NCBI RefSeq assembly: GCF_003173775.1
Contig: NZ_CP029552.1
Span: 4,715,001 to 4,779,000 of the forward strand
DNA from: Methylobacterium sp. 17Sr1-1
GTDB taxonomy: Bacteria; Pseudomonadota; Alphaproteobacteria; Rhizobiales; Beijerinckiaceae
DNA length: 64,000 nucleotides
Reading direction: 5' to 3'
Part shown: one piece after another, positions 1 through 64,000 of the stretch
How positions within the stretch are numbered: position 1 is the first letter of the stretch
Layout: each line of letters starts with the position of its first letter
Notes under the pieces: generated by a model
Told to the model about the DNA's origin: nothing
What the model saw: only the letters and a program-made list of their open reading frames with translations
The model's database searches: none
Position numbers and translations under genes: made by a program

Positions 1-169
1 CCTCGTTCGAGTGATAGAAGAAGCCCTGCTCGCCGAGTTGCATCGCCTCGAGGTTCTTGCGGGCGACGTGGTTGCGCACGCCGTTCCAGAACGTTCCCGC
101 TGCGCCAGCGGCGACCTGGTCGTCCCACGACCAGACCGAGGGCTCGGACTTGTAGAGCCAGTACGCCAT
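1..169 (-). CDS. EVE domain-containing protein (partial, 3' end outside window)
   Basis: The reverse strand encodes 56 residues from an ATG at 167-169, opening MAYWLYKSEPSVWSWDD and continuing through WNGVRNHVARKNL to FFYHSNE, where the window ends. This is the N-terminal signature of EVE (PUA-like) proteins of the thymocyte nuclear protein 1 type, usually about 135-150 residues long. EVE domains are thought to bind modified bases in RNA or DNA; the substrate here is unknown. The remainder of the gene lies to the left of the window, so completeness cannot be judged. Confidence 0.8.
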   Translation of the reverse strand, partial: MAYWLYKSEPSVWSWDDQVAAGAAGTFWNGVRNHVARKNLEAMQLGEQGFFYHSNE

Positions 170-431
170 CCCGTCGTCTTCCCTCTCGCGCGACGCGCAG
201 ATGTTCTCGCGCGCGAAGCGCGCATGGCCCCCATCGCCCGATCCGGGGGCGGGAGTCCAGGGGGCCTGAGCCGGGTCGTCCTGCGGTCACCTGACCCAGG
301 GTTCTCCGACTCGGCCTGTGCCACAGCCGCATGCCGGGTCGTAGACCGACAGCAGAGCGCGAGAGCGTTGCAATCCCGATCGCCGACGTCGCGAGCATCG
401 CTGCAGAACCGCGTATCATCGCACCGGCGGC

Positions 432-1064
432 ATGACGACGAAGCGGGGCGGATCGGGCGTGGACTGGACCCGGTTTCTCTCGGCGGGCGGGTTCGCGGTC
501 GCGATGCCGGCGACGCCCGGCCCGAACAACACCATGGTGGTGGCTTCCGGCGCGACCTACGGCTTTGCCCGCACCGTGCCGCACATGCTCGGCATCGCAG
601 CAGGTTTCCCCGTGATGCTGGTTGTCCTCGGCACCGCAGGCCTACCGCTGCTCACCGATCCCTGGGTCCGCGCGGGGCCGAAATGGTGGGGGCGGCCTAC
701 CTGCTCTGGCTCGCCTGGAAGATCGCGAGGTCCGATCCCGATCCAGCCGACTCCGCCATGAAGACGTTCGGTTGCCCCTTCGGCTTCCTGCAGGCAGCCC
801 TGTTCGGTGGGTGAACCCGAAGGCCTGGATCGTCGCCGCGGGCGCGCTCGCCACCGACACGGCGCAAGCCGAGGCCGCCCCGCTCGCCGCGACGGTCGCG
901 CTCGCGATCCTGTTCGGGCTCGTCGCTCTGCCCTGCTCGGGTTTCGGACGCTGATCGGCGTCGGCACCGCCCGGGTGCTGAGGACGGGGCAGGCCTTGCG
1001 GCTGTTCAACCTCGCGACGGCGGGGCTGCTGGTGGCGTCCCCGGTGCCGACCCTGCGGGATTAA
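432..1064 (+). pseudogene. LysE/RhtB family amino-acid exporter, multiply frameshifted
   Basis: Pieces of a LysE-family exporter occur in order but in three frames. The first frame (432 to about 685) carries the PGPNNTMV and GFARTVPHMLGIAAGFP signatures. The second (about 685-812) carries VGAAYLLWLAWKIA and GFLQAALF. The third (about 805-952) carries WVNPKAWIVAAGALAT, and the first frame resumes for TLIGVGTARVL and a final FNLATAGLLVASPVP. A single missing G near 686-690 and a missing C near 800 would restore the first two junctions; the third, near 940, is less clear. Intact members have about 205 residues and six membrane helices. Three lesions in one gene suggest a true pseudogene, although clustered sequencing errors are possible. 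Confidence 0.8.
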
Positions 1065-1088
1065 GCGGGATTAAGGATGAACGGCCGC

Positions 1089-1102
1089 GTTTCCCGTGAA
1101 AC
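1089..1102. promoter_or_regulatory. parS: parS-like site, one mismatch
   Basis: GTTTCCCGTGAAAC differs at one base from the palindromic parS core GTTTCACGTGAAAC. It lies between the LysE remnant and secB, 9.9 kb from parA. The same variant occurs in the opposite orientation at 30951-30964. ParB binding to this variant is an inference. Confidence 0.45.
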
Positions 1103-1152
1103 ACTTTTTCAGGGTGCGCGGGCCGGGGCTTCCGGCCCGCGCGGGCACCGTA

Positions 1153-1650
1153 TTACGCCACGCCGCCCTGCGCCTGGGCCTCGGCGGCCTTCTGGCGATA
1201 GAGGCCGACGAAGTCGATCGGATCAATGTAGAGGGGCGGGAAGCCGCCGTTGCGCACCGCATCGGCGATGATCTGGCGGGCGAACGGGAACAGCAGCCGC
1301 GGGCACTCGATCATCACCGCCGGGTGCATCTGGTCCTGCGGGATGTTGCGCAGGCGGAAGATGCCCGCATAGGTCAGCTCGAACGCGAACAGCACGTCGC
1401 CGCCGGTCTTGGCGTCGCCCTCGAGGCGCAGCTCGACCTCGAAATCCTCCTCGGCGAGCTGCCGGGCGTTGACGTTGACCTGGATGTTGATCTGCGGGCC
1501 CTGCTCCTGCGGCTGCAGCGAGCGCGGCGCGTTCGGGTTCTCGAAGGAGAGGTCCTTGGCGTATTGCGCCAGGGCGTTGAGGGTCGGGGTGAAGTCGTCG
1601 GGCTGCGCCGCGGCGCCACCGTTGCCGTTCGGGAGCGGGGAATCGGCCAT
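1153..1650 (-). CDS. secB: protein-export chaperone SecB
   Basis: SecB is a cytoplasmic tetrameric chaperone that holds pre-secretory proteins unfolded and hands them to SecA. The 165-residue product opens [12 protein letters not shown] and has the family core: [13 protein letters not shown] near residues 30-42, the acidic [10 protein letters not shown] strand, [13 protein letters not shown], and the C-terminal [17 protein letters not shown] block followed by [16 protein letters not shown]. The length fits alphaproteobacterial SecB (about 155-165). I chose the ATG at 1648-1650 because the frame upstream of it shows no similarity to the family. It is transcribed divergently from the Tim44-like gene. 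Confidence 0.95.
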
Positions 1651-2114
1651 GGCGGAGGGTTCCTTCGAGGGCTGGACGTAAACGACGGGCCGGCGCGCGC
1701 TGGCGCGAAAAACGGCGCGCGCGTCGGCGGCGTTGCGGCTATCATGCCCGCAGGCCGCGAACAAGCAGAGGCGCCGATCATCCCTTTCGCGCCACGGCCC
1801 CAGCCTTCCCAATACAGCGGCAGGCCAGCTTCTCCGGCAAAGCCCAGCAGGATCGAGGCCGGGAACACGGCCAAGGAACATGGCATCGTCGTGCGCGGGC
1901 GCCTGGATACGGCAGGGCCCCGGCCCCATATCAACAGAATGGCCCGCGATGCGGCGCCGGCCGGACGCTTGCCACGCCCCGGTCCCGGTGCCAAAGCCGT
2001 CGATGCGCCGGAGATGTCGCAAGCTGTGCCGGGGCGGTCGGGGATGCCACGCGTGACGCCGCCAAGGAAGCCGCCAAGGACGCCGCCAAGAACGGATCGA
2101 TGAACGGATCGATG
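1651..2114. other. intergenic region between divergent secB and Tim44-like gene
   Basis: No supportable gene was found. Many alphaproteobacteria carry fxsA near here, but no FxsA-like membrane pattern is readable on either strand. The right end has short 12-nt direct repeats: three copies of GCCGCCAAGGAM (2058-2092) and then two copies of ACGGATCGATGA-like sequence (2092-2117) running into the start codon. Promoters for both genes should lie here, but I cannot place them. Confidence 0.5.
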
Positions 2115-2834
2115 ATGCAGGACTCCCTCGACCTTACGACCCTCATCTTCCTCGGGCTTGCGGTCTTCGTGATCTGGAAGCTGCGCTCGGTCCTCGGCCA
2201 GAAGACCGGGAGCGAGCGGCCGCCGTTCAACCCGCTGGCCCGGCGCGAGGAGCCGCCGGCGGCCCCCCGCGACGGCGACAACGTCGTGCGGCTGCCCGGC
2301 GCCGGTCCCGAGCGCGCCGCCGCCGCGCCGGTCGCCACCGCGGTGCCGCGCAACTGGAAGGGCGTCGTCGAGCCGAACTCGCCCGCCGCGCGCGGCCTCG
2401 ACCTGATCCTCCAGCAGGAGCCGAACTTCGACCCCCGCGGCTTCACCGACGGCGCCAAGGTCGCCTACGAGACGATCGTGACGGCCTTCGCCAAGGGTGA
2501 CCGCAAGACGCTCAAGACCCTGCTCTCGCGCGAGGTCGCGGACGGGTTCGAGCGGGCGATCCAGGGCCGCGAGCGCGCCGGCCAGACCGTCGAGACCACC
2601 TTCGTGTCGATCGACCGGGCCGAGATCGTCGGGGTCGACGTGCGCAACCGCGTGGCCCAGGTCACCGTGCGCTATCTCTCGAAGCTGATCACCGCCACCC
2701 GTGGGCCGCAGGGCCAGGTGGTCGACGGCAGCCCCGAGAAGGTTGTCGACGTGACCGACGTCTGGACCTTCGCCCGGACGCTGGGCAGCCGCGACCCGAA
2801 CTGGCAGCTCGTCGCAACGGAAGCCGGCCAATGA
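2115..2834 (+). CDS. Tim44/TimA-like domain protein
   Basis: The protein has an N-terminal membrane segment ([17 protein letters not shown], residues 5-21), a charged and proline-rich linker, and a C-terminal Tim44-like domain from about residue 100 ([35 protein letters not shown]). It ends with a beta-rich stretch containing [12 protein letters not shown] and [13 protein letters not shown]. Tim44-like domains are known from the mitochondrial import motor, and alphaproteobacterial TimA homologues sit at the inner membrane with unclear function. In-frame ATGs exist at 2100, 2112 and 2115. The 2115 start gives the usual short N-terminus before the helix, but the choice is uncertain. Confidence 0.85.
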
Positions 2835-2957
2835 CGGCGCCGGCGGCTTGATCGGCCGCCGGCCCTCGGCGACACTCCCTCCGTCGCGAAGGCTCCTTCA
2901 AGTCCTGCGCGACGCGACCAGAGCACAGCATTCCCGGGGCCGGAGCCCGACAAGCCC

Positions 2958-4195
2958 ATGCCACCGGCCTTCGGCCCCTTTCCCGCCGCCAGTTCCGCGA
3001 TCGGACGCGCGTCCGCCGCGCTGGCCCTCGCCGCCCTCCTCGCCGGTGGCCTAGTTCCGGCGGATGCGGCCCCCCTGCGGGTCGGCGAGGCCGTCCTCGA
3101 ACCCGTTCCCCTCGGCGACCTTCCGGGCTTTCCCGCCGACGACCTCGCGGCGGCCCTCGCGACCTTTCGGGCGACCTGCGAGGCCCCTGCCGGCCCGGTT
3201 CTCGCCGAGGCAGCGCCGGGCGCGCCGAGCCAGGACCTCGCCCGTGCCTGCAAAGCCGCCGCCGACATGGCGCCTGAGGCGGCCCGGGCCTTCTTCGAGC
3301 AGAACTTCTCCGCCTACCGCGTCCTGCGGCCGAACCGCGACGCCGCGCCCGAGCGCACGAACGGCTTCCTCACCGGCTATTTCGAGCCCGAACTCACCGG
3401 CTCGCCCGTCGCCACGCCGGACTTCACCGTGCCGGCGCTCGCGCGTCCCGACGACCTCGTCTCGCTGGAGCCCGGCGAGACCCGGCCCGGCCTCGATCCT
3501 TCGCTCCGCGCCGCCCGCCGCGACGGCGACGCCTTCCTGCCCTATCCGGACCGGGCGGCGATCGAGGACGGCGCGCTCGGCGCCCGCGCCCGCCCGCTCC
3601 TCTGGCTGCGCGACGCCGTCGACCTCCTGGTGCTGCAGGTCCAGGGCTCCGGCCGGGTACGCCTGCCCGACGGCCGCTCCGTCCGCCTCGCCTATGACGG
3701 CCGCAACGGCCGGCCCTACACCTCGGTCGGTCGCCTGATCGTCACCGGCGGCCACCTGCCGCTCGAGGGCCTGACGCTCGCCCGCTGGACCGGCTGGCTG
3801 CGCGCCAATCCAGCCATCGCCCGCGACCTGATCCGCCGCAACGCCTCCTACGTCTTCTTCCGCCTCGACGAGGACGTGACGGAGGGGGCCGGCCCCCGCG
3901 GCGGGGCCGGCGTGCCGCTGACCGCCGGGCGCAGCCTCGCGGTCGACGCCACCTTGTGGCGCTACGGCCTGCCGTTCTGGCTGGAAGGATCGCTGCCCGC
4001 TCCGGAGGGGGCAGCGTGCCCCTGCGTCGCCTCGTCGTGGCGCAGGATACCGGCTCGGCGATCCTCGGCCCGGCCCGCGGCGACCTCTATCTCGGCACCG
4101 GCGCCCGGGCGGGTGCGGTCGCCGGCCTGCTGCGCGATCCCGCGCGCTTCGTCGTGCTGCTGCCGAAGCAAGGCGACGCGGGAGCTGCGCCGTGA
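2958..4195 (+). pseudogene. mltA: membrane-bound lytic transglycosylase MltA, one-base frameshift
   Basis: MltA cleaves peptidoglycan to 1,6-anhydromuropeptides in the periplasm. A signal peptide (residues about 10-39, ending ADAAP) precedes the MltA barrel, with NGFLTGYFEPEL, LQVQGSGRVRLPDG, GRNGRPYTSVG and NASYVFFR in the first frame. The conserved 3D-domain end VAQDTGSAI and RGDLYLGTG, which contains the catalytic Asp, is in another frame. The switch falls at a run of five Gs (4007-4011), and six Gs would restore the reading GGSVPLRR. Either the cell has lost the catalytic end or one G was missed in sequencing. The stop TGA at 4193-4195 overlaps the GTG start of the smr gene. Confidence 0.85.
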
Positions 4196-4785
4196 CCGAG
4201 CCGCCCCGCTTCCGACGCCGGCGCCGGCTCTCCGCCGAGGAGACGCGACTCTGGGCCGAGATCTCCCGCCTGGTCACCCCCTTGCGCGGGCGGGCCGCCC
4301 CCTCCCCTCCCCCGCCGCCGGAGCCGGTCCCCGCGCCGGCGCCGCCCGCCGTGACGGTGCGACCCGGTCGTCCCGCCGCGAAGAAACCGGCTCCGAAGCC
4401 AAGTCCGGTCCCGACGCCTCCTCCGCCCGCACCCGCCCTGCCGCCGCTGGCGCCCCTCGAGCGCCGGGTGCGCACCGCCCTGCGCCGCGGCTCGCGCAGC
4501 GTCGACGCCTCGATCGACCTGCACGGGATGCGTCAGGCCGAGGCCCATGCGGCCCTGATCGGCTTCCTGCATCGCTCCCGGGCCCAGGGCCACGCGGTGG
4601 TGCTGGTCGTTACCGGCAAGGGCGGGGCCGGCGGCGATCCTTACGGCGAGCGCGGCGTGCTGCGCCGCAGCGTGCCGCACTGGCTGCGTCTGCCCGAATT
4701 GCGCCCCCTGGTCGTCGGCTTCGAGGAGGCGGCCCACCATCACGGCGGGGGTGGTGCGCTCTACATCCGACTGCGCCGCCGCTGA
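4192..4785 (+). CDS. Smr/MutS2-type endonuclease domain protein
   Basis: The 197-residue protein has a basic N-terminus (FRRRRRLSAEE), a long proline/alanine-rich linker (residues about 35-90) and a C-terminal Smr domain. Visible Smr signatures are IDLHGMRQAEAH (residues about 104-115) and VVTGKGGAGG, then RSVPHWL, FEEAAHHHGGGGALYI. Smr domains nick DNA or RNA; stand-alone alphaproteobacterial members are poorly characterised. The start is GTG, overlapping the mltA stop by two bases, which suggests translational coupling. This mltA-smr order is common in the group. Confidence 0.9.
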   Translation: MTEPPRFRRRRRLSAEETRLWAEISRLVTPLRGRAAPSPPPPPEPVPAPAPPAVTVRPGRPAAKKPAPKPSPVPTPPPPAPALPPLAPLERRVRTALRRGSRSVDASIDLHGMRQAEAHAALIGFLHRSRAQGHAVVLVVTGKGGAGGDPYGERGVLRRSVPHWLRLPELRPLVVGFEEAAHHHGGGGALYIRLRRR

Positions 4786-5309
4786 GCCGCGCGCCGGTGA
4801 ACGCCCCGTTTGCGGTACCGCCGCTCGTGGATACTGGCCCGGATTGCCGCAATACCTCGAAACTGGCTGCGAAAAGCCTGAAGCTCGGCGCCGGCAGGGA
4901 TGATCTCAGGTCGTGACCTGGGGGTTGACCATTCCATATGTTAATGCGGCTCTGACGCCAGTACGGAGATAGTCCACCATGCTTCGGGCGCGGCCGGAGC
5001 ATCCGCACCGGGTCCGCCGTCTCTTGATGATACCACCGCGCCGCACCCTTCCCCACTTTTCCGCGACCGCGGACTTGAGTCGACGACGAGGACCCGTTAC
5101 ATACAATCGTTCCCTCCTCCATCGTCACGTCACGTCGCATCCAGGGCCGCCCGGCCCCTCCACGCGACCTCCGGGACTATCAGGCGACGATTTCGCGACC
5201 GGTGCCCGCCTCGGCCACCCCGTTGCTCTCCGCTCAACGCCGCGTCCTGCGGCGGCCGGACCTGTCCTGACATGACGCCCCCCGCTTCGCCCCCGCACCC
5301 CGATATCCC
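4786..5309. other. intergenic region upstream of rho
   Basis: These 524 bases contain no gene I can support. The short reading frames on both strands are arginine/proline-rich and look like GC-driven shadows. A relatively AT-rich patch around 4922-4950 could hold the rho promoter, but spacing to a -10 box is not convincing. The long leader would be compatible with autoregulated rho, which is an inference. Confidence 0.4.
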
Positions 5310-6623
<1,314 letters not shown>

Positions 6624-6660
6624 TCCGCCCGCCGATCTCGATCGTTCGGACGGCTTGCGC

Positions 6661-6690
6661 GGCGCCCCGAAAGGGGCGCCGTTCTCGTTT
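6661..6690 (+). terminator. hairpin terminator downstream of rho
   Basis: GGCGCCCC-GAAA-GGGGCGCC forms a perfect 8-bp GC stem with a GAAA tetraloop at 6661-6680, followed by GTTCTCGTTT. It lies 37 bases after the rho stop. The T-tract is weak, so this is a probable rather than certain intrinsic terminator. Confidence 0.65.
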
Positions 6691-6756
6691 GAGCCGGGTG
6701 CGTGGATCGGTGCCTGCGCCCCCTCTCCCCCTTCTCTCCTCCAACCCACGCCCATA

Positions 6757-6857
6757 TCCTGAGATGCCCGCGCAGCGGGCCTCGAAGGAGAGTTCCGGAA
6801 ACCTCCGCGATCCCTGGAGGTCTCCTCCGAGGCCCGCTGCGCGGGCACCTCAGGATG
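6757..6857. repeat. large palindromic repeat between rho and mnmE
   Basis: Two 35-base arms at 6757-6791 and about 6822-6856 are inverted copies with about two mismatches; the core is TGCCCGCGCAGCGGGCCTCG. About 30 bases separate them. Sequences of this style are common between genes in Hyphomicrobiales. The rest of the 6624-7043 interval holds the rho terminator and no gene I can support. Confidence 0.8.
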
Positions 6858-7043
6858 AGGGTGCGAGTGGGACGGCGTCATCTGGATTTGAAGCAGGTCT
6901 GGGTGAGTTCCGAAGCACTGCTCTCAAAGCCGTCGCCCCATCGAGATCGTGGTCCCCGTTCGGCATCGTGCCCGGATCCGTGCTAGCGACGTCACGCCGT
7001 ATCCCGGTCCGACGCTCCTCCAAGCCCGCCGCCATCCTGCACG

Positions 7044-8357
7044 ATGCACGCCCCCGACACCATCTTCGCTCCTGCCACCGGCCACGGCCGCACCGCCGTC
7101 GCGGTCGTGCGGATCAGCGGACCGCAGGCCGGTCCCACCCTCGCGGCGCTGATCCGGGCGCCGTTGCCCGCCGCGCGGCACCTGTCTCTGCGTACCCTGC
7201 GCGAGCCGGAGACCGCGGAACTGCTCGATCAGGCCCTCGTCGCCTGGCTGCCTGGCCCCGGCACCGCCACCGGCGAGGACATGGTGGAACTGCATCTCCA
7301 CGGTGGTCCGGCGGTGCGGGCGGCGATCCTGCGCAGCCTCGGCGGGATGCCCGGCCTCGTACCGGCCGAGCCCGGCGCCTTCACCCGTCGCGCCTTCCTC
7401 AACGGCCGCATGGACCTGACCGCCGTCGAAGGGTTGGCCGACCTGATCGACGCTGAGACCGAGGCGCAGAGGCGTCAGGCCATCCGCCAGCTCGACGGTG
7501 CCCTCGGCCGTACCGTCGAAGGTTGGCGGACCTCCCTCCTCGACGTGCTCGCCGGAACCGAGGCCGCGCTCGACTTTTCCGACGAGGGCGACATCGATGA
7601 CGAGGCTTTGACCGCGTCCGGGCGGGACGCCGCGGCGCGCATCCGTGATGCGATCCGGGCAGCCCTCGCCGATGGCCGCCGGGGCGAGCGCCTGCGCGAC
7701 GGCTTCACGGTGGTGCTCGCCGGCGCGCCGAATGCAGGCAAGTCGACCCTGCTCAACGCGCTCGCCCGCCGCGACGTGGCGATCGTCTCGGCGATCCCCG
7801 GGACGACGCGGGACGCGATCGAGGTCCGGTGCGATCTCGGCGGCCTGCCGGTTCTACTGGTCGATACGGCGGGCTTGCGCGACAGTACGGATGCGATCGA
7901 GGCCGAAGGCGTGGCGCGTAGCCGGCGGCGCATCGATCAGGCCGATCTCGTGCTGTGGCTGCGCGAGCCGGACGGTGAGACGCCCCCTGCCCTCTCCGTC
8001 CCGGTGCTCGTCGTCGCCACCAAGCGAGATCTGTCAGCATCGATCGCGGCCGACGAGATCTCGATCTCGGCCCGGACCGGTGCCGGGCTCGACCGGCTCC
8101 TCGCGGAGATCGAACGTCGGGCAGAAACGTCTCTCGGCAGTGGCGACGCGCTCGTGACGCGCGAGCGGCAGCGGCTCGCGCTCGAACGCTGCCTCCATCA
8201 CCTCGACCGCGTCGTCCTGCACGGCGCCGATCTGCCGGCCGAGCTGGTGGCCGAGGATCTGCGCCTCGCGGTACGAGCTCTGGGCGAGGTAGCTGGCCGT
8301 GTCGGCGTCGAGGAGATGCTGGACCGGCTCTTCTCGAGCTTTTGCATCGGCAAGTGA
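7044..8357 (+). CDS. mnmE: tRNA uridine-5-carboxymethylaminomethyl(34) synthesis GTPase MnmE
   Basis: MnmE acts with MnmG to modify the wobble uridine (cmnm5U34) of several tRNAs. The N-terminal folate-binding domain starts TIFAPATGHGRTAVAVVRISG and contains PGAFTRRAFLNGRMDLTAVEGLADLI. The inserted G domain (residues about 215-370) has G1 GAPNAGKS, the G2 IPGTTRD segment, G3 DTAGLR and G4 TKRD. The chain ends FCIGK, the conserved C-terminal CIGK motif with the catalytic cysteine. It has 437 residues, slightly under the usual 450. mnmG and rsmG follow on the same strand. Confidence 0.97.
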   Translation: MHAPDTIFAPATGHGRTAVAVVRISGPQAGPTLAALIRAPLPAARHLSLRTLREPETAELLDQALVAWLPGPGTATGEDMVELHLHGGPAVRAAILRSLGGMPGLVPAEPGAFTRRAFLNGRMDLTAVEGLADLIDAETEAQRRQAIRQLDGALGRTVEGWRTSLLDVLAGTEAALDFSDEGDIDDEALTASGRDAAARIRDAIRAALADGRRGERLRDGFTVVLAGAPNAGKSTLLNALARRDVAIVSAIPGTTRDAIEVRCDLGGLPVLLVDTAGLRDSTDAIEAEGVARSRRRIDQADLVLWLREPDGETPPALSVPVLVVATKRDLSASIAADEISISARTGAGLDRLLAEIERRAETSLGSGDALVTRERQRLALERCLHHLDRVVLHGADLPAELVAEDLRLAVRALGEVAGRVGVEEMLDRLFSSFCIGK

Positions 8358-8374
8358 GCGGCCCGTCTGCCGTG

Positions 8375-8388
8375 TTTTCACGTGAAAC
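8375..8388. promoter_or_regulatory. parS: parS site, one mismatch, between mnmE and mnmG
   Basis: TTTTCACGTGAAAC matches 13 of 14 bases of the parS core GTTTCACGTGAAAC. It lies in the 87-bp gap between mnmE and mnmG, about 2.6 kb upstream of parA. Confidence 0.8.
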
Positions 8389-8444
8389 GCGGGATCGGGC
8401 GACAGCGTGATTGACGCGGCCGCAGGAGGCCGCCTAATCACCGC

Positions 8445-10328
8445 ATGCTCACTGACGATTCTCTCCCCTGCGACGTGATCGTCGTCGGCGGCGGACACGC
8501 GGGCGCCGAGGCGGCCGCGGCGGCCGCGCGCTACGGCGCACGCACATTGCTGGTCACCCACCGCCGCGACACGCTCGGGGCGATGTCCTGCAACCCGGCC
8601 ATCGGCGGCCTCGGCAAGGGACACCTCGTGCGCGAGGTCGATGCCCTCGACGGGCTGATGGGCCGCGTCGCCGACCGGGCCGGGATTCAGTTCCGCTTGC
8701 TCAACCGCCGCAAGGGGCCGGCCGTGCGCGGGCCGCGGACTCAGGCCGACCGCAAGCTCTATGCGCGAGCGATGCAGGCTGCCTTGTGCGAAACGCCCAA
8801 TCTGACGATCGTCGAGGGTGAGGTCGCCGATCTCACCATCGTCGAAGGGCGCGTGGCCGGCGCTGTGCTCGCCGACGGCCGCACCCTCCCCTGCCGTGCC
8901 GTGGTCCTCACCACCGGCACCTTCCTGCGCGGCCTGATCCATATCGGCGAGTTCACCACGCCGGCCGGCCGAATCGGTGAAGGGCCGGCGCTCGGCCTCT
9001 CGGCGACTCTCGACCGGCACGGCTTCGCCCTCGGCCGCCTGAAGACCGGGACGCCGCCGCGCCTCGATGGCCGCACCATCGACTGGCATGGCATCGACAA
9101 GCAGGCCGCCGATGACGAGCCGGTGCCGTTCTCGACCCTGACCGAGCGCATCACCACGCCGCAGATCGAGTGCGGCGTCACCCGAACGGGTCAGGCGGCG
9201 CACGATCTGATCCGCGCCAACCTTCATCGCTCGGCGATGTATTCCGGCGGTATCACCAGCCGCGGGCCGCGCTACTGCCCATCGATCGAGGACAAGGTGG
9301 TGCGCTTCGGCGACCGCGACGGTCACCAGGTCTTCCTGGAACCGGAGGGTCTCGACGATCCGACGGTCTACCCGAACGGGATCTCGACCTCCCTGCCCGA
9401 GGACGTCCAGGCCGGCATCGTCCGGTCGCTGCCCGGTTGCGAGCGTGCGGCGATCCTGCGCCCCGGCTACGCAATCGAGTACGACTACGTCGATCCGCGC
9501 GAGCTCGACCCGACCTTGCAGACCCGTCGGATCGCCGGCCTGTTCCTGGCCGGTCAGATCAACGGAACCACCGGCTACGAGGAGGCAGCCGGCCAGGGGC
9601 TGGTCGCAGGGCTCAACGCCGCCCGGCTCGCCGGCGCGGCGGATCTCGCGGTGTTCGACCGGGCCGAGTCCTATCTCGGCGTGATGATCGACGACCTCGT
9701 GACCCACGGGGTCAGCGAACCATACCGGATGTTCACCTCGCGCTCGGAGTATCGGCTCAGCCTCCGGGTCGACAATGCCGACGAACGCCTGACCGGCCGC
9801 GGCCTCGCCCTCGGCTGCGTTTCACCGGTTCGCGCCGCGCACGATGCGGCACGCCGTGAAGCGCTCCAGATCGCGCGGCAGAGGCTGGACGAGTTGAGCC
9901 TGACGCCGACGGAGGCGCAGCGCCACGGCATCGCCCTCAACCGCGACGGCATCCGCCGGTCGGCGTTCCAGCTCCTCTCCTATCCGGAGATCACCTGGGA
10001 TCGGCTCGCCGAGGTGTGGCCGCAGCTTCGGGCCGTCCCCCCTTCCCTCGCCGACCGCCTGTGTACCGACGCGACCTACGCGGTCTATCTCGACCGGCAG
10101 CGGGCTGACATCGCGGCGTTCCGGCGCGACGAGGCCATCGCCCTGCCGGCCCTGCTCGATTACGGCAGCATCGCCGGATTATCGAACGAACTGCGGCTGA
10201 AGCTCGACAAGGTCCGTCCCCTCACGCTCGGCCAGGCCGCCCGGATCGAAGGGGTCACACCGGCTGCTCTCACGCTGCTCGCCGCCCATGCTCGGCGCGG
10301 CACGGCCACCCTGGATCCGGTCGCATGA
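8445..10328 (+). CDS. mnmG: tRNA uridine-5-carboxymethylaminomethyl(34) synthesis enzyme MnmG
   Basis: MnmG (GidA) is the FAD/NADH partner of MnmE. The 627-residue product opens with the dinucleotide-binding motif [14 protein letters not shown] (residues about 11-24). It continues with [23 protein letters not shown] split by the family pattern, [39 protein letters not shown] and [16 protein letters not shown]. The C-terminal helical domain includes [10 protein letters not shown] and EYDYVDP, and ends in the MnmE-contact region. Its stop TGA overlaps the rsmG ATG (ATGA). Length and motifs are normal. Confidence 0.98.
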
Positions 10329-10966
10329 AGAACCCGCCTCCCGGCCGCGACGCCGTCCTGCGCGAGGCCGGCGTTTCACGTGAAACAGCCACGGCGCTCG
10401 ATCTCTACGTCGCGCAGCTGACGCGCTGGCAATCGATCAAGAACCTCGTCGGCCCCTCGACGTTGGCCGAGGTCTGGACCCGACACGTCGCCGACTCGCT
10501 CCAGCTCCTGGCACTCGCCCCTGAGGCGACGCGCTGGCTCGATCTCGGCAGCGGCGCCGGCATTCCAGGATTGATCCTGGCTATCGCCGGTCGCGAGCGG
10601 CCGGGCTTTCGCGTCGATCTCGTCGAGAGCAACGGCCGCAAGGGCGCCTTCCTGCAGGAGACCGCCCGGCTCACCGGCGCACCGGCGAAGATCCATGTCG
10701 CCCGGATCGAGAGCGTGATCGCGGGCTTCACTGATTCGCAGATCGTGACGGCGCGAGCCCTCGCGCCGCTGCCGCAGCTCCTCGAATGGACCGAACCCTT
10801 GTTGAAAAAAGGCGCCACCGGGCTTTTTCCGAAAGGGCGTGATGTCTTAACCGAATTGACCGAGGCGGAGGAAAGGTGGAGATTCACCGCGGATCTGATC
10901 CCGAGCCGGACCGATTCTGCGGCCAGAATCGTCCGCGTCTCCAGCGTGAGCGGCCTACTCCCATGA
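10325..10966 (+). CDS. rsmG: 16S rRNA (guanine(527)-N(7))-methyltransferase RsmG
   Basis: RsmG (GidB) methylates N7 of G527 in 16S rRNA using SAM. The 213-residue chain shows the entry helix [23 protein letters not shown], broken as usual, then the SAM-binding loop [17 protein letters not shown] (residues about 74-90), [13 protein letters not shown], and [14 protein letters not shown]. It overlaps mnmG upstream and parA downstream by four bases each (ATGA). A perfect parS palindrome lies inside its 5' coding sequence and specifies VSRET. Confidence 0.96.
10373..10386. promoter_or_regulatory. parS: parS site, perfect 14-bp core, inside rsmG
   Basis: GTTTCACGTGAAAC is a perfect match to the canonical ParB-binding palindrome, and the flanking C and A give 15 of 16 bases of the extended consensus. 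It lies within rsmG, about 590 bp before the parA start. Confidence 0.93.
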
Positions 10967-11811
10967 TCGCGGAATCCCCCGAGTCGCAGGCGAGCGGCAG
11001 TCCGCGACCCCTGCGCATCATCGCGCTCGCCAACCAGAAGGGCGGCGTCGGCAAGACCACGACGGCGATCAACCTCGGCACGGCGCTCGCGGCGATCGGC
11101 GAACGCGTCCTGATCGTCGATCTCGACCCGCAGGGCAACGCCTCGACCGGCCTCGGGATCGACCGGCGCCAGCGCCGTCTCTCGACCTACGACGTGCTCG
11201 CGGGCGAAGCGCCGCTCGCCGATGCGGTACAGGTCACGGCGGTTCCACGCCTCTCGCTCATCCCCTCGACCATGGATCTGCTGGGCCTCGAGATGGCGAT
11301 GGCAAGTGCGCCGGACCGGGCGCAGCGCCTGCGCCGGGCGCTCGAGCCGCTCGACCGGAGCGAGGTGCCGGAGGACCAGCGTTTCACCTACGTGCTGATC
11401 GACTGCCCGCCCTCGCTCAACCTGCTCACCCTCAATGCGCTCGCAGCAGCCCACGCGGTGCTGGTACCGCTGCAATGTGAGTTTTTCGCCCTGGAGGGCC
11501 TGAGCCAGCTCCTGCGCACCGTCGAGCAGGTCAAGAGCGCCCTCAATCCGCGCCTGGCGATCCAGGGCGTGGTGCTGACGATGTTCGATCCGCGCAACAA
11601 CCTGTCGGCGCAGGTCGTGGCTGACGTGCGCGAGTTCATGGGCGACAAGGTCTACGAGACCATGATCCCCCGCAACGTGCGCGTCTCCGAGGCGCCGTCC
11701 CACGGCAAGCCGGTGCTGCTCTACGATCTCAAATGCGCCGGCTCGCAGGCCTATCTGCGGCTCGCCTCCGAGATCATCCAGCGGGAAGGCCGTCTGCCGG
11801 CCGCCGCCTGA
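10963..11811 (+). CDS. parA: chromosome-partitioning ATPase ParA
   Basis: ParA is the nucleoid-binding ATPase that segregates ParB-parS complexes. The 282-residue product has the deviant Walker A ANQKGGVGKTTTAINLG (residues about 24-40), DLDPQGNASTGLG, the Walker B-like YVLIDCPPSLNLLT, and VPLQCEFFALEGLSQLL. I took the ATG at 10963, which overlaps the rsmG stop (ATGA), rather than the longer frame from 10876, whose extra residues are antisense-like and overlap rsmG. parB follows 19 bases later. Confidence 0.97.
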   Translation: MIAESPESQASGSPRPLRIIALANQKGGVGKTTTAINLGTALAAIGERVLIVDLDPQGNASTGLGIDRRQRRLSTYDVLAGEAPLADAVQVTAVPRLSLIPSTMDLLGLEMAMASAPDRAQRLRRALEPLDRSEVPEDQRFTYVLIDCPPSLNLLTLNALAAAHAVLVPLQCEFFALEGLSQLLRTVEQVKSALNPRLAIQGVVLTMFDPRNNLSAQVVADVREFMGDKVYETMIPRNVRVSEAPSHGKPVLLYDLKCAGSQAYLRLASEIIQREGRLPAAA

Positions 11812-11830
11812 CGGCGTACACAGTGGAGCT

Positions 11831-12736
11831 ATGGAGAGGATGAAGGGTATGGCGGAGGAGGGAGCGCGACCTCGCCTCGGGCGGGGTCTCGCGGCGCTGA
11901 TCGGTGATTTCGGCGAGGAAACTCCGGCCGCTCCCGAGAAGCCGAAGGCCGGCCAGCGACGCGTACCGATCGAGTTCCTGCGGCCGAACCCGCGCAACCC
12001 GCGTCGCCACTTCGCCGAGACCGAGCTCGAGGAGCTGTCGGCCTCGATCCGCACCCGCGGGGTGATCCAGCCGATCGTCGTCCGGGCGCTCGCCAACGTG
12101 CCGGACGCGTTCGAGATCGTTGCCGGCGAGCGGCGCTGGCGCGCGGCGCAGCGGGCTGGCCTGCACGAGGTACCGGTCGTCACGGTCGAGATCGACGACC
12201 GCACCTCGCTCGAATACGCCATCCTGGAGAACGTCCAGCGCGCCGATCTCAACGCCATTGAGGAGGCGGCGGGCTACGAGCGGCTGATGAGCGAGTTCCG
12301 CTACACCCAGACCGAGCTGGCCGAGATCATCGGCAAGAGCCGCAGCCACCTCGCCAATACCCTGCGCCTGCTGCAACTGCCGCCCGGCGTACAGGACCAC
12401 GTCATCGCCGGCACGCTCACCGCCGGTCACGCGCGGGCGCTCCTCGCCGTCAAGGATCCGGAGGCCGTAGCCCGCCGGGTCATCGACGATGGCATGACGG
12501 TGCGCGAGGTCGAGGCCTTGGCCGCCGGCGAGCAGACCGGCACGGGCCCGCGCCCCGGCCGGCCGCGCAAGGCCGCGGTGGAGAAGGACGCCGATACCCG
12601 CGCCCTGGAGCGTCGCCTGGAGGATGTTCTGGGGGTCGTGGTGTCGATCGACGCAAAGGGCGCCGGCGGTGAGGTGCGCCTGCGCTACACCAGCCTCGAC
12701 CAGCTCGACGGGCTGTGCCGGCGCCTGGAAATGTGA
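11831..12736 (+). CDS. parB: chromosome-partitioning protein ParB
   Basis: ParB is the CTP-dependent clamp that loads at parS and spreads. Visible features are the ParA-interacting N-terminus RLGRGLAALIGD (residues about 16-27) and the ParB/Srx domain with NPRNPRRHFAE and RGVIQPIVVR. The CTP-binding block is IVAGERRWRAAQRAGL, then ENVQRADLNAIEEA. The helix-turn-helix is TQTELAEIIGKSRSHLANTLRLL, here broken at the turn, followed by LTAGHARALL. ATGs at 11831, 11840 and 11849 are all preceded by purine-rich sequence, so the exact start is open. The product has up to 301 residues. Confidence 0.97.
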   Translation: MERMKGMAEEGARPRLGRGLAALIGDFGEETPAAPEKPKAGQRRVPIEFLRPNPRNPRRHFAETELEELSASIRTRGVIQPIVVRALANVPDAFEIVAGERRWRAAQRAGLHEVPVVTVEIDDRTSLEYAILENVQRADLNAIEEAAGYERLMSEFRYTQTELAEIIGKSRSHLANTLRLLQLPPGVQDHVIAGTLTAGHARALLAVKDPEAVARRVIDDGMTVREVEALAAGEQTGTGPRPGRPRKAAVEKDADTRALERRLEDVLGVVVSIDAKGAGGEVRLRYTSLDQLDGLCRRLEM

Positions 12737-12786
12737 AGGATCGGGCCGGGCGGATGAGCCCGGCCGCGAACAGGGCAGGGGGCCCG

Positions 12787-13814
12787 TCAGCCCCGCCTTG
12801 CCGCCTCGCTGGCGAGGCGCAGGAAGAGATCGGCCGCGACCGCGTGCGAGAAGTCGCCGCCCGCTCGGCGGGCCCCGAGCACCGCCTCCTGCAGCAGCGA
12901 CACCGCCCGGCGTAAGGAAGCCGGGCTCCAGCGGGCGAGCTGCGTCTCGACGATCTTCTGGCGCCGGAAGTGAAGGCCGCGCCAGCCCGCCACCATCGCA
13001 CTCGGGCTCTTGCCCTCGCCGTCGAGGCGGGTGGCGAGCAGGGTGAGGGCGTGGCGGAGCGCCCCCCGAGCATCACCGAGGCGTCCATGCCCTCGATCTG
13101 GAAGCGGCGATAGGCCCGCTCGGTCTCGGAGACCCGCCCGGCGAAGGCCGCGTCGATGAGCGCGTTGAGCATCGATCCCGACACGTCGCTGCCGATCGCC
13201 TCGACGTCGTCGATGCCGATCTCGTCCTGGCCGCGGGCGTAGAGCGCCAGCTTCTCGATCTCGCCGAGGCTCGCCCGCCGGTCGCCGCCGAGGCCGCTGA
13301 CGAGGAGGTCGCGGGCGTCGCGGGTGATGCGCAGACCGTCGGCCCGCAGGGTACGCTCGACGAGGTCGGCGAGGGTGCCGGCATCGTCCGGATAGCAGGG
13401 GATGGCCAGCGCCTTGGGCGAGCGCTCGCAGACGACCCGCAACGGGGCCGACTTGGCGAGATCGCCGGCCTCGACCACGATGCGGGTGTCGAAGCCGTCC
13501 TGCTTCAGCACCGCCTCGACTGCCGGGGCGTAGTTGCGGCTGCCGGGACGCACCCAGACCGCCCGTTTGCCGCCGAACAGACCGACCGTGCCGGCCTCGT
13601 CGATCAGGCGCCCGGGATCGCTCGCCAGGACGTCGCCGTCGATCTTCACCAGCGCGAACGGGTCGGAGGGATCGTCGACCGCCTTCTCGGCGAGCAGGCG
13701 GGCGCGCTCGGTGACGAGGCCGGTATCCGGGCCGTAGACCAGGATCACGGCGATGCGCGGGTCGGGGCCGCGGCGCAGCAGCCCCTCGACCTCGCCGGCC
13801 TTCACGGCGGTCAT
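12787..13814 (-). pseudogene. holA: DNA polymerase III subunit delta, one-base frameshift
   Basis: HolA is the delta subunit of the clamp loader and opens the beta ring. The first frame runs from MTAVKAGEVEGLLRR through VILVYGPDTGLVTERA, LFGGKRAVWV, GLGGDRRASLGEIEKLALYA and ASVMLGG. The C-terminal domain (GLHFRRQKIVETQLARW, LLQEAVLGARR, AAADLFLRLA-like) is in another frame. The break is at a C-run of six (13062-13067, G-run on the coding strand); one more base restores LGGALRHALTLLATRL and a protein of about 342 residues, the normal length. Because this subunit is normally essential, a missed base is more likely than a lost gene. It is the last gene of a leuS-lptE-holA unit. Confidence 0.88.
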
Positions 13815-13842
13815 GACACGCCTCCGGCGATCGGGCGCGGGC

Positions 13843-14379
13843 TCAGGGCTGGGTCGCCAGGATCGCGGCGACGCGGGTCTTGATCTGCTCGGAGAGGAGC
13901 TTGGCGAGCCGGATCTCGGCGTCGCGGGCGGCGCGCAGGCTGGCGAAGCGCTGGGCCGAGCGGTCGTAGGTCGCGGTACCCTGGGCGACGCCCTCGGTGA
14001 TGATGCGGTCGCCGACGAGCGTCTGCACCTTGTAGGAGGCGGTGCCGAGCAGCGTCGCCGATTCGGCCCGGCCGGTGATCGAGCTGACGATCGGCGTCTG
14101 CACCGTCTCGCTCGCCGCGAGGGTCAGGCGGTACTTCTTCTCGGACGGCTGGCCCGAGCCGTCGAGGTCGAAGACCAGTTCGCTGCGCAGGTAGTGGCCG
14201 AGGCGCTCCTGGCCTTGGGCGGTCTTCGCCGGCTCGACCTGGATCGAGGCGAGCACGGCGCTCAACGGCGCGCCCGATGCGGTCGGCCCGTAGAGCGGCC
14301 GGAAGCAGGCCGAGAGGCCGAGCGCCAGGGTGGCGACGAGAGTGAGGTTCCGCGCCGTCTTCGCCGTGCTGCCTGCCAT
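13843..14379 (-). CDS. lptE: LPS assembly lipoprotein LptE
   Basis: LptE is the outer-membrane lipoprotein plug of the LptD translocon that inserts lipopolysaccharide. The 178-residue product has a signal peptide with lipobox LSAC (Cys25), followed directly by FRPLYGP, the hallmark of alphaproteobacterial LptE. Further on it has LRSELVFDLDG and ASYKVQTLVGDRIITEG. I used the ATG at 14377-14379, which gives a normal lipoprotein signal; the longer frame adds residues without signal character. It sits between leuS and holA as in many relatives. Confidence 0.88.
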   Translation of the reverse strand: MAGSTAKTARNLTLVATLALGLSACFRPLYGPTASGAPLSAVLASIQVEPAKTAQGQERLGHYLRSELVFDLDGSGQPSEKKYRLTLAASETVQTPIVSSITGRAESATLLGTASYKVQTLVGDRIITEGVAQGTATYDRSAQRFASLRAARDAEIRLAKLLSEQIKTRVAAILATQP

Positions 14380-14576
14380 GAAGGTCCGTCCTGCCACCAA
14401 AGATCTCGCCGCGACGCTGATGCCGTTACCGCTACGCTGAGGCCCTGCCAAGGGGGCAGACGAGGCCTTCAGGGTCGCGCCGCAGACTAGCGGACCGGAC
14501 CTAAAGAGTCTCTGCGGCAGCAGCAGGGCGCGCGTCGGACCAGGGCGGGAAATCGGGGATGTCGCGGATAAACAAA

Positions 14577-14606
14577 GGGCCCGGCGATCCTTCGATCGCC
14601 GGGCCC
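14577..14606 (-). terminator. intrinsic terminator downstream of leuS
   Basis: GGGCCCGGCGATC and its exact inverted copy (13 bp) flank a four-base loop. On the minus strand the stem is followed by TTTGTTTATCC. It lies 27 bases past the leuS stop, so leuS may be partly uncoupled from lptE. The remaining gap to lptE (14380-14576) shows no gene. Confidence 0.75.
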
Positions 14607-14632
14607 TGAACCCTGCCGGGATGCGCGATCGA

Positions 14633-17224
14633 TCAGACCACGATGTTGACGATGCGCAGCGGCACCACGATCACCTTGCGCGGCGCCTTGCCCTCCAACG
14701 CCCGCTGAACCGGCTCGAGCGCCAGCACGGCCGCTTGCACGGCTGCCTGATCGGCGTCGCGTGGCACCGTGACGTCGGCGCGCTTGCGGCCGTTGATCTG
14801 CACCGGCAGCGTCACGCTGTCCTCGACCAGCAACTCGTGCCGGACCGCGGGCCAGGCCGCCTCCGCCACCAGGCCGCCCTGCTTGAGCGCCGTCCAGCAG
14901 GTCTCGGCGAGGTGCGGCATCATCGGGGCGATGAGCTGAACCAGGATCCGCGTCGCTTCCTGCAGGGCAGGGGAGGGGGCGTGGCCGCGCTCGGCGTTGA
15001 CCGCCTCCTGCAGGCTGTTCGCCAGCTCGTAGACATGGGCGACGCAGCGGTTGAAGCGCAGGCGCTCGATATCCTCGCCGACCGCGTTCAGCGCCTTGTG
15101 CGCCGCCTTCAGCACCGCCTCGCTGCCCGTGCCGGCGGGCTCGGTACCGCCCTCGGCCACCTCGCTCACCATGCGCCAGACGCGCTGGACGAAGCGCGAG
15201 GCGCCCTGCACGCCGTCCTCGGTCCAGATCACGTCGCGCTCCGGCGGCGAGTCGGAGAGCATGAACCAGCGGGCGGTGTCGGCGCCATAGGAGGCGATGA
15301 TGTCGTCGGGGTCGACGACGTTCTTCTTCGACTTCGACATCTTCTCGATCGCCCCGATGGCGATCGGGGCGTCGGTTTTCACGTGAAACGCTTTGCGGGC
15401 GCCGTCCTCGGTCACCACCTTGACATCGACCGGCTGCACCCAGGCGCCGGCCTCGTCGCGATAGGTCTCGTGGACCACCATGCCCTGCGTGAACAGGCCG
15501 GCGAAGGGCTCGTCGAGCCCGGCCCAGCCGGTCTTGCGCATCGCCCGCATGAAGAAGCGGGAATAGAGCAGGTGCAGGATCGCATGCTCGATGCCGCCGA
15601 TATACTGGTCGACGGGCAGCCAATGGTCGGCCACCGCCTTGTCGGTCGGCGCGTCCGTGAGCCAGGGCGCGGTGAAGCGGGCGAAGTACCAGGACGAGTC
15701 GACGAAGGTGTCCATCGTGTCGGTCTCGCGCCGGGACGGCGCGCCGCAGGACGGGCAGGGCACGTTGCGCCAGGCCGCATCCCGCTCCAGCGGGTTGCCG
15801 GGCACGTCGAACGAGACCTCCTCCGGCAGGCGCACCGGCAGGTCCTCGACCGGCACTGGCACCACGCCGCAAGCGTCGCAGTGGATCACCGGGATCGGGC
15901 AGCCCCAGTAGCGCTGGCGCGAGACGCCCCAGTCGCGCAGGCGGAACTGCACCCGGCGCCGGCCCACCGGGGCGCCGTCGAGGCGCTCGGCCTCCAGGCG
16001 GTCGGCGACGGTCTTGAACGCCGTATCCGTGTCCATCCCGTCGAGGAAGCGCGAGTTGATCATCCGCCCGTCGCCGTCATAGGCGGTGTCGGTGATCACG
16101 AAGCCGGCGGGATCCTGGTCGGGCGGACAGACGACGGGCGTGTTGCCGAGGCCGTACTTGTTGGCGAAGTCGAGATCGCGCTGGTCGTGGGCCGGGCAGC
16201 CGAACACCGCGCCGGTGCCGTACTCCATCAGCACGAAGTTCGCGACGTAGACCGGCAGGGTCCAGGACGAGTCGAGGGGATGGCGCACCTTGAGGCCGGT
16301 GTCGAAGCCGAGCTTCTCTGCCGTGTCGATTGCGGCCTGCGCCGTGCCCATGCGCCGGCACTCGGCGATGAAGTCCTGCAGCGCCGGATTGTCCTTCGCG
16401 ACCATCGCAGCGAGCGGATGGTCGGCGGCGACTGCCAGGAACTTCGCACCGAACAGGGTGTCGGGCCGGGTCGTGTAGACGGTGACGTCGCGGGCGGCGC
16501 CCTCGGGTGCGCTCTCCAGGGCGAAGCGCAGCTCCAGGCCTTCCGAGCGGCCGATCCAGTTGCGCTGCATCAGCCGGACCTTCTCCGGCCAGCGCTCCAG
16601 CGTGTCGAGCCGGTCGTCCAAGTCCTGGGCGAAGTCGGTGATCTTGAAGAACCACTGGGTCAGCTCGCGCTGCTCGACGAGCGCGCCGGAGCGCCAGCCG
16701 CGCCCGTCGATGACCTGCTCGTTGGCGAGCACGGTGTGGTCGACCGGGTCCCAGTTCACCTTGGCGGTGCGGCGCGAGACCAGACCGGCCTGGAGGAAGT
16801 CGAGGAACATCCGCTGCTGGTGCTTGTAGTATTCCGGATCGCAGGTTGCGATCTCGCGGCTCCAGTCCAGCGACAGGCCCATCGATTGCAGCTGCGCCCG
16901 CATCGTCGCGATGTTGGCGTAGGTCCAGTCCCGTGGGTTGACCTTGTTCTGCATCGCGGCGTTCTCGGCCGGCAGGCCGAAGGCGTCCCAGCCCATCGGA
17001 TGCAGGACGTTGAAGCCCTTGGCGCGCTTGTAGCGCGCGACCACGTCGCCCATCGCGTAGTTGCGCACGTGACCCATATGGATGCGCCCCGACGGGTAGG
17101 GGAACATCTCGAGCACGTAGTATTTCGGGCGCGGATCGTCGTTGCGGGTGCGAAAAATCTCCCGCTCGGCCCACACCTGCTGCCAGTGGGGCTCGGAATC
17201 CTTCGCGTTGTAACGTTCGGCCAT
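14633..17224 (-). CDS. leuS: leucyl-tRNA synthetase
   Basis: LeuS charges tRNA-Leu. The 863-residue protein shows the class I HIGH variant HMGH (near residue 50, in the context [15 protein letters not shown]) and the CP1 editing domain with [12 protein letters not shown] and [16 protein letters not shown]. The DSSWYFARF and [12 protein letters not shown] segments follow, and the KMSKS loop lies in [16 protein letters not shown]-terminal anticodon-binding region ends RIVNIVV. I used the ATG at 17222-17224 ([15 protein letters not shown]); the frame stays open upstream but is not conserved-looking. A parS-like site lies inside the gene at 15376. Confidence 0.98.
15376..15389. promoter_or_regulatory. 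parS: parS site, one mismatch, inside leuS
   Basis: TTTTCACGTGAAAC is the same 13/14 match as the site at 8375-8388 and lies in leuS codons for FHVKT. It is 2.6 kb beyond the end of parB, so parA and parB are flanked by parS on both sides. Confidence 0.75.
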
Positions 17225-17390
17225 GGCGGCGTCTTTGCGACCGGTCGGCGCCGGCGCCGAGAGCACCGGCGGCAGGGATGAAGGGAAAACGTCACGGCCG
17301 CAAACGGTTGAGCTTGCTCGGCGCGGCGCCGGCGGACTAGGACACGGTTTGGTCCCGAGGGTCAACAATCAAGCGGAAAGGCAGCCGGTC

Positions 17391-18074
17391 ATGATCGACC
17401 CGCAGACCGTCACGTCGAATCTGGCCGAGGTGCGGGAGGCCGTCGCTCGGGCCACCGAGGACAGCGAGCGCGATCCGGCAACCATCGCGCTGATCGCGGT
17501 CTCGAAGACGGTTCCCGCGGACGGGATCCGCCCGGCGCTGGAGGCGGGCCAGCGCCTGTTCGGCGAGAACTACGTGCAGGAGGCCAAGGCGAAGTGGCCC
17601 GCCTTGCGCGAGGCGTTTCCGGACGTCGAGCTGCACCTGATCGGCCCGCTGCAATCCAACAAGGCGCGCGAGGCGGTGGAGGTGTTCGACGTGATCCACA
17701 CCCTCGATCGCACGTCGCTCGCGGCCGCTCTGGCGAAGGAGATCCAGCGCAGCGGCCGGCACCCGCGCCTGCTGGTCCAGGTCAATACCGGCGAGGAGCC
17801 GCAGAAGGGCGGCGTGGCGCCGGGCGCGGTCGACGCTTTCCTGGCCGAGTGCCGCGAGACGCACGGCCTCACGGTCTCGGGGCTGATGTGCATCCCGCCG
17901 GCGGAGGATCCGCCCTCGGCGCATTTCGGCCTGCTGGCGGCGATCACCCGCCGCCACGCCCTACCGGTCCTGTCGATGGGGATGAGCGCCGACTACCCGG
18001 CGGCGATCCAGATGGGCGCGACCCATGTGCGGGTCGGCAGCGCGATCTTCGGGGCGCGCCAGCCGAGGGGCTGA
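17391..18074 (+). CDS. YggS family pyridoxal-phosphate homeostasis protein
   Basis: YggS/PLPBP proteins bind PLP through a lysine and buffer its level. The 227-residue product has the fold-type III barrel with the PLP lysine in IALIAVSKTVPADGIRPAL, then FGENYVQEAKAKWP, LHLIGPLQSNKAREAV, VQVNTGEEPQKGGV, and SMGMSADYPAAIQMGATHVRVGSAIFG, with the family motifs split as expected. I chose the ATG at 17391 because the upstream part of the frame overlaps the leuS start region. It is divergent from leuS. Confidence 0.94.
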   Translation: MIDPQTVTSNLAEVREAVARATEDSERDPATIALIAVSKTVPADGIRPALEAGQRLFGENYVQEAKAKWPALREAFPDVELHLIGPLQSNKAREAVEVFDVIHTLDRTSLAAALAKEIQRSGRHPRLLVQVNTGEEPQKGGVAPGAVDAFLAECRETHGLTVSGLMCIPPAEDPPSAHFGLLAAITRRHALPVLSMGMSADYPAAIQMGATHVRVGSAIFGARQPRG

Positions 18075-18078
18075 CGCC

Positions 18079-18180
18079 AGAGACGCGCCCGATCGCAACG
18101 CGATCGGGCGCGTCTCTGAGTTATCGATCCCACCGCATTGTCTCCGACGAACCGGCATCCACTTCGTCGGAAAATGCTTT
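18079..18180. repeat. interspersed palindromic repeat, copy 1, also terminator-like
   Basis: An 18-bp perfect stem around AGAGACGCGCCCGATCG lies 5 bases after the yggS stop and can act as its terminator. It is followed by CGACGAACCGGCATCCACTT and CGTCGGAAAATGCT, a module shared with copies at 20015 and 24193. Confidence 0.8.
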
Positions 18181-18191
18181 GACGTATCATG

Positions 18192-18392
18192 TCAATTGGC
18201 ATGCAGGCAGCGGATCTCCTCCCGCGCCTGCTCCAGGAAGCGGACGCGGTCCTCGTCCGTGAGCAGGATCGGGGAGTTCGGCAGCCCGTCGCGATAGCGG
18301 GCGGTGCTGTCCCAGAGGGTACCGCGGGCGCCCTCCGCCGCGTGAATCTGTCGGGCTCGAACGATCTCGGTCGCGGTGTAGGCGTCGAGCAT
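18192..18392 (-). CDS. hypothetical protein, 66 aa
   Basis: The family is not recognised. The product starts MLDAYTATEIVRARQIHAAE and ends LEQAREEIRCLHAN, with balanced composition and little of the Arg/Pro excess seen in shadow frames of this genome. A good ribosome-binding site (GGGAGAAG) precedes the ATG at 18390-18392. It looks soluble, with predicted helices at both ends and no membrane segment. Its 3' end abuts repeat copy 1. Confidence 0.65.
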   Translation of the reverse strand: MLDAYTATEIVRARQIHAAEGARGTLWDSTARYRDGLPNSPILLTDEDRVRFLEQAREEIRCLHAN

Positions 18393-18566
18393 GCGTCTTC
18401 TCCCTGCGTCCGATGCGGTTTTTGTGTGGCAGCTGGACCCTACAGGATGTTTTCCCGCAGCGCGAGTGTGGCAGCGTTACCAAAATCAAAGAGTTTTTTG
18501 TGCTCCGCAGCATAGAACGAGAAGAAAATTCTCTCGAATTGTCCGCCTTGCCGAAGAACAGCTTGC

Positions 18567-19100
18567 CTAGATGGTGATCCTTGTACCGGGCCCGAGGCGG
18601 CGCAGGAGCCGGACGAGGTCGGGGCGGCGCAAAGCCACGCAGCCCTCGGTCGGCCGGAACCCGGGGCGGGCGACGTGCAGGAAGATGGCGCTGCCGCGGC
18701 CCGGGCGGATCGGGCCACGGTTGTAGTCGAGGTCGATGACGAGGTCGTAGAGCCCGTCGTCGCGCCACATCTTCTCCGCGCTGATTCCGGGGGCGGGCAG
18801 GGGGATCGGGCGGTTGTAGCGCCGGTCGCGGGGCTCGTCGCACCAGCCGTCCTGCGGGCGGATGCGGCGCAGGGGAAGGGGGGTCGCGGGCCGTACGCCG
18901 AGCCGATCCGGCCGGTAGAAGCCGCCGCGCAGGCGGAACGTCCCGCGGGGCGAGGCGCCGTCGCCCTCGCGCTTGGTCCGCGTCTGGCCGCCCTTGCCGA
19001 GGGCGCAGGGAATCAGGACCGGGCCGGCGATCAGCGTGCCGCGGCGCCGGTCGAGGGGGTTCGGGCGGACCCGCAGGTGCGGGAGAGTGATGCGCTTCAT
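18567..19100 (-). CDS. L,D-transpeptidase (YkuD) family protein
   Basis: YkuD-type enzymes cross-link peptidoglycan 3-3 or attach proteins to it. This compact 177-residue form starts MKRITLPHLRVRPNP and has no obvious signal peptide. It carries GGQTRTKREGDGASPRGTF and the catalytic-box region IFLHVARPGFRPTEGCVAL, with the conserved His and Cys (TEGCVAL corresponds to the usual SHGC). Proteins of this form are common in Hyphomicrobiales and usually annotated from the domain only. Cell location is uncertain without a leader peptide. Confidence 0.85.
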   Translation of the reverse strand: MKRITLPHLRVRPNPLDRRRGTLIAGPVLIPCALGKGGQTRTKREGDGASPRGTFRLRGGFYRPDRLGVRPATPLPLRRIRPQDGWCDEPRDRRYNRPIPLPAPGISAEKMWRDDGLYDLVIDLDYNRGPIRPGRGSAIFLHVARPGFRPTEGCVALRRPDLVRLLRRLGPGTRITI

Positions 19101-19177
19101 GGGATTCCGTTCTACGGCGCCGGCTCCGGGCCCGTCGAGGGGAGCGTGACAGGGCGCCCGGCCCGGCGGAGAATGCC

Positions 19178-19897
19178 GTGCCGCCCCGTTCGAGCCCCCC
19201 GGCCCCCATGTCTTCGCCGATGTCCTCCGCGCCGATGTCCTCGCCGATCCCGCTCCCCGATCCCGCGCCGGACTGGCTCGGCTGGCTGCCGCCGCGCCTC
19301 GTCGCGGTCGACGTCGAGACGACGGGGCTGGCCGAGACCGACCGGGTGGTGAGCGTCGGGGCCGTCGCGCTCGCCACCGCCACCCTCGCCGACGGCGCGC
19401 CGGAGATCGCCTGCCATCACCTGATCTTCGATCCCGGCCGGGCGAGCCACCCGAGGGCCGAGGCGGTGCACGGCTACGACGATTGGCTGCTGCGCCACCA
19501 GGATCCGGCTGCCGCCCATGCGGGCGCCCTCGCGGACCTTCTCGCCGGAGCCGACCTGATCGTCGCCCACAACGCCGCCTTCGACCTCGGCTTCCTCAAC
19601 CGCGAGCTCGCCGCCGCCGGCCTCGCCCCGGTTTCCACGAAGGTCTACTGCACCATGGAGGCCTATCGCCGCCGGGGCGAGAAAGGGAGGGCGGCCCTCG
19701 ACGTCGTGTGCCGGCGCATCGGCCTGTCCCGGGTCGGGGCCCACCACGGCGCGCTGGAGGATGCCTGGCTGGCGCTCCGGGCCTATCTCTGGCTCCAGGC
19801 CTGCCCGGTGGCGGTGGCGCGCCCGGATCTCGCCGCGCCGAGCAACCTGCGGCCCGTTCCGCCGCGCCCGGATGGCGCTTTGCCACCCCGGGCCTGA
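19178..19897 (+). CDS. 3'-5' exonuclease, DnaQ-like (DEDDh)
   Basis: The 239-residue protein has the ExoI motif VAVDVETTGLAETD (residues about 43-56), ExoII LIVAHNAAFDLGFL and ExoIII with the catalytic His in GAHHGALEDAWLALRAYLWL. This is the epsilon-like DEDDh family; whether it proofreads or trims DNA/RNA is unknown. The N-terminal 35 residues are a Ser/Pro/Met repeat region and look disordered. A GTG at 19178 has a GGAG seven bases upstream; an ATG at 19208 is the alternative start. Transcription probably ends at the hairpin at 20015. Confidence 0.88.
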   Translation: MPPRSSPPAPMSSPMSSAPMSSPIPLPDPAPDWLGWLPPRLVAVDVETTGLAETDRVVSVGAVALATATLADGAPEIACHHLIFDPGRASHPRAEAVHGYDDWLLRHQDPAAAHAGALADLLAGADLIVAHNAAFDLGFLNRELAAAGLAPVSTKVYCTMEAYRRRGEKGRAALDVVCRRIGLSRVGAHHGALEDAWLALRAYLWLQACPVAVARPDLAAPSNLRPVPPRPDGALPPRA

Positions 19898-20014
19898 GGG
19901 CGAGCGCCGTGGACAGGACGGGGCCCGGGCCTTGCCGCGGCTTGGCGCTCCGCTACTCTGCCCCGCACGCTGCCAGGCTGCGGTCCGTCCGGGACCGTGG
20001 CCCGGCGGACGGGA

Positions 20015-20117
20015 CCTAGAGCATCCTCCGATCGCGTTGCGACCGGAGGATGCTCTAGGTTTTTGATTGTGCCGCATTTTCTTCGACGAACCGATATCCA
20101 CTTCGTCGGAAAATGCT
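20015..20117. repeat. interspersed palindromic repeat, copy 2, with terminator hairpin
   Basis: CCTAGAGCATCCTCCG pairs with its exact inverted copy (16 bp, 20015-20030 with 20044-20059) and is followed by TTTTTGA, a credible terminator for the exonuclease gene. A second stem follows, GCATTTTC..CGACGAA with TTCGTCGGAAAATGC (20074-20115). The module matches copies at 18079 and 24193. Confidence 0.82.
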
Positions 20118-20157
20118 CTAGAGAGCCCGCCCGCCTTCCCTCGAGAGTGCCGGTTCG

Positions 20158-20844
20158 ATGTCGAACGCCCACCGCCTGCTCGTCGTCGACGACGATCCGA
20201 CCCTGCGCGACACCCTGACCGAGCAGCTCGCCCTCTCGGACGCCTTCGAGGTGGTCACCGCCGAGACCGCGCGCGGGGCGATGGACCGGGTCGCGGCCGA
20301 GCGCGTCGACCTCGTGGTGATGGATGTCGGCCTGCCCGACCTCGACGGGCGCGAGGCGGTGCGGCAGATGCGCCAGGGCGGCTTTCGCGGCCCGGTGATC
20401 ATGCTGACCGGCCAGGCGTCTGATTCCGACACCGTGCAGGGGCTCGATGCCGGCGCCAACGACTACGTGACGAAGCCGTTCAAGTTCGCGGTGCTGCTGG
20501 CCCGCATCCGTGCCCAGCTGCGCCAGTACGAGGCGAGCGAGGACGCGGTGTTCCAGATCGGCCCCTACACCTTCCGGCCGGGCGCCAAGCTCCTCGTCGG
20601 CGAGCGCGGCTCGAAGCTGAAGCTCACCGAGAAGGAGACCGCGATCCTGCGCTTCCTCTACCGCGCCGGACGGCAGGTGGTGGGGCGCGACACGCTGCTC
20701 GCCGAGGTGTGGGGCTACAACGCCCAGGTCACCACCCACACCCTTGAGACCCACATCTACCGCCTGCGCCAGAAGATCGAGCCGAACCCGGCCACCGCCT
20801 CGATCCTGGTGACGGAGGGCGGGGGGTACAAGCTGCTGCCGTAG
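20158..20844 (+). CDS. OmpR/PhoB-family response regulator
   Basis: A two-component transcription regulator of 228 residues. The receiver domain (1-120) has the acidic pair VVDDDP, the phospho-acceptor Asp56 in VVMDVGLPD, MLTGQ and the lysine in DYVTKPF. The C-terminal winged helix includes LTEKETAILRFLYRAG and TTHTLETHIYRLRQKIE, ending EGGGYKLLP. No histidine kinase gene is adjacent, so the cognate kinase is unknown. The start follows repeat copy 2 closely. Confidence 0.93.
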   Translation: MSNAHRLLVVDDDPTLRDTLTEQLALSDAFEVVTAETARGAMDRVAAERVDLVVMDVGLPDLDGREAVRQMRQGGFRGPVIMLTGQASDSDTVQGLDAGANDYVTKPFKFAVLLARIRAQLRQYEASEDAVFQIGPYTFRPGAKLLVGERGSKLKLTEKETAILRFLYRAGRQVVGRDTLLAEVWGYNAQVTTHTLETHIYRLRQKIEPNPATASILVTEGGGYKLLP

Positions 20845-20932
20845 CCTTGAGCCCGTGGCGAGGGGGTGGTCCTCGAACAGTCGCGACCCCGTCCCGGCTG
20901 GCACGCATTCTCCTCCTGGCTTCATATTCTCC

Positions 20933-21101
20933 CCCTTTCCCGGACGACTGGAACGAAGTGGAAGGAGATCCGGGGTCCAGGGGAGAAGTGCCGCGTAGCG
21001 GCTCTGGCTATTGCAACGTCGCGGACAAGCGGGCGCTTCGCGAGTTCTTGTGCTGGATCCCGGATCTCCTTCCGCTGACGCTGCAGTCGTCCGGGAAAGG
21101 G
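20933..21101. repeat. large imperfect palindrome downstream of the response regulator
   Basis: Arms of about 47 bases (20933-20979 and 21054-21101) are inverted copies with mismatches near the middle of the arm; the outer CCCTTTCCCGGACGACTG is exact. About 74 bases lie between them. It fills most of the 20845-21259 gene-free interval. It resembles a non-coding mobile palindrome, with no transposase. Confidence 0.8.
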
Positions 21102-21165
21102 AGGAGGCTTCCGATCGTCTGCGCGCACCGTGGCGGTCCATGTCATCCTCGCCCACCTATGATCT

Positions 21166-21206
21166 GGATCTCGGGTTCTCGCCTTTCGGCGAGCCCCGGG
21201 ATGACC
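21166..21206. repeat. short palindromic repeat
   Basis: TCTCGCC-TTTC-GGCGAG forms a hairpin flanked by GGATCTCGGG and CCCCGGGATGAC. A related degenerate sequence lies in the element at 44533-44673, so this looks like a fragment of an interspersed repeat. Confidence 0.6.
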
Positions 21207-21259
21207 CTGAGGGTGGCAGAATCGTCGTTTGCAGGGCGGCGCCCGCCGTCAGGATGCGC

Positions 21260-22351
21260 TCACGCGATCATCCCCCGCGCCTCCACCGGCAGCGTGCCGA
21301 CGATATCCCCACCCCGCACGGACACCAGCTCGTCGACCATGTTGACGACGACGCAGACGTGGTTGGGCACCACCTCGACCAGCATCCCGACCGAGGGCCG
21401 CTCCGCGCAGGCCGCGAGGTCGAGGAAACCGTGCTCCTCCGCGAAGGCACCGACGCGGGCGCCCGGATGGTCGGGCAGCAACCCGAACCCGTCGAGGCCG
21501 CCGCCAGAATCACTGGTGAGCGTCTTCGAGCCGGCGTCGAGAATGCCGCGCTCAGGCCCGGCCCGGCTCACCACCCGGGAGAGCACCGCCAGCGCGCAAT
21601 CGTCGAGCGTCGCGACCCCCGCCGCCATCATCATGCGGTCGTTGAAGATCACCGTGCCGGCCCGGTGCTCGGTGGCGCCGCGGACCCGGCCGAGTTCCGG
21701 CAGGTTCGGCGTGCCGCCGGTCGAGACGATGCGGGGGTGAAGCCCATGCTCGGCCAGGCCCGCCCGCGCCGCGTCGAGGAAGGCCTGCGCGCCCTCGGCG
21801 GCGCCGGCCGGGGGGTAGAGGAGCAGGCCCGCGAAGGCGAGGCCGGGCCGGCCGGCGATGTCGCGGGCGAGCGCCACCACCTCGCCCGGAGTCTCGACGC
21901 CGGCGCGCTTGCGGCCGGTGTCGCATTCCACCACAACGTCGAGGCTGCGCCCGCCGGCGCGCGCCGCCTCCGGCAGGCCCGCCACCGTCACCGGATTGTC
22001 GGCCGCGACCGTGATCCGGGCGGCGCTCTCGCGCAGGAGCCGGCCGAGGCGCCCGATCGCGTGCGGGCCGATCAGGTTGTAGCTGATCAGGATGTCGTCG
22101 ATCCCGGCCCGGGCCATCACCTCGGCTTCGCCGATCTTCTGGCAGGTGACGCCACGCGCTCCGGCCTCGATCTGCATCCGGGCGAGAACCGGGCTCTTGT
22201 GCGTCTTGATGTGCGGGCGGTTGGCGAGGCCGGCCGCGTCGCAGGCGGCCTGGAGCCGGGCGATGTTGCGGGCCACCCGGTCGAGGTCGATGACGACCGC
22301 GGGCGTGCCGTGGCGGCGGGCGATCTCCTCGCGCAGAGCGGGGCTCAGCAT
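21260..22351 (-). CDS. D-threonine aldolase-like PLP enzyme (alanine racemase fold)
   Basis: Fold-type III PLP enzymes of this family split D-threonine or related D-3-hydroxy amino acids and need a divalent metal. The protein (363 residues from the ATG at 22349-22351) has TPAVVIDLDRVARNIA, the PLP lysine in RPHIKTHKSP, CQKIGEAEVMARAGIDDIL, and ECDTGRKRAGV. The C-terminal metal-site region is PNHVCVVVNMVDEL. A purine-rich AGGGG lies about 10 bases before this ATG; an ATG 18 bases upstream is the alternative. The true substrate is not shown by sequence. Confidence 0.85.
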   Translation of the reverse strand: MLSPALREEIARRHGTPAVVIDLDRVARNIARLQAACDAAGLANRPHIKTHKSPVLARMQIEAGARGVTCQKIGEAEVMARAGIDDILISYNLIGPHAIGRLGRLLRESAARITVAADNPVTVAGLPEAARAGGRSLDVVVECDTGRKRAGVETPGEVVALARDIAGRPGLAFAGLLLYPPAGAAEGAQAFLDAARAGLAEHGLHPRIVSTGGTPNLPELGRVRGATEHRAGTVIFNDRMMMAAGVATLDDCALAVLSRVVSRAGPERGILDAGSKTLTSDSGGGLDGFGLLPDHPGARVGAFAEEHGFLDLAACAERPSVGMLVEVVPNHVCVVVNMVDELVSVRGGDIVGTLPVEARGMIA

Positions 22352-22590
22352 CGCGGCATGCCCCTGCATGGTCTGAAGGGAATCGTATCGGCGCGCATCG
22401 TGGTGCCTCCTGCGGGATTCTCCGGCGCCGGATCGTATCCGCAAACGGCATGGGGCGCCCACCTCCACGAGCGCGACCGGTCCTAACGATCGGTTATCCC
22501 TGGAACCGGTTATCCTCGGGGCGCAACCCGATCTTAGAGTCCCGCGCCTAGACCGGGGGGATCGTCAAGGCACCGCGCAACGGAGCGTCG

Positions 22591-24114
22591 ATGCAACCCG
22601 GACCCCGCAGGCGACCGTCCACCGCGTCCCGCACGCTGGCAGGCGCGATCGTCGCCGCCACCTTGGCGATCGGCGCCGCCTCGGGCCTGACCGTCATGCA
22701 GATGCGCCGCAGCGCCTGGGAGCAGGTCGGCCGCGTGTCGCAGAACCTGCTGGAAGCGGTCGAGCACATGGTCGACCGCAACATCGAGCTCTACGACCTG
22801 TCGCTCCAGGCCGTGGTCGAGGGCCTGCACGGTCCGGAGATCGACGGCATCGCGCCGGGCCTGCGCCAGGCCGTGCTGTTCGACCGGGCCGCCACCGCGA
22901 AGGGCCTCGGCGCCATCCTGGCCCTCGATGCGCAGGGGCAGGCCTTCGCCGATTCGACCGCCATCGTGCCCCGCCGGCTGCGCTTTCCCGACGCCGATTT
23001 CTTCCAGATCCACAAGGAGCGGGAGGATGTCGGGCTCTACATCGGCAAGCCGCTCCGGATGACGCCGGGCGGGCGCTGGGTGATCCCGCTCAGCCGCCGT
23101 CTCGCCTATGCCGACGGGGCCTTCGCGGGCGTCGTCGTCGGCACGATCGACATCGGCTACTTCAACGCGTTGTTCGGCCGCCTCAGCCTCGGCGACCGCA
23201 CCCGGATCGCGTTCTTCCGCGAGAGCGGCGAGCTCCTGGTGCGCAGCCCGATGATGGAGGAGGCGATCGGCAAGGACCTGACGGCGGCGCCGCATTTCCG
23301 GCGCTTCTTCGAGCACCGCGCGGGGCGGTTCGTCGCGACCGGCTACACCGAGGCGGTCGAGGGCCTGTTCAGCTACAGCCGGATCGGCCCGCATCCGCTC
23401 GTCGCCGTCGTGGTGGTGCCGACGCAGGCCATCGCCGACCTGTGGTGGCCGAGGGCGCTGGTGATCGCCGTCCTCGTGGCGTTCCTGTGCGCCGGCATGA
23501 TCGGGCTGACCCTCGTGCTCCAGCGCGAGCTCGAGCGGCGTGCCCGCGCCGAGGAGCGGGCGCTCGCCGCCAACCGCGACCTCGCCCGCCTCGCCCAGAC
23601 CGACGGGCTCACCGGCCTGACGAACCGGCGCCATTTCGACGAGACCTTCGCGCGGATGCGCGAGGAGGCCGCCCGGTCCGGCACGCGCCTGTCCCTCGTC
23701 CTCCTCGATGCCGACCGGTTCAAGCGCTACAACGACACCTACGGCCACCTCGCCGGGGACGAGGTGCTGCGCGCCGTCGCCCGGGTGCTGCAGCGCCAGG
23801 TCCGGCAGCCGGCGGAGACCGCCTGCCGGATCGGCGGCGAGGAATTCGCCGTGCTGCTGCCGGGATCGTCCGGCCCGGCCGCCGTCGCCCGGGCCGAGCG
23901 CATCCGCCGGGCGGTGGCCCGCCTGCGGATCCCGCATGTCGGCAACGAGGGCGGCATCGTCACGGTGAGCCTCGGCGTCGCCGAGGTCGCGGGCGGCGAG
24001 ACCGGCGGGCAGGTTTTCTCGGCCGCCGACGCGGCGCTCTACGAGGCCAAGCGCCAGGGGCGCGACCGCGTGGTGATGCGGCCCGGGCGCGAGGCGGGCG
24101 CGCGGGTCGCGTGA
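22591..24114 (+). CDS. membrane sensor diguanylate cyclase (PDC/Cache-GGDEF)
   Basis: The 507-residue protein has a membrane helix near residues 17-36, an extracytoplasmic PDC-like sensor (about 37-285), a second helix near 288-312, a short coiled segment (LERRARAEERALAANRD) and a GGDEF domain from about 335. The catalytic site is GGEEF (415-419), with DADRFKRYNDTYGH for metal and GTP binding, so cyclic-di-GMP synthesis is likely. The inhibitory RxxD site is not preserved: Q and E occupy its positions. No c-di-GMP phosphodiesterase gene is nearby; a cNMP-binding gene follows. Confidence 0.92.
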   Translation: MQPGPRRRPSTASRTLAGAIVAATLAIGAASGLTVMQMRRSAWEQVGRVSQNLLEAVEHMVDRNIELYDLSLQAVVEGLHGPEIDGIAPGLRQAVLFDRAATAKGLGAILALDAQGQAFADSTAIVPRRLRFPDADFFQIHKEREDVGLYIGKPLRMTPGGRWVIPLSRRLAYADGAFAGVVVGTIDIGYFNALFGRLSLGDRTRIAFFRESGELLVRSPMMEEAIGKDLTAAPHFRRFFEHRAGRFVATGYTEAVEGLFSYSRIGPHPLVAVVVVPTQAIADLWWPRALVIAVLVAFLCAGMIGLTLVLQRELERRARAEERALAANRDLARLAQTDGLTGLTNRRHFDETFARMREEAARSGTRLSLVLLDADRFKRYNDTYGHLAGDEVLRAVARVLQRQVRQPAETACRIGGEEFAVLLPGSSGPAAVARAERIRRAVARLRIPHVGNEGGIVTVSLGVAEVAGGETGGQVFSAADAALYEAKRQGRDRVVMRPGREAGARVA

Positions 24115-24192
24115 GGCAAGTCGCGTCAGGCAAGTCGCGTCAGGGAAGCGGCGCGCACGGGGGGATCGCGGGTCCCCGGCTTCCGTCGCGCC

Positions 24193-24243
24193 GCATTTTC
24201 TGCGACGAACCGGTGTCCGGCGCGGCGCAAAATGCTCTAGAGC
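24193..24243. repeat. interspersed palindromic repeat, copy 3
   Basis: GCATTTTCTGCGACGAACCG, then a GCGGCGCAAAATGCTCTAGA stem end, matches the second half of the copy at 20015-20117 with substitutions that preserve pairing. It lies between the GGDEF gene and the next gene. Confidence 0.72.
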
Positions 24244-24297
24244 TTGGCCGGGCCGCTCAGCGATCTGACGCCGGCGCCGGAAGGGAGAGCGAGGCCG

Positions 24298-24750
24298 TTG
24301 GCGCTCGACGACGACATCGCGATTCTGGAGGCGGCGCCGCTGTTCGGCCTGATGAACCGGGACGCCCTGCGGCTGATCTCGTTCGCGGCCGAGCGCCGGC
24401 GGCTGGAGCCGGGCGCCGTGCTGTTCACCCGCGACGAGACCGCCGAGGGCGGCTTCGTGGTGACGCGCGGCACGGTGGTGCTGGAGCCCCGCGGCCCCCG
24501 CGGCGCCCCGGTCGAGGCCGGCCCCTCGGCGCTGATCGGCCAGGCCGCCCTGTTCTTTCCGGTGGAGCGGCCGACCACCGCACGGGCCGGGCACGCCCCG
24601 GTCGAGGTCATGGTCGTCACCCAGGCGGTGATGCGCCGGGTGCTCGAGGTCTTTCCGGACGCCGCCGCGGTGATCCACGACGCGCTCGCCGACGAACTCG
24701 CCGCCCTGACCCGCGCCTTCGCCGACAGCCGCGCCGCCGACCCGACGTGA
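24298..24750 (+). CDS. cyclic nucleotide-binding domain protein
   Basis: A single CRP-type beta-barrel domain is readable: ILEAAPLFGLMNRDALRLISFAAERRRLEPGAVLFTRDE, broken as usual, then GGFVVTRGTVVLE and LIGQAALFFPVERPTTARA at the phosphate-binding cassette. No helix-turn-helix follows, so it is probably a stand-alone effector or regulatory subunit rather than a transcription factor. The frame opens at a TTG at 24244. A TTG at 24298 has AAGGGAGAG upstream and removes a non-conserved leader, so I prefer it. The start remains uncertain. Confidence 0.72.
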   Translation: MALDDDIAILEAAPLFGLMNRDALRLISFAAERRRLEPGAVLFTRDETAEGGFVVTRGTVVLEPRGPRGAPVEAGPSALIGQAALFFPVERPTTARAGHAPVEVMVVTQAVMRRVLEVFPDAAAVIHDALADELAALTRAFADSRAADPT

Positions 24751-24810
24751 CAGCACGGCAGGGGCTTTGGTAGAGGGGAGCCGAACCGAACTCCCGCCTG
24801 GACGCCTCTC

Positions 24811-25656
24811 ATGTCGCACGCCGATCTCGCCCGGACCATCGAAGCCGCCTGGGAGGACCGCGCGACTGTCGGTGCCGACACGCGCGGGCCGGTGCGCGAG
24901 GCCGTCGAGGCCGCCCTGGCGCTGCTCGATTCGGGCGAGGCGCGGGTCGCGGAGAAGTCCGGCAACCAGGACTGGCACGTCAACCAGTGGCTCAAGAAGG
25001 CGGTGCTGCTCTCCTTCCGCCTCAACGACATGGCGCTGATCCCGGGCGGGCCCGGCGGTGGCGGCTGGTGGGACAAGGTGCCGTCGAAGTTCGAGGGCTG
25101 GGACGCCGCGCGCTTCCGCGCCGCGGGCTTCCGGGCGGTGCCGGGCGCGGTGGTGCGCCGGGGCGCCCACATCGCCGCCGGCGCGGTGCTGATGCCGTCC
25201 TTCGTCAATCTCGGCGCCTATGTGGGCGAGGGCACGATGGTCGACACCTGGGCCACGATCGGCTCCTGCGCCCAGGTCGGCAAGAACTGCCACATCTCCG
25301 GCGGCGCCGGCATCGCCGGCGTGCTCGAGCCGCTCCAGGCCAACCCGGTCATCATCGAGGACAATTGCTTCATCGGCGCCCGCGCCGAGGTGGCCGAGGG
25401 CGTGATCGTCGGCGAGGGCAGCGTGCTCTCGATGGGCGTCTATATCGGCGCCTCGACCAAGATCATCGACCGGGCCACCGGCGAGGTCTCTTACGGCCGC
25501 GTGCCGCCCTATTCGGTGGTGGTGTCGGGCACCCAACCCGGCAAGGCCCTGCCGGACGGCACCCCCGGCCCGTCGCTCTACTGCGCCGTCATCGTCAAGC
25601 GCGTCGATGCCGGCACCCGGGCGAAGACCGGCATCAACGAGCTCCTGCGGGACTAG
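24811..25656 (+). CDS. dapD: 2,3,4,5-tetrahydropyridine-2,6-dicarboxylate N-succinyltransferase
   Basis: DapD succinylates tetrahydrodipicolinate in the succinylase branch of lysine and meso-diaminopimelate synthesis. The 281-residue chain has the N-terminal helical domain with [21 protein letters not shown] split in family order. The left-handed beta helix follows, with hexapeptide repeats ([20 protein letters not shown]), the [15 protein letters not shown] loop, and [21 protein letters not shown]. The C-terminus [12 protein letters not shown] is typical. The length is normal (about 280). Confidence 0.97.
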
Positions 25657-25698
25657 GTCCCGCCGCAGGACTGAACGTTCCGCGCGTCGCGGTCGTCT

Positions 25699-26562
25699 TC
25701 AGACCGCGACGTTGTCGATGAGGCGCGTGCGGCCGAGACAGGCCGCCGCCAGCACCCGGGCCGGGCCCGCGACCCGCTCCAGCGGCGCCAGCGACTCGGC
25801 ATCGTTCACCGACAGGTACTGCACGGGCGCGAACCCCGCCGCCTCCAGGGCCGCCCGGCCCTCGGCCAGGGCGGGCGCCGTGTCCGCGCCGCCGCGCACG
25901 CGTGCTGCCACCCGTTGCAGCACCGCGTGCATCGCTGGAGCAGCCCGCCGCTCCTCCGCCGAGAGGTAGCGGTTGCGCGACGACAGGGCGAGCCCGTCGG
26001 GCTCGCGCAGGGTCGGCGCGCCCTCGATCGCCACCGGGATGTCGAGGTCGCGGACCGCGCGCCGGATCACCTGGAGCTGCTGAAAGTCCTTCTCGCCGAA
26101 GATCGCCCGGTCGGGCAGGGCCTGCAGCAGGAGCTTCGTCACCACGGTGGCGACGCCGGCGAAGTGCCCGGGGCGCACCGGCCCGCACAGGACCTCGGTC
26201 AGCCCCGCCACCGTCACGGTGGTGGAAAATCCCGGCGGGTACATGGTCGCGACTTCGGGCAGGAAGGCGGCATCGGCCCCGGCCTCCGCCAGCAGGGCGA
26301 GATCGGCCTCCAGGACGCGCGGATACCGCGAAAAATCCTCGTTCGGACCGAACTGGGTCGGGTTGACGAAGATGCTGACCACGACCCGCCGCGACCCGGC
26401 CTGCGCCTGCCGCACCAGGGACAGGTGGCCTTCGTGCAAAGCCCCCATGGTCGGTACCAGAGCCACGCCCTCGCCGGCCGCCCGCCACGCCCGCAGCTGT
26501 TCCCGCAGGGCCGTAACGTCGGTCAGCCGGAGGATGGCGGGAGGGGAGGGGAGTGGTGTCAT
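25699..26562 (-). CDS. panC: pantoate--beta-alanine ligase
   Basis: PanC condenses pantoate and beta-alanine with ATP in the last step of pantothenate synthesis. The 287-residue product shows ALVPTMGALHEGHLSLVRQA (ATP-binding HxGH), SIFVNPTQFGPNEDFSRYPR, RPGHFAGVATVVTKLL, FGEKDFQQLQVIRR, and GLALSSRNRYLS, each in family order. I placed the start at 26560-26562 (MTPLPSPPAILR); the frame extends upstream but that leader is Arg-rich and not conserved-looking. The gene converges on dapD. Confidence 0.96.
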   Translation of the reverse strand: MTPLPSPPAILRLTDVTALREQLRAWRAAGEGVALVPTMGALHEGHLSLVRQAQAGSRRVVVSIFVNPTQFGPNEDFSRYPRVLEADLALLAEAGADAAFLPEVATMYPPGFSTTVTVAGLTEVLCGPVRPGHFAGVATVVTKLLLQALPDRAIFGEKDFQQLQVIRRAVRDLDIPVAIEGAPTLREPDGLALSSRNRYLSAEERRAAPAMHAVLQRVAARVRGGADTAPALAEGRAALEAAGFAPVQYLSVNDAESLAPLERVAGPARVLAAACLGRTRLIDNVAV

Positions 26563-26679
26563 CGCGCGGGGCTCCTGTCGGCCGAATGGGCGGGGAGCGT
26601 AATCGGGGCGGAGATCGGGCGCCAGGGTGGTGCGATGCGAAGTTCGGGCATCTCCCGCGGTCAAGGAGCCGGTTCCGGC

Positions 26680-27200
26680 TCATCGGGCGCGGCTCTCGCG
26701 CGATCTCGATGGGACGGAAGGTGCGTCTTCGAAGAAAGTGATGGAAAAACCAAATATCGGAAGCACTGCCTGTTCGTCGGTCGAACGGACGGTACCCTGC
26801 GGAATGGTCTCCAGGTCGGCCTCCCTGAACTCGTCGGCCGTCGCCGAGATCGGCACGCCCTCGTATTTTGCCGATGTAGAATGCAGGCAGTCGCCGAGGT
26901 TGGGGCCCCGGCGTCCGGCGCGGTAGCGATGCGCGGCGGACAGGGCGAGCGCCGTCGCGTGCTCGGCCGGGGGCAGGTCGCGGATCTCGATCCCGCTTGC
27001 TTCGAGGAACTCCAGGATGAGCGGCTGCACGGCCGCGAGCGTTATCGCGAACTTGTCCGGACGCGTCAGGGACAGCGCCGCTTCGAGCACGGGACCGGCG
27101 ATGTGACCCGTGCGGCGGCGCCGGCGATAGCGTCGGACACACGCCCGGCTTCCGGTTCGTCCGACAGCACCGCGACGGGCGCCGAGGCATCGATGAACAT
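26680..27200 (-). pseudogene. VapC-like PIN-domain toxin, frameshifted
   Basis: From an ATG at 27198-27200 the frame reads MFIDASAPVAVLSDEPEAG, the usual PIN-domain start with its metal-binding Asp, through ARVTSP. The rest (VLEAALSLTRPDKFAITLAA, then GRRGPNLGDCLHSTSAKYEG with the later acidic site) continues in another frame, with the switch near 27091-27096. The reading then runs on to 26680 through residues unlike the family. VapC toxins cleave RNA, and this copy is probably inactive. Its ATG overlaps the stop of the antitoxin-like gene (TGATG), the normal vapBC arrangement. Confidence 0.75.
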
Positions 27201-27442
27201 CAGCGCTCGGCCCACATCGCGTCGTAAGCCTCCCGCGGCAGCGGCGCGCGTGCCGCCTGACTGAGCACCACGCCACGTTTCGCCCGAGGACGCGCTGCGG
27301 TCTCGCGCGGCGTCTCGGTGCGTCGGCGCTCAAACGCCTCCGTCATGGCGATGACGATCGCTTCGGTGATGCCGACGCCGGCGAGCTCGGCGAATCGGCG
27401 CGTCAGCGCACCGGCCTCAGGGTTGTCGACACTGATGGTCGT
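27200..27442 (-). pseudogene. VapB/Rv0623-type antitoxin, apparently without a start codon
   Basis: The chain TISVDNPEAGALTRRFAELAG then ITEAIVIAMTEAFERRR matches the ribbon-helix-helix-like antitoxins paired with PIN toxins, which normally begin M-[AST]-[LI]-x-[IV]-[KD]-N-P. At the expected start (27440-27442) the codon is ACG, preceded by GGAGAGCC. The frame continues open upstream to an ATG at 27575-27577 but that stretch looks non-coding. The gene may be dead, use a rare start, or be about 45 residues longer. Confidence 0.6.
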
Positions 27443-27627
27443 GCCGGCTCTCCGATCGATCGTCTCGAAGCGGACATGTAGATCGTGATATCGACGCGCG
27501 CGAAGCGGAGCCGGGATGCCTCTCCACGGCGGCGTCGCCCGCTGGTCAGGCCCTGTCGGGACGACCCTGGCCGACACCCCGTCCGCCGTGCCCTCTCGTC
27601 CGGCCGAACGAAGGAGCCACCTGTTCC

Positions 27628-28200
27628 ATGACCCCGGACGACCTCGCCGGTACGCTCGATTTCCTGCGGCGGGCCGAAGCCCTCAAGAGCACGCTGCGCA
27701 GCGGCGCCACCGCGTCCGGCCGGCAGGAGAGCACCGCCGAGCACACTTGGCGGCTCTGCCTGATGGTGATGGTGCTGGCCGACGGCGTCGCGGGGATCGA
27801 CGCGCTCAAGCTCATCAAGATGTGCCTCGTCCACGACCTCGGCGAGGCGGTCGGCGGCGACATCCCGGCGACCGATCCCCGCGCGGCGGACAAGAGCGCG
27901 CAGGAGCGCCGCGATCTCCTGGCCCTCACGGCAAAGCTGCCGCCCGCGCGCCGGGACGAGATCCTGGGATTGTGGGAGGAGTACGAGGCCGGCGCCTCGC
28001 CGGAGGCGGTCCTCGCCAAGGGCTTCGACAAGCTGGAGACGATCCTCCAGCACAACCAGGGCCGCAACCCGCCGGGTTTCGACTACGCCTTCAACCTCGA
28101 TTACGGCGCCCGGCACACCGCCCGCCACCCGCTGACGGCGGCGATCCGGGCCGTGCTCGACGAGGACACGCGGGCGCGCATGGTCGGGCTCGCGGAATAG
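27628..28200 (+). CDS. HD-domain hydrolase (YfbR/HDDC2-like nucleotidase)
   Basis: The 190-residue protein has the HD-family metal ligands: His in QESTAEHTWRLCLMVM, the HD pair in MCLVHDLGEAVGGDIPATD, and a later Asp in GFDKLETILQHNQG. This pattern is that of HDDC2/YfbR-like proteins, which include 5'-deoxynucleotidases. Activity here is inferred from family only. The ATG at 27628 is preceded by AAGGAGCC. It is divergent from the vap remnants. Confidence 0.88.
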   Translation: MTPDDLAGTLDFLRRAEALKSTLRSGATASGRQESTAEHTWRLCLMVMVLADGVAGIDALKLIKMCLVHDLGEAVGGDIPATDPRAADKSAQERRDLLALTAKLPPARRDEILGLWEEYEAGASPEAVLAKGFDKLETILQHNQGRNPPGFDYAFNLDYGARHTARHPLTAAIRAVLDEDTRARMVGLAE

Positions 28201-28227
28201 GGCGTCGCCCCGGGCCGCTTCCGTTGC

Positions 28228-28878
28228 CTACGCCATCCGGGACGCGGCGACCGCCGCCGCAAGGCCGACCGTCGGGCTGGTCAGCGGCCGGATCGCCTCG
28301 GAAAGCAGGGCGGCGGCGCCGGCCATGGAGGCCTGCGCCAGGGCGACCTGGGTCGCGCCGTCCTCCCGCGCGGTGCCGGCGGCGCGTGCGACCAGCGTCC
28401 GGTAGCGGTCGGACTCGCCCGCCTTGAACGCCTCCCAGGCCTCGGGGACGACCTGCACGCTCACCTCTGCACCCGTCGCCTGCGCGGCCGCCTCGAACAG
28501 GCGCCGGGTCGGCTCGACCGTCGTCGCGACGGCGCAGAGCACCACCACCCGGCCGCCGGCCTTCACCGCCTCCGCGGCCAGGGCCGCATCGACCCGCAGG
28601 ACCGGGATGGGCGCGTCCAGGGCCGCCCGCTCGGCGGCCGGCCCCAGGGTCGAGCAGGTCAGCAGGACCGCGTCGGCCTCCGCGCACAGGCCGCGCAGGA
28701 CCGCCACGGTCTCGGCGGCGATCTCGGGCGTGAGCCGTCCCTCGCGCTCGGCGGCGGCGAGCAGGTCGGCGCGCAAGGTGTGGTGCAGATCGACACCGGC
28801 CAGCCCGGCCGCCCGCAGGGCCTCGTCGAAGAGCGCGGCGTTGCTGGCGACGGTATGGAGGCAGGCGATGCGGGTCAT
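28228..28878 (-). CDS. aspartate/glutamate racemase family protein
   Basis: Cofactor-independent racemase-fold protein of 216 residues. It starts MTRIACLHTVASNAALFDEA and carries a first catalytic-type cysteine in AVLLTCSTLGPAAERA and a second-lobe region QVALAQASMAGAAALL. In that region the usual second Cys is replaced by Ser or Ala, so racemisation by a two-cysteine mechanism is doubtful. It could be a decarboxylase- or isomerase-like member of the superfamily. Two other members of the superfamily lie at 32142 and 36567. Confidence 0.8.
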   Translation of the reverse strand: MTRIACLHTVASNAALFDEALRAAGLAGVDLHHTLRADLLAAAEREGRLTPEIAAETVAVLRGLCAEADAVLLTCSTLGPAAERAALDAPIPVLRVDAALAAEAVKAGGRVVVLCAVATTVEPTRRLFEAAAQATGAEVSVQVVPEAWEAFKAGESDRYRTLVARAAGTAREDGATQVALAQASMAGAAALLSEAIRPLTSPTVGLAAAVAASRMA

Positions 28879-29052
28879 GAGCGGAGATCCGGCGGCGGCA
28901 AGACCCGGTTTATCCGTCGGGGCCGGGGCGGCAAGATCGAATCGCTCCGCCGCGAAGGCGCATGGCCCGGCTCGAAGCCTGGTTGACTTGCAGAGCCAGT
29001 GCCAAAAGCAGTTTTCCGTCTCTCACCCAGCGGTCAAACGGGCTCTCAGGCT

Positions 29053-29391
29053 CTAGAAGCATCCCCGGGCGATCCGGCGCCCATAGGGATCGTCGACGCC
29101 GCGCGGGGGTGTGAAGCCGTAATAGCTCGGCTTGCCGATGCCGAAGGGCGAGCCGACATAGGTCGGGTCGCCGGGCGCGTTGGTCGGCACGAAGCCCTGG
29201 CAGGCGGGATCGCCGCGAGTCGCGGGCGAGGCGTCGCTGTCGCCGCGCGGGAAGTAGCGCAGAGGCGGGGGAGGGGCCGGTGCGGGACGCGGCACCGGCC
29301 AATAGCCGGGCTCCGGCATGTCGGCCGCACTCGCCGGCCCCGCGAGGCCGAGGACGATCAGGCCCGCCAGCAGCCGCACGCCGTCACCCAT
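29053..29391 (-). CDS. secreted hypothetical protein, 112 aa
   Basis: A signal peptide (VRLLAGLIVLGLAGPASAAD, cleavage near residue 23) precedes a Pro/Tyr/Gly-rich mature chain. Notable stretches are PAPAPPPPLRYFPRG, then YVGSPFGIGKPSYYGFTPP and a C-terminal GRRIARGCF, with two cysteines overall. No domain is recognised. It is probably periplasmic and unstructured. It is separated from the ybaK-like gene by 66 bases and could share its transcript. Confidence 0.7.
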   Translation of the reverse strand: MGDGVRLLAGLIVLGLAGPASAADMPEPGYWPVPRPAPAPPPPLRYFPRGDSDASPATRGDPACQGFVPTNAPGDPTYVGSPFGIGKPSYYGFTPPRGVDDPYGRRIARGCF

Positions 29392-29457
29392 CCGCCCGTC
29401 CCCGTCGCCGATCCCGCTGCAGAGCCTTGGCGGATCGTGGTTAACGTTGCGTTCCCG

Positions 29458-29928
29458 TCAGGTCACGGCCTCGGTCCGGGCCGGAAGCACACGCACGAGG
29501 TCGTCGGGCTTGAGCCGCAGCTGCAGCCCGCGCTGGCCACCATTGACGAAGATTGCCGGAAGGGCGAGGGCAGCCGCGTCGACCAGGGTCGGGACCACGC
29601 GCTTCTGCCCGAGCGGGCTGATGCCGCCGACATGGTAGCCGGTCAGCCGCTCGGCATCGGCCGGGCGCATCATCGCGGCGGATTTCCCCGCGAAGGCGGC
29701 GGCGAGCTTTTTGAGCGACACCTCGCGGTCGGAGGGCACCAGCACGCAGACCGGCTTGCCGTCGACGGCGGCCATCAGGGTCTTGAACACCTCGCCCGGC
29801 GACACGCCCATCGCCTCCGCCGCCTGGAGGCCGATGCGGGTCGCCTCCGGATCGTACTCGTAGGCGTGGACGCTGTGCGGAATGCCGGCGCGGGCGAGGA
29901 CTTGCGTGGCGCGGGTCGTCTTCGACAT
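29458..29928 (-). CDS. ybaK: Cys-tRNA(Pro) deacylase YbaK
   Basis: YbaK-type trans-editing enzymes hydrolyse cysteine wrongly attached to tRNA-Pro. The 156-residue chain shows VHAYEYDP, the GVSPGEVFKTLMAAVDGKP core, the active-site lysine context DREVSLKKLAAAFAGKSA, and GYHVGGISPLGQKR in family order. The length is normal. It follows the beta-lactamase gene by 24 bases on the same strand. Confidence 0.93.
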   Translation of the reverse strand: MSKTTRATQVLARAGIPHSVHAYEYDPEATRIGLQAAEAMGVSPGEVFKTLMAAVDGKPVCVLVPSDREVSLKKLAAAFAGKSAAMMRPADAERLTGYHVGGISPLGQKRVVPTLVDAAALALPAIFVNGGQRGLQLRLKPDDLVRVLPARTEAVT

Positions 29929-29952
29929 GAGCCTTCAGGGAGCTTGGGGCCG

Positions 29953-30846
29953 TCAGGCGCCCGGCAAGCTCCGGGCGATCAACCGGCCGATCTCGGCGTG
30001 CAGGGCGTCGCGGGCGGCGGGCTCGGCCGGTGATCCGGTGAGATACACCGCCGCGAGGATCGGCGCACCGTCCGGCCGGTGGATCAACGCGACAACGTTG
30101 GCGGTGCCGTTGTCGCCGGTGCCGGTCTTGTCCGCGGTGCGCCATCCCTCCGGCAGGCCGGCGCGCACGCGCTTCAGCCCGGTCGGGCTGTCGTGCATCC
30201 AGCCGATCAGCCGGGCGCGCGACTCCGCCGACAGGGCGCGGCCGAGCAGGACGTTCTCCAGGAGGCCAACCATCGCGGCCGGGCTGGTGGTGTCGCGGAC
30301 ATCGCCGGCAATGGCGGTGTTGAGCGTCGGCTCGGTGCGGTCGAGGCGGGTGACCGTGTCGCCGTGAGCGCGCGCGAAGGCGGTGATCCCGCCCGGTCCG
30401 CCGAGCGTGTCGAGCATCAGGTTGGCGGCGGTGTTGTCGCTCCACACCACGGCGGCGGCGCAGAGTTCGGCGAGGGTCATGCCGGTCTCGACGTGCTTCG
30501 TCGTGACCGGGGCGTAGCTGAGGAGGGCGTCGCGGCCGTAAGCGATCCGGCGGTTCAGGTCGTCCTTGCCCGCATCGGCCCGGGCGAGCACCGCGGCGGC
30601 GGCGATCGCCTTGAAGGTGCTGCACATCGGGAAGCGCTCGTCGGCCCGATGGCCGAAGCGGCGGCCGGTGGCGGTGTCGCGTACCTCGACACCGAGCATG
30701 CCACCGTCGCGGCGCTCCAGCTGCGCCAGCCGGGCCACCGTATCCTCGGCCGCCGAGGCGCCGCGGAGGGTGCAGGCGGCAAGGGCCGCACCGAGCAGGG
30801 CGGCGCGGCGGGTGAGGCCGGGCTGAAGAAGGACCGGAGTGGACAT
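29953..30846 (-). CDS. class A beta-lactamase with Tat-type signal
   Basis: The 297-residue serine beta-lactamase has all class A motifs: the active-site Ser76 and Lys79 in MCSTFK (S70xxK), WSDN (SDN loop), the Glu of RTEPTLN (E166xxxN), and DKTGTGDNG (KTG). The leader TRRAALLGAALAACTLRGASA carries a twin-arginine pattern and also a lipobox-like LAAC, so export by Tat and possible lipidation are both suggested. A cysteine directly precedes the active serine, as in several class A carbapenem-active enzymes, but that alone does not predict spectrum. It is probably intrinsic, with no mobile context. Confidence 0.95.
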   Translation of the reverse strand: MSTPVLLQPGLTRRAALLGAALAACTLRGASAAEDTVARLAQLERRDGGMLGVEVRDTATGRRFGHRADERFPMCSTFKAIAAAAVLARADAGKDDLNRRIAYGRDALLSYAPVTTKHVETGMTLAELCAAAVVWSDNTAANLMLDTLGGPGGITAFARAHGDTVTRLDRTEPTLNTAIAGDVRDTTSPAAMVGLLENVLLGRALSAESRARLIGWMHDSPTGLKRVRAGLPEGWRTADKTGTGDNGTANVVALIHRPDGAPILAAVYLTGSPAEPAARDALHAEIGRLIARSLPGA

Positions 30847-30950
30847 CGAGCGGGCTCCCTGCACACGGTTCGTCAGGGATGCTCGTTTGCGATGCGACCT
30901 TGGCGATATCGCGCTGAGGCCGTGACGGGATCGGGGCGCCCGCGCCCCGC

Positions 30951-30964
30951 GTTTCACGGGAAAC
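30951..30964. promoter_or_regulatory. parS: parS-like site, one mismatch
   Basis: GTTTCACGGGAAAC differs from the parS core at one base and is the exact inverse of the variant at 1089-1102. It lies in the gap between the beta-lactamase and the small-protein pair, 18 kb beyond parB. Confidence 0.45.
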
Positions 30965-31010
30965 ACCCTTAACGAAAGGTGTGTCTCCCAGGGGGCGGGC
31001 GCCCGCTGCC

Positions 31011-31232
31011 TCAATGCGACCGCGGCGAATGCCCCTTGCGGTCGGGGTCGTGGGTGTGGTGCCGGTCGCGCTCGCCGCCGCCACCCGAGACATGGGAGCG
31101 GCTGTCGCTGGTCGCCTCGCCCGGGTTCGGACCGGCCTTGGCCGTCGGGTCGGGTCGGTCGGGGCGCTGGTGGCTGCTGCCGGGCCCGCCATGGTGGCGG
31201 TTGGCGGCGTCGGTCTTGTCCGAAGTGCTCAT
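31011..31232 (-). CDS. small hydrophilic, probably disordered protein, 73 aa
   Basis: The composition is dominated by Gly, His, Ser, Asp, Pro and Arg (for example HHGGPGSSHQRPDRPDP and GGGGERDRHHTHDPDRKG), with almost no hydrophobic residues. That pattern is typical of intrinsically disordered stress proteins; no family is assigned. It starts four bases after the stop of the upstream small gene, so the two form one transcript, probably from the EcfG-type promoter at 31477-31501. Confidence 0.62.
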   Translation of the reverse strand: MSTSDKTDAANRHHGGPGSSHQRPDRPDPTAKAGPNPGEATSDSRSHVSGGGGERDRHHTHDPDRKGHSPRSH

Positions 31233-31236
31233 GCGA

Positions 31237-31422
31237 TCACCGATCCTGCTGGTAGCCCTGGTTGGTGGTGTTCACCTTCGAATTGCCGGCCTGGCCGATC
31301 TTGTCCGGGTCCTTGGTCTGGTTGGCGCCCTTCGGCCCGGTCTCGGTCGGGGCGCGCTCGGCGCTGCCGGGGCCCTTGTCGGAGCGGTTGGCCGGCGGCA
31401 CGGGAGGGGGTGACGCAGTCAT
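31237..31422 (-). CDS. small hydrophilic, probably disordered protein, 61 aa
   Basis: The product starts MTASPPPVPPANRSDKGPG and ends QAGNSKVNTTNQGYQQDR, rich in Asn, Gln, Pro, Lys and Gly and lacking hydrophobic residues. A GGGAG lies eight bases before the ATG at 31420-31422. It resembles hydrophilin-like stress proteins in composition only. A strong EcfG-type promoter match lies about 55 bases upstream. Confidence 0.68.
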   Translation of the reverse strand: MTASPPPVPPANRSDKGPGSAERAPTETGPKGANQTKDPDKIGQAGNSKVNTTNQGYQQDR

Positions 31423-31476
31423 GGCGATCTCCCTGAGTGGAGGGGCGAGGCGATGTCCTCGCCGTGGAGGCCGGAC

Positions 31477-31501
31477 AACGCCGGGCACCTCGGGGCGTTC
31501 C
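31477..31501 (-). promoter_or_regulatory. EcfG (general stress) promoter, perfect match
   Basis: On the minus strand GGAAC is followed after exactly 16 bases by CGTT, the known consensus of the alphaproteobacterial EcfG/PhyR stress regulon (GGAAC-N16/17-CGTT). It points at the small-protein gene starting at 31422. Confidence 0.75.
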
Positions 31502-31551
31502 TGACCCGCCCGATCACCTCGGATACTTTGTCACAGTATAAGTATTAGAGG

Positions 31552-31576
31552 CGAACCGGCGCCGGCCGGCGGCGTT
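31552..31576 (+). promoter_or_regulatory. EcfG-like promoter, one mismatch
   Basis: On the plus strand CGAAC-N16-CGTT occurs about 52 bases before the DUF892 start. One base of the -35 box deviates (C for the first G). With the perfect site on the other strand 50 bases away it forms a divergent pair. Confidence 0.55.
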
Positions 31577-31628
31577 GGCCCGAGCAGCACAGACCTGCCC
31601 CACACCACCCTGGCAAGGAGCCCCCGCG

Positions 31629-32138
31629 ATGGCCGAGGACGTCCGTTCGCTGTACGTGACCGCGCTGAAGAACACCCACGCGCTCGAATTGCAGGCGCTC
31701 CAGATCATGGAGCGGCAGGTCGAGCGCCTGGAGCGCTACCCCGACATGGAGGCGGCGCTCCGCCGGCACATCACCGAGACGCACGGCCAGCGCGACCGGC
31801 TCGACGAGGCCCTGGCGGCGATGTCCGAGAGCCCCTCGACCCTGAAGGAGGGCGTGCTCGGCTTCGTGGGCAACATGGCGGCGCTCGCCCACACGCCGGC
31901 CCAGGACGAGATCCTGAAGAACGCCTTCGCCAACCGCGCCTTCGAGAATTACGAGGCGGCCGCCTACGACGCGCTGATCACGCTCGCCGAGGCGGCCGGC
32001 CAGAGCGCCCGGCTGCCGGCCTTCGAGATGTCGCTGAAGGAGGAACTGGCGATGGCGCAGAAAATGGCCGACCTCGTGCGGCCGACGACGCGCCGCTACC
32101 TCGAACTGACCCTCGGGGGCGACAAGGCCGATCGATAA
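31629..32138 (+). CDS. DUF892 (YciF-like) ferritin-like protein
   Basis: The 169-residue product starts MAEDVRSLYVTALKNTHALE and shows the YciE/YciF four-helix pattern. Glu and His residues are spaced as metal ligands in ALELQALQIMERQVE, ETHGQRDRLDEALAAM, NRAFENYEAAAYDALITLAE and SLKEELAMAQKMADL. Family members are induced by osmotic and envelope stress and are thought to bind di-metal centres; their reaction is unknown. AAGGAG precedes the ATG. An EcfG-like promoter lies upstream. Confidence 0.9.
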   Translation: MAEDVRSLYVTALKNTHALELQALQIMERQVERLERYPDMEAALRRHITETHGQRDRLDEALAAMSESPSTLKEGVLGFVGNMAALAHTPAQDEILKNAFANRAFENYEAAAYDALITLAEAAGQSARLPAFEMSLKEELAMAQKMADLVRPTTRRYLELTLGGDKADR

Positions 32139-32141
32139 AGG

Positions 32142-32855
32142 TTAGAGCCGGAACAGACCGCCCCGGCCGGTGATCCGGCCGGGATCGGCGCCCGCGGCGC
32201 GCAAGGCCGCCCACAGGGTGACGGCGATCGAGTCGTAGACCGGGATGCCGAGCTCGGCCTCGAGGTCTTCGACCATCGCCGCCCCCGCCATGTTCGTGCA
32301 GACGATCGCCACCGCCTCCGCGCCTTCCGCCGCGACCGCCCGCGCCATGGCGATCACCTCCGCCTCCGGCACCTCGGCGAAGGAGAAGTTGTCAGAGAGC
32401 CCGCAATGGCGCTCGGCCGCGCAGTCGAATCCGGCCGCCGCCCAGTTCGCCTGGATCCGCGCCTGCACGTCGCCCGTATAGGGCGTGACGAGGCCCACGC
32501 GCCGGATGCCGGCACGGGTGAAGGCTTCGCGAAAACCCAGCACCGCGGTCGCAGCCGGGATGCCGGTCACCTCGGTGATCCGGGCACAGAGGGCTTCGTC
32601 GCGGGCGAAGCCCAGCCACGCCGCCGAGGTGCCGTTCCAGGCGATCGCATCCACCTTGGCGTCGGCCAGCAGCGCGACCGCGTTCAGGATCGGCGCCTCG
32701 TCGAACTGCCCGAGCCCCGCCGCCGACAGGGTGATCTCGGTGACGCGAAAGCGCGAGAAATGCGCGGTGACGCCGGGCGCGCCGCGCAGCAGCTCGGCCG
32801 TCGCCGGTTCGAGCCGGGTGTTCGACGACGGGGTCAGCATCCCGAGACGGATCAT
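32142..32855 (-). CDS. maleate isomerase / Asp-Glu racemase superfamily protein
   Basis: The 237-residue protein begins MIRLGMLTPSSNTRLEPATAELL, the typical entry of maleate cis-trans isomerases and arylmalonate decarboxylases. It has AIAWNGTSAAWLG where the first catalytic Cys is usual (here a Gly-Thr-Ser context) and the second active cysteine in AVAIVCTNMAGAAMVEDLE. One-Cys members are often decarboxylase- or isomerase-like. Its ATG overlaps the stop of the ABC ATPase gene (TGATG), which ties it to the imported substrate. Confidence 0.82.
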   Translation of the reverse strand: MIRLGMLTPSSNTRLEPATAELLRGAPGVTAHFSRFRVTEITLSAAGLGQFDEAPILNAVALLADAKVDAIAWNGTSAAWLGFARDEALCARITEVTGIPAATAVLGFREAFTRAGIRRVGLVTPYTGDVQARIQANWAAAGFDCAAERHCGLSDNFSFAEVPEAEVIAMARAVAAEGAEAVAIVCTNMAGAAMVEDLEAELGIPVYDSIAVTLWAALRAAGADPGRITGRGGLFRL

Positions 32856-33625
32856 CACGCGGCCACCTTGCGGCTCGATTCCTCGCGGATCAGCCCGAGG
32901 ATGCGGCGCTTCATGTCGTTGAACTCCGGGCTCGTCACGTCCCGCGGCCGGGCGAGATCGAAGGGGATGAACTCGCGGATGCGGCCCGGCCGCCGGCTCA
33001 TCACGGCGATGCGGCTGGCCAGCACCAGGGCCTCGTCGACCGAGTGCGTGACGAAGACCACCGTGGCGCCGACCCGCTGCCAGATCGCGACCAGTTCCTC
33101 CTGCATCTCGATCTTGGTCTGGGCGTCGAGCGCCGCGAAGGGCTCGTCCATCAGGATCACCGCCGGGTTCATCAGGAGCGCCCGGGCGATGCCAACCCGC
33201 TGGCTCATGCCGCCGGACAATTCCGCCGGGTAGTGCCGCTCGAAGCCGGTGAGTCCGACGAGGTCGATATAGGTCTTCGCCCGCTCGTGCCGCTCACGTT
33301 TCGCCATCCCCTTCAGCTTGAGGTGGAAGGCGACGTTGTCGATGACGGTGAGCCAGGGCATCAGCGTCGGCTGCTGGAACACCACGCCGCGGTCGGCTCC
33401 CGGCCGCTCGACGCGCCGGCCGGCCACCCGGACCTCGCCGGCGCTCGGCGCCTCGAAGCCGGCGATCATGTTGAGCAGGGTGGACTTGCCGCAGCCCGAG
33501 GGACCGAGCAGGCACACGAACTCGCCCGCCTCGATCGTGGCACGGGTGCGGTCCACCGCCACGAGGTCGCGCCCGTCGCGGTCGCGAAACACTTTCTGGA
33601 CGTCGGCGAGGTCGATCGCGCTCAT
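32855..33625 (-). CDS. NitT/TauT-type ABC transporter ATP-binding protein
   Basis: The 256-residue ATPase has Walker A GPSGCGKST, the Q-loop VFQQPTLMPWLTV, signature LSGGMSQRVGIARAL, Walker B VILMDEPFAALD and the switch His in VVFVTHSVDEAL. The C-terminal RIREFIPFDLARPRD is typical of the SsuB/TauB/NrtD class that imports sulfonates, nitrate, pyrimidine precursors and similar. I chose the ATG at 33623-33625; the frame extends upstream through a tandem DNA repeat that would encode (L)PRLP units. Transcript order is substrate-binding protein, permease, ATPase, isomerase-like. Confidence 0.93.
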   Translation of the reverse strand: MSAIDLADVQKVFRDRDGRDLVAVDRTRATIEAGEFVCLLGPSGCGKSTLLNMIAGFEAPSAGEVRVAGRRVERPGADRGVVFQQPTLMPWLTVIDNVAFHLKLKGMAKRERHERAKTYIDLVGLTGFERHYPAELSGGMSQRVGIARALLMNPAVILMDEPFAALDAQTKIEMQEELVAIWQRVGATVVFVTHSVDEALVLASRIAVMSRRPGRIREFIPFDLARPRDVTSPEFNDMKRRILGLIREESSRKVAA

Positions 33626-33640
33626 CGGAATCTCTGCGGG

Positions 33641-33700
33641 CAAGGGAAGCCGGGGCAAGGGAAGCCGGGGCAAGGGAAGCCGGGGCAAGGGAATTTGGGG
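33641..33700. repeat. 15-bp tandem repeat, three perfect copies plus one degenerate
   Basis: The unit CAAGGGAAGCCGGGG is repeated head to tail at 33641, 33656 and 33671, and a diverged fourth copy (CAAGGGAATTTGGGG) ends at 33700. It fills the 91-bp gap between the permease stop and the ATPase start, directly ahead of the ATPase start codon. Confidence 0.93.
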
Positions 33701-33716
33701 GAAGGGGAGGGGCGGA

Positions 33717-34580
33717 TCACCGCCCCTGCACCGTCGTGCCCTTCTGCCAGTGCAGCACCGAGGCCATCAGCGCCTTGAGGCCGAGATCGGACAGGTATCC
33801 CAACAGGCCGATCGAGATCATCGCGGCGAGCACGATGTCGTAGCGCAGGAAGTAGTAGGAGTCCCACAGGACGTAGCCGAGGCCGCTCTTCACCGCGACC
33901 ATCTCGGCGGTCACCGTCAGCATCCAGGCCGAGCCGATGGCGATGCGCAGCCCCGAGAAGATCGACGGCAGGGCGGCCGGCAGCACGATGTCGGTGAGGA
34001 GCTGGCGCTCGGAGGCGCCCATCATCGCGCCGGCCCGGATCAGGTTGCGGTCGACCCCGCGTACGCCGTGAATGGTGTTCATCAGCACGGGGAAGAACGC
34101 GCCGAGGAAGACCAGGAAGATCGCCGGCTTGTCGGCGATGCCGAACCAGATGATGGCGAGCGGGATCCACGACACCGGCGGGATCGGTCGCAGCATCTGC
34201 AACGTCGGCTCGACGGTGCGCTCGACGAGCCGCCACCAGCCGATGGCGACCCCGATCAGGATCGCCGAGACGGCCGCGATGGCGTAGCCGGCGGCGACCC
34301 GGGTCAGGCTCGCCAGGGCGTCGGGCACCCAGTGGCCGGAATAGGTCTGGGTGCTCTCGTCGAGGCCGAGGAGCCAGTCACCCAAGGCGTGCAGCACGGT
34401 GCTCGGGGCCGGCAGCAGCGCCGCCGGCAGGGCGCCGGAGCGGGCAAAAGCCTCCCAGCCCGCGACGAGGAGGAGCGGCAGGGCCGCCCGCTCGGCGAAG
34501 GCGACGAGGCGCCGGGGCAGCCGGCGGGCGGGAGCCGGCGCGGCCTCCGGCAGCGGCGTGGTCTCAGTAGCCGAGGCCAT
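33717..34580 (-). CDS. NitT/TauT-type ABC transporter permease
   Basis: The 287-residue membrane protein has about six helices: a first near residues 31-47, then SLTRVAAGYAIAAVSAILIG, IPLAIIWFGIADKPAIFLVFLGAFF (split), and a C-terminal ISIGLLGYLSDLGL. The EAA loop region reads GAMMGASERQLLTDIVLPAALPSIFSGLRIA, broken by a short spacing as in SsuC/TauC. Its start overlaps the 3' end of the substrate-binding gene by 17 bases. Confidence 0.94.
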   Translation of the reverse strand: MASATETTPLPEAAPAPARRLPRRLVAFAERAALPLLLVAGWEAFARSGALPAALLPAPSTVLHALGDWLLGLDESTQTYSGHWVPDALASLTRVAAGYAIAAVSAILIGVAIGWWRLVERTVEPTLQMLRPIPPVSWIPLAIIWFGIADKPAIFLVFLGAFFPVLMNTIHGVRGVDRNLIRAGAMMGASERQLLTDIVLPAALPSIFSGLRIAIGSAWMLTVTAEMVAVKSGLGYVLWDSYYFLRYDIVLAAMISIGLLGYLSDLGLKALMASVLHWQKGTTVQGR

Positions 34581-35574
34581 CGCGGGTCTTCTTGGTGGCG
34601 GCCTCCAGGAACGAGAAGTCCATGTGCTTCTCCACGTCGGCCGAGACGTCGCGGCCGATGTATTTCAGGTCCCGCATCATCGCGGCGATCGCGAGCGTCT
34701 TGGCGCGGTGCATGCGGTAGTCCGGCTCGGCATTGGCGATCGCCTCGGCGGCGACCTCCTTCGACAGGCCGGTCTTCTGGTTGATCACGTCGACCCACAC
34801 GCCCTTGTCGGCCTTGAGCGTCTCGACCAGGGCCACGTCGGCATCGACCACCGCCTGCACGCCGGCCCGGTTCTTGGCGATCACGTCCGAGCGGGTGACG
34901 ATCAGGTTCGTCAGGTTGCCGGCGGCCTGGTCGTAGGGCAGCACGAAGCGGCTCGCCGCCCCCGCCATGCGGATCTGCGAGGCGAAGGGCTCGACCGAGC
35001 AGACCATGTCGATCTCGCCCCGCTGCATCGCCGCCAGGTGGTCGGACGGGTTCGGGATGTTGACGAACTGCACGTCCTTGTTCGGGTTGATGCCCTGCTT
35101 GAGGAAGGCGCCGCGCATGTGGATGTCCTGCGCGTTGCCGCGGGAGGCCGCGACCTTGAGGGCTGCGCCCGCCGCCTTCGCCTTCTCGGCCGCGGCCTTG
35201 AACCCGGCCCAGTCATCGGCCTTCAGGTTCAGCGCCTTGGCCGACAGGCATTCCGAGCCGCCATTCACCTCGCCGGCGACCGCCACGATGTCGAAGCCTT
35301 TGTCGAGGGCGGTGACGTAGTGGAGGTAGGTGACCTGCGCCACGTCGAGGCTTTTCGCGATCAGCGCCGTCAGCACGTCGTTGCCGGAATTGAAGCCGGT
35401 GGCGTCGATCGTCGCGCCTTTGGCCAAGCCCGGCAGCAGGGCGACCGGCAGGCAATGGGCGCACTTGGCGTAGCCGACCTTCACAGGCGCCTCCTGCGCC
35501 GAGGCCGGCGCGAGGAACGCGGGCGAGAAGGACCAGAGGGCGGCGGCCAGCAGGGGGCCGAGAGGGCGGCGCAT
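34564..35574 (-). CDS. NitT/TauT-type ABC transporter substrate-binding protein
   Basis: The 336-residue periplasmic protein has a signal peptide (MRRPLGPLLAAALWSFSPAF, cleaved after ASAQ) and a SsuA/THI5-like fold. Readable segments are VKVGYAKCAHCLPVALLPGL, ATGFNSGNDVLTALIAKSLD, and a second lobe with NPSDHLAAMQRGEIDMVCSVEPF. The motif CAHCLPV at the ligand-proximal loop has two cysteines and is unusual for sulfonate binders. The ligand is unknown. The gene is first in its operon and divergent from a GntR regulator. Confidence 0.92.
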   Translation of the reverse strand: MRRPLGPLLAAALWSFSPAFLAPASAQEAPVKVGYAKCAHCLPVALLPGLAKGATIDATGFNSGNDVLTALIAKSLDVAQVTYLHYVTALDKGFDIVAVAGEVNGGSECLSAKALNLKADDWAGFKAAAEKAKAAGAALKVAASRGNAQDIHMRGAFLKQGINPNKDVQFVNIPNPSDHLAAMQRGEIDMVCSVEPFASQIRMAGAASRFVLPYDQAAGNLTNLIVTRSDVIAKNRAGVQAVVDADVALVETLKADKGVWVDVINQKTGLSKEVAAEAIANAEPDYRMHRAKTLAIAAMMRDLKYIGRDVSADVEKHMDFSFLEAATKKTRDGLGY

Positions 35575-35829
35575 GGTCGGTGACCTCGCTCGTGAGGGGC
35601 GTGCCGTCCGGGCGTGATCCGGACGTCTCGAAGAGGGTGGCGGGGCCGTTCGACGCCGCCGCGAGATCAGGGTGTGACGGGCTTAGGGCTCGCGCAACGC
35701 ATTTTTCGTGCTCTGCATGCAATTGATGCCAAATGCCGAGGCAGGCAGCAGAATTGCCTGGAATTGATGCGCCCGCGGCCGATCGGAGTCGCTATGGTCC
35801 CATCCCGACGACGAGGGAGAGTGACACGC

Positions 35830-36549
35830 ATGGACCCGGTCCGGCGCCCGCGCGGGCGTCCGCGCAAGCCCGTGCTGCTGGAAGCCGCGGCCTTGCGGCC
35901 CCGGCGCGGCCTGCACGACCAGGCGGCGGAGCGCCTGCGCGCGCTGATCGTCGACGGCACGCTCCCGGCCGGCGCCGCCCTGGTCGAGACCGAGCTGTCG
36001 GTGGCGCTCGGCATCTCCCGTACGCCGTTGCGCGAGGCGCTGAAGCTGCTCGCCGTCGAGGGGCTGGTGGAATTGCGCCCCAACCGCTCGCCCCGGGTGG
36101 CGGAGCTGCGGCCGGACGCGGTGACCGAGCTGTTCGAGGCGATCGCCGCCATCGAGCGGGCGGCGGCGGAGCTCGCGGCCTCGCGCATCACCCCGGCCGA
36201 GCTGGAGCGCTTGCGCGCGTACCAATCCGAGCTGGAGGCGCACCACGCCGCCGGTGCGCTCGGGCCCTACTTCGCCCTCAACCAGCAGATCCACGCCCTG
36301 ATCGTCGCCTGCGCCCGCAACACCCCCTTGCGGGAGGCGCACGAGGCGCTGCACGCCCGGGCCGAGATCGCCCGCCGCCGCGCCCTCGACAGCCGGGCGC
36401 GCTGGGACGAGTCGGTCGCCGAGCACCGGGCGATCCTCGCCGCGCTCGAGGCCCGCGACGCCGCGGGCGCCGGGCGCCTCCTCGCCGACCATGTCGGCCA
36501 TACCGGCACGGCGCTCCTCGCCGGCCTCGCCCGGCCCGACGCCGCCTGA
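35830..36549 (+). CDS. GntR family transcriptional regulator (FadR/FCD type)
   Basis: The protein has an N-terminal basic stretch, a winged helix (residues about 30-95) with ALGISRTPLREALKLLAVEGLVEL, and a C-terminal FCD domain with AERA-A-E-A-like helices and His ligands (LNQQIHALIVACARN, then EHRAILAALEARD and LLADHVGHTG). FCD domains often bind organic acids with a metal. It is divergent from the ABC operon and upstream of the racemase-like gene, so it probably controls both. The ATG at 35830 has GGGAG nearby; an ATG at 35794 is an alternative. Confidence 0.9.
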   Translation: MDPVRRPRGRPRKPVLLEAAALRPRRGLHDQAAERLRALIVDGTLPAGAALVETELSVALGISRTPLREALKLLAVEGLVELRPNRSPRVAELRPDAVTELFEAIAAIERAAAELAASRITPAELERLRAYQSELEAHHAAGALGPYFALNQQIHALIVACARNTPLREAHEALHARAEIARRRALDSRARWDESVAEHRAILAALEARDAAGAGRLLADHVGHTGTALLAGLARPDAA

Positions 36550-36566
36550 TTGACGAGAGACCCTCG

Positions 36567-37313
36567 ATGCGCCTGCTGCTCCTCAACCCCAATACCAGCC
36601 GCGACGTGACCGAGCTGATGCGTGCCACCGGCGCCGCGGCCGCCGCGCCCGGGACCGAGATCCTGACGGCCACGGCGCCCCGCGGCGTGCCCTACATCGC
36701 GACCCGGGCCGAGGCGCAGATCGGCGGCGCCATCGCCCTCGAGATGCTGGCGGAGGCGCCGCCCGTCGACGCCGCGATCATCGCGGCTTTCGGCGATCCG
36801 GGCCTGTTCGGTGCCCGCGAATTGTTCGACTGCCCGGTCATCGGCCTGGCGGAGGCCGCGATGCTGTCGGCCTGCCTGCTCGGCCGGCGCTTCGGCCTCG
36901 TCACCTTCGCCTGCGCTCTGGTGCCCTGGTACGAGGAATGCGTCGCCGCCCACGGCCTCCAGCAGCGCTGCGCCGGGGTCCGGGCGCTGGAGGGACGCTT
37001 CTCCGCGCTCTCCGCCGTCCAGGAGGAGAAGGAGGCGCAGCTGATCGACCTCGCCCTCGCGGCGGTCGAGGAGGACGGCGCCGACGTGCTGATCTTCGCC
37101 GGCGCGCCCCTGACGGGCCTCGGTGCCCGGGTGCGCGACCGTCTGCCGGTGCCGGTGGTCGATCAGGTGGTGGCGGCGGTCAAGCTCGCCGAGGCCGTGG
37201 CGGCGCAGCGGCCTGCCAAGGCGACGGCCGGGACGTTCCGGCGGCCGGATCCGAAGCCGAGCACCGGGCTCGCGCCGGCGCTGGCGGCGCGGATCGGGCA
37301 CGAGGCGCGGTGA
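36567..37313 (+). CDS. hydantoin racemase-like / Asp-Glu racemase family protein
   Basis: The 248-residue product opens MRLLLLNPNTSRDVTELM, the signature of hydantoin and allantoin racemases (HyuE/HpxA). It has AIIAAFGDPGLFGAREL where the first catalytic Cys normally lies, replaced here by a Gly-Asp-Pro-Gly loop, and ADVLIFAGAPLTGLGARV where the second Cys (normally GCAGM) is Ala. Both catalytic cysteines therefore seem absent, so classic racemase activity is doubtful. It follows the GntR gene by 17 bases. Confidence 0.82.
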   Translation: MRLLLLNPNTSRDVTELMRATGAAAAAPGTEILTATAPRGVPYIATRAEAQIGGAIALEMLAEAPPVDAAIIAAFGDPGLFGARELFDCPVIGLAEAAMLSACLLGRRFGLVTFACALVPWYEECVAAHGLQQRCAGVRALEGRFSALSAVQEEKEAQLIDLALAAVEEDGADVLIFAGAPLTGLGARVRDRLPVPVVDQVVAAVKLAEAVAAQRPAKATAGTFRRPDPKPSTGLAPALAARIGHEAR

Positions 37314-37333
37314 TGCCGCTGCGATGACCCGAG

Positions 37334-37368
37334 CCTCGGCCGGATAGGACGGGAGAGGTAGGCCGAGG
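37334..37368. terminator. possible bidirectional hairpin between convergent genes
   Basis: CCTCGGCC and GGCCGAGG (8 bp) are separated by 19 bases in the gap between two convergent genes. There is no T-tract on either side, so termination is only a guess from position. Confidence 0.35.
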
Positions 37369-37373
37369 ACGCC

Positions 37374-37514
37374 TCAGGACCACACGAACTCGCCGAGGCG
37401 ACCGGCGAGGCGGTAGGCGCGCTCGCGGGTGAGGCCGCGCAGGATGACCCGGGTGTCGCTGTAGAGCGTGAAGGTGCCGTCGGCGTCGGCCTGGATCCGG
37501 ATCCCCTCGTGCAT
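37374..37514 (-). CDS. hypothetical protein, 46 aa
   Basis: A short open frame starting MHEGIRIQADADGTFTLYSD and ending RLAGRLGEFVWS. It has a plausible beta-hairpin (TFTLYSDTRVILRG) followed by an amphipathic helix (LTRERAYRLAGRLGEFV). A GGGGGAG lies about ten bases before the ATG at 37512-37514. The composition is protein-like rather than shadow-like. No family is recognised. Confidence 0.55.
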   Translation of the reverse strand: MHEGIRIQADADGTFTLYSDTRVILRGLTRERAYRLAGRLGEFVWS

Positions 37515-37779
37515 GGTCTGGCGCTCCCCCGTCGTTGCGGCATCCGTTCCGGAATGCGGGGGGAAACGCGCGGCGGCGCGCCGGGATACGGGAGCCGGCA
37601 ACATTTTTTTAAAGGATCGAATTTTTCTGGCGCCGGGCCTGCGAAAAAGATTTCTTCCGCCGGAACCTTCACCGTTGGAAAATTCTTGTTGGTGACCCGC
37701 TGCCTGCGGGTGAGCCCGCCGCGCCGGCGGGCCGGTTCCCGCCGTCGGACGCGGGGGCCGCGCAGAGGAGACACCAAAG

Positions 37780-38043
37780 ATGAAGAAGACGACTCTGGGC
37801 CTCGCGGCGGCGGCGGTTTTCGGCTGCCTCACCTTCGGCATCGGCGCGGCCTCCGCCGCCCCGGCGAGCCCGGCCGGCATCCAGGCCGCCCCCATGATCG
37901 AGCACGTGCAGATGACCCGCGGCGAGCGCCGGATGATGCGCCACCACCGGATGCACCGGCACATGATGCATCGCCGCCACATGATGCACCGGCGGCACAT
38001 GATGCGTCACCGCATGATGCACCGCCACATGCACCGCATGTAA
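37780..38043 (+). CDS. His/Met/Arg-rich secreted small protein, 87 aa
   Basis: A signal peptide (KKTTLGLAAAAVFGCLTFG, cleavage near ASAAP at residues 25-28) is followed by a short linker and a remarkable C-terminal half. From residue 45 on nearly every residue is Met, His or Arg, in repeats of the type HRRHMMHRRHMM, ending MHRHMHRM. Such Met/His clusters bind Cu(I), Cu(II) or other soft metals in periplasmic proteins, so metal binding or buffering is the best inference. GAGGAG precedes the ATG. It stands alone, convergent with the lactate-dehydrogenase gene. Confidence 0.8.
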   Translation: MKKTTLGLAAAAVFGCLTFGIGAASAAPASPAGIQAAPMIEHVQMTRGERRMMRHHRMHRHMMHRRHMMHRRHMMRHRMMHRHMHRM

Positions 38044-38086
38044 CGGATGTCGCTCCGCCCGGCGCAGTGTCGGGCGGAGCTTTTCG

Positions 38087-39310
38087 TCAGAACGGCCGGT
38101 TGGCGAGCGCCGGCTTGCCGGCCAGGATCCGCTCGTCGACCTGGCGCACGTCGCGCAGGCCGCACATCGCCATCGTGACGTCGAGCTCCTTGCGGATGAT
38201 GTCGAGGCACTGGGTCACGCCCGCCTCGCCGCCGGCGCCTAACCCGTACAGGAAGGCGCGGCCGATGAAGACGCCGTGGGCGCCGAGCGCCAGCGCCTTG
38301 ATCACGTCCTGCCCCGAGCGGATGCCGCCATCCATCAGCACCTCGATCCGGTCGCCCACCGCCTCGACGATGCCGGGCAGAGCGGCGATCGACGAGATCG
38401 CCCCGTCGAGCTGACGGCCGCCGTGGTTCGAGACGATCATCGCCTCGGCGCCGCTTTGCGCCGCCAGCTCCGCGTCCTCGGGATCGAGGATGCCTTTGAG
38501 GATCAGCTTGCCGCCCCAGCGGTCGCGGATGCGCTTGACGTCGTCCCAGTTGAGCCGCGGATCGAACTGCTCGGCGGTCCAGGACGAGAGCGAGCGCAGG
38601 TCCCCCACTCCCTGCGCGTGCCCGACGATGTTGCGGAAGGTGCGGCGCTGCGTGCGCAGCATGTTGAGGCACCAGCGCGGCTTCGTCGCCAGGTTGACGA
38701 TGTTGGGGATCGTCATCCGGGGCGGGGTCGAGAGGCCGTTCTTCACGTCCTTGTGGCGCTGGCCCAGGATCTGGAGGTCGAGGGTGAGCACGAGCGCCGA
38801 GCACTGCGCCGCCTTGGCCCGGTCGATCAGCCGGTCGATGAAGTCGCGGTCGCGCATCACGTAGAGCTGGAACCAGAACGGGGCGTCGGTGTTCTCGGCC
38901 ACGTCCTCGATCGAGCAGATGCTCATGGTCGAGAGCGTGAACGGCACCCCGGCCTTGGCGGCGGCCCGCGCGGCGAGGATCTCGCCGTCGGCGTGCTGCA
39001 TGCCCGTCAGCCCGGTCGGCGCCAGCGCCACCGGCATGCTCACCGGCTGGCCCACCATCGTGCTCGCCAGCGTGCGGTTCGTCATGTCGACGGCGACGCG
39101 CTGGCGCAGCTTGATCTTCGAAAAGTCGTCCTCGTTCGCCCGGTAGGTGCCCTCCGAGTACGAGCCGGAATCGGCGTAGTCGTAGAACATCCGCGGCACC
39201 CGCCGCTCGGCGAGCACCCGCAGGTCCTCGATGCAGGTGACGGGCCCGCTCGTGAAGAACCGCGACGTCCAGGACGGCGGCCGCGACGAGGGCATTCGGG
39301 TGGCGTGCAT
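38087..39310 (-). CDS. lldD: FMN-dependent alpha-hydroxy acid dehydrogenase (L-lactate dehydrogenase type)
   Basis: The 407-residue enzyme belongs to the LldD/glycolate-oxidase family. It shows DYADSGSYSEGTYRANEDDF near the N-terminus, the FMN-contacting ALAPTGLTGMQHADGE, and LILKGILDPEDA with the FMN lysine. The catalytic His and substrate Arg lie in MIVSNHGGRQLDGA, followed by DGGIRSGQDVIKALALGAHGVFIGR. Lactate is the most likely substrate, though mandelate or glycolate cannot be excluded. I used the ATG at 39308-39310; the frame upstream is not conserved-looking. No permease or regulator adjoins it. Confidence 0.9.
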   Translation of the reverse strand: MHATRMPSSRPPSWTSRFFTSGPVTCIEDLRVLAERRVPRMFYDYADSGSYSEGTYRANEDDFSKIKLRQRVAVDMTNRTLASTMVGQPVSMPVALAPTGLTGMQHADGEILAARAAAKAGVPFTLSTMSICSIEDVAENTDAPFWFQLYVMRDRDFIDRLIDRAKAAQCSALVLTLDLQILGQRHKDVKNGLSTPPRMTIPNIVNLATKPRWCLNMLRTQRRTFRNIVGHAQGVGDLRSLSSWTAEQFDPRLNWDDVKRIRDRWGGKLILKGILDPEDAELAAQSGAEAMIVSNHGGRQLDGAISSIAALPGIVEAVGDRIEVLMDGGIRSGQDVIKALALGAHGVFIGRAFLYGLGAGGEAGVTQCLDIIRKELDVTMAMCGLRDVRQVDERILAGKPALANRPF

Positions 39311-39385
39311 GGCGTCTCGCTCGTTCCGTCTCTTGTCGCCCGCGCGGGACCTCGCTCGCCCGGCGCGCAGGTTTTTGGTCTCAAG

Positions 39386-39414
39386 CCCGAACGGGATACA
39401 ATCAACCGTTCGGG
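39386..39414. promoter_or_regulatory. inverted repeat between lldD-type gene and antiporter gene
   Basis: CCCGAACGG and CCGTTCGGG (9 bp, perfect) are separated by 11 AT-richer bases. It lies 76 bases upstream of the lldD-type start and 57 bases after the antiporter stop. The spacing fits a dimeric repressor operator; with no T-tract a terminator is less likely. Confidence 0.5.
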
Positions 39415-39470
39415 TCTGACCATCGTTTTCGCCGTGCCTCCGGCGCGGCCCGGCACCGCGCCGGGCGCGG

Positions 39471-41021
39471 TCAGGGCGAGACCTCGTCCCGCGGCGTGGC
39501 GCTGAGCTCGGCCCAGTCGAGCTCCTCCTCGAGGCGCAGGTAGGCGTCGTCGCCGATCTCGTCGCGCTCGCGCAAGTCCAGGATGACGGCCCGGGCGGCC
39601 TCGACGGCGCGGCGGCGCAACCCGTCGGCGGGCAGGCTCGCCGGGGCGAGGCCCTCCTCGTGGTCCTCCGCCTCGCGCAAGCCCGCGTCGAATTCCCGCC
39701 GCAGCGCCTCGGCATGGGGCGAGCGGTCGTCGGCGAGACTGTCGCGGGCCGCCCGGTAGGCCGCGGCGCGCGCCCGGCCGATCTCGATCCCGACCGGATC
39801 GTCGTCGCCCAGCGAGAACCAGGCGAGCAGCGGGCGCAGGGTCAGGCCCTGGATCACCAGCGTGCCGAGCACGACGCAGAACGCCGTCAGCACCACGAGG
39901 TCGCGGTGCGGGAAGTCGCCGGGCAGGGCCAGGGCGAGCGCGATGGTGACGACGCCGCGCATCCCGCACCACGCCACGATCGTGCCCGAGCGCAGGCCGA
40001 CCGGCGCCGGTCCCACGGGCCCGGCGACGCGGTGCAAGAGCCGGGCGCAGGCTCGCGCCCCGAGCACCCAGGCGAGCCGCACCACGACCGTGGTGGCGAA
40101 GACGGCCGCGGCGACGAGCGCGTAGTGGCTGCGCTCGGCCGGGCTCAGGCCCTCGAGGATCGGGCCGATCTGCAGGCCGATCAGCACGAAGGCGAGCACG
40201 TTGAGCACGAACACCGCCGTCTCCCAGACGGTGTTGGAGGTGACCCGCAGGTGGGCCGGCATGGTCTGGGGCGAGAGCCGCGACACGGCCAGCCCGAAGC
40301 TCACCACCGTCAGCACGCCCGAGACCCCGACCCGCTCGGCGGCGATCCAGAGGCCGAAGGTGGCGACGAATTGCAGCACCACGGCGCTCGGCGGATCGGT
40401 CACCCGGCGCATCAGCCGGACGTAGAGCATCGCCAGGACCGGCCCGGCTATGATCCCGCCGACGACGCCGACGAGGAAGGTCGGGGCGACCTCGGCGACC
40501 GAGAACGAGCCCGTCGCCACCGCCCCGAGGGCGAGGCGGTAGATCAGCAGCGACGAGGCGTCGTTGAACAGGCTCTCGCCCTTGAGGATGGTGACGAGGC
40601 GGTGGGGCAGCCGGACATGGGCCAGCACCGAGAGCGCCGCCACCGCGTCCGGCGGCGCCACGATGGCGCCGAGGACGATCCCGGCGGCGAGCGGCAGGTC
40701 GGGCACGAGCCAGCGCGCCACAAGGGCCACCGCCACCGTGGTGACCCCGACCGCGCCGACGACGAGGCCGGCGACCGGCATCCAGTTGCGCTTGAGGTCG
40801 CGCAGGCTGGTGTCGTAGGCGGCGTCGAGCAGGACGGGCGCGAGGAACAGAGCCAGGGCGAGGTCGGGGTCGAGGCGCAGGTTCGGGACCTGCGGCACGA
40901 AGGCCAGCACCGCCCCGCCGATGGCCAGGAAGGCCGGGAACGGCGCCCCGAGGCGCCGCGCCACCCCGGCGAGCAGGACCGCGACGACGAGCACGCCCGC
41001 GATCCATTCGAAGATCAGCAT
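39471..41021 (-). CDS. CPA1-family Na+/H+ antiporter
   Basis: The 516-residue protein has 11-12 hydrophobic segments in residues 1-400 and a soluble, acidic C-terminal tail of about 110 residues. Typical CPA1 motifs are visible: FLAPVLLDAAYDTSLRDLKRN, the ion-site region GAIVAPPDAVAALSVL, LKGESLFNDASSLLIYRLAL and GMRGVVTIALALALP. It most likely exchanges Na+ or K+ for H+ at the inner membrane. I chose the ATG at 41019-41021 (MLIFEWIAGVLVV); an upstream in-frame start adds nine residues. Confidence 0.93.
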   Translation of the reverse strand: MLIFEWIAGVLVVAVLLAGVARRLGAPFPAFLAIGGAVLAFVPQVPNLRLDPDLALALFLAPVLLDAAYDTSLRDLKRNWMPVAGLVVGAVGVTTVAVALVARWLVPDLPLAAGIVLGAIVAPPDAVAALSVLAHVRLPHRLVTILKGESLFNDASSLLIYRLALGAVATGSFSVAEVAPTFLVGVVGGIIAGPVLAMLYVRLMRRVTDPPSAVVLQFVATFGLWIAAERVGVSGVLTVVSFGLAVSRLSPQTMPAHLRVTSNTVWETAVFVLNVLAFVLIGLQIGPILEGLSPAERSHYALVAAAVFATTVVVRLAWVLGARACARLLHRVAGPVGPAPVGLRSGTIVAWCGMRGVVTIALALALPGDFPHRDLVVLTAFCVVLGTLVIQGLTLRPLLAWFSLGDDDPVGIEIGRARAAAYRAARDSLADDRSPHAEALRREFDAGLREAEDHEEGLAPASLPADGLRRRAVEAARAVILDLRERDEIGDDAYLRLEEELDWAELSATPRDEVSP

Positions 41022-41531
41022 CACCCCTCCGCATCTGAAGGAGGGCAACGCGGATGGGGCGTCCGCGGTTTGGTCAGGGGCGGAACGGACGCGCGCGGCT
41101 CAGCCGCCGGCCCGGGGCTCGGCCGCGCGACGCTCGGCAATCTGAAGTTCGGCGACCTGAAGTTCGGCAACCTAGCCCGGGGGGATGCGCCCGTCGGCGA
41201 GGATGGTTCAGGCGCTCCCGGCCTCGACCGCGCGGGAGGCCGCCACCGGCTCGCGCAGGGTCGTGGTCACCGGCTCGCCCGGGCCGTGGTCCGGCCAGGC
41301 GACGCGTTGCGCCGGAGTGGTCCAGTCGATCGAGTCCGTGTCGCCCGTGGGTCTGCGCCTCGACGGGTCCTTGGTGCACCTCACGAAACGCCCACCGCTC
41401 AGTCGCTGCCACGGCCATCCGCGGCGCAGATCGGGCGTTTTGGGAGAGACACTCGGCCTCACGGGGGAGACACCATCACCCCATTGCGGCCGCCCCGGGG
41501 CGGAGCCTCGGTTCGGGCGACGACGCCGCGC
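41022..41531. other. intergenic region between antiporter gene and flbT
   Basis: No gene is supportable here; in particular I see no FlaF, which often accompanies FlbT. A short tandem repeat occurs at about 41141-41170 (CTGAAGTTCGGCRAC, two copies). Frames over 200 codons on the plus strand are Arg/Pro-rich shadows. Confidence 0.45.
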
Positions 41532-41939
41532 TCAGGCGGCGTCGGTCGCGGCGCTGTTCAGGCGCTCCATCAGGCTGCGCTCGTAGGCCACGAGCTCGCG
41601 GCCGATCTTCAGGGCGCGGTGATACTGCTTGTTCGCGAGCTCGTCCTGGATCGCCACCAGGTAGGGCGCGCTCGTCGGCATGCCGCGCAGGATCTCCATC
41701 GATTGCCGCACCAGGAGGTCGTCGGCCTCCATCGGATGGTCGGCGAGGTAAATCAGCTGGAGCGTGACGCACAGGCGCTTGCAGGCGGTGTCGGCGCCGC
41801 TCTCCGGAATGATCTCGCTCTCGCGCAGGAACTTGCACGTGTTCTCGATCAAGAGGTTGGTCGAGCGCTCGCCGTTGCGGAGCGCCGCACCGTTGATGAT
41901 CAGGCGCTCGAACGGCTTCAGGTGGATGCGCAGGGGCAT
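41532..41939 (-). CDS. flbT: flagellar biosynthesis repressor FlbT
   Basis: FlbT binds the 5' leader of flagellin mRNA and represses its translation, coupling flagellin supply to assembly in alphaproteobacteria. The 135-residue product shows MPLRIHLKPFERLIINGAAL, the typical FlbT entry, then LLIENTCKFLRESEII, ADTACKRLCVTLQLIYLAD, and LRGMPTSAPYLVAIQDEL. The length is normal (about 130-150). It is divergent from the first flagellin gene. Confidence 0.94.
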   Translation of the reverse strand: MPLRIHLKPFERLIINGAALRNGERSTNLLIENTCKFLRESEIIPESGADTACKRLCVTLQLIYLADHPMEADDLLVRQSMEILRGMPTSAPYLVAIQDELANKQYHRALKIGRELVAYERSLMERLNSAATDAA

Positions 41940-42381
41940 GGGCGTCTGTCCGTATCAGCTTTGGCGAAGGGTGCGCCTTCCGAGTCTGGTTGCATCCGGT
42001 CCGTCACCCCGACGGATCGGCGGGAGACCGCGCCGCCCCCCGCCGCCCGTCCCGCTCCAACGCCCCGCCGCGCCACGCGGGTAGCACGACCGGAACCGCA
42101 CCATCCGGAGATGGATGCGCCCGGCGGGCCTGCCCTCGATGCGGGGCGGAGTAAGGGGAATAGGTGAACATGGGCCCGACGCTAGGACCCGGACGATTAA
42201 GAATTCACTGTAGCGAAGCCCGAAACAAACCGCTCAGATACAGATTTATCCAACATTAACCATAACAGGGCGGACCCGGTCGGCGAAAACGTTAGGCTTA
42301 AGAAAGACGAAAGGCCTGCGCGGCGATGGTGACAGCGTCGTCAAAAAGACGCCTCGCCCGACGATCAAAAAGGTCGCCCCC
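41940..42381. promoter_or_regulatory. divergent flbT/flagellin control region
   Basis: This gene-free stretch holds both promoters. TTAACCAT at 42256-42263 matches the CtrA half-site known from alphaproteobacterial flagellar genes, but only a single half-site is seen. The 3' part is the flagellin leader: GCGTC and GACGC (42335-42352) can form a small stem with an AAAAA-rich loop, and AAAGG lies nine bases before the ATG. FlbT could act on this leader, by analogy only. Confidence 0.4.
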
Positions 42382-44277
42382 ATGTCCGACATCACCCTCT
42401 CGGCCGCCACCCGCCAGAACCTCCTGTCGCTCCAGGACACGGCAGCGCTGCTCTCCACGACGCAGACGCGCCTCTCGACCGGCAAAAAGGTCAACAGCGC
42501 CCTCGACGGCCCGGTGAACTACTTCACCGCCCAGAACCTGAATTCGCGGTCGTCGTCCCTGACGTACCTGCTGGACGGTGTGTCGAACGGCATCCAGACG
42601 ATCCAGGCCGCCAATACCGGCATCACCAAGCTGCGCGGTCTGACCGACCAGCTCAAGGCTGTGGCCCAGCAGGCCCTCTCGGCTTCCAACGCCTTCACCG
42701 CCAAGGCCAGTATAGCCTCGACCGCGCTGTCGGGTGCCACCGCCAACAACCTTCTGTCGGTCGGAGCCACCACCGCCGTCGCCGAGGCCCCGGTCGGCAA
42801 CGCGACTGGCGCAGCCGCCAGGGTCGTGACCGGCACCGTCGACATTAGCTCCACGGCCAACATCCAGAGCAACTTCTTCACCGCGGCGGCGTCGGTCAAG
42901 ACGGTCACGATCGATGGCGTCGCCATCACCCTGACCAAGGGTATCGACGACACCAGCCCGGCGAATTTCATCAACTCGATCAACACCCAGCTCAAGGCCG
43001 GCGGCTCCTCGGTCGTCGCGTCCTTGAGCGGCAGCAACATTGCCATCACCGGCACCGGCGATGGCGGCACCTTCTCGCTCGGCACCGATGCGGGGACGGC
43101 CTCGTTGTTCGGCGCCACCCCCACCGTCACCACCGCCGGCACCTTCGTGCCGACTGCCACCTCGCTCGCCACCGGTGCCGGCTTCAACGTCGGCGACAAC
43201 TTCACCGTCAACGGCCAGATTGTCACGGTGGGCCGCTCCGACACGCTGGCGTCCCTCGCCCAGAAGGTGAGCACGGCGACCAACGGCACGGTCAGCGCCA
43301 CATACGACGCCACCGCCCGCAAGTTCAGCTTCACGGCGGCGGACTCGGCGACCGGAATCGTGCTCGGCGACGGCAGCACCTCGACCGCCAAGGTCTCGAA
43401 CCTCGGCTTCTCGCTCATCAAGAGCTACGGCGCCGGCCAGGGCTCCACGGTCGCGACGGCTGGCACCCCCCCGACCCAGACCTTCACCAAGAGCGCCCTG
43501 GACAGCAAATCGATCTCCGTCAAGGTGGCAGGCGGCAACTCGGTTACGCTGAGCTTCGGTACGGCGGCGGGCCAGATCTCGACGCTCAACCAGCTCAACG
43601 CCGCCCTGGCCCCGGCCAACGCGATGGCGAGCATCGACAGCGTCACCGGTGCGATCAAGATCAGCACCACCAACGAGTCGGGCGCCGACAACCTGGTAGT
43701 GTCGGCGAGCGGTACCGGCAACCCGTTCAGCACCAGCACGTCGAGCGCGATCATCAGCGGCGACGGCGCCAACACCCGCAACGGCCTGGTGAGCACCTAC
43801 AACGGCCTGCTCAGCCAGATCGACCAGATGGCGGCAGATTCGGGCTTCAACGGCACGAACCTGCTCGCCGGCGACACGGTCAACGTCAGCTTCAACGAGC
43901 GCGGGACCTCCTCGCTCAAGATCTCCGGCACGGCTGTGACGGCGTCGGGTCTCAACCTGGTCGCAGTCGGCCAGACCGACTTCCAGGACAGCAACTCGAT
44001 TAACGCCGTGATCGCCACGATCAACACCGCCAATACCGCGTTGCAGAGCCAGGCCTCGACCCTGGGTGCCAACCTGGCAGTGGTTCAGAACCGGCAGGAC
44101 TTCACCAAGCAGATGATCAACGTGCTCGATACGGGTGCAGCGAACCTGACCAACGCCGACCTGAACGAGGAGGCGGCCAACTCGCAGGCTCTCTCGACCC
44201 GCAACTCGCTCGGCATCTCGGCTCTGTCTCTCGCCAACACGGCCCAACAGGGCATCCTCCAGCTCCTGCGCGGCTGA
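42382..44277 (+). CDS. flagellin (copy 1)
   Basis: The 631-residue flagellin begins MSDITLSAATRQNLLSLQD and has the conserved coiled D0/D1 N-terminus (TQTRLSTGKKVNSALDGP, then DGVSNGIQTIQAANTG). A long Ser/Thr/Gly/Ala-rich central region (about 150-480) follows, then the C-terminal helices NLAVVQNRQDFTKQMINVLD, NLNEEAANSQALSTRNSLGI in family order and a final QGILQLLRG. It has no signal peptide, as expected for type III export. It is about 75-80 percent like copy 2 by eye and includes a 239-nt tract identical to it. Confidence 0.96.
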   Translation: MSDITLSAATRQNLLSLQDTAALLSTTQTRLSTGKKVNSALDGPVNYFTAQNLNSRSSSLTYLLDGVSNGIQTIQAANTGITKLRGLTDQLKAVAQQALSASNAFTAKASIASTALSGATANNLLSVGATTAVAEAPVGNATGAAARVVTGTVDISSTANIQSNFFTAAASVKTVTIDGVAITLTKGIDDTSPANFINSINTQLKAGGSSVVASLSGSNIAITGTGDGGTFSLGTDAGTASLFGATPTVTTAGTFVPTATSLATGAGFNVGDNFTVNGQIVTVGRSDTLASLAQKVSTATNGTVSATYDATARKFSFTAADSATGIVLGDGSTSTAKVSNLGFSLIKSYGAGQGSTVATAGTPPTQTFTKSALDSKSISVKVAGGNSVTLSFGTAAGQISTLNQLNAALAPANAMASIDSVTGAIKISTTNESGADNLVVSASGTGNPFSTSTSSAIISGDGANTRNGLVSTYNGLLSQIDQMAADSGFNGTNLLAGDTVNVSFNERGTSSLKISGTAVTASGLNLVAVGQTDFQDSNSINAVIATINTANTALQSQASTLGANLAVVQNRQDFTKQMINVLDTGAANLTNADLNEEAANSQALSTRNSLGISALSLANTAQQGILQLLRG

Positions 44278-44285
44278 TCAGGCAA

Positions 44286-44343
44286 GCGAAAGGCTCCGGC
44301 TCTCCGTCTCTCATAAGTTAGGCGGAGAGCCGGAGCCTTTCGC
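44286..44343 (+). terminator. long hairpin after flagellin copy 1
   Basis: A perfect 21-bp stem (44286-44306 with 44323-44343) around CGAAAGGCTCCGGCTCTCCG and a 16-base loop starts eight bases after the stop. No T-tract follows, so it may protect the 3' end of the abundant mRNA as well as stop transcription. Confidence 0.7.
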
Positions 44344-44419
44344 ACCTCCTGAACGGCCACTCTACGGCGAGCCGCATGAGATGCGCCCCGCCGCTTCAAG
44401 CCTGACGGCGCCGATTCAG

Positions 44420-44467
44420 AAAAATCCCAAGCAGAAGCGCATCCTACGCTTCTGCTTGGGATTTTTT
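44420..44467. terminator. strong bidirectional intrinsic terminator
   Basis: AAAAATCCCAAGCAGAAGCG pairs exactly with its inverted copy (20 bp) around a 7-base loop, and A- and T-runs flank both sides (final TTTTTT at 44462-44467). It is the clearest factor-independent terminator in the window. Confidence 0.9.
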
Positions 44468-44532
44468 CATTGTGCCAGAGCTTGTGCGCCTCGTCGTGCC
44501 AACGATCTGTCGCAGAAGCCGACATCTCTCCT

Positions 44533-44673
44533 CGTCATCCCTAGGCTCGGCGAAGCCGAAAACCCGGGATCCAGACACGCTGACGGTCAAGTATAGGGCG
44601 GCCAGCGCTCCGCTTCATTCGGCATCGTCAGCGGTTATGGGTTCCAAGTTCCGCTGAGCGACCCAGAATGACG
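44533..44673. repeat. imperfect palindromic element between the flagellin genes
   Basis: Outer arms CGTCATCC..and ..AGAATGACG, and inner GACACGCTGAC near CGTCAGCGGT, form an imperfect inverted repeat of about 140 bp. It includes AACCCGGGATCCAGA, which resembles the fragment at 21166. The rest of the 44278-45149 interval holds the two terminators, the small ORF and the leader of flagellin copy 2. Confidence 0.6.
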
Positions 44674-44995
44674 ATGAAGAATTTCGCTTCGGTCGGATCA
44701 CTCCATCAAGCCCAAACAATTTCTGCGCGTGCACCCTCTGGCGACCGTATGTCGGCGGGTCGTGATGGACGCCGTCGAGCCTGATCTTGCGGGACCAGCG
44801 GCCGGACCAGCCGGCGACGGGCGTCGTTCTGCTTGCTGTGGACATCACAGCAGCCTTCTTCCGAGTGGCAGGTGTGCCCGACGGATCCTCAAGCGGGCAG
44901 CCGATCGCCATCTCGTCCTCGATTCCGCGGCCATTCGCCCTCGGCCGCGCACAAATCATGGTAACTTCAATATTAAGGTAAATCGAGGAGTAGGG

Positions 44996-45073
44996 ATGGA
45001 CGATGTGCTTAACTTTTTGAAAGTCATGCCCGATGGAAACAGGGGAGCGGAGGTCTTTTCAGCTTCGCAGTAA
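44996..45073 (+). CDS. possible 25-aa leader peptide upstream of flagellin copy 2
   Basis: A short frame starting MDDVLNFLKVMPDGNRG and ending SASQ has GAGGAG seven bases before its ATG. It ends 77 bases before the second flagellin. Its composition (no Arg/Pro bias, low local GC) differs from shadow frames. It could be a leader peptide, the remnant of a larger gene, or chance. Confidence 0.35.
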   Translation: MDDVLNFLKVMPDGNRGAEVFSASQ

Positions 45074-45149
45074 GGACCGGGCAAGGACGAGGGGCCAATC
45101 TGATCTCGCCTTCAAAACACGAAGGTCTCCCGATCAATAGGATCGACCA

Positions 45150-47045
45150 ATGTCTTCCGGCATCACCCTCTCGGCCGCCACTCGCCAGAACCTCCTGTCG
45201 CTCCAGGGCACGGCCGACCTGCTCTCAACCACGCAGACCCGTCTCGCGACCGGCAAGAAGGTCAACAGCGCCCTCGACAGCCCGAGCAACTATTTCACCG
45301 CCCAGGGCCTTTCCTCGCGCTCATCGGCTCTCAGCAGCCTGCTCGACGGCGTGTCGAACGGCATCCAGACGATCCAGGCCGCCAATACCGGCCTCACCAA
45401 GCTGCAGGGTCTAACCGATCAGCTAAAGTCTGTCGCGCAGCAGGCCCTCTCGGCCTCCAACGCCTTCTCCGCCAAGGCCAGCATCGCCTCCACCGCGCTG
45501 ACGGGCGCCACCGCCAACAACCTCCTCTCCGTCGGTGCCACCACCGCCGTCGCCGAGACCGCGATCGGCAACTCGACCGGCGCCGCCGCCCGCGTCCTGA
45601 CCACCACCGTCGACGTCAGCAGCCAATCCAACATCCAGACCAACTTCTTCGGCGCCTCGGCCTCGAGCAAGACCGTCACCATCGATGGCGTCGGCGTCAC
45701 CCTGACCAAGGGCATCGACGACACCACGCAGACCGCCTTCATCGCTGCGATCAACACCCAGCTCAAGGCAGCCGGTTCCTCGGTCACCGCGGCTGCGAGC
45801 GGCAACAACATCGCCTTCACCGGCACTGCCGACGGCGGCACCTTCTCGCTCGGCACCGACACGCAGTCGGCCTCGCTGTTCGGCGCCACCCCCACCGTCA
45901 CCACCGCCGGCACCTTCGTGCCGACTGCCACCTCGCTCGCCACCGGTGCCGGCTTCAACGTCGGTGACACGTTCACTGTGAACGGCCAAGCCGTCACGGT
46001 GGGCCGCTCCGACACCCTGAGCTCACTTGCCCAGAAGGTGAGCACGGCGACCAACGGCACGGTCAGCGCCACATACGACGCCACCGCCCGCAAGTTCAGC
46101 TTCACGGCGGCGGACTCGGCGACCGGAATCGTGCTCGGCGACGGCAGCACCTCGACCGCCAAGGTCTCGAACCTCGGCTTCTCGCTCATCAAGAGCTACG
46201 GCGCCGGCCAGGGCTCCACGGTCGCGACGGCTGGCACCCCCCCGACCCAGACCTTCACCAAGAGCGCGCTCGACGGCAAGTCGATCACCGTGAAGGTGGC
46301 CAGCGGCAACTCGGTCAGCCTGAGCTTCGGTACGGCGGCGGGCCAGATCTCGACGCTCAACCAGCTCAACGCCGCCCTGGCCCCGGCCAACGCGATGGCG
46401 AGCATCGACAACACCACCGGCGCGATCAAGATCACCACCACCAACGAGTCGGGCGCCGACAATCTGACGGTCTCGGCGAGCGGTACCGGCAACCCGTTCA
46501 GCACCAGCACGTCGAGCGCGATCATCAGCGGCGACGGTGCGAACACTCGCAGCAACCTGGTGAGTACCTACAACAACCTGCTCAGCCAGATCGACCAGAT
46601 GGCGGCAGATTCGGGCTTCAACGGCACGAACCTGCTGGCCGGCGACACGGTCAACGTCAGCTTCAACGAGAAGGGTACCTCTTCGCTGAAGATCTCCGGC
46701 ACGGCGGTAACTGCCTCGCTGCTCGGCATGGTCGCCGTCGGCCAGACCGACTTCCAGGACAGCAACTCGATCAACAGCGTGATCTCGACGATCAACAGCG
46801 CGTCGAGCCAGCTGAAGAACCAGGCCTCGACCCTGGGTGCCAACCTGGCGGTGGTTCAGAACCGGCAGGACTTCACCAAGCAGATGATCAACGTGCTCGA
46901 TGCGGGCGCGGCGAACCTGACGAATGCGGACCTGAACGAGGAGGCGGCGAACTCGCAGGCTCTCTCGACCCGCAACTCGCTCGGCATCTCGGCCCTGTCG
47001 CTCGCCAACCAGTCGCAGCAGGGCATCCTTCAGCTCCTGCGCTGA
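45150..47045 (+). CDS. flagellin (copy 2)
   Basis: This tandem paralogue also has 631 residues, beginning MSSGITLSAATRQNLLSLQG and ending QGILQLLR. The D0/D1 ends match copy 1 closely (TQTRLATGKKVNSALDSP; VQNRQDFTKQMINVLDAG), while the central region differs in scattered positions. The exception is 46029-46267, which is identical in DNA to copy 1 at 43258-43496. It has its own leader and a terminator at 47072. Filaments with two flagellins are usual in this order. Confidence 0.96.
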   Translation: MSSGITLSAATRQNLLSLQGTADLLSTTQTRLATGKKVNSALDSPSNYFTAQGLSSRSSALSSLLDGVSNGIQTIQAANTGLTKLQGLTDQLKSVAQQALSASNAFSAKASIASTALTGATANNLLSVGATTAVAETAIGNSTGAAARVLTTTVDVSSQSNIQTNFFGASASSKTVTIDGVGVTLTKGIDDTTQTAFIAAINTQLKAAGSSVTAAASGNNIAFTGTADGGTFSLGTDTQSASLFGATPTVTTAGTFVPTATSLATGAGFNVGDTFTVNGQAVTVGRSDTLSSLAQKVSTATNGTVSATYDATARKFSFTAADSATGIVLGDGSTSTAKVSNLGFSLIKSYGAGQGSTVATAGTPPTQTFTKSALDGKSITVKVASGNSVSLSFGTAAGQISTLNQLNAALAPANAMASIDNTTGAIKITTTNESGADNLTVSASGTGNPFSTSTSSAIISGDGANTRSNLVSTYNNLLSQIDQMAADSGFNGTNLLAGDTVNVSFNEKGTSSLKISGTAVTASLLGMVAVGQTDFQDSNSINSVISTINSASSQLKNQASTLGANLAVVQNRQDFTKQMINVLDAGAANLTNADLNEEAANSQALSTRNSLGISALSLANQSQQGILQLLR

Positions 47046-47071
47046 TCGGCGTCTCGTACCTCACCAAAGAA

Positions 47072-47106
47072 GCGGCCGGGGCTCACGCCCCGGCCGTTCC
47101 CGTTTG
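47072..47106 (+). terminator. intrinsic terminator after flagellin copy 2
   Basis: CGGCCGGGGC-TCAC-GCCCCGGCCG (10-bp perfect stem, 47072-47095) is followed by TTCCCGTTT. It lies 26 bases past the flagellin stop and just before the convergent cupin gene ends. Confidence 0.8.
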
Positions 47107-47115
47107 AAGGTATCC

Positions 47116-47436
47116 TCAGCCGAGAGCCGCCAGCCCCTCCGGCTTCTTCACCTCGATCTCCACGAAGGCGATCGGGTGGTCGGAGCCGTTCTGGACATCG
47201 TGGCGAATGCCGGCCGGGCGGCGGTAGGACTGGCCGTGGGCGAGCGGCACCTCGGTGACGTTCGTGCCGTCGTGGATCCGCAGCGTGCCCTCGGTGATCA
47301 TCACCACGAAGTAGGGCCAGCCGTGCTCGTGCCAGCCGGTGACGGCGCCGGGCGAAAAGTCCCAGCGGGTGATGCGGACCGTGTCGTCGTCGTGCTGGAC
47401 GGTCGGGACCGCCGGAATCGTGCAGGCGAAGGCCAT
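47116..47436 (-). CDS. cupin domain protein
   Basis: A single cupin barrel of 106 residues. Motif 1 has the metal-binding His/His/Glu-type set in WDFSPGAVTGWHEHGWPYF; motif 2 is YRRPAGIRHDVQNGSDHP with the last His. It starts MAFACTIPAVPTVQHDDDT. Small cupins like this act as isomerases, dioxygenases or regulators, and nothing here decides which. It lies 14 bases downstream of the amidohydrolase gene on the same strand, so both are probably in one operon. Confidence 0.85.
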   Translation of the reverse strand: MAFACTIPAVPTVQHDDDTVRITRWDFSPGAVTGWHEHGWPYFVVMITEGTLRIHDGTNVTEVPLAHGQSYRRPAGIRHDVQNGSDHPIAFVEIEVKKPEGLAALG

Positions 47437-47450
47437 GATCGGAAAAGTCC

Positions 47451-48479
47451 TCAGCGGGCGGATTCGAAGCCGGCGAGCACCGCCGTCAGGTTCTCGCCCA
47501 GCAGGTCCGAGAGGTAGCCGCCCTCCTGCACCAGCACCGTCGGCAGACGCAGAGCAGCGAGCGCCGCGCCGATGCGGCGGAAGCCCTCCGTGGTGATGGC
47601 GAGGCCGGCGAGCGGATCGTGCTCGGAGGCGTCGAGGCCGAGCGCCACCACCAGCGCCGTCGGGGCGAAGGACTGGATCGTGCGGGTGGCCGTGCCCTCC
47701 AGCACCGCCAGATAATCGTCGTCGCCGGTGCCGAGCGTCAGCGGCAGGTTGAGGTTGGCGCCGATCCCCTCGGCCTCGCCGCGCTCGTGGGCGTAGCCCC
47801 AGACGAAGGGGTAGAAGCCGCGCGGGTCGGCGTGGAGCGAGACCGTGAGCACGGAGGGATCGCGGTAGAAGATGCCTTGCGTGCCGTTGCCGTGATGCAC
47901 GTCGACGTCGAGCACCGCGACCCGGGCGTGGCGCTGGCGCAAGTGCGCGGCGGCGACCGCGCTGTTGTTGAAGTAGCAATGGCCCCCGGCCCGGTCGCGA
48001 TAGGCGTGGTGGCCGGGCGGGCGGCAGAGGGCGTAGACCGCGTCCTCGCCGTCGAGGACGGCTTGCGCCGCGCTCGCCGCGACGTCCGTCGCCACTGAGG
48101 CCGCCGCATAGGTACCCGGGCCGATCGGGCAGGCGGTGTCGACCGTGTGCCAGCCGAGCCGCCCGACGATGTGGGTCGGGTAGGTCGCGGCCTCGCGCAC
48201 CGGGTGGATGTTGGCGATCATCTCGGAGCCGTGGTCGGGCAGGGCCTCCCAGGCCTCCCAGGCCTCCGCCATGAAGGCGAGGTAGTCGGGGCTGTGCACC
48301 CGCGCCCGGGCGCCGACGCCGTGGGCCTGCGGTGTCACCACCGTATGACTGCCGGCCTTCAGCCCGGCGAGCAGGCGGTCGGCCCGCTCGGGCTGGTCGG
48401 CGGCGGGCTTCACCTGGCCGCGGACCAGGAAGAACTTCGGGTCGTGGCTGCGGTGGTCCGCGGAATGGACGGCCTTCAT
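47451..48479 (-). CDS. histone deacetylase family / acetylpolyamine amidohydrolase
   Basis: The 342-residue zinc hydrolase has the arginase/HDAC fold signatures: the two active-site His in ALCRPPGHHAYRDRAGG, the zinc Asp and His in VAVLDVDVHHGNGTQGIFY, and the second zinc Asp in VVALGLDASEHDPLAG, then GGYLSDLLGENL. The N-terminus MKAVHSADHRSHDPKFFLVRG, split here, matches bacterial acetylpolyamine amidohydrolases, which release acetate from acetylated polyamines. Neighbouring peptide-type transport makes an imported N-acetylated amine a reasonable substrate guess. Confidence 0.9.
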   Translation of the reverse strand: MKAVHSADHRSHDPKFFLVRGQVKPAADQPERADRLLAGLKAGSHTVVTPQAHGVGARARVHSPDYLAFMAEAWEAWEALPDHGSEMIANIHPVREAATYPTHIVGRLGWHTVDTACPIGPGTYAAASVATDVAASAAQAVLDGEDAVYALCRPPGHHAYRDRAGGHCYFNNSAVAAAHLRQRHARVAVLDVDVHHGNGTQGIFYRDPSVLTVSLHADPRGFYPFVWGYAHERGEAEGIGANLNLPLTLGTGDDDYLAVLEGTATRTIQSFAPTALVVALGLDASEHDPLAGLAITTEGFRRIGAALAALRLPTVLVQEGGYLSDLLGENLTAVLAGFESAR

Positions 48480-48500
48480 GGGATCTCCGGCGGGTTAGGG

Positions 48501-48631
48501 CCGAGGCTCGCGCCCCGGATAGGATCGAGGCTCGCGCCTCATGGGGAAGGGACCGAGGCTCGCGCCTCATGGGAAAGGGACCGAGGCTCGCGCCTCATGG
48601 GAAAGGGACCGAGGCTCGCGCCTCAGGGAGT
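48501..48631. repeat. tandem repeat, about five 28-bp units with internal hairpins
   Basis: Units start at 48501 (24 bp, variant), 48525, 48553, 48581 and 48609 (partial). The units at 48553 and 48581 are identical. Each contains GAGGCTCGCGCCTC, a 5-bp hairpin with a TCGC loop. The array fills the gap between the GntR gene stop (which lies inside the last unit) and the amidohydrolase start. Confidence 0.92.
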
Positions 48632-49306
48632 GGGGGTGAGGCTTCGCACCAGCCGGCCGACCTCGCGGCGCGCGACGCCGAGATGGTGGTCGACATGGGC
48701 GACGATCCGCTCCGGGTGGCCGGCCTCGATGGCCTCCAGCACCGGCTCGTGCGTGCGGGCGATTTCTTCCGGATCGTCGTAGAGCCGGCCGATCAGCCCG
48801 ATCACGATTCGCAATTCCGAGGCCAGCCCGTCGAACAGGCGCAGCAGGCGGCCGTTGCCGGAGGCCTCGCAGATCAGCCGGTGGAACTCGTAATCGGCTT
48901 CGACGATCAGCGCGGGGTCGTCGTGCCGGGCGAGATCCCGCATCAGGGCGAGCTGGCGACGCAGGCCGTCGCGGATCCCCGGCGTCAGGCGGCGCGCCGC
49001 CTCGACCGCGGCGTGGCGCTCGACGCAGAGGCGCATGTCGTAGAGCTCGTCGACGTCCTGCGCGGAGAGCTCGCGTACGAAGAAGCCGCGCCGCGGCGAG
49101 GCCTTGAGCAGGCCCTGGCTCTCGAGCAGGCGCGCCGCCTCCCGCACCGGCGCCCGGCTGATGCCGAGCTCGCGGGCGACCGCCGCCTCCGCCACCTTGG
49201 CGCCGGGAGCCAGCCGCCCCTGCACGATCGCGTCGGTGAGCCGGCGCGCGACCTGGCGCACGAGATCGCTCTCGGCCAGCACCGGCAATCCGACGGGTTG
49301 GGACAT
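48623..49306 (-). CDS. GntR family transcriptional regulator (FCD type)
   Basis: The winged helix (about residues 10-75) reads DLVRQVARRLTDAIVQGRLAPG and LGISRAPVREAARLLESQGLL. The FCD effector domain has ELYDMRLCVERHAAVEAARR, YEFHRLICEASGN and the His-rich IVAHVDHHLGVARREV. GGAGGT lies before two candidate ATGs (49306 and 49315); spacing favours 49306. It is upstream of, and co-directional with, the amidohydrolase and cupin genes, and divergent from the aldolase-transporter operon, so it probably controls both. Confidence 0.9.
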   Translation of the reverse strand: MSQPVGLPVLAESDLVRQVARRLTDAIVQGRLAPGAKVAEAAVARELGISRAPVREAARLLESQGLLKASPRRGFFVRELSAQDVDELYDMRLCVERHAAVEAARRLTPGIRDGLRRQLALMRDLARHDDPALIVEADYEFHRLICEASGNGRLLRLFDGLASELRIVIGLIGRLYDDPEEIARTHEPVLEAIEAGHPERIVAHVDHHLGVARREVGRLVRSLTPTP

Positions 49307-49540
49307 CGCGCGCATCGCACCTCCGTGCCGCCATTGTGCAATGCGTAGGCGTCGATTGTCGACACTTTCAGCTTGATCGCCGCGCAAGGCCGGGTCAGTC
49401 TAGGCACATGCCGGGCGATGTCGTGTTCCGTCCGGCCCCGTATCCGGCCGCCGGCGCGCGAGTTTTCGCGCCGCGCCGCTCACACATGCGAAGTCGTCGC
49501 GGCACGCTCCGCCGCCGATACTCGCCCGCGAGGAGGTCCG

Positions 49541-50308
49541 ATGTCGTCATCCGCTCATCCGCACGCCGACGAGGTGCAACGCATCCGCGTCGATCTCGCG
49601 GCGGCCTACCGGCTGATCCACCGCCTCGGCCTCGACGACAGCATCTACACGCATATCTCGGCGCGATTGCCGGGGCCGGAGCACCGTTTCCTGATCAATC
49701 CTTACGGATTGCGGTTCGAGGAGGTGAAGGCCGGCAACCTCGTCACCGTCGATCTCGAAGGCCGGGTGGTCGACGACCCCTGCGGGCTGGGCATCAACCC
49801 GGCGGGCTTCACCATCCACAGCGCCGTCCACGCCGCCCGCGAGGACGCGCTCTGCGTGCTCCACACCCACACGGTCGCGGGCGTCGCCGTGTCGTGCCAG
49901 GAGGAAGGGCTGCTGCCGCTCAACCAGTGGTCGATGCAGTTCCATGGGCGCCTCGCCTATCACGACTATGAGGGCATCGCCCTCGATCTCGACGAGCGCG
50001 AGCGCCTGGTGGCCGATCTCGGCGACAAGCCGGTGATGGTCCTGCGCAACCACGGCATGCTGACCTGCGGCCGCTCGGTCGCCGAGGCGTTCAAGCTGAT
50101 GCACAACATCGAGCGCTCGTGCCGGGCGCAGCTCGCGCTGCAGGCCGCCGGCGCCCCGCTGATCCGCCCCCCGGCGGCGGTCGCGACGAAGACCGCGGGC
50201 CAGTACGCCTCGTTCTACGACAAGATGGAGACGGGCCAGCTGCCCGATACCGAGTGGGACGCGTTCAAGCGCATGCTGGACCGCAGCGACCCGGATTACA
50301 AAGAATAG
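49541..50308 (+). CDS. class II aldolase/adducin family protein
   Basis: The 255-residue protein has the zinc-site histidines of class II aldolases: ALCVLHTHTVAGVAVSC (HxH) and the third His in MVLRNHGMLTCGRSVAEAF. The N-terminal half has YRLIHRLGLDDSIYTHISAR and FLINPYGLRFEEV. Family members cleave phosphorylated or free hydroxy-acids, or act as decarboxylases or epimerases. A strong AGGAGG precedes the ATG. It starts the plus-strand operon of this island. Confidence 0.88.
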   Translation: MSSSAHPHADEVQRIRVDLAAAYRLIHRLGLDDSIYTHISARLPGPEHRFLINPYGLRFEEVKAGNLVTVDLEGRVVDDPCGLGINPAGFTIHSAVHAAREDALCVLHTHTVAGVAVSCQEEGLLPLNQWSMQFHGRLAYHDYEGIALDLDERERLVADLGDKPVMVLRNHGMLTCGRSVAEAFKLMHNIERSCRAQLALQAAGAPLIRPPAAVATKTAGQYASFYDKMETGQLPDTEWDAFKRMLDRSDPDYKE

Positions 50309-50354
50309 TCAAAGTCAATAAAGCAAATCACGCCCGCCGCCGAGAGGAGCGCGG

Positions 50355-50518
50355 GATCCCCTCTCCCGTGTGGGAGAGGGGTAGGGGTGAGGGTGACACG
50401 CTTCCGTGTAAAACACTCAGCGTGGTGCTGGCAGCTCGATGCTTGAGTGCTGGATCCGGAACCGTATCACCCTCACCCCTAACCCCTCTCCCACACGGGG
50501 GAGGGGAACAAGTGCACG
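50355..50518. repeat. palindromic repeat (CCCTCTCCC family), copy 1
   Basis: Arms of about 40 bases (50355-50396 and about 50477-50518) carry CCCTCTCCC..GTGTGGGAGAGGGG, then GTAGGGGTGAGGGTGA, in inverted orientation. About 80 bases lie between them. It fills most of the 248-bp gap between the aldolase and substrate-binding genes; a related element lies at 56603. Confidence 0.85.
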
Positions 50519-50556
50519 CACTTTCACTGCCGCGACAGGGACGAAGAGGACAACCG

Positions 50557-52107
50557 ATGCTCAAGACGATTCTGGCCGGCACCGTGCTCTCCCTGGCGCT
50601 CGCCGGCACCGCGCTGGCACAAGCGCCGAAGCCCGGCGGCATCGCCAACGCGGTGATCCAGCCCGAGCCGCCCGGCCTGATGCTGGCGATGGTGCAGAAC
50701 GGCCCGACCCAGATGGTGGCCGGCAACATCTACGAGGGCCTGCTGCGCTACGATTTCGCCCTCAAGCCCCTGCCCGGCCTCGCCGAGAGCTGGAGCATGA
50801 GCGACGACGGCAAGACCTACACCTTCAAGCTCGTCAAGAACGCGACCTGGCACGACGGCAAGCCGTTCACTGCCGACGACGTGGTGTTCTCGGTCGAATT
50901 GCTGCGCCAGACCCATGCCCGCGCCCGCGGCAACCTCACCCGGGTGGCGAGCGTGACGGCGTCCGACCCCACCACGGTGGTATTCACCCTCTCCGAGCCG
51001 TTCGGGCCGTTCCTCGGCATCTTCGAGGTCGGCTCGCTGCCGATGATCCCGAAGCACATCTATGCCGGCACCGACTACAAGACCAACCCGGCCAACAACA
51101 CGCCGATCGGCACCGGCCCCTACATGTTCAAGGAGTGGAAGAAGGGCTCCTACATCCGGCTGGTGAAGAACCCGAACTACCACGTCGCCGGAAAACCCTA
51201 TCTCGACGAGATCTACTGGCACGTGATTCCCGACGCCGCCGCCCGGGCGGTGGCGTTCGAGACCGGCAAGGTCGACATCCTGCCCGGCGGCTCGGTCGAG
51301 AATTTCGACGTGCCGCGCCTGTCGAAGATCAAGGGCGCCTGCTCGACCACCAAGGGCTGGGAGTTCTTCAGCCCGCATTCCTGGCTCTGGCTCAACAACC
51401 GCAAGGGCCCGACCGCCAACAAGGCGTTCCGCCAGGCGGTGTCCTACGCCCTCGACCGCGACTTTGCCCGCGACGTAGTGTGGAACGGCCTCGGCAAGCC
51501 GGCGACCGGCCCGTTCTCCTCGACCGTGCGCTACCACGACCCGAAGGCCGCGAAGTATTCCTTCGACACCGCCAAGGCCAAGGCGCTCCTGAAGGAGGCC
51601 GGCTACAAGGGCGAGACCGTGCGCCTGTTGCCGCTGCCCTACGGCGAGACCTGGCAGCGCTGGGCCGAGGCCGTGAAGCAGAACCTCGAGGATGCCGGCA
51701 TCAAGGTCGAGCTGGTCGCCACCGACGTCGCCGGCTGGAACCAGAAGACCTCCGAGTGGGACTACGACATCGCCTTCACCTACCTCTACCAGTACGGTGA
51801 TCCGGCGCTCGGGGTCGGGCGCAACTACGTCTCGTCGCAGATCGCCAAGGGCTCGCCGTTCAACAACGTCGAGGGCTACGCGAATCCGGGCGTCGACGAG
51901 GCCTTCGCGAAGGGCGCGGTCGCGGTCGGCGACGGCGAGCGCCGGCCGATCTACGAGGCGGTGCAGAAGACCCTGGTCGAGGACGCGCCGATGGCCTGGC
52001 TGCTCGAACTGGAGTTCCCGACCATCACCCGCTGCAAGGTCCACGACCTCGTCACCACCGGCATCGGCGTCAATGACGGGTTCCGCGATGCCTGGATCGA
52101 GCGCTGA
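50557..52107 (+). CDS. Dpp-type ABC transporter substrate-binding protein (family 5)
   Basis: The 516-residue periplasmic protein has a signal peptide (MLKTILAGTVLSLALAGTAL, cleavage near AQA) and the SBP_bac_5 pattern. Readable segments are NIYEGLLRYDFALKPLPGLAESW, broken, then YTFKLVKNATWHDGKPFTADDVVFS, NNTPIGTGPYMFKEWKKG and AFRQAVSYALDRDF. Family ligands include di- and oligopeptides, opines, polyamine conjugates and sugars. The genetic context (an acetylpolyamine-amidohydrolase-like gene) suggests an amine- or amide-containing ligand, but this is inference. Confidence 0.94.
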   Translation: MLKTILAGTVLSLALAGTALAQAPKPGGIANAVIQPEPPGLMLAMVQNGPTQMVAGNIYEGLLRYDFALKPLPGLAESWSMSDDGKTYTFKLVKNATWHDGKPFTADDVVFSVELLRQTHARARGNLTRVASVTASDPTTVVFTLSEPFGPFLGIFEVGSLPMIPKHIYAGTDYKTNPANNTPIGTGPYMFKEWKKGSYIRLVKNPNYHVAGKPYLDEIYWHVIPDAAARAVAFETGKVDILPGGSVENFDVPRLSKIKGACSTTKGWEFFSPHSWLWLNNRKGPTANKAFRQAVSYALDRDFARDVVWNGLGKPATGPFSSTVRYHDPKAAKYSFDTAKAKALLKEAGYKGETVRLLPLPYGETWQRWAEAVKQNLEDAGIKVELVATDVAGWNQKTSEWDYDIAFTYLYQYGDPALGVGRNYVSSQIAKGSPFNNVEGYANPGVDEAFAKGAVAVGDGERRPIYEAVQKTLVEDAPMAWLLELEFPTITRCKVHDLVTTGIGVNDGFRDAWIER

Positions 52108-52140
52108 CGGCTCCTGGAACGACCGCTGAGGAATAACGGC

Positions 52141-53109
52141 ATGGTGGGCTTTCTCGCGCAGCGGGTGGCGAAGGGCGTCGTGGTGCTCCTCGCCATCGTG
52201 GTCCTGAACTTCTTCCTGATCCGCCTCGCCCCCGGCGACCCGGCCCTGGTGATGGCCGGCGAGGCGGGGGCCGGCGACGAGGCCTTCATCGCGCAGCTCA
52301 GGGAAAAGTTCGCCCTCGACCAGCCGCTGCCGAGCCAGCTCGGCGCGTATCTCGGCAGCATCGTCAAGCTCGATCTCGGCTACTCGGTGCGCCAGCAGAT
52401 GCCGGTGGCGACGCTGATCGGCGAGCGGCTGCCGGCGACTTTGCTCCTCACCGGCAGCGCCTTCGCGGTCTCGCTCTCGCTCGGGGTGCTGCTGGGCGCG
52501 CTCGCCGCGCGGCGGGCCGGCACGTTCGCCGACACCGCGATCACCGGGCTCGCGCTCCTGTTCTACGCCACGCCGCTGTTCTGGGTGTCGCTGATGGCGA
52601 TCATCCTGTTCTCGGTCCGGCTCGAATGGCTGCCGAGCTTCGGTTTCGAGACCGTGGGCGCCGGCTATACCGGGCTGTCCCGCGCCCTCGACATCGCCCA
52701 CCACCTGGTGCTGCCGGCCCTCACCCTCGGGCTGTTCTTCATGGCGGTCTACGTGCGGATGACCCGCTCCTCGATGCTCGAGGTCTCGCGGCTCGACTTC
52801 GTGAAGACGGCGCGGGCCAAGGGCTTGACCGAGGGGGTGATCCAGCGCCGGCACATCCTGCGCAACGCCCTCCTGCCCGTGGTGACGCTGGCCGGTCTTC
52901 AGGCCGGGACGCTGGTCGGCGGCGCGGTGCTCACCGAGACGGTGTTCGCCTGGCCGGGGATCGGGCGCCTGATGTACGAGGCGCTGCTCCAGCGCGACTA
53001 CAATCTTCTCCTCGGCGTCTTCGTGGTCTCCTCCGCGATGGTGCTGGTCTTCAACCTCGTCACCGACGTGGTCTACCGCGCGGTCGATCCCCGCATCGAG
53101 GTGGCGTGA
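52141..53109 (+). CDS. Dpp-type ABC transporter permease (DppB-like)
   Basis: The 322-residue membrane protein starts MVGFLAQRVAKGVVVLLAIV. It has about six helices and the DppB signatures FFLIRLAPGDPA, DLGYSVRQQMPVATLIGERLPATLLL (split), then ARAKGLTEGVIQRRHILRNALLPVVT at the EAA loop. It ends at a TGATG overlap with the next permease gene. Confidence 0.95.
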   Translation: MVGFLAQRVAKGVVVLLAIVVLNFFLIRLAPGDPALVMAGEAGAGDEAFIAQLREKFALDQPLPSQLGAYLGSIVKLDLGYSVRQQMPVATLIGERLPATLLLTGSAFAVSLSLGVLLGALAARRAGTFADTAITGLALLFYATPLFWVSLMAIILFSVRLEWLPSFGFETVGAGYTGLSRALDIAHHLVLPALTLGLFFMAVYVRMTRSSMLEVSRLDFVKTARAKGLTEGVIQRRHILRNALLPVVTLAGLQAGTLVGGAVLTETVFAWPGIGRLMYEALLQRDYNLLLGVFVVSSAMVLVFNLVTDVVYRAVDPRIEVA

Positions 53110-53987
53110 TGAGCAATGCCGTTCCCCTGGCCGCCTCGGCCCGGTCGCGCCGCCGCGGGCCGCTCGCCGCCTTCCTGCGCCATCCGGGCGCGGTGATCGG
53201 CCTCGTGATCCTCTGCCTGGTCGTCGCCGCGGCCTTCCTCGCCCCGGTCCTCTACCCGACCTCGCCCTGGCGGATGGTGCAGCGGCCCTTCGTGCCGCCC
53301 TTCACCCTGGAGCGGGTGCCGCTCGGCACCGACGCGCTCGGGCGCGACATCGCCGCCGGGCTGATGCACGGGGCCGGCGTCTCGCTGATCGTCGGCCTCG
53401 TCTCGACGCTCGCCGCCCTCCTCATCGGCGTGCCGCTGGGCGCGCTCGCCGGCTATCTCGGCGGCCGGGTCGACGATGCGCTCATGCGCTTCACCGAGCT
53501 GTTCCAGACCGTCCCGAGCTTCGCGCTCGCCATCGTGCTCGTGGCGATCCTCCAGCCCTCGCTCTCCTCGATGATCCTCGCCATCGCGCTGGTCAGCTGG
53601 CCGCCGGTGACCCGGCTGGTGCGGGGCGAGGTGCTCTCCTTGCGCTCGCGCGAATACGTCCAGGCGGCGATCGTGACGGGCCAGACCACCTTCACCATCC
53701 TGCGCCGGGAGGTGTTGCCCAACACCCTGTCGCCGATCGTCGTCCTGGCCTCGCTGATGGTGGCGACCGCGATCCTGCTCGAATCCTCGCTCTCCTTCCT
53801 CGGCCTCGGCGATCCGAACCGGATGTCCTGGGGCTTCATGGTCGGGGCCGGCCGCACGGTGATCCGGCAGGCCTGGTGGATCACCGCCTTCCCGGGCCTC
53901 GTCATCCTGCTCACCGTGCTCGCCCTCAACCTGATCGGCGAGGGGCTGAACGACGCCCTCAACCCGCGCCTGTCCCGGGAGCGCTGA
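53109..53987 (+). CDS. Dpp-type ABC transporter permease (DppC-like)
   Basis: The 292-residue permease has an N-terminal cytoplasmic basic stretch, a first helix near residues 30-48, the DppC hallmark LGTDALGRDI, and the EAA loop EYVQAAIVTGQTTFTILRREVLPN. The end is FLGLGDPNRMSWGFMV and LNLIGEGLNDALNPR. Its ATG overlaps the previous stop (TGATG), so it is tightly coupled. Confidence 0.95.
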   Translation: MSNAVPLAASARSRRRGPLAAFLRHPGAVIGLVILCLVVAAAFLAPVLYPTSPWRMVQRPFVPPFTLERVPLGTDALGRDIAAGLMHGAGVSLIVGLVSTLAALLIGVPLGALAGYLGGRVDDALMRFTELFQTVPSFALAIVLVAILQPSLSSMILAIALVSWPPVTRLVRGEVLSLRSREYVQAAIVTGQTTFTILRREVLPNTLSPIVVLASLMVATAILLESSLSFLGLGDPNRMSWGFMVGAGRTVIRQAWWITAFPGLVILLTVLALNLIGEGLNDALNPRLSRER

Positions 53988-53989
53988 CG

Positions 53990-55615
53990 ATGAACGCCGT
54001 GAGCGACACCAAGCGGATCGCCGTCGCGGTCCGGAACTTGAGCCTCGCCCTTCCCCAGGGCGGCGACCGGCCGAACGCCGTCGACGGCGTGTCCTTCGAT
54101 CTCGTCGCCGGCGAGATCCTGTGCCTCGTCGGCGAATCGGGCTCCGGCAAGTCGATGTGCGCCCACGCCCTGATGGGCCTTCTGCCGAAGGCGGTGCGGC
54201 CGGTCTCCGGCACGATCCGCCTCGGCGACACCGACCTGCTCGCGCAGGACGATGCCGCCTGGCGCGACACCCGCGGCCGGCGGATCGCGATGATCTTCCA
54301 GGAGCCGATGACGGCGCTCAACCCCTTGATGCGGATCGGCGACCAGATGGCCGAGATGTTCGAGGCCCACGGCCAGCTGACGCCGAAGGAGCGCCGTGCC
54401 CGCGCGGTGGCGCTCGCCGGCGAGGTCGGGCTGCCGAACCCGGAGCAGATCGTCCGCTCCTATCCCCATCAGCTTTCGGGCGGGCAGCGCCAGCGGGCGA
54501 TGATCGCGATGGCGCTGGCGCTGGAACCGGCGGTGCTGGTGGCCGACGAGCCGACGACGGCGCTCGACGTCACGACCCAGGCCCAGATCCTGAAGCTGAT
54601 CCGCGACCTGCAGCGCCGCCGCAACATGGCGGTCCTGTTCATCACCCACGATTTCGGCGTGGTGGCGGAGATCGCCGACCGGGTGCTGGTGCTGCGCCAC
54701 GGACGGGTGGTGGAGGAGGGGCCGGCGAATGCCGTGCTCGGCCGGCCGCAGGCGCCCTATACCCGCACGCTGCTCGCCGCCGTGCCGACCATGGACCCGC
54801 CGGTCCGGCCGCCCCTCTCGGGCCCGAAAGCGGTCGAGGTGACGGGCCTGCAGAAGACCTACGTCACCGGCGGCGGGCTGTGGCGGGGGAAGAGGCGCAC
54901 CGCGGCGGCCCGGGACGTGGCCTTCGCGCTCCACCGCGGCGAGACGCTCGGCCTCGTCGGCGAATCGGGCTCGGGCAAATCCTCGGTCGCGCGCCTCGTC
55001 ATGCGGCTGATCGAGCCCGATGCCGGCTGTGTCCGCCTCGGCGACACCGACCTGACGGGGCTGAAGGGCGAGGCCCTGCGCCAGGCCCGCAGCCGGATCC
55101 AGATGGTCTTTCAGGATCCCTTCGCCTCGCTCAACCCGCGCCGCAGCGTCGGGCGCATCATCGCCGACGGGCCGGTGGCGCACGGGGTGCCTCCGACGGA
55201 AGCGATGGAGCGGGCGCGCCGCCTCCTCGGCCTCGTCGGCCTCGACGAGAAGGCGCTGGAACGTTTCCCGCACGAATTCTCCGGCGGCCAGCGCCAGCGC
55301 ATCGGCATCGCCCGGGCGCTCGCCCTCGAACCCGAGGTCCTGGTCGCCGACGAGGCGGTCTCGGCCCTCGACGTCTCGGTCCAGGCGCAGGTGCTGGCGC
55401 TCCTCGAGGATCTGAAGGCGCGGCTCGGGCTGTCGATGCTGTTCATCACCCACGACCTCCGGGTGGCGGCGCAGATCTGTGACCGGATCGCGGTGATGCG
55501 CCAGGGCGAGATCGTCGAGCTGAAGACCGCGAGCGCGCTCTTCGCCAATCCCGAGCACCCCTATACCCGCGCGCTGCTCGACGCGGTGCCGGGGCGGGTG
55601 CGGCAGGCGGCGTGA
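53990..55615 (+). CDS. fused dual ABC ATPase (DppD-DppF type)
   Basis: The 541-residue protein holds two complete ATPase modules. Module 1 (about 10-260) has Walker [10 protein letters not shown], signature [15 protein letters not shown], Walker [13 protein letters not shown]. Module 2 (about 285-535) has [24 protein letters not shown] and [12 protein letters not shown], where the usual Pro after Glu is Ala. Both have the peptide-ABC C-terminal tail ([22 protein letters not shown]). Separate dppD and dppF genes are more common, although fused forms are known (GsiA-like). The ATG at 53990 lies two bases after the DppC stop. Confidence 0.94.
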
Positions 55616-56559
55616 TGATGGACCGTCTGCCCTGCGTGCTGCTCAGCTCCACCACCGACATCCGCGGGCTGTACGGCGACGCGCTCGAGGCCATCGCCGA
55701 CCGGGTCGAGATCCTCGACCATCCGGCGGAGAACCCCGAGCGGGTGCGCCTGGCGCTGGGCTGGCGCCCGCCCGCCGACGCGCTGGCGCGCTACCCCAAC
55801 CTCGCGGCCCTCTGCTCGATCGCGGCGGGCGTCGACAACCTGCTCGCCTGCCCCGGCCGCCCGCCCGACCTGCCGGTGGTGCGCGTCGTCGATCCCGACC
55901 AGGCGCGGGCGATGTCGGGCTTCGTGCTCTGGCACGTCATCGGCCACCAGCGCCGCTTCGACGCCTATGCGGCGAACCAGCGCGACCGGGTCTGGCGCCG
56001 CCTCTGCCCGCGGGACGCGGGCGCGGTGCCGGTCGGGCTTCTCGGCTACGGCAAGATCGGCCGGCGCGTCGCCCGTGACCTCGCCGCCCTCGGCTTCCCG
56101 GTGCGGGCCTGGAGCCGGAACCCGCAGAGCCCGGATCCCGGCGTCATCCACCATCACGGGCCGGACGGGCTCCCGGCGATGCTCGGCGAGAGCGAGGTCT
56201 TGGTGAACCTGCTGCCGCTGACGCCGGAGACGCGCGGCATCCTCGATGCCCGCCTCCTGTCGCGCCTGCGCCCGGGCGGCTTCCTGATCCAGGTCGGCCG
56301 CGGCGAGCACCTGATCGAGGCGGATCTCCTCGCCGCCCTCGAATCCGGCCACCTCGCCGGCGCCGCCCTCGACGTGTTCGCGACCGAGCCGCTGCCGCCC
56401 GCGCACCCGTTCTGGGACCATCCGGCGATCCGCGTCACCCCGCACGAGGCCTGCGACGCGAGCCCCCAGGCCGTCGCCCGCACCCTGCTCGCCGCCGCCG
56501 AAGCGGTGCGGGAGGGACGGGTGCCGCCGGATACGGTGAATGCGGCGCGGGGGTATTAG
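55615..56559 (+). CDS. D-2-hydroxyacid dehydrogenase (GhrA-like glyoxylate/hydroxypyruvate reductase)
   Basis: The product has about 314 residues. The Rossmann motif is VGLLGYGKIGRRVARDLAALG, followed by NLLPLTPETRGIL, LLSRLRPGGFLIQVGRGEHLIEADLLAALESGHLAGAALDVF in broken family order, and the catalytic His in RVTPHEACDASP. The catalytic Arg and Glu (QVGRGEHL; DVFATEPLP) are present. Such enzymes reduce glyoxylate, hydroxypyruvate or related 2-keto acids with NAD(P)H. The start overlaps the ATPase stop (GTGATGATG); 55618 is equally possible. Confidence 0.9.
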   Translation: MMDRLPCVLLSSTTDIRGLYGDALEAIADRVEILDHPAENPERVRLALGWRPPADALARYPNLAALCSIAAGVDNLLACPGRPPDLPVVRVVDPDQARAMSGFVLWHVIGHQRRFDAYAANQRDRVWRRLCPRDAGAVPVGLLGYGKIGRRVARDLAALGFPVRAWSRNPQSPDPGVIHHHGPDGLPAMLGESEVLVNLLPLTPETRGILDARLLSRLRPGGFLIQVGRGEHLIEADLLAALESGHLAGAALDVFATEPLPPAHPFWDHPAIRVTPHEACDASPQAVARTLLAAAEAVREGRVPPDTVNAARGY

Positions 56560-56602
56560 GTAAAAGGTAAAATATTTTCAACAAACGCTCGAAGTATATG
56601 GC

Positions 56603-56832
56603 GCGGGATCCCCTCTTCAGGCGATGCCGGGCTTGCCAGAGATCCTTGCCCGGTATTGCTGCAAGGTGTGGGAGAGGGGTAGGGGCGATCGTAGATCGCG
56701 CAGGGTGACACGCCTCATTGTGAAGCTGTGACCGTCGTGCCGGCAGCTCGACGGTTCAGGATCATTACGGAAGCCGAGCCACCCTCACGCGGGATCTTCG
56801 ATCCCCACGGCCCCTCTCGCACACGGGAGAGG
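56603..56832. repeat. palindromic repeat (CCCTCTCCC family), copy 2, interrupted
   Basis: GATCCCCTCT and GTGTGGGAGAGGGGTAGGGG (left) face a right arm with CCCCTCTCGCACACGGGAGA. Compared with the copy at 50355, the left arm is split by about 46 extra bases near 56617-56662, and both arms carry an added GATCGTAGATC-like or GATCTTCGATC-like insert. The rest of the gap to rtcB (56833-57128) shows no gene. Confidence 0.75.
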
Positions 56833-57128
56833 GGAGATGCGCTTGATCATTATTCGAATGCATCAAGCGGCAATCGTTTGATCGTCGACGGCGTTCGGAT
56901 TGCCGTATGTCTTCCGGTGCGGTATCATCGAGAATGTGGACCGGGACGGGACCCGGCAGGAGGGCGAGCCATGGCAGTGGTCCATGCCCGCCCCGTCCTC
57001 TGACGGGGCAACGACGCGAGGATCCCCGCATGCGCGGCGGACCGGCGTTCTGATGCGGTGGGGCGGCTCGTCCGCTCGCCGAAGCTCGTCTCAAGGTCGC
57101 TGCGGCGACTCCGGAATCCACATCCCTC

Positions 57129-58346
57129 ATGGGCAAGTCCCTCATCGCCACGCGCGCCCCCGGCGTTCGCGTGGTCGCCTCCGCCTCGACCTGGATCGAG
57201 GGTGAGGCCCTGCGCCAGCTCGACGAGACCGGCGCGCTTCCCGGCATGCGCGAAACCGTCGGCATGCCGGACCTCCATCCCGGCAAGAACGGTCCGGTCG
57301 GCGCGGCCTTCCTGTCGGAGGGCCTGATCCGGCCGACCCTGGTCGGCTCCGACATCGGCTGCGGCATGGCGCTCTGGCAGACCGACCTGTCCCGACGCCG
57401 GGCCGATCCCGACAGGATCGCCGCCCGGCTCGACGGGCTCGACGCGCCGTGGGACGGCGACACCGCCGGCTGGCTCAGGCAGCGCGGCGTCTCGGCCACC
57501 GCCTACGACGCCTCCCTCGGCACGGTCGGGCACGGCAACCACTTCCTGGAGGTGCAGACCGTCGCCGAGATCCGCGATCCCGACGCGGCGGCGCGGATCG
57601 GGCTCGATCCTGCCCGCCTCGCCCTGCTGGTCCATACCGGCAGCCGAGGCCTCGGCGAATCGATCCTGCGGGCCCATACCGAGCGGTACGGCGCCTTGGG
57701 CCTCGAGGCCGACGCCCCGGAGGGCGAGGCCTACCTCGCCGCCCACGACGCGGCGGTCGCCTGGGCCCGGGCCAACCGCGACCTCGTCGCCCACCGGGCC
57801 CTCGCCGCCCTTGGCGGCGAGGGGCGATGCCTGCTCGATCTCTGCCACAACGGCGTCACGCCGGTGGAGGCGGGCGGCTGCCGCTGCCATCTCCACCGCA
57901 AGGGCGCGGCCCCGGCCGATCGCGGGCCGGTGGTGGTGCCCGGCTCGCGGGGCGACGTGAGCGTCCTCGTCGAGCCGGTGCCCGACCGGGCCGACACCCT
58001 GTGGTCGCTCGCCCACGGCGCCGGGCGCAAGCTCGGGCGGCACGAGGCGAAGGCCAAGCTCAAGGGGCGCCTGCGCCGGGAGGACCTCGCCCGGAATCCC
58101 TATGGCGGCGTGGTCGTCTGCGGTGACGAGCGTCTGCTGTGGGAAGAGGCGGCGCCGGCCTACAAGCCGGCCACCTCCGTCGTCGGCGACCTGGAGGCGG
58201 CCGGGCTGGTGCGGGTGATCGCGATCCTGCACCCGCTCGTCACCTTCAAGTGCTCGCTCGATCCGGACGGTCCGGCCCGGGCCGACAAGCAGGCCCGCCT
58301 GCGCGAGCGCCGCGGCGCCCGTGCGGCCAAGTACGGGGGGCGCTGA
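57129..58346 (+). CDS. RtcB family RNA ligase (PrfH-associated type)
   Basis: RtcB joins a 2',3'-cyclic phosphate or 3'-phosphate RNA end to a 5'-OH using GTP and Mn2+. The 405-residue product has [20 protein letters not shown], the metal cysteine in [63 protein letters not shown] and the guanylylated-His motif [12 protein letters not shown]. It is shorter than E. coli RtcB in the middle region, as in the RtcB2 group linked to PrfH. The next gene starts three bases after its stop. No RtcR regulator or RtcA gene is seen. Confidence 0.93.
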
Positions 58347-58348
58347 GG

Positions 58349-58984
58349 ATGGTCCTCTTGCAGCTCAGCGCTGGCCGCGGGCCCGGCGAATGCCGGCTCG
58401 GCGTAGCCGGCCTCTGCGACGTGCTGGTGCGGGAAGCCGCGGCGTCCGGCCTCTCCGCCAGGGTCGTGGAGACGGTGCCGGGCAGGCCCGGCCTGCTCTC
58501 CGCCCTCGTCCGCCTCGACGGCGACGAGGCGCGCGTCGAACCCCTGGCCCGGTCCTGGGAGGGCACGGTCCGGTGGACCTGCCCGAGCCCGCTCCGGCCG
58601 GGACACGGGCGCAAGAACTGGTTCGTCTCCGTCGCCCGGGTGGTGCCGCCGCGGATCGAGGATCTCGGCATCCGGGAGGCCGACCTGCGCTGGGAGACCT
58701 TTCGCGCGTCGGGCGCCGGCGGCCAGCATGTCAACACCACCGACAGCGCCGTTCGGCTGCACCACCGGCCGAGCGGCCTCGCGATCACCTGCGACACCGA
58801 GCGCAGCCAGCACCGCAACCGGGCGCTGGCCCTCGCGCGGCTCGGGCTCGCGCTCCGGGCGCGGGCGGAAGCTCGGGCGCGGGACGGCGCACAGGCGCGC
58901 TGGGCCCTCACCGTCGCGGTCGCGGATCGGGGCGGGAGCGCGGGGCGCGCCTATGCGGGGCCGGATTTCGCGCGGGTGCGATGA
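58349..58984 (+). CDS. prfH: peptide chain release factor homologue PrfH
   Basis: The 211-residue protein contains the peptidyl-hydrolase motif [18 protein letters not shown] (GGQ loop near residue 125) and [20 protein letters not shown], as in RF1/RF2. It lacks the N-terminal domain and the stop-codon-reading domain, which is the definition of PrfH. PrfH with its RtcB partner is established elsewhere as a system that frees and repairs ribosomes damaged in 16S rRNA. It begins three bases after the RtcB stop, with GAGG near the ATG. Confidence 0.92.
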
Positions 58985-59148
58985 TCGCCCCGGCCGGCCC
59001 GCACGGCCACGCTACCCCTCGTTAACCATTCGGCGCGCAGAGTCCCGGTGGCTGGGTTGACACGCCGCAGCGATATTTTTGGGCGGGTGGCTTCGTTTCG
59101 CTGAGTTGCGGGGATAAGCTTCGCCATGGCGTACCAGCCGAAGGGGGG

Positions 59149-59388
59149 ATGGACATGCTCGGGACAGTGACGGCCTTCCTGGCAATCCTGATGGTTCTGG
59201 CCCTGCGCAACATCGCCAAGGCGGCGCTGCTGCCGGTCTATGCCGTGCGCGACATCCATCGCGGGCGCTACGTCCGCGGGCTGGTGCTGCTCTCCTGCTC
59301 GGGGCTGGCCGCCTGGTCGATCTGGGCGATGACCCACACGGCCCGGACCAAGCCCGCCCCGGTGGCGGCGGTGATGTATACCGGCTGA
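59149..59388 (+). CDS. small membrane protein, 79 aa
   Basis: Two hydrophobic segments are readable (TVTAFLAILMVLALRNIAKA near residues 5-25 and VLLSCSGLAAWSIWAM near 46-61), joined by a basic loop (VRDIHRGRYVRG). This gives a two-helix inner-membrane hairpin. A purine tract AAGGGGGG precedes two close ATGs (59149 and 59155). TTAACCAT, a CtrA half-site sequence, occurs at 59032-59039. The family is not recognised. Confidence 0.7.
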   Translation: MDMLGTVTAFLAILMVLALRNIAKAALLPVYAVRDIHRGRYVRGLVLLSCSGLAAWSIWAMTHTARTKPAPVAAVMYTG

Positions 59389-59687
59389 TCGCCGGACCGC
59401 TTTACGGCGTCCCTACACCCGCGAGGCGTCTTCGCGGCCGTCCTGCACGGCATCTGACGCAGTGCGGCATCGACGCTGGCGCTTCGCGCTGGCGTTCGGC
59501 GGCGTTCGGGCCCATATCCACGCATGCGTCGCGCGCTCGCCCCTCCGAGGCGGGCCCCCGACCGGGCGCCCGAAGGACCGCCATCACCCGATCGATCCTC
59601 CCCCTCGCGGCGCGGGCCGCACCGCAGCGTGGCTCCCAAGCCGCGCTTTCACGCCGTGTGCTCCGCCGCCAAGAAGAGTCAACGACC

Positions 59688-59921
59688 ATGCTGCGTTCGA
59701 AGCAGAAGCCGAAGGTGCAGGATACGGGCTTCGTCCTGTTCGACGTCTACTACGAGGATGGCTCGCGCCGCTCCAACCGGCGGGTCCCCCGCACCGCCAC
59801 CCTGGAGCACGACGTCGACAGCGCCGTCCGCCAGGTGATCGAGGAGCAGGACCGCGACATCGCGGAGAAGTCGGGCCGCCCGCCGCTCGCCATCACCAAG
59901 ATCGTGCGCTCGGCCGACTGA
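59688..59921 (+). CDS. hypothetical protein, 77 aa
   Basis: The product starts MLRSKQKPKVQDTGFVLFDV and contains YYEDGSRRSNRRVPR and a helical, acidic stretch (LEHDVDSAVRQVIEEQDRDIAEK), ending ITKIVRSAD. It looks like a small alpha/beta cytoplasmic protein of balanced composition. The domain is not recognised. An in-frame GTG at 59658 would add ten residues. The 300 bases before it hold no gene I can support. Confidence 0.65.
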   Translation: MLRSKQKPKVQDTGFVLFDVYYEDGSRRSNRRVPRTATLEHDVDSAVRQVIEEQDRDIAEKSGRPPLAITKIVRSAD

Positions 59922-59977
59922 GCGATCCGCTCCACGAGACCGGTGCCGGCCATGGGAGCCGGCACCCGCCTCAGACC

Positions 59978-60190
59978 CTACCGCGTCGCGCCGGCCTTCG
60001 TGGCGGAGCGCTTCGACAGATCGCGGTGGAGCCGCTTCAGGCCCGCATCGTCCCGTGCACACAGGTCGTGGCGCGTCATCGCGTCGAGGAGATGCTGCGT
60101 CCGGGCGGTGGACGCGCCGGCACAGGCCTCGCTCCCGGGCCACAGCATGCTCAGCGCGGCCGCCAGACACACCCCGATCCGCCCGCTCAT
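59978..60190 (-). CDS. secreted small hypothetical protein, 70 aa
   Basis: A signal peptide (MSGRIGVCLAAALSMLWPGS, cleavage near ACAGA) precedes a mature chain of about 45 residues, rich in Asp, Arg and His, with one cysteine (LLDAMTRHDLCARDD). The frame starts four codons earlier at 60202 with another ATG. No family is recognised. It may be periplasmic. Confidence 0.55.
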   Translation of the reverse strand: MSGRIGVCLAAALSMLWPGSEACAGASTARTQHLLDAMTRHDLCARDDAGLKRLHRDLSKRSATKAGATR

Positions 60191-60247
60191 GCCGTCCTCC
60201 ATGCCCCACGCTCCGAGCGTCGCGCGAAGGCGTAAAGGCTTGCCTGC

Positions 60248-61012
60248 TCAGGCCCGGAGCACCGCGTAGACATCCCCGGAATTCGCCGCCATCGGCAGCG
60301 CCACGAGATGCGCCGCCATCTCGTCCCGGCCGACGAGGCGCCCGAAGCGCAGGGCCTGGCTCTCGCCGAGCGCGACGTCGAACCCGTACGGCCCCAGCGC
60401 CGCGAGCCGGTCGAGGCAGCGAAGCGCGGTGTCCCGCGCGATGGTGGTGAACTCGAAGGACAGGGCGGGAAGCGGCACCGAGAGTCCCGCCAGCACCCTG
60501 TCCTCGAATCCCTCGACGTCGATCTTCACGAAGGCCGGGCGGCCGTGCTCGGCCACCAGCCGGTCGAGGGTGGTGGCCGGTACCGTGATGCGCCGGTCCC
60601 AGACCTGCCCCTCCCAGCCCGGCGCGCCCGCCGCCCCCGCGACGAAATCGGCGCAGGCCGAGGAGACGGTGGGATTGGCCGAGTTCAGGTGGAACACGAC
60701 CTCGCCGGCCGCGTCGCTCACCGCCGCCGCGACCAGGATCACGTCCGGGTCGCGGCCGTGGAGCAGGCGCAAGGCCCGGGCCGGCCCGGGCTGCGGCTCC
60801 AGCGCCACGACCCGGGCGCCGAGGCGGCGGAAGGCCGCGACCCGATCGCCGACATGGGCGCCGACATCGAACACCAGGTCGCTCGGGCGCACGAAGCGGC
60901 GATAGAGGGCGTCCATGGCGGCGGCCGGCGCCTCCGCGCCGCGGTAGAGCCGCAGCGAGCGGCCGATCGCGGCGGCGGTGCCTTTCGGGCGGGCCATGGT
61001 CGGGCGGATCAT
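60248..61012 (-). CDS. FkbM family SAM-dependent methyltransferase
   Basis: The 254-residue protein has the SAM motif DLVFDVGAHVGDRVAAFRRLG (motif I, residues about 45-65), VVALEPQPGPARALR, and the FkbM signature FVKIDVEGFEDRVLAGL followed by LSFEF. Family members methylate sugars, polyketides or lipids, often in surface glycans; no glycan gene is near, so the acceptor is unknown. It lies 31 bases downstream of the dehydratase gene on the same strand. The start is one of two close ATGs (61012 or 60997). Confidence 0.88.
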   Translation of the reverse strand: MIRPTMARPKGTAAAIGRSLRLYRGAEAPAAAMDALYRRFVRPSDLVFDVGAHVGDRVAAFRRLGARVVALEPQPGPARALRLLHGRDPDVILVAAAVSDAAGEVVFHLNSANPTVSSACADFVAGAAGAPGWEGQVWDRRITVPATTLDRLVAEHGRPAFVKIDVEGFEDRVLAGLSVPLPALSFEFTTIARDTALRCLDRLAALGPYGFDVALGESQALRFGRLVGRDEMAAHLVALPMAANSGDVYAVLRA

Positions 61013-61043
61013 GGGGGACTCCGGATTCTCGTCCGGAGCCGTA

Positions 61044-62840
61044 TCAGTAGATCGCCGGCTCGGGCACCGGGGCGCCGTACTCGGTGCGCAGGAAGTCGAA
61101 GTCGCAGCCCTCGTCCGCCTGCTGGATGTGGCGCGAGAACATCACGCCGTAGCCGCGTTCGTAGCGGGGCGCCGGCGGGGTCCAGGCGGCGCGGCGGCTC
61201 TCCAGCTCCTCGTCCGACACCTCCATGCGGATCGACCGCGCCTCGACGTCGACGCTGACGATGTCGCCGGTGCGCAGCAGCGCCAGCGGCCCGCCGATGT
61301 AGGATTCGGGTGCGACGTGGAGCACGCAGGCGCCGTAGCTGGTGCCGCTCATCCGCGCATCCGACAGGCGCAGCATGTCGCGGTGCCCCTCCTTCAGGAG
61401 CTTCTTCGGCATCGGCAGCATGCCCCATTCGGGCATGCCGGGGCCGCCCTGCGGTCCGGCATTGCGCAGCACCAGGACGTGGTCGGCGGTGACGTCCAGG
61501 TTCTCGTCGTCGATCGCCGCCTTGAGCGAGGGGTAATCGTCAAAGACGAGGGCCGGGCCGGAATGCTTGAGGAAGCGCTGGTCCATCGCCGCCGGCTTGA
61601 TGACGCAGCCGCTCGGCGCGAGGTTGCCTTTCAGCACCGCGAGCGAGCCCTGGCCGTAGACCGGGTTCGAGAGCGGGCGGATCACGTCGGCATTGTAGAC
61701 CTTCGCGCCCTCGATCACCTCGCCGAGGGTCTGACCGCTGACGGTGAGGCAGTCGAGATGCAGGTGCTCGCGGATCTCGTTCATCAGCGCGCGGATGCCG
61801 CCGGCGTAATAAAAGTCCTCCATCAGGTAGGTGTTGCCGCTGGGCCTGACGTTGCCGATCACCGGGACGATGCGGCTGTAGCGCTCGAAATCGTCGAGGC
61901 CGATGGCGTGGCCGGCGCGGCGCGCCATGGCGATCAGGTGGATGATGGCGTTGGTCGAGCAGCCCATCGCCATCGCGACGGCGATCGCGTTCTCGTAGGC
62001 CTCGCGGGTCTGGATCCGCTGCGGCGTCAGATCCTCCCACACCATGTCGACGATGCGCCGGCCGGATTCCGAGCAGAGCCGAATGTGCCCGGCATCGGCC
62101 GCGGGGATCGACGAGCCGCCGGGCAGCACCATGCCGACGGCTTCCGCGATCGCCGTCATGGTCGAGGCGGTGCCCATGGTCATGCAGGTGCCGTAGGAGC
62201 GGGCGATGCCGCCCTCGATCCCGAGCCAGTCCTGGTCGGTGATCTTGCCGGCGCGGAGCTCGTCCCAGTACTTCCAGCTGTCGGAGCCGGAGCCCAGCAC
62301 CTTGCCCTGCCAGTTGCCGCGGAGCATGGGACCTGCCGGGATGTAGATCGCCGGCAGGTTCATGCTCGTGGCGCCGAGCAGGAGACCGGGCGTGGACTTG
62401 TCGCAGCCGCCCATCAGCACCGCGCCGTCGACCGGGTGGGAGCGCAGCAGCTCCTCGGTCTCCATCGCCAGCATGTTGCGGTAGAGCATGGTGGTCGGCT
62501 TGACGAAGCTCTCGGAGACCGAGATCGCCGGCAGCTCCACGGGGAAGCCCCCCGCCATCAGGATGCCGCGCTTCACGTCGTCGACGCGGTGCTTGAAGTG
62601 GGCGTGGCAGGGCTGGAGGTCGGACCAGGTGTTGAGGATCGCGATGACCGGCTTGCCGGTCCATTCCTCGGGCGTGTAGCCCATCTGCATCGCCCGCGAG
62701 CGATGCCCGAAGGAGCGCAGGTCCGCCGGGCCGAACCAGCGCGCGGAGCGCAAGGAGGCGGGCTCGCGGCGCACGGCCTGCGGGCCGTCCGGAATGCTGC
62801 CGGGCTCGAGTTCGGGCGGGGTGAGCGGATCGCGGGCCAT
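61044..62840 (-). CDS. IlvD/Edd family dehydratase (sugar-acid dehydratase type)
   Basis: The 598-residue Fe-S dehydratase shows the cluster cysteines in SDLQPCHAHFK, MGGCDKSTPG and RSYGTCMTMGTAS, and MGCSTNAIIHLIA. The distal motif SDARMSGTSYGACVLHV is typical of arabonate/xylonate-type dehydratases, whereas dihydroxyacid dehydratase (IlvD) has ARFSGGTHG. The product of the reaction would be a 2-keto-3-deoxy sugar acid. CAGGAG precedes the ATG at 62838-62840. It follows the transporter permease across a palindromic repeat, so the transporter may or may not be related. Confidence 0.92.
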   Translation of the reverse strand: MARDPLTPPELEPGSIPDGPQAVRREPASLRSARWFGPADLRSFGHRSRAMQMGYTPEEWTGKPVIAILNTWSDLQPCHAHFKHRVDDVKRGILMAGGFPVELPAISVSESFVKPTTMLYRNMLAMETEELLRSHPVDGAVLMGGCDKSTPGLLLGATSMNLPAIYIPAGPMLRGNWQGKVLGSGSDSWKYWDELRAGKITDQDWLGIEGGIARSYGTCMTMGTASTMTAIAEAVGMVLPGGSSIPAADAGHIRLCSESGRRIVDMVWEDLTPQRIQTREAYENAIAVAMAMGCSTNAIIHLIAMARRAGHAIGLDDFERYSRIVPVIGNVRPSGNTYLMEDFYYAGGIRALMNEIREHLHLDCLTVSGQTLGEVIEGAKVYNADVIRPLSNPVYGQGSLAVLKGNLAPSGCVIKPAAMDQRFLKHSGPALVFDDYPSLKAAIDDENLDVTADHVLVLRNAGPQGGPGMPEWGMLPMPKKLLKEGHRDMLRLSDARMSGTSYGACVLHVAPESYIGGPLALLRTGDIVSVDVEARSIRMEVSDEELESRRAAWTPPAPRYERGYGVMFSRHIQQADEGCDFDFLRTEYGAPVPEPAIY

Positions 62841-62898
62841 GGTTTTCGGCTCCTGTTGGTTGTTGTCGTTCAGATCTATCAGTCCCGCGACGCCCATT

Positions 62899-63087
62899 CC
62901 CTCCCCCCTCTGCGGGGGAGGGTGGCCCTTGCGTCAGCAGGGGCCGGGAGAGGGGACGCCGCTTCCGGAGCGGTCGCGACCGGGGTGAAGGGCGCCCGCT
63001 GGATCAACGTCGCGGTCGCCTCTCCCGCCCGGCGCACGCGTGCTTCGCACTCGCAGCCGGGCACCCTCCCCCGCGGAAGGGGGAGGG
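62899..63087. repeat. imperfect palindromic repeat between dehydratase and permease genes
   Basis: The left end CCCTCCCCCCTCTGCGGGGG and the right end CCCTCCCCCGCGGAAGGGGG frame about 130 bases that also contain paired GGAGAGGGG and CCTCTCCC blocks. It resembles the elements at 50355 and 56603 in style, less in sequence. Confidence 0.7.
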
Positions 63088-63095
63088 TTGGGTGC

Positions 63096-63959
63096 TCAGT
63101 GCTGCAGGCCCCATTTCTGCACCGTCCGCCGCTCCAGCGTGCGGAAGATCAGGTTCTCGACCACGAGGCCGATGATGATCACGGTGAGCAGGCCGGCGAA
63201 GACGGCGGGGATGTCGAGGAGGTTGCGGTTCTCGAAGATGAACCAACCGAGGCCCCCCGCCCCCGACGACACGCCGAAGACCAGCTCCGCCGCGATGAGC
63301 GTGCGCCAGGCGAAGGCCCAGCCGATCTTGAGACCCGTCAGAATCGACGGGAACGCCGCCGGGATCAGGATCTTGGTGACGTAGGGGATCCCTTTCAGGC
63401 CGTAATTGCGCCCGACCATCCGCAGCGTGTTCGAGACGCCGCGGAAGCCCGAATGGGTGTTGAGCGCCACCGCCCACAGGACCGAGTGGATCAGCACGAA
63501 GACCAGGCTGCCGTTGCCGAGGCCGAACCAGATCAGCGCCAGCGGCAGGAGCGCGATGGCCGGCAGCGGGTTGAACATCGCCGTCATCGTCTCGAGGAAG
63601 TCGGTGCCGATGCGGGTCGAGATCGCCACCATGGTGAGCGTCGCGGCGAGCAGGATGCCGGCGGCGTAGCCCATCAGCAGCACCTTGATCGACGTGAAGG
63701 CGCGGTTCGGGATCGTGCCGTCGAGGGTCTGCTGCCACAACGTCGTGACGGTGTCGGAGAAGGTCGGGAACAGAAGCGGGTTGTCGAGGAAGCGGGCGTA
63801 GATCTCCCAGATCAGCGCCAGCACGATGATGATCGCGGTCTTGCGGACGAAGCCGCTGTTCCACAGGATCTCGGCGGTGCCGAGCTGGCGCTCGACCGCG
63901 CCGTCGGCGGCGGGGGCCGCATCGCTCATGATGATGCGGGCCGGCATGGTGGCGCTCAT
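63096..63959 (-). CDS. NitT/TauT-type ABC transporter permease
   Basis: The 287-residue membrane protein has about six helices, a basic N-terminus, and SsuC/TauC-like segments: IKVLLMGYAAGILLAATLTM, MFNPLPAIALLPLALIWFG, and the EAA region GRNYGLKGIPYVTKILIPAAFPSILTGLKIG (broken). The C-terminal helix VFAGLLTVIIIGLVVENLIF is followed by RRTVQKWGLQH. In-frame ATGs exist at 63959 and near 63929. The ATPase gene should lie just outside the window. Confidence 0.92.
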   Translation of the reverse strand: MSATMPARIIMSDAAPAADGAVERQLGTAEILWNSGFVRKTAIIIVLALIWEIYARFLDNPLLFPTFSDTVTTLWQQTLDGTIPNRAFTSIKVLLMGYAAGILLAATLTMVAISTRIGTDFLETMTAMFNPLPAIALLPLALIWFGLGNGSLVFVLIHSVLWAVALNTHSGFRGVSNTLRMVGRNYGLKGIPYVTKILIPAAFPSILTGLKIGWAFAWRTLIAAELVFGVSSGAGGLGWFIFENRNLLDIPAVFAGLLTVIIIGLVVENLIFRTLERRTVQKWGLQH

Positions 63960-63981
63960 GGTTGCCTCTCGCGCTCGGCGC

Positions 63982-64000
63982 TCAATGGTGATGGGCGGGC
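63982..64000 (-). CDS. possible 3' end of upstream ABC transporter gene
   Basis: Only six codons are visible: a frame reading PAHHH-stop ends 22 bases before the permease start. Transporter operons usually place the ATPase or substrate-binding gene here, but so few codons cannot identify it. Confidence 0.3.

Follow-up and report, generated by a model that had tools for sequence, protein, structure and literature searches.

A conserved leader ORF as the probable on-switch of the rtcB2-prfH ribosome repair operon in Methylobacterium, with leader ORFs in other proteobacterial lineages

The closest documented counterpart of the locus described here comes from Pseudomonas aeruginosa, in which a 13-amino acid leader peptide, PA5471.1, encoded about 250 bp upstream, controls armZ (PA5471), an RtcB-like gene (PRK09588) that is co-transcribed with PA5470/prfH (PMC12057347, PMC13041342, PMC3516279). 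According to the available parts of these papers, a terminator is abolished when ribosomes stall, and the system is induced by ribosome-targeting drugs; a review among the three notes that attenuation as the mechanism has yet to be confirmed. ArmZ is described there as an anti-repressor of MexZ that is induced by ribosome-targeting antibiotics, and PA5470 as a factor that relieves macrolide stalling. The E. coli K-12 homologue is given as inducible by 4-azaleucine in the accessible text of PMC3516279.

The second point of reference is the E. coli rtcB2-prfH operon which, as far as the available text of its description goes, protects against colicin E3 but not against the tRNA-targeting colicins E5 and D (PMC9223846). 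How cut ribosomes are sensed and how the production of RtcB2 and PrfH is timed has been answered, in the literature accessible to us, only for Pseudomonas. The word ‘leader’ is absent from the main text of PMC9223846 and PMC6514570, and a search of the titles and abstract openings listed, with most subscription papers outside its reach, found no report of leader ORFs for rtcB2-prfH outside Pseudomonas.

Here, we compare with these systems an rtcB2-prfH locus in a 64,000-nucleotide stretch of Methylobacterium sp. 17Sr1-1 (NZ_CP029552.1, positions 4,715,001 to 4,779,000), hereafter referred to as the window (Table 1). What is new at this locus is a conserved leader ORF; the operon itself belongs to a known family.

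Table 1. Features of the rtcB2-prfH locus, numbered from the first base of the window.
Feature	Coordinates	Strand	Remarks
Candidate sigma-70-type promoter, TTGCCG-17-TATCAT	56900..56928	+	Consensus match only
Conserved leader of rtcB2-prfH	56911..57128	+	Aligned in 7 other complete window-like loci; L072 from 56951
Putative ribosome-binding site of the leader ORF, GGAGGGCG	56959..56966	+	With the bases to 56970, three alternative partners
Leader ORF, MAVVHARPVL	56971..57003	+	ATG at 56971, stop at 57001-57003; 11 codons including the stop
Perfect 8-bp hairpin, GCCCCGTC-CTCT-GACGGGGC	56990..57009	+	Over the end of the leader ORF; stem invariant in 8 aligned loci
Alternative SD partner, GGCTCGTCC	57065..57073	+	9-bp helix, 8-locus alignment
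Second alternative SD partner, GCTCGTCT	57084..57091	+	8-bp helix, at least 85% of 8 loci pairing per position
rtcB2, RNA ligase RtcB family	57129..58346	+	405 aa; NCBIfam models, tree, residue columns
prfH, peptide chain release factor H	58349..58984	+	211 aa, read from the ATG at 58349; GGQ

The gene pair and its distribution

Judged by curated protein models, the pair is an rtcB2-prfH operon and an additional member of the known family. The RtcB of the window scores 461 bits against NF007153 (cut-off 407) and 408 bits against TIGR03073 release_rtcB (cut-off 271.8), and its PrfH reaches 195 bits against TIGR03072 release_prfH (cut-off 166.65; all NCBIfam). An earlier, sequence-only reading of this DNA had assigned the pair to RtcB and PrfH, and this is borne out by the models, the RtcB tree and the parallel divergence of both proteins. 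It had also placed three bases between the genes; rtcB does lie directly upstream of prfH, but the gap is two bases long (TGA-GG-ATG). As a catalogued defence system the pair was not recovered by PADLOC.

Residues C78, N137, H138, H169, H256 and H296 of the window's RtcB occupy invariant columns in an alignment of 19 RtcB2 proteins. We take these to be the catalytic residues of RtcB, with metal and guanylylation roles for the Cys, Asn and His side chains, and infer that RtcB2 and PrfH are enzymatically active in the window organism. We built a quick tree with 118 RtcB rows, leaving out L062 because its rtcB is frameshifted; in it, the window's protein falls into a starred clade of eight Methylobacterium sequences, all of them prfH-linked, rather than outside the prfH-linked group. 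Five other RtcB rows, namely the other RtcB-family gene of the same genome and four longer RtcB, lie outside with a support of 88; a very long branch leads to one of them. RtcB2 and PrfH have diverged in parallel, their distances correlating with an r of 0.795 (n = 96; 0 of 999 permutations as high).

L073 (G000:C1:2805704-2806726) is a second, very divergent RtcB-family gene of 461 aa from a plausible ATG that scores under the cut-offs of the NCBIfam RtcB models and has a very long branch in the tree; the ORF after it reads like dnaX. A starred clade joins four RtcB2 genes of myxobacteria, near which no prfH was seen, with one Comamonas sequence (L089, L093, L098, L104, L094), a grouping that suggests a solo RtcB2 lineage plus a transfer.

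The solved structures closest to the window's PrfH are PrfH chains (7sa4, 9mor), followed by RF1/RF2. Its residues 3-187 align with residues 112-295 of RF1; the missing part is therefore domain 1, and the codon-reading domain 2 is retained in altered form. This corrects the sequence-only reading, in which PrfH had no codon-reading domain. The same reading had counted an intact stop-codon-recognition domain as evidence against a PrfH assignment, a point that holds only insofar as the PrfH family retains its modified domain 2. GP in place of GG and an SXY ‘anticodon’ followed by Arg are given as marks of PrfH in the available text of Baranov 2006 (PMC1586002). The window's protein retains GGQ, has GP instead of GG and carries the Arg after the SXY-type site, the third residue of which is Leu (SPLR); this decoding motif occurs in 12 of 96 PrfH, with SPYR in 27 and SPFR in 23. 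The PrfH proteins of L048, L050 and L051 have an odd decoding loop (e.g. IDGSLRSGKGRRNW) in which the SPYR-type motif is missing.

A retained domain 2 would also suit a third release factor with other signals, as proposed in 2006 (PMC1586002, available text), in which case PrfH would terminate translation at an unusual stop signal and RtcB would be an unrelated neighbour. The correlated distances of the two proteins speak against this, as does the reported action of the E. coli pair on colicin E3 damage in the accessible part of that work, and we regard it as very improbable.

The operon is sporadic and, within the window's Methylobacterium group, found mostly at one place. Counting the window's own, 12 of the 111 genomes searched in the genus have a PrfH over the cut-off: nine have window-like operons and three have loci with about 52-53% RtcB identity. 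In the assembly of one of these three (G063), rtcB is frameshifted and prfH is interrupted by a stop. L062, L064 and L068 represent a second, independent Methylobacterium rtcB2-prfH lineage, which has a leader ORF of its own that encodes 28 aa; the copy in L062 is broken. Of the eight other window-like loci, seven have the window's flanking genes on at least one side of the pair. In G010 (L072), the similarity to the window is confined to the pair and its leader, and in G104 the pair is split across two contig ends. At a candidate empty site in genome G102, the dehydrogenase is followed by other genes, and gain can therefore not be distinguished from loss. In the order sample, RtcB2 is over the cut-off in 23 of 397 genomes (own counted), with a prfH match beside it in 22 of these 23 loci; the exception, L032, has 365 nt of DNA after rtcB. 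Five of 385 genomes in the class sample pass E 1e-70, and in the plasmid collection an RtcB relative with an E of 1e-40 or lower is present in 32 records, a few of which are chromosome-sized.

The leader in Methylobacterium

The preceding gene ends at 56559, which leaves 569 bases up to rtcB. A 290-bp gene-free leader had been claimed for this region; it is longer than that, and its part from 56911 to 57128 holds a conserved leader ORF. Among the seven other complete window-like loci, the aligned block starts at 56811/56812 in two, at 56896/56911 in four and at 56951 in L072, and the DNA just 5′ of the block is mostly unaligned. A second copy of the leader in the genome was looked for and discarded, the next best match having an E of only 0.055; as a known Rfam RNA, the leader gave no match over the gathering scores in the window and 12 fetched loci. 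An inverted repeat (CCCCTCTC-GCACACGG-GAGAGGGG) at 56811-56834, in a less conserved intergenic part, is perhaps a dispersed intergenic repeat.

The leader ORF starts 158 nt upstream of rtcB2 and encodes 10 aa. Its SD, ATG, frame, 11-codon length and stop are kept in all nine window-like loci, the peptides being MAVVHARPVL in the window, MESIHARPVL in six loci, and MECIHARPVL and MECIHARPVR in one locus each. In an alignment of eight loci, i.e. those other than G104, the block consisting of SD, ORF and hairpin is 95.0% identical and the ORF alone 94.4%; rtcB codon positions 1, 2 and 3 have 92.9, 94.9 and 78.7% identity, and the leader parts that follow the block, two in number, 84.3 and 72.2%. 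All changes within the ORF are non-synonymous among the eight aligned loci, and the ninth adds a synonymous one; evidence for coding is thin within Methylobacterium. With SD, frame and stop kept and the codon changes non-synonymous, the evidence favours a conserved frame and RNA, not a conserved peptide sequence. A chance ORF was rejected on the shuffle counts reported below and on a conservation on par with the second codon positions of rtcB, and from these comparisons the conserved leader ORF is very likely real.

Upstream of the ORF lies the only promoter-like site in 56540-59150 (shuffles mean 0.1), the −35-like stretch of which can be aligned in seven of eight loci. The stop codon of the ORF sits inside the perfect 8-bp hairpin, and three conserved segments can pair with the SD region, each to the exclusion of the others: the end of the ORF (56994-57001), 57065-57073 and 57084-57091. 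The segment 56935-57128 folds with a z of −2.69, none of 200 shuffles being as stable. Three conserved helices score at least 18, a number found in none of 60 column-shuffled alignments, in which single helices reach a score of 26.4. In the 57065-57073 helix, a single pair shows compensatory change, and this in one sequence, a result equalled by 65 of 500 shuffles, and the 8-locus alignment has none in the alternative leader structure. When a ribosome was positioned on the leader in folding simulations of the eight loci, the rtcB2 start was not opened consistently. The search of 56540-59150 for terminator-like sites gave none; a separate terminator scan, which scored none in any of 59 loci, is uninformative.

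Leader ORFs in other lineages

Other loci were searched with two rules, both set after the sequences had been seen and applied to loci that are related rather than independent: a strict one (ATG 45-260 nt upstream, SD match of five bases, 6-30 aa, stop ahead of rtcB) and a relaxed one, used for all groups (four-base SD match, 8-30 aa). Start codons were picked by rule, and in seven of eight re-checked rows an ATGGGC lies 15-24 nt further upstream. Under the strict rule, a leader ORF is present in 59 of the 95 prfH-linked loci for which 200 nt or more of upstream DNA are available, a set that includes three RtcB pairs identical across two collections (L126/L035, L140/L036, L092/L033); shuffles yielded a mean of 4.2 and a maximum of 10, and the antisense strand of the same loci gave 10. 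By clade, the strict rule finds the ORF in 36/36 gamma/beta, 8/8 window-like, 10/19 second alphaproteobacterial and 5/34 other prfH-linked loci. RtcB2 loci with no prfH seen gave 1/16; at least four of them (L097, L105, L150, L032) end no more than 365 nt after rtcB, and prfH may therefore be cut off there.

The relaxed rule recovers all 36 gamma/beta loci (shuffles mean 3.4, max 9), all eight window-like loci (0.9, max 4) and 18 of the 19 loci of the second alphaproteobacterial clade (2.4, max 6). The remaining prfH-linked loci (8/34; shuffles 5.0, max 11) and the RtcB2 loci without prfH (1/16; 1.9, max 5) stay near chance. The leader ORF hence recurs in three RtcB2 clades. Arg-Pro was considered as a shared motif of alphaproteobacterial leaders and dropped, being present in only 8/19 (shuffles mean 2.1, max 7).

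In the gamma/beta clade, 31 of 35 leaders examined contain GCAGG within the ORF, and all 31 have CCTGC downstream, 41-62 nt before rtcB2; GCAGG is missing in L144, L146, L154 and L158 as well as in the E. coli locus of strain 19KM1831. These 31 leaders display a chain of complementary segments, chosen by eye, that pair as 1:2, 2:3 and 3:4. Segment 1 (SD region, CTGYAAAGG type) pairs with segment 2 (CCTTTGCAG in the ORF) over at least 7 bp in 22/31, and segments 2 and 3 (GCAGGYC with GRCCTGC type) over at least 7 bp in 28/31. For segments 3 and 4, the latter beside the rtcB2 start, the pairing is of the CCAA/TTGG type in 16/31 and weaker or different in the rest. Mean helix scores for own-locus, shuffled and cross-locus pairings are 17.3, 10.4 and 16.6 for 1:2, 19.1, 10.1 and 17.4 for 2:3, and 15.1, 10.5 and 13.3 for 3:4; own-locus scores thus exceed those of shuffled segments and, less strongly, those of cross-locus pairings. 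In the flank of the 2:3 helix, covariation did not stand out, with 52 of 72 cells paired and 2348 of 10000 shuffles as high. Read from the sequences, this chain has the layout of an attenuator.

The gamma/beta leader peptide has 13 aa in 23 of 36 loci and 14-20 aa in the other 13. In two hand-picked groups (12 and 10 loci, all with 13 aa), the first half of the peptide varies, and codon differences are mostly non-synonymous (46 synonymous vs 294 non-synonymous in one group, 56 vs 207 in the other). Such variation suggests that ribosome transit and the RNA matter in these leaders, not a specific amino acid or peptide.

The same data have to be weighed against a constitutive or protein-regulated repair operon, the leader of which would be a protein-binding or structural RNA element with an incidental ORF. 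The mostly non-synonymous changes in the ORF, the negative accessibility simulation, the weak covariation and the lack of such an ORF in Skermanella and in most of the 34 remaining prfH-linked loci agree with it. An incidental ORF would, however, hardly keep its SD, ATG, length and stop in nine of nine loci or recur in 36/36 and 18/19 loci of two other clades, and for P. aeruginosa, control of this gene pair by a leader peptide is documented. We therefore consider an incidental ORF unlikely.

Proposed ribosome sensing and comparison with known systems

Our analysis favours control of the rtcB2-prfH rescue and repair operon by a leader-ORF attenuator, to which we assign a probability of roughly 0.7. 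The short conserved leader ORF would then probably be an on-switch that senses slow or damaged ribosomes and, going by its conservation, is plausibly the trigger of rtcB2-prfH. The sequence-only reading had called the trigger open; the leader ORF now provides a candidate. That the leader is translated and switches in Methylobacterium, and that such ribosomes are its inducer, we infer.

In healthy cells, ribosomes would traverse the 10 codons of the leader, and RNA further downstream would hold rtcB2 expression low. Cut or inhibited ribosomes would dwell on the leader and keep its ribosome-binding site and the end hairpin open, whereupon the alternative pairings would change and rtcB2-prfH be expressed. 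If the E. coli operon is a guide, PrfH would enter ribosomes cut in the 16S decoding centre and hydrolyse the peptidyl-tRNA, the subunits would part and RtcB2 would re-seal the 2′,3′-cyclic-phosphate/5′-OH break. With stalled damaged ribosomes switching the operon on, they would thus trigger their own repair.

Regarding partners and toxins in the genome, no RtcA was found, in line with the sequence-only reading (PF01137, 0 matches; E. coli control found), and the PIN domain gave seven matches. MazF/PemK gave 0 matches with the control found. Searches for colicin-E3-type RNases (PF09000; controls score only below the cut-off) and for CdiA-type TPS (uninformative, as the control was never detected either) likewise gave 0 matches in the genome. 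The operon may imply exposure to rRNA-cutting toxins, as the sequence-only reading held; since the documented leader system answers ribosome-targeting drugs generally, ribotoxins need not be the sole cause. The operon could serve mainly in tolerance of ribosome-targeting drugs or translation stress instead of defence against rRNA-cutting toxins. Such a role would match the antibiotic-induced anti-repressor ArmZ and the relief of macrolide stalling by PA5470 in the available P. aeruginosa literature, the absence of MazF and, weakly given controls below the cut-off, the lack of an E3-type RNase match. Yet the E. coli pair protects against colicin E3 and not against E5 or D (PMC9223846, available text), and the accessible sources describe the MexZ role for Pseudomonas only; we hold a mainly drug-related function to be decidedly unlikely.

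Outside the genus, the nearest row is a locus on a plasmid of Skermanella rosea (L191; 65% RtcB identity). Here, too, rtcB is followed by prfH, but the plasmid is mobilizable, a polynucleotide kinase-phosphatase gene lies a few genes away from the pair, and no leader ORF was found upstream of rtcB. AAA ATPase and nuclease-domain genes are also nearby, and the surroundings are possibly an RNA-repair island.

With E. coli rtcB2-prfH (ATCC 25922; PMC9223846, available text), the window shares the gene order and the RtcB2 and PrfH families. In a different E. coli strain, 19KM1831, an SD-bearing leader ORF (MTNPLSMTLCRPFQD, followed by a stop) starts 241 nt ahead of rtcB2. The E. coli RtcB copies among the matches listed are about 46-47% identical to the window's RtcB, and the leader sequence and RNA segments differ. 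In the other enterobacterial loci examined, the leader ORF lies 121-196 nt before rtcB2, and the E. coli leader (L192) may therefore carry an insert.

The likeness to PA5471.1-armZ-prfH is closer: a leader peptide precedes an RtcB-like PRK09588 gene, which is followed by prfH, and the window's RtcB is over the PRK09588 cut-off. The window's leader peptide has 10 rather than 13 aa, starts 158 nt rather than about 250 bp upstream and differs in sequence, and ArmZ has the additional role of a MexZ anti-repressor, described for Pseudomonas only in the sources available. The PA5471.1 system moreover has a terminator, of which no counterpart was found in 56540-59150; the window's leader would therefore work like the PA5471.1 system rather than be one. 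We lean slightly towards leader-ORF attenuation as a common ribosome-damage sensor for RtcB2-PrfH in several proteobacterial lineages, with the control of ArmZ/MexXY as a later add-on and with an RNA architecture of its own in Methylobacterium. If leader ORFs are general for rtcB2-prfH, the literature on ArmZ/MexXY induction and that on ribosome repair by PrfH would describe one circuit.
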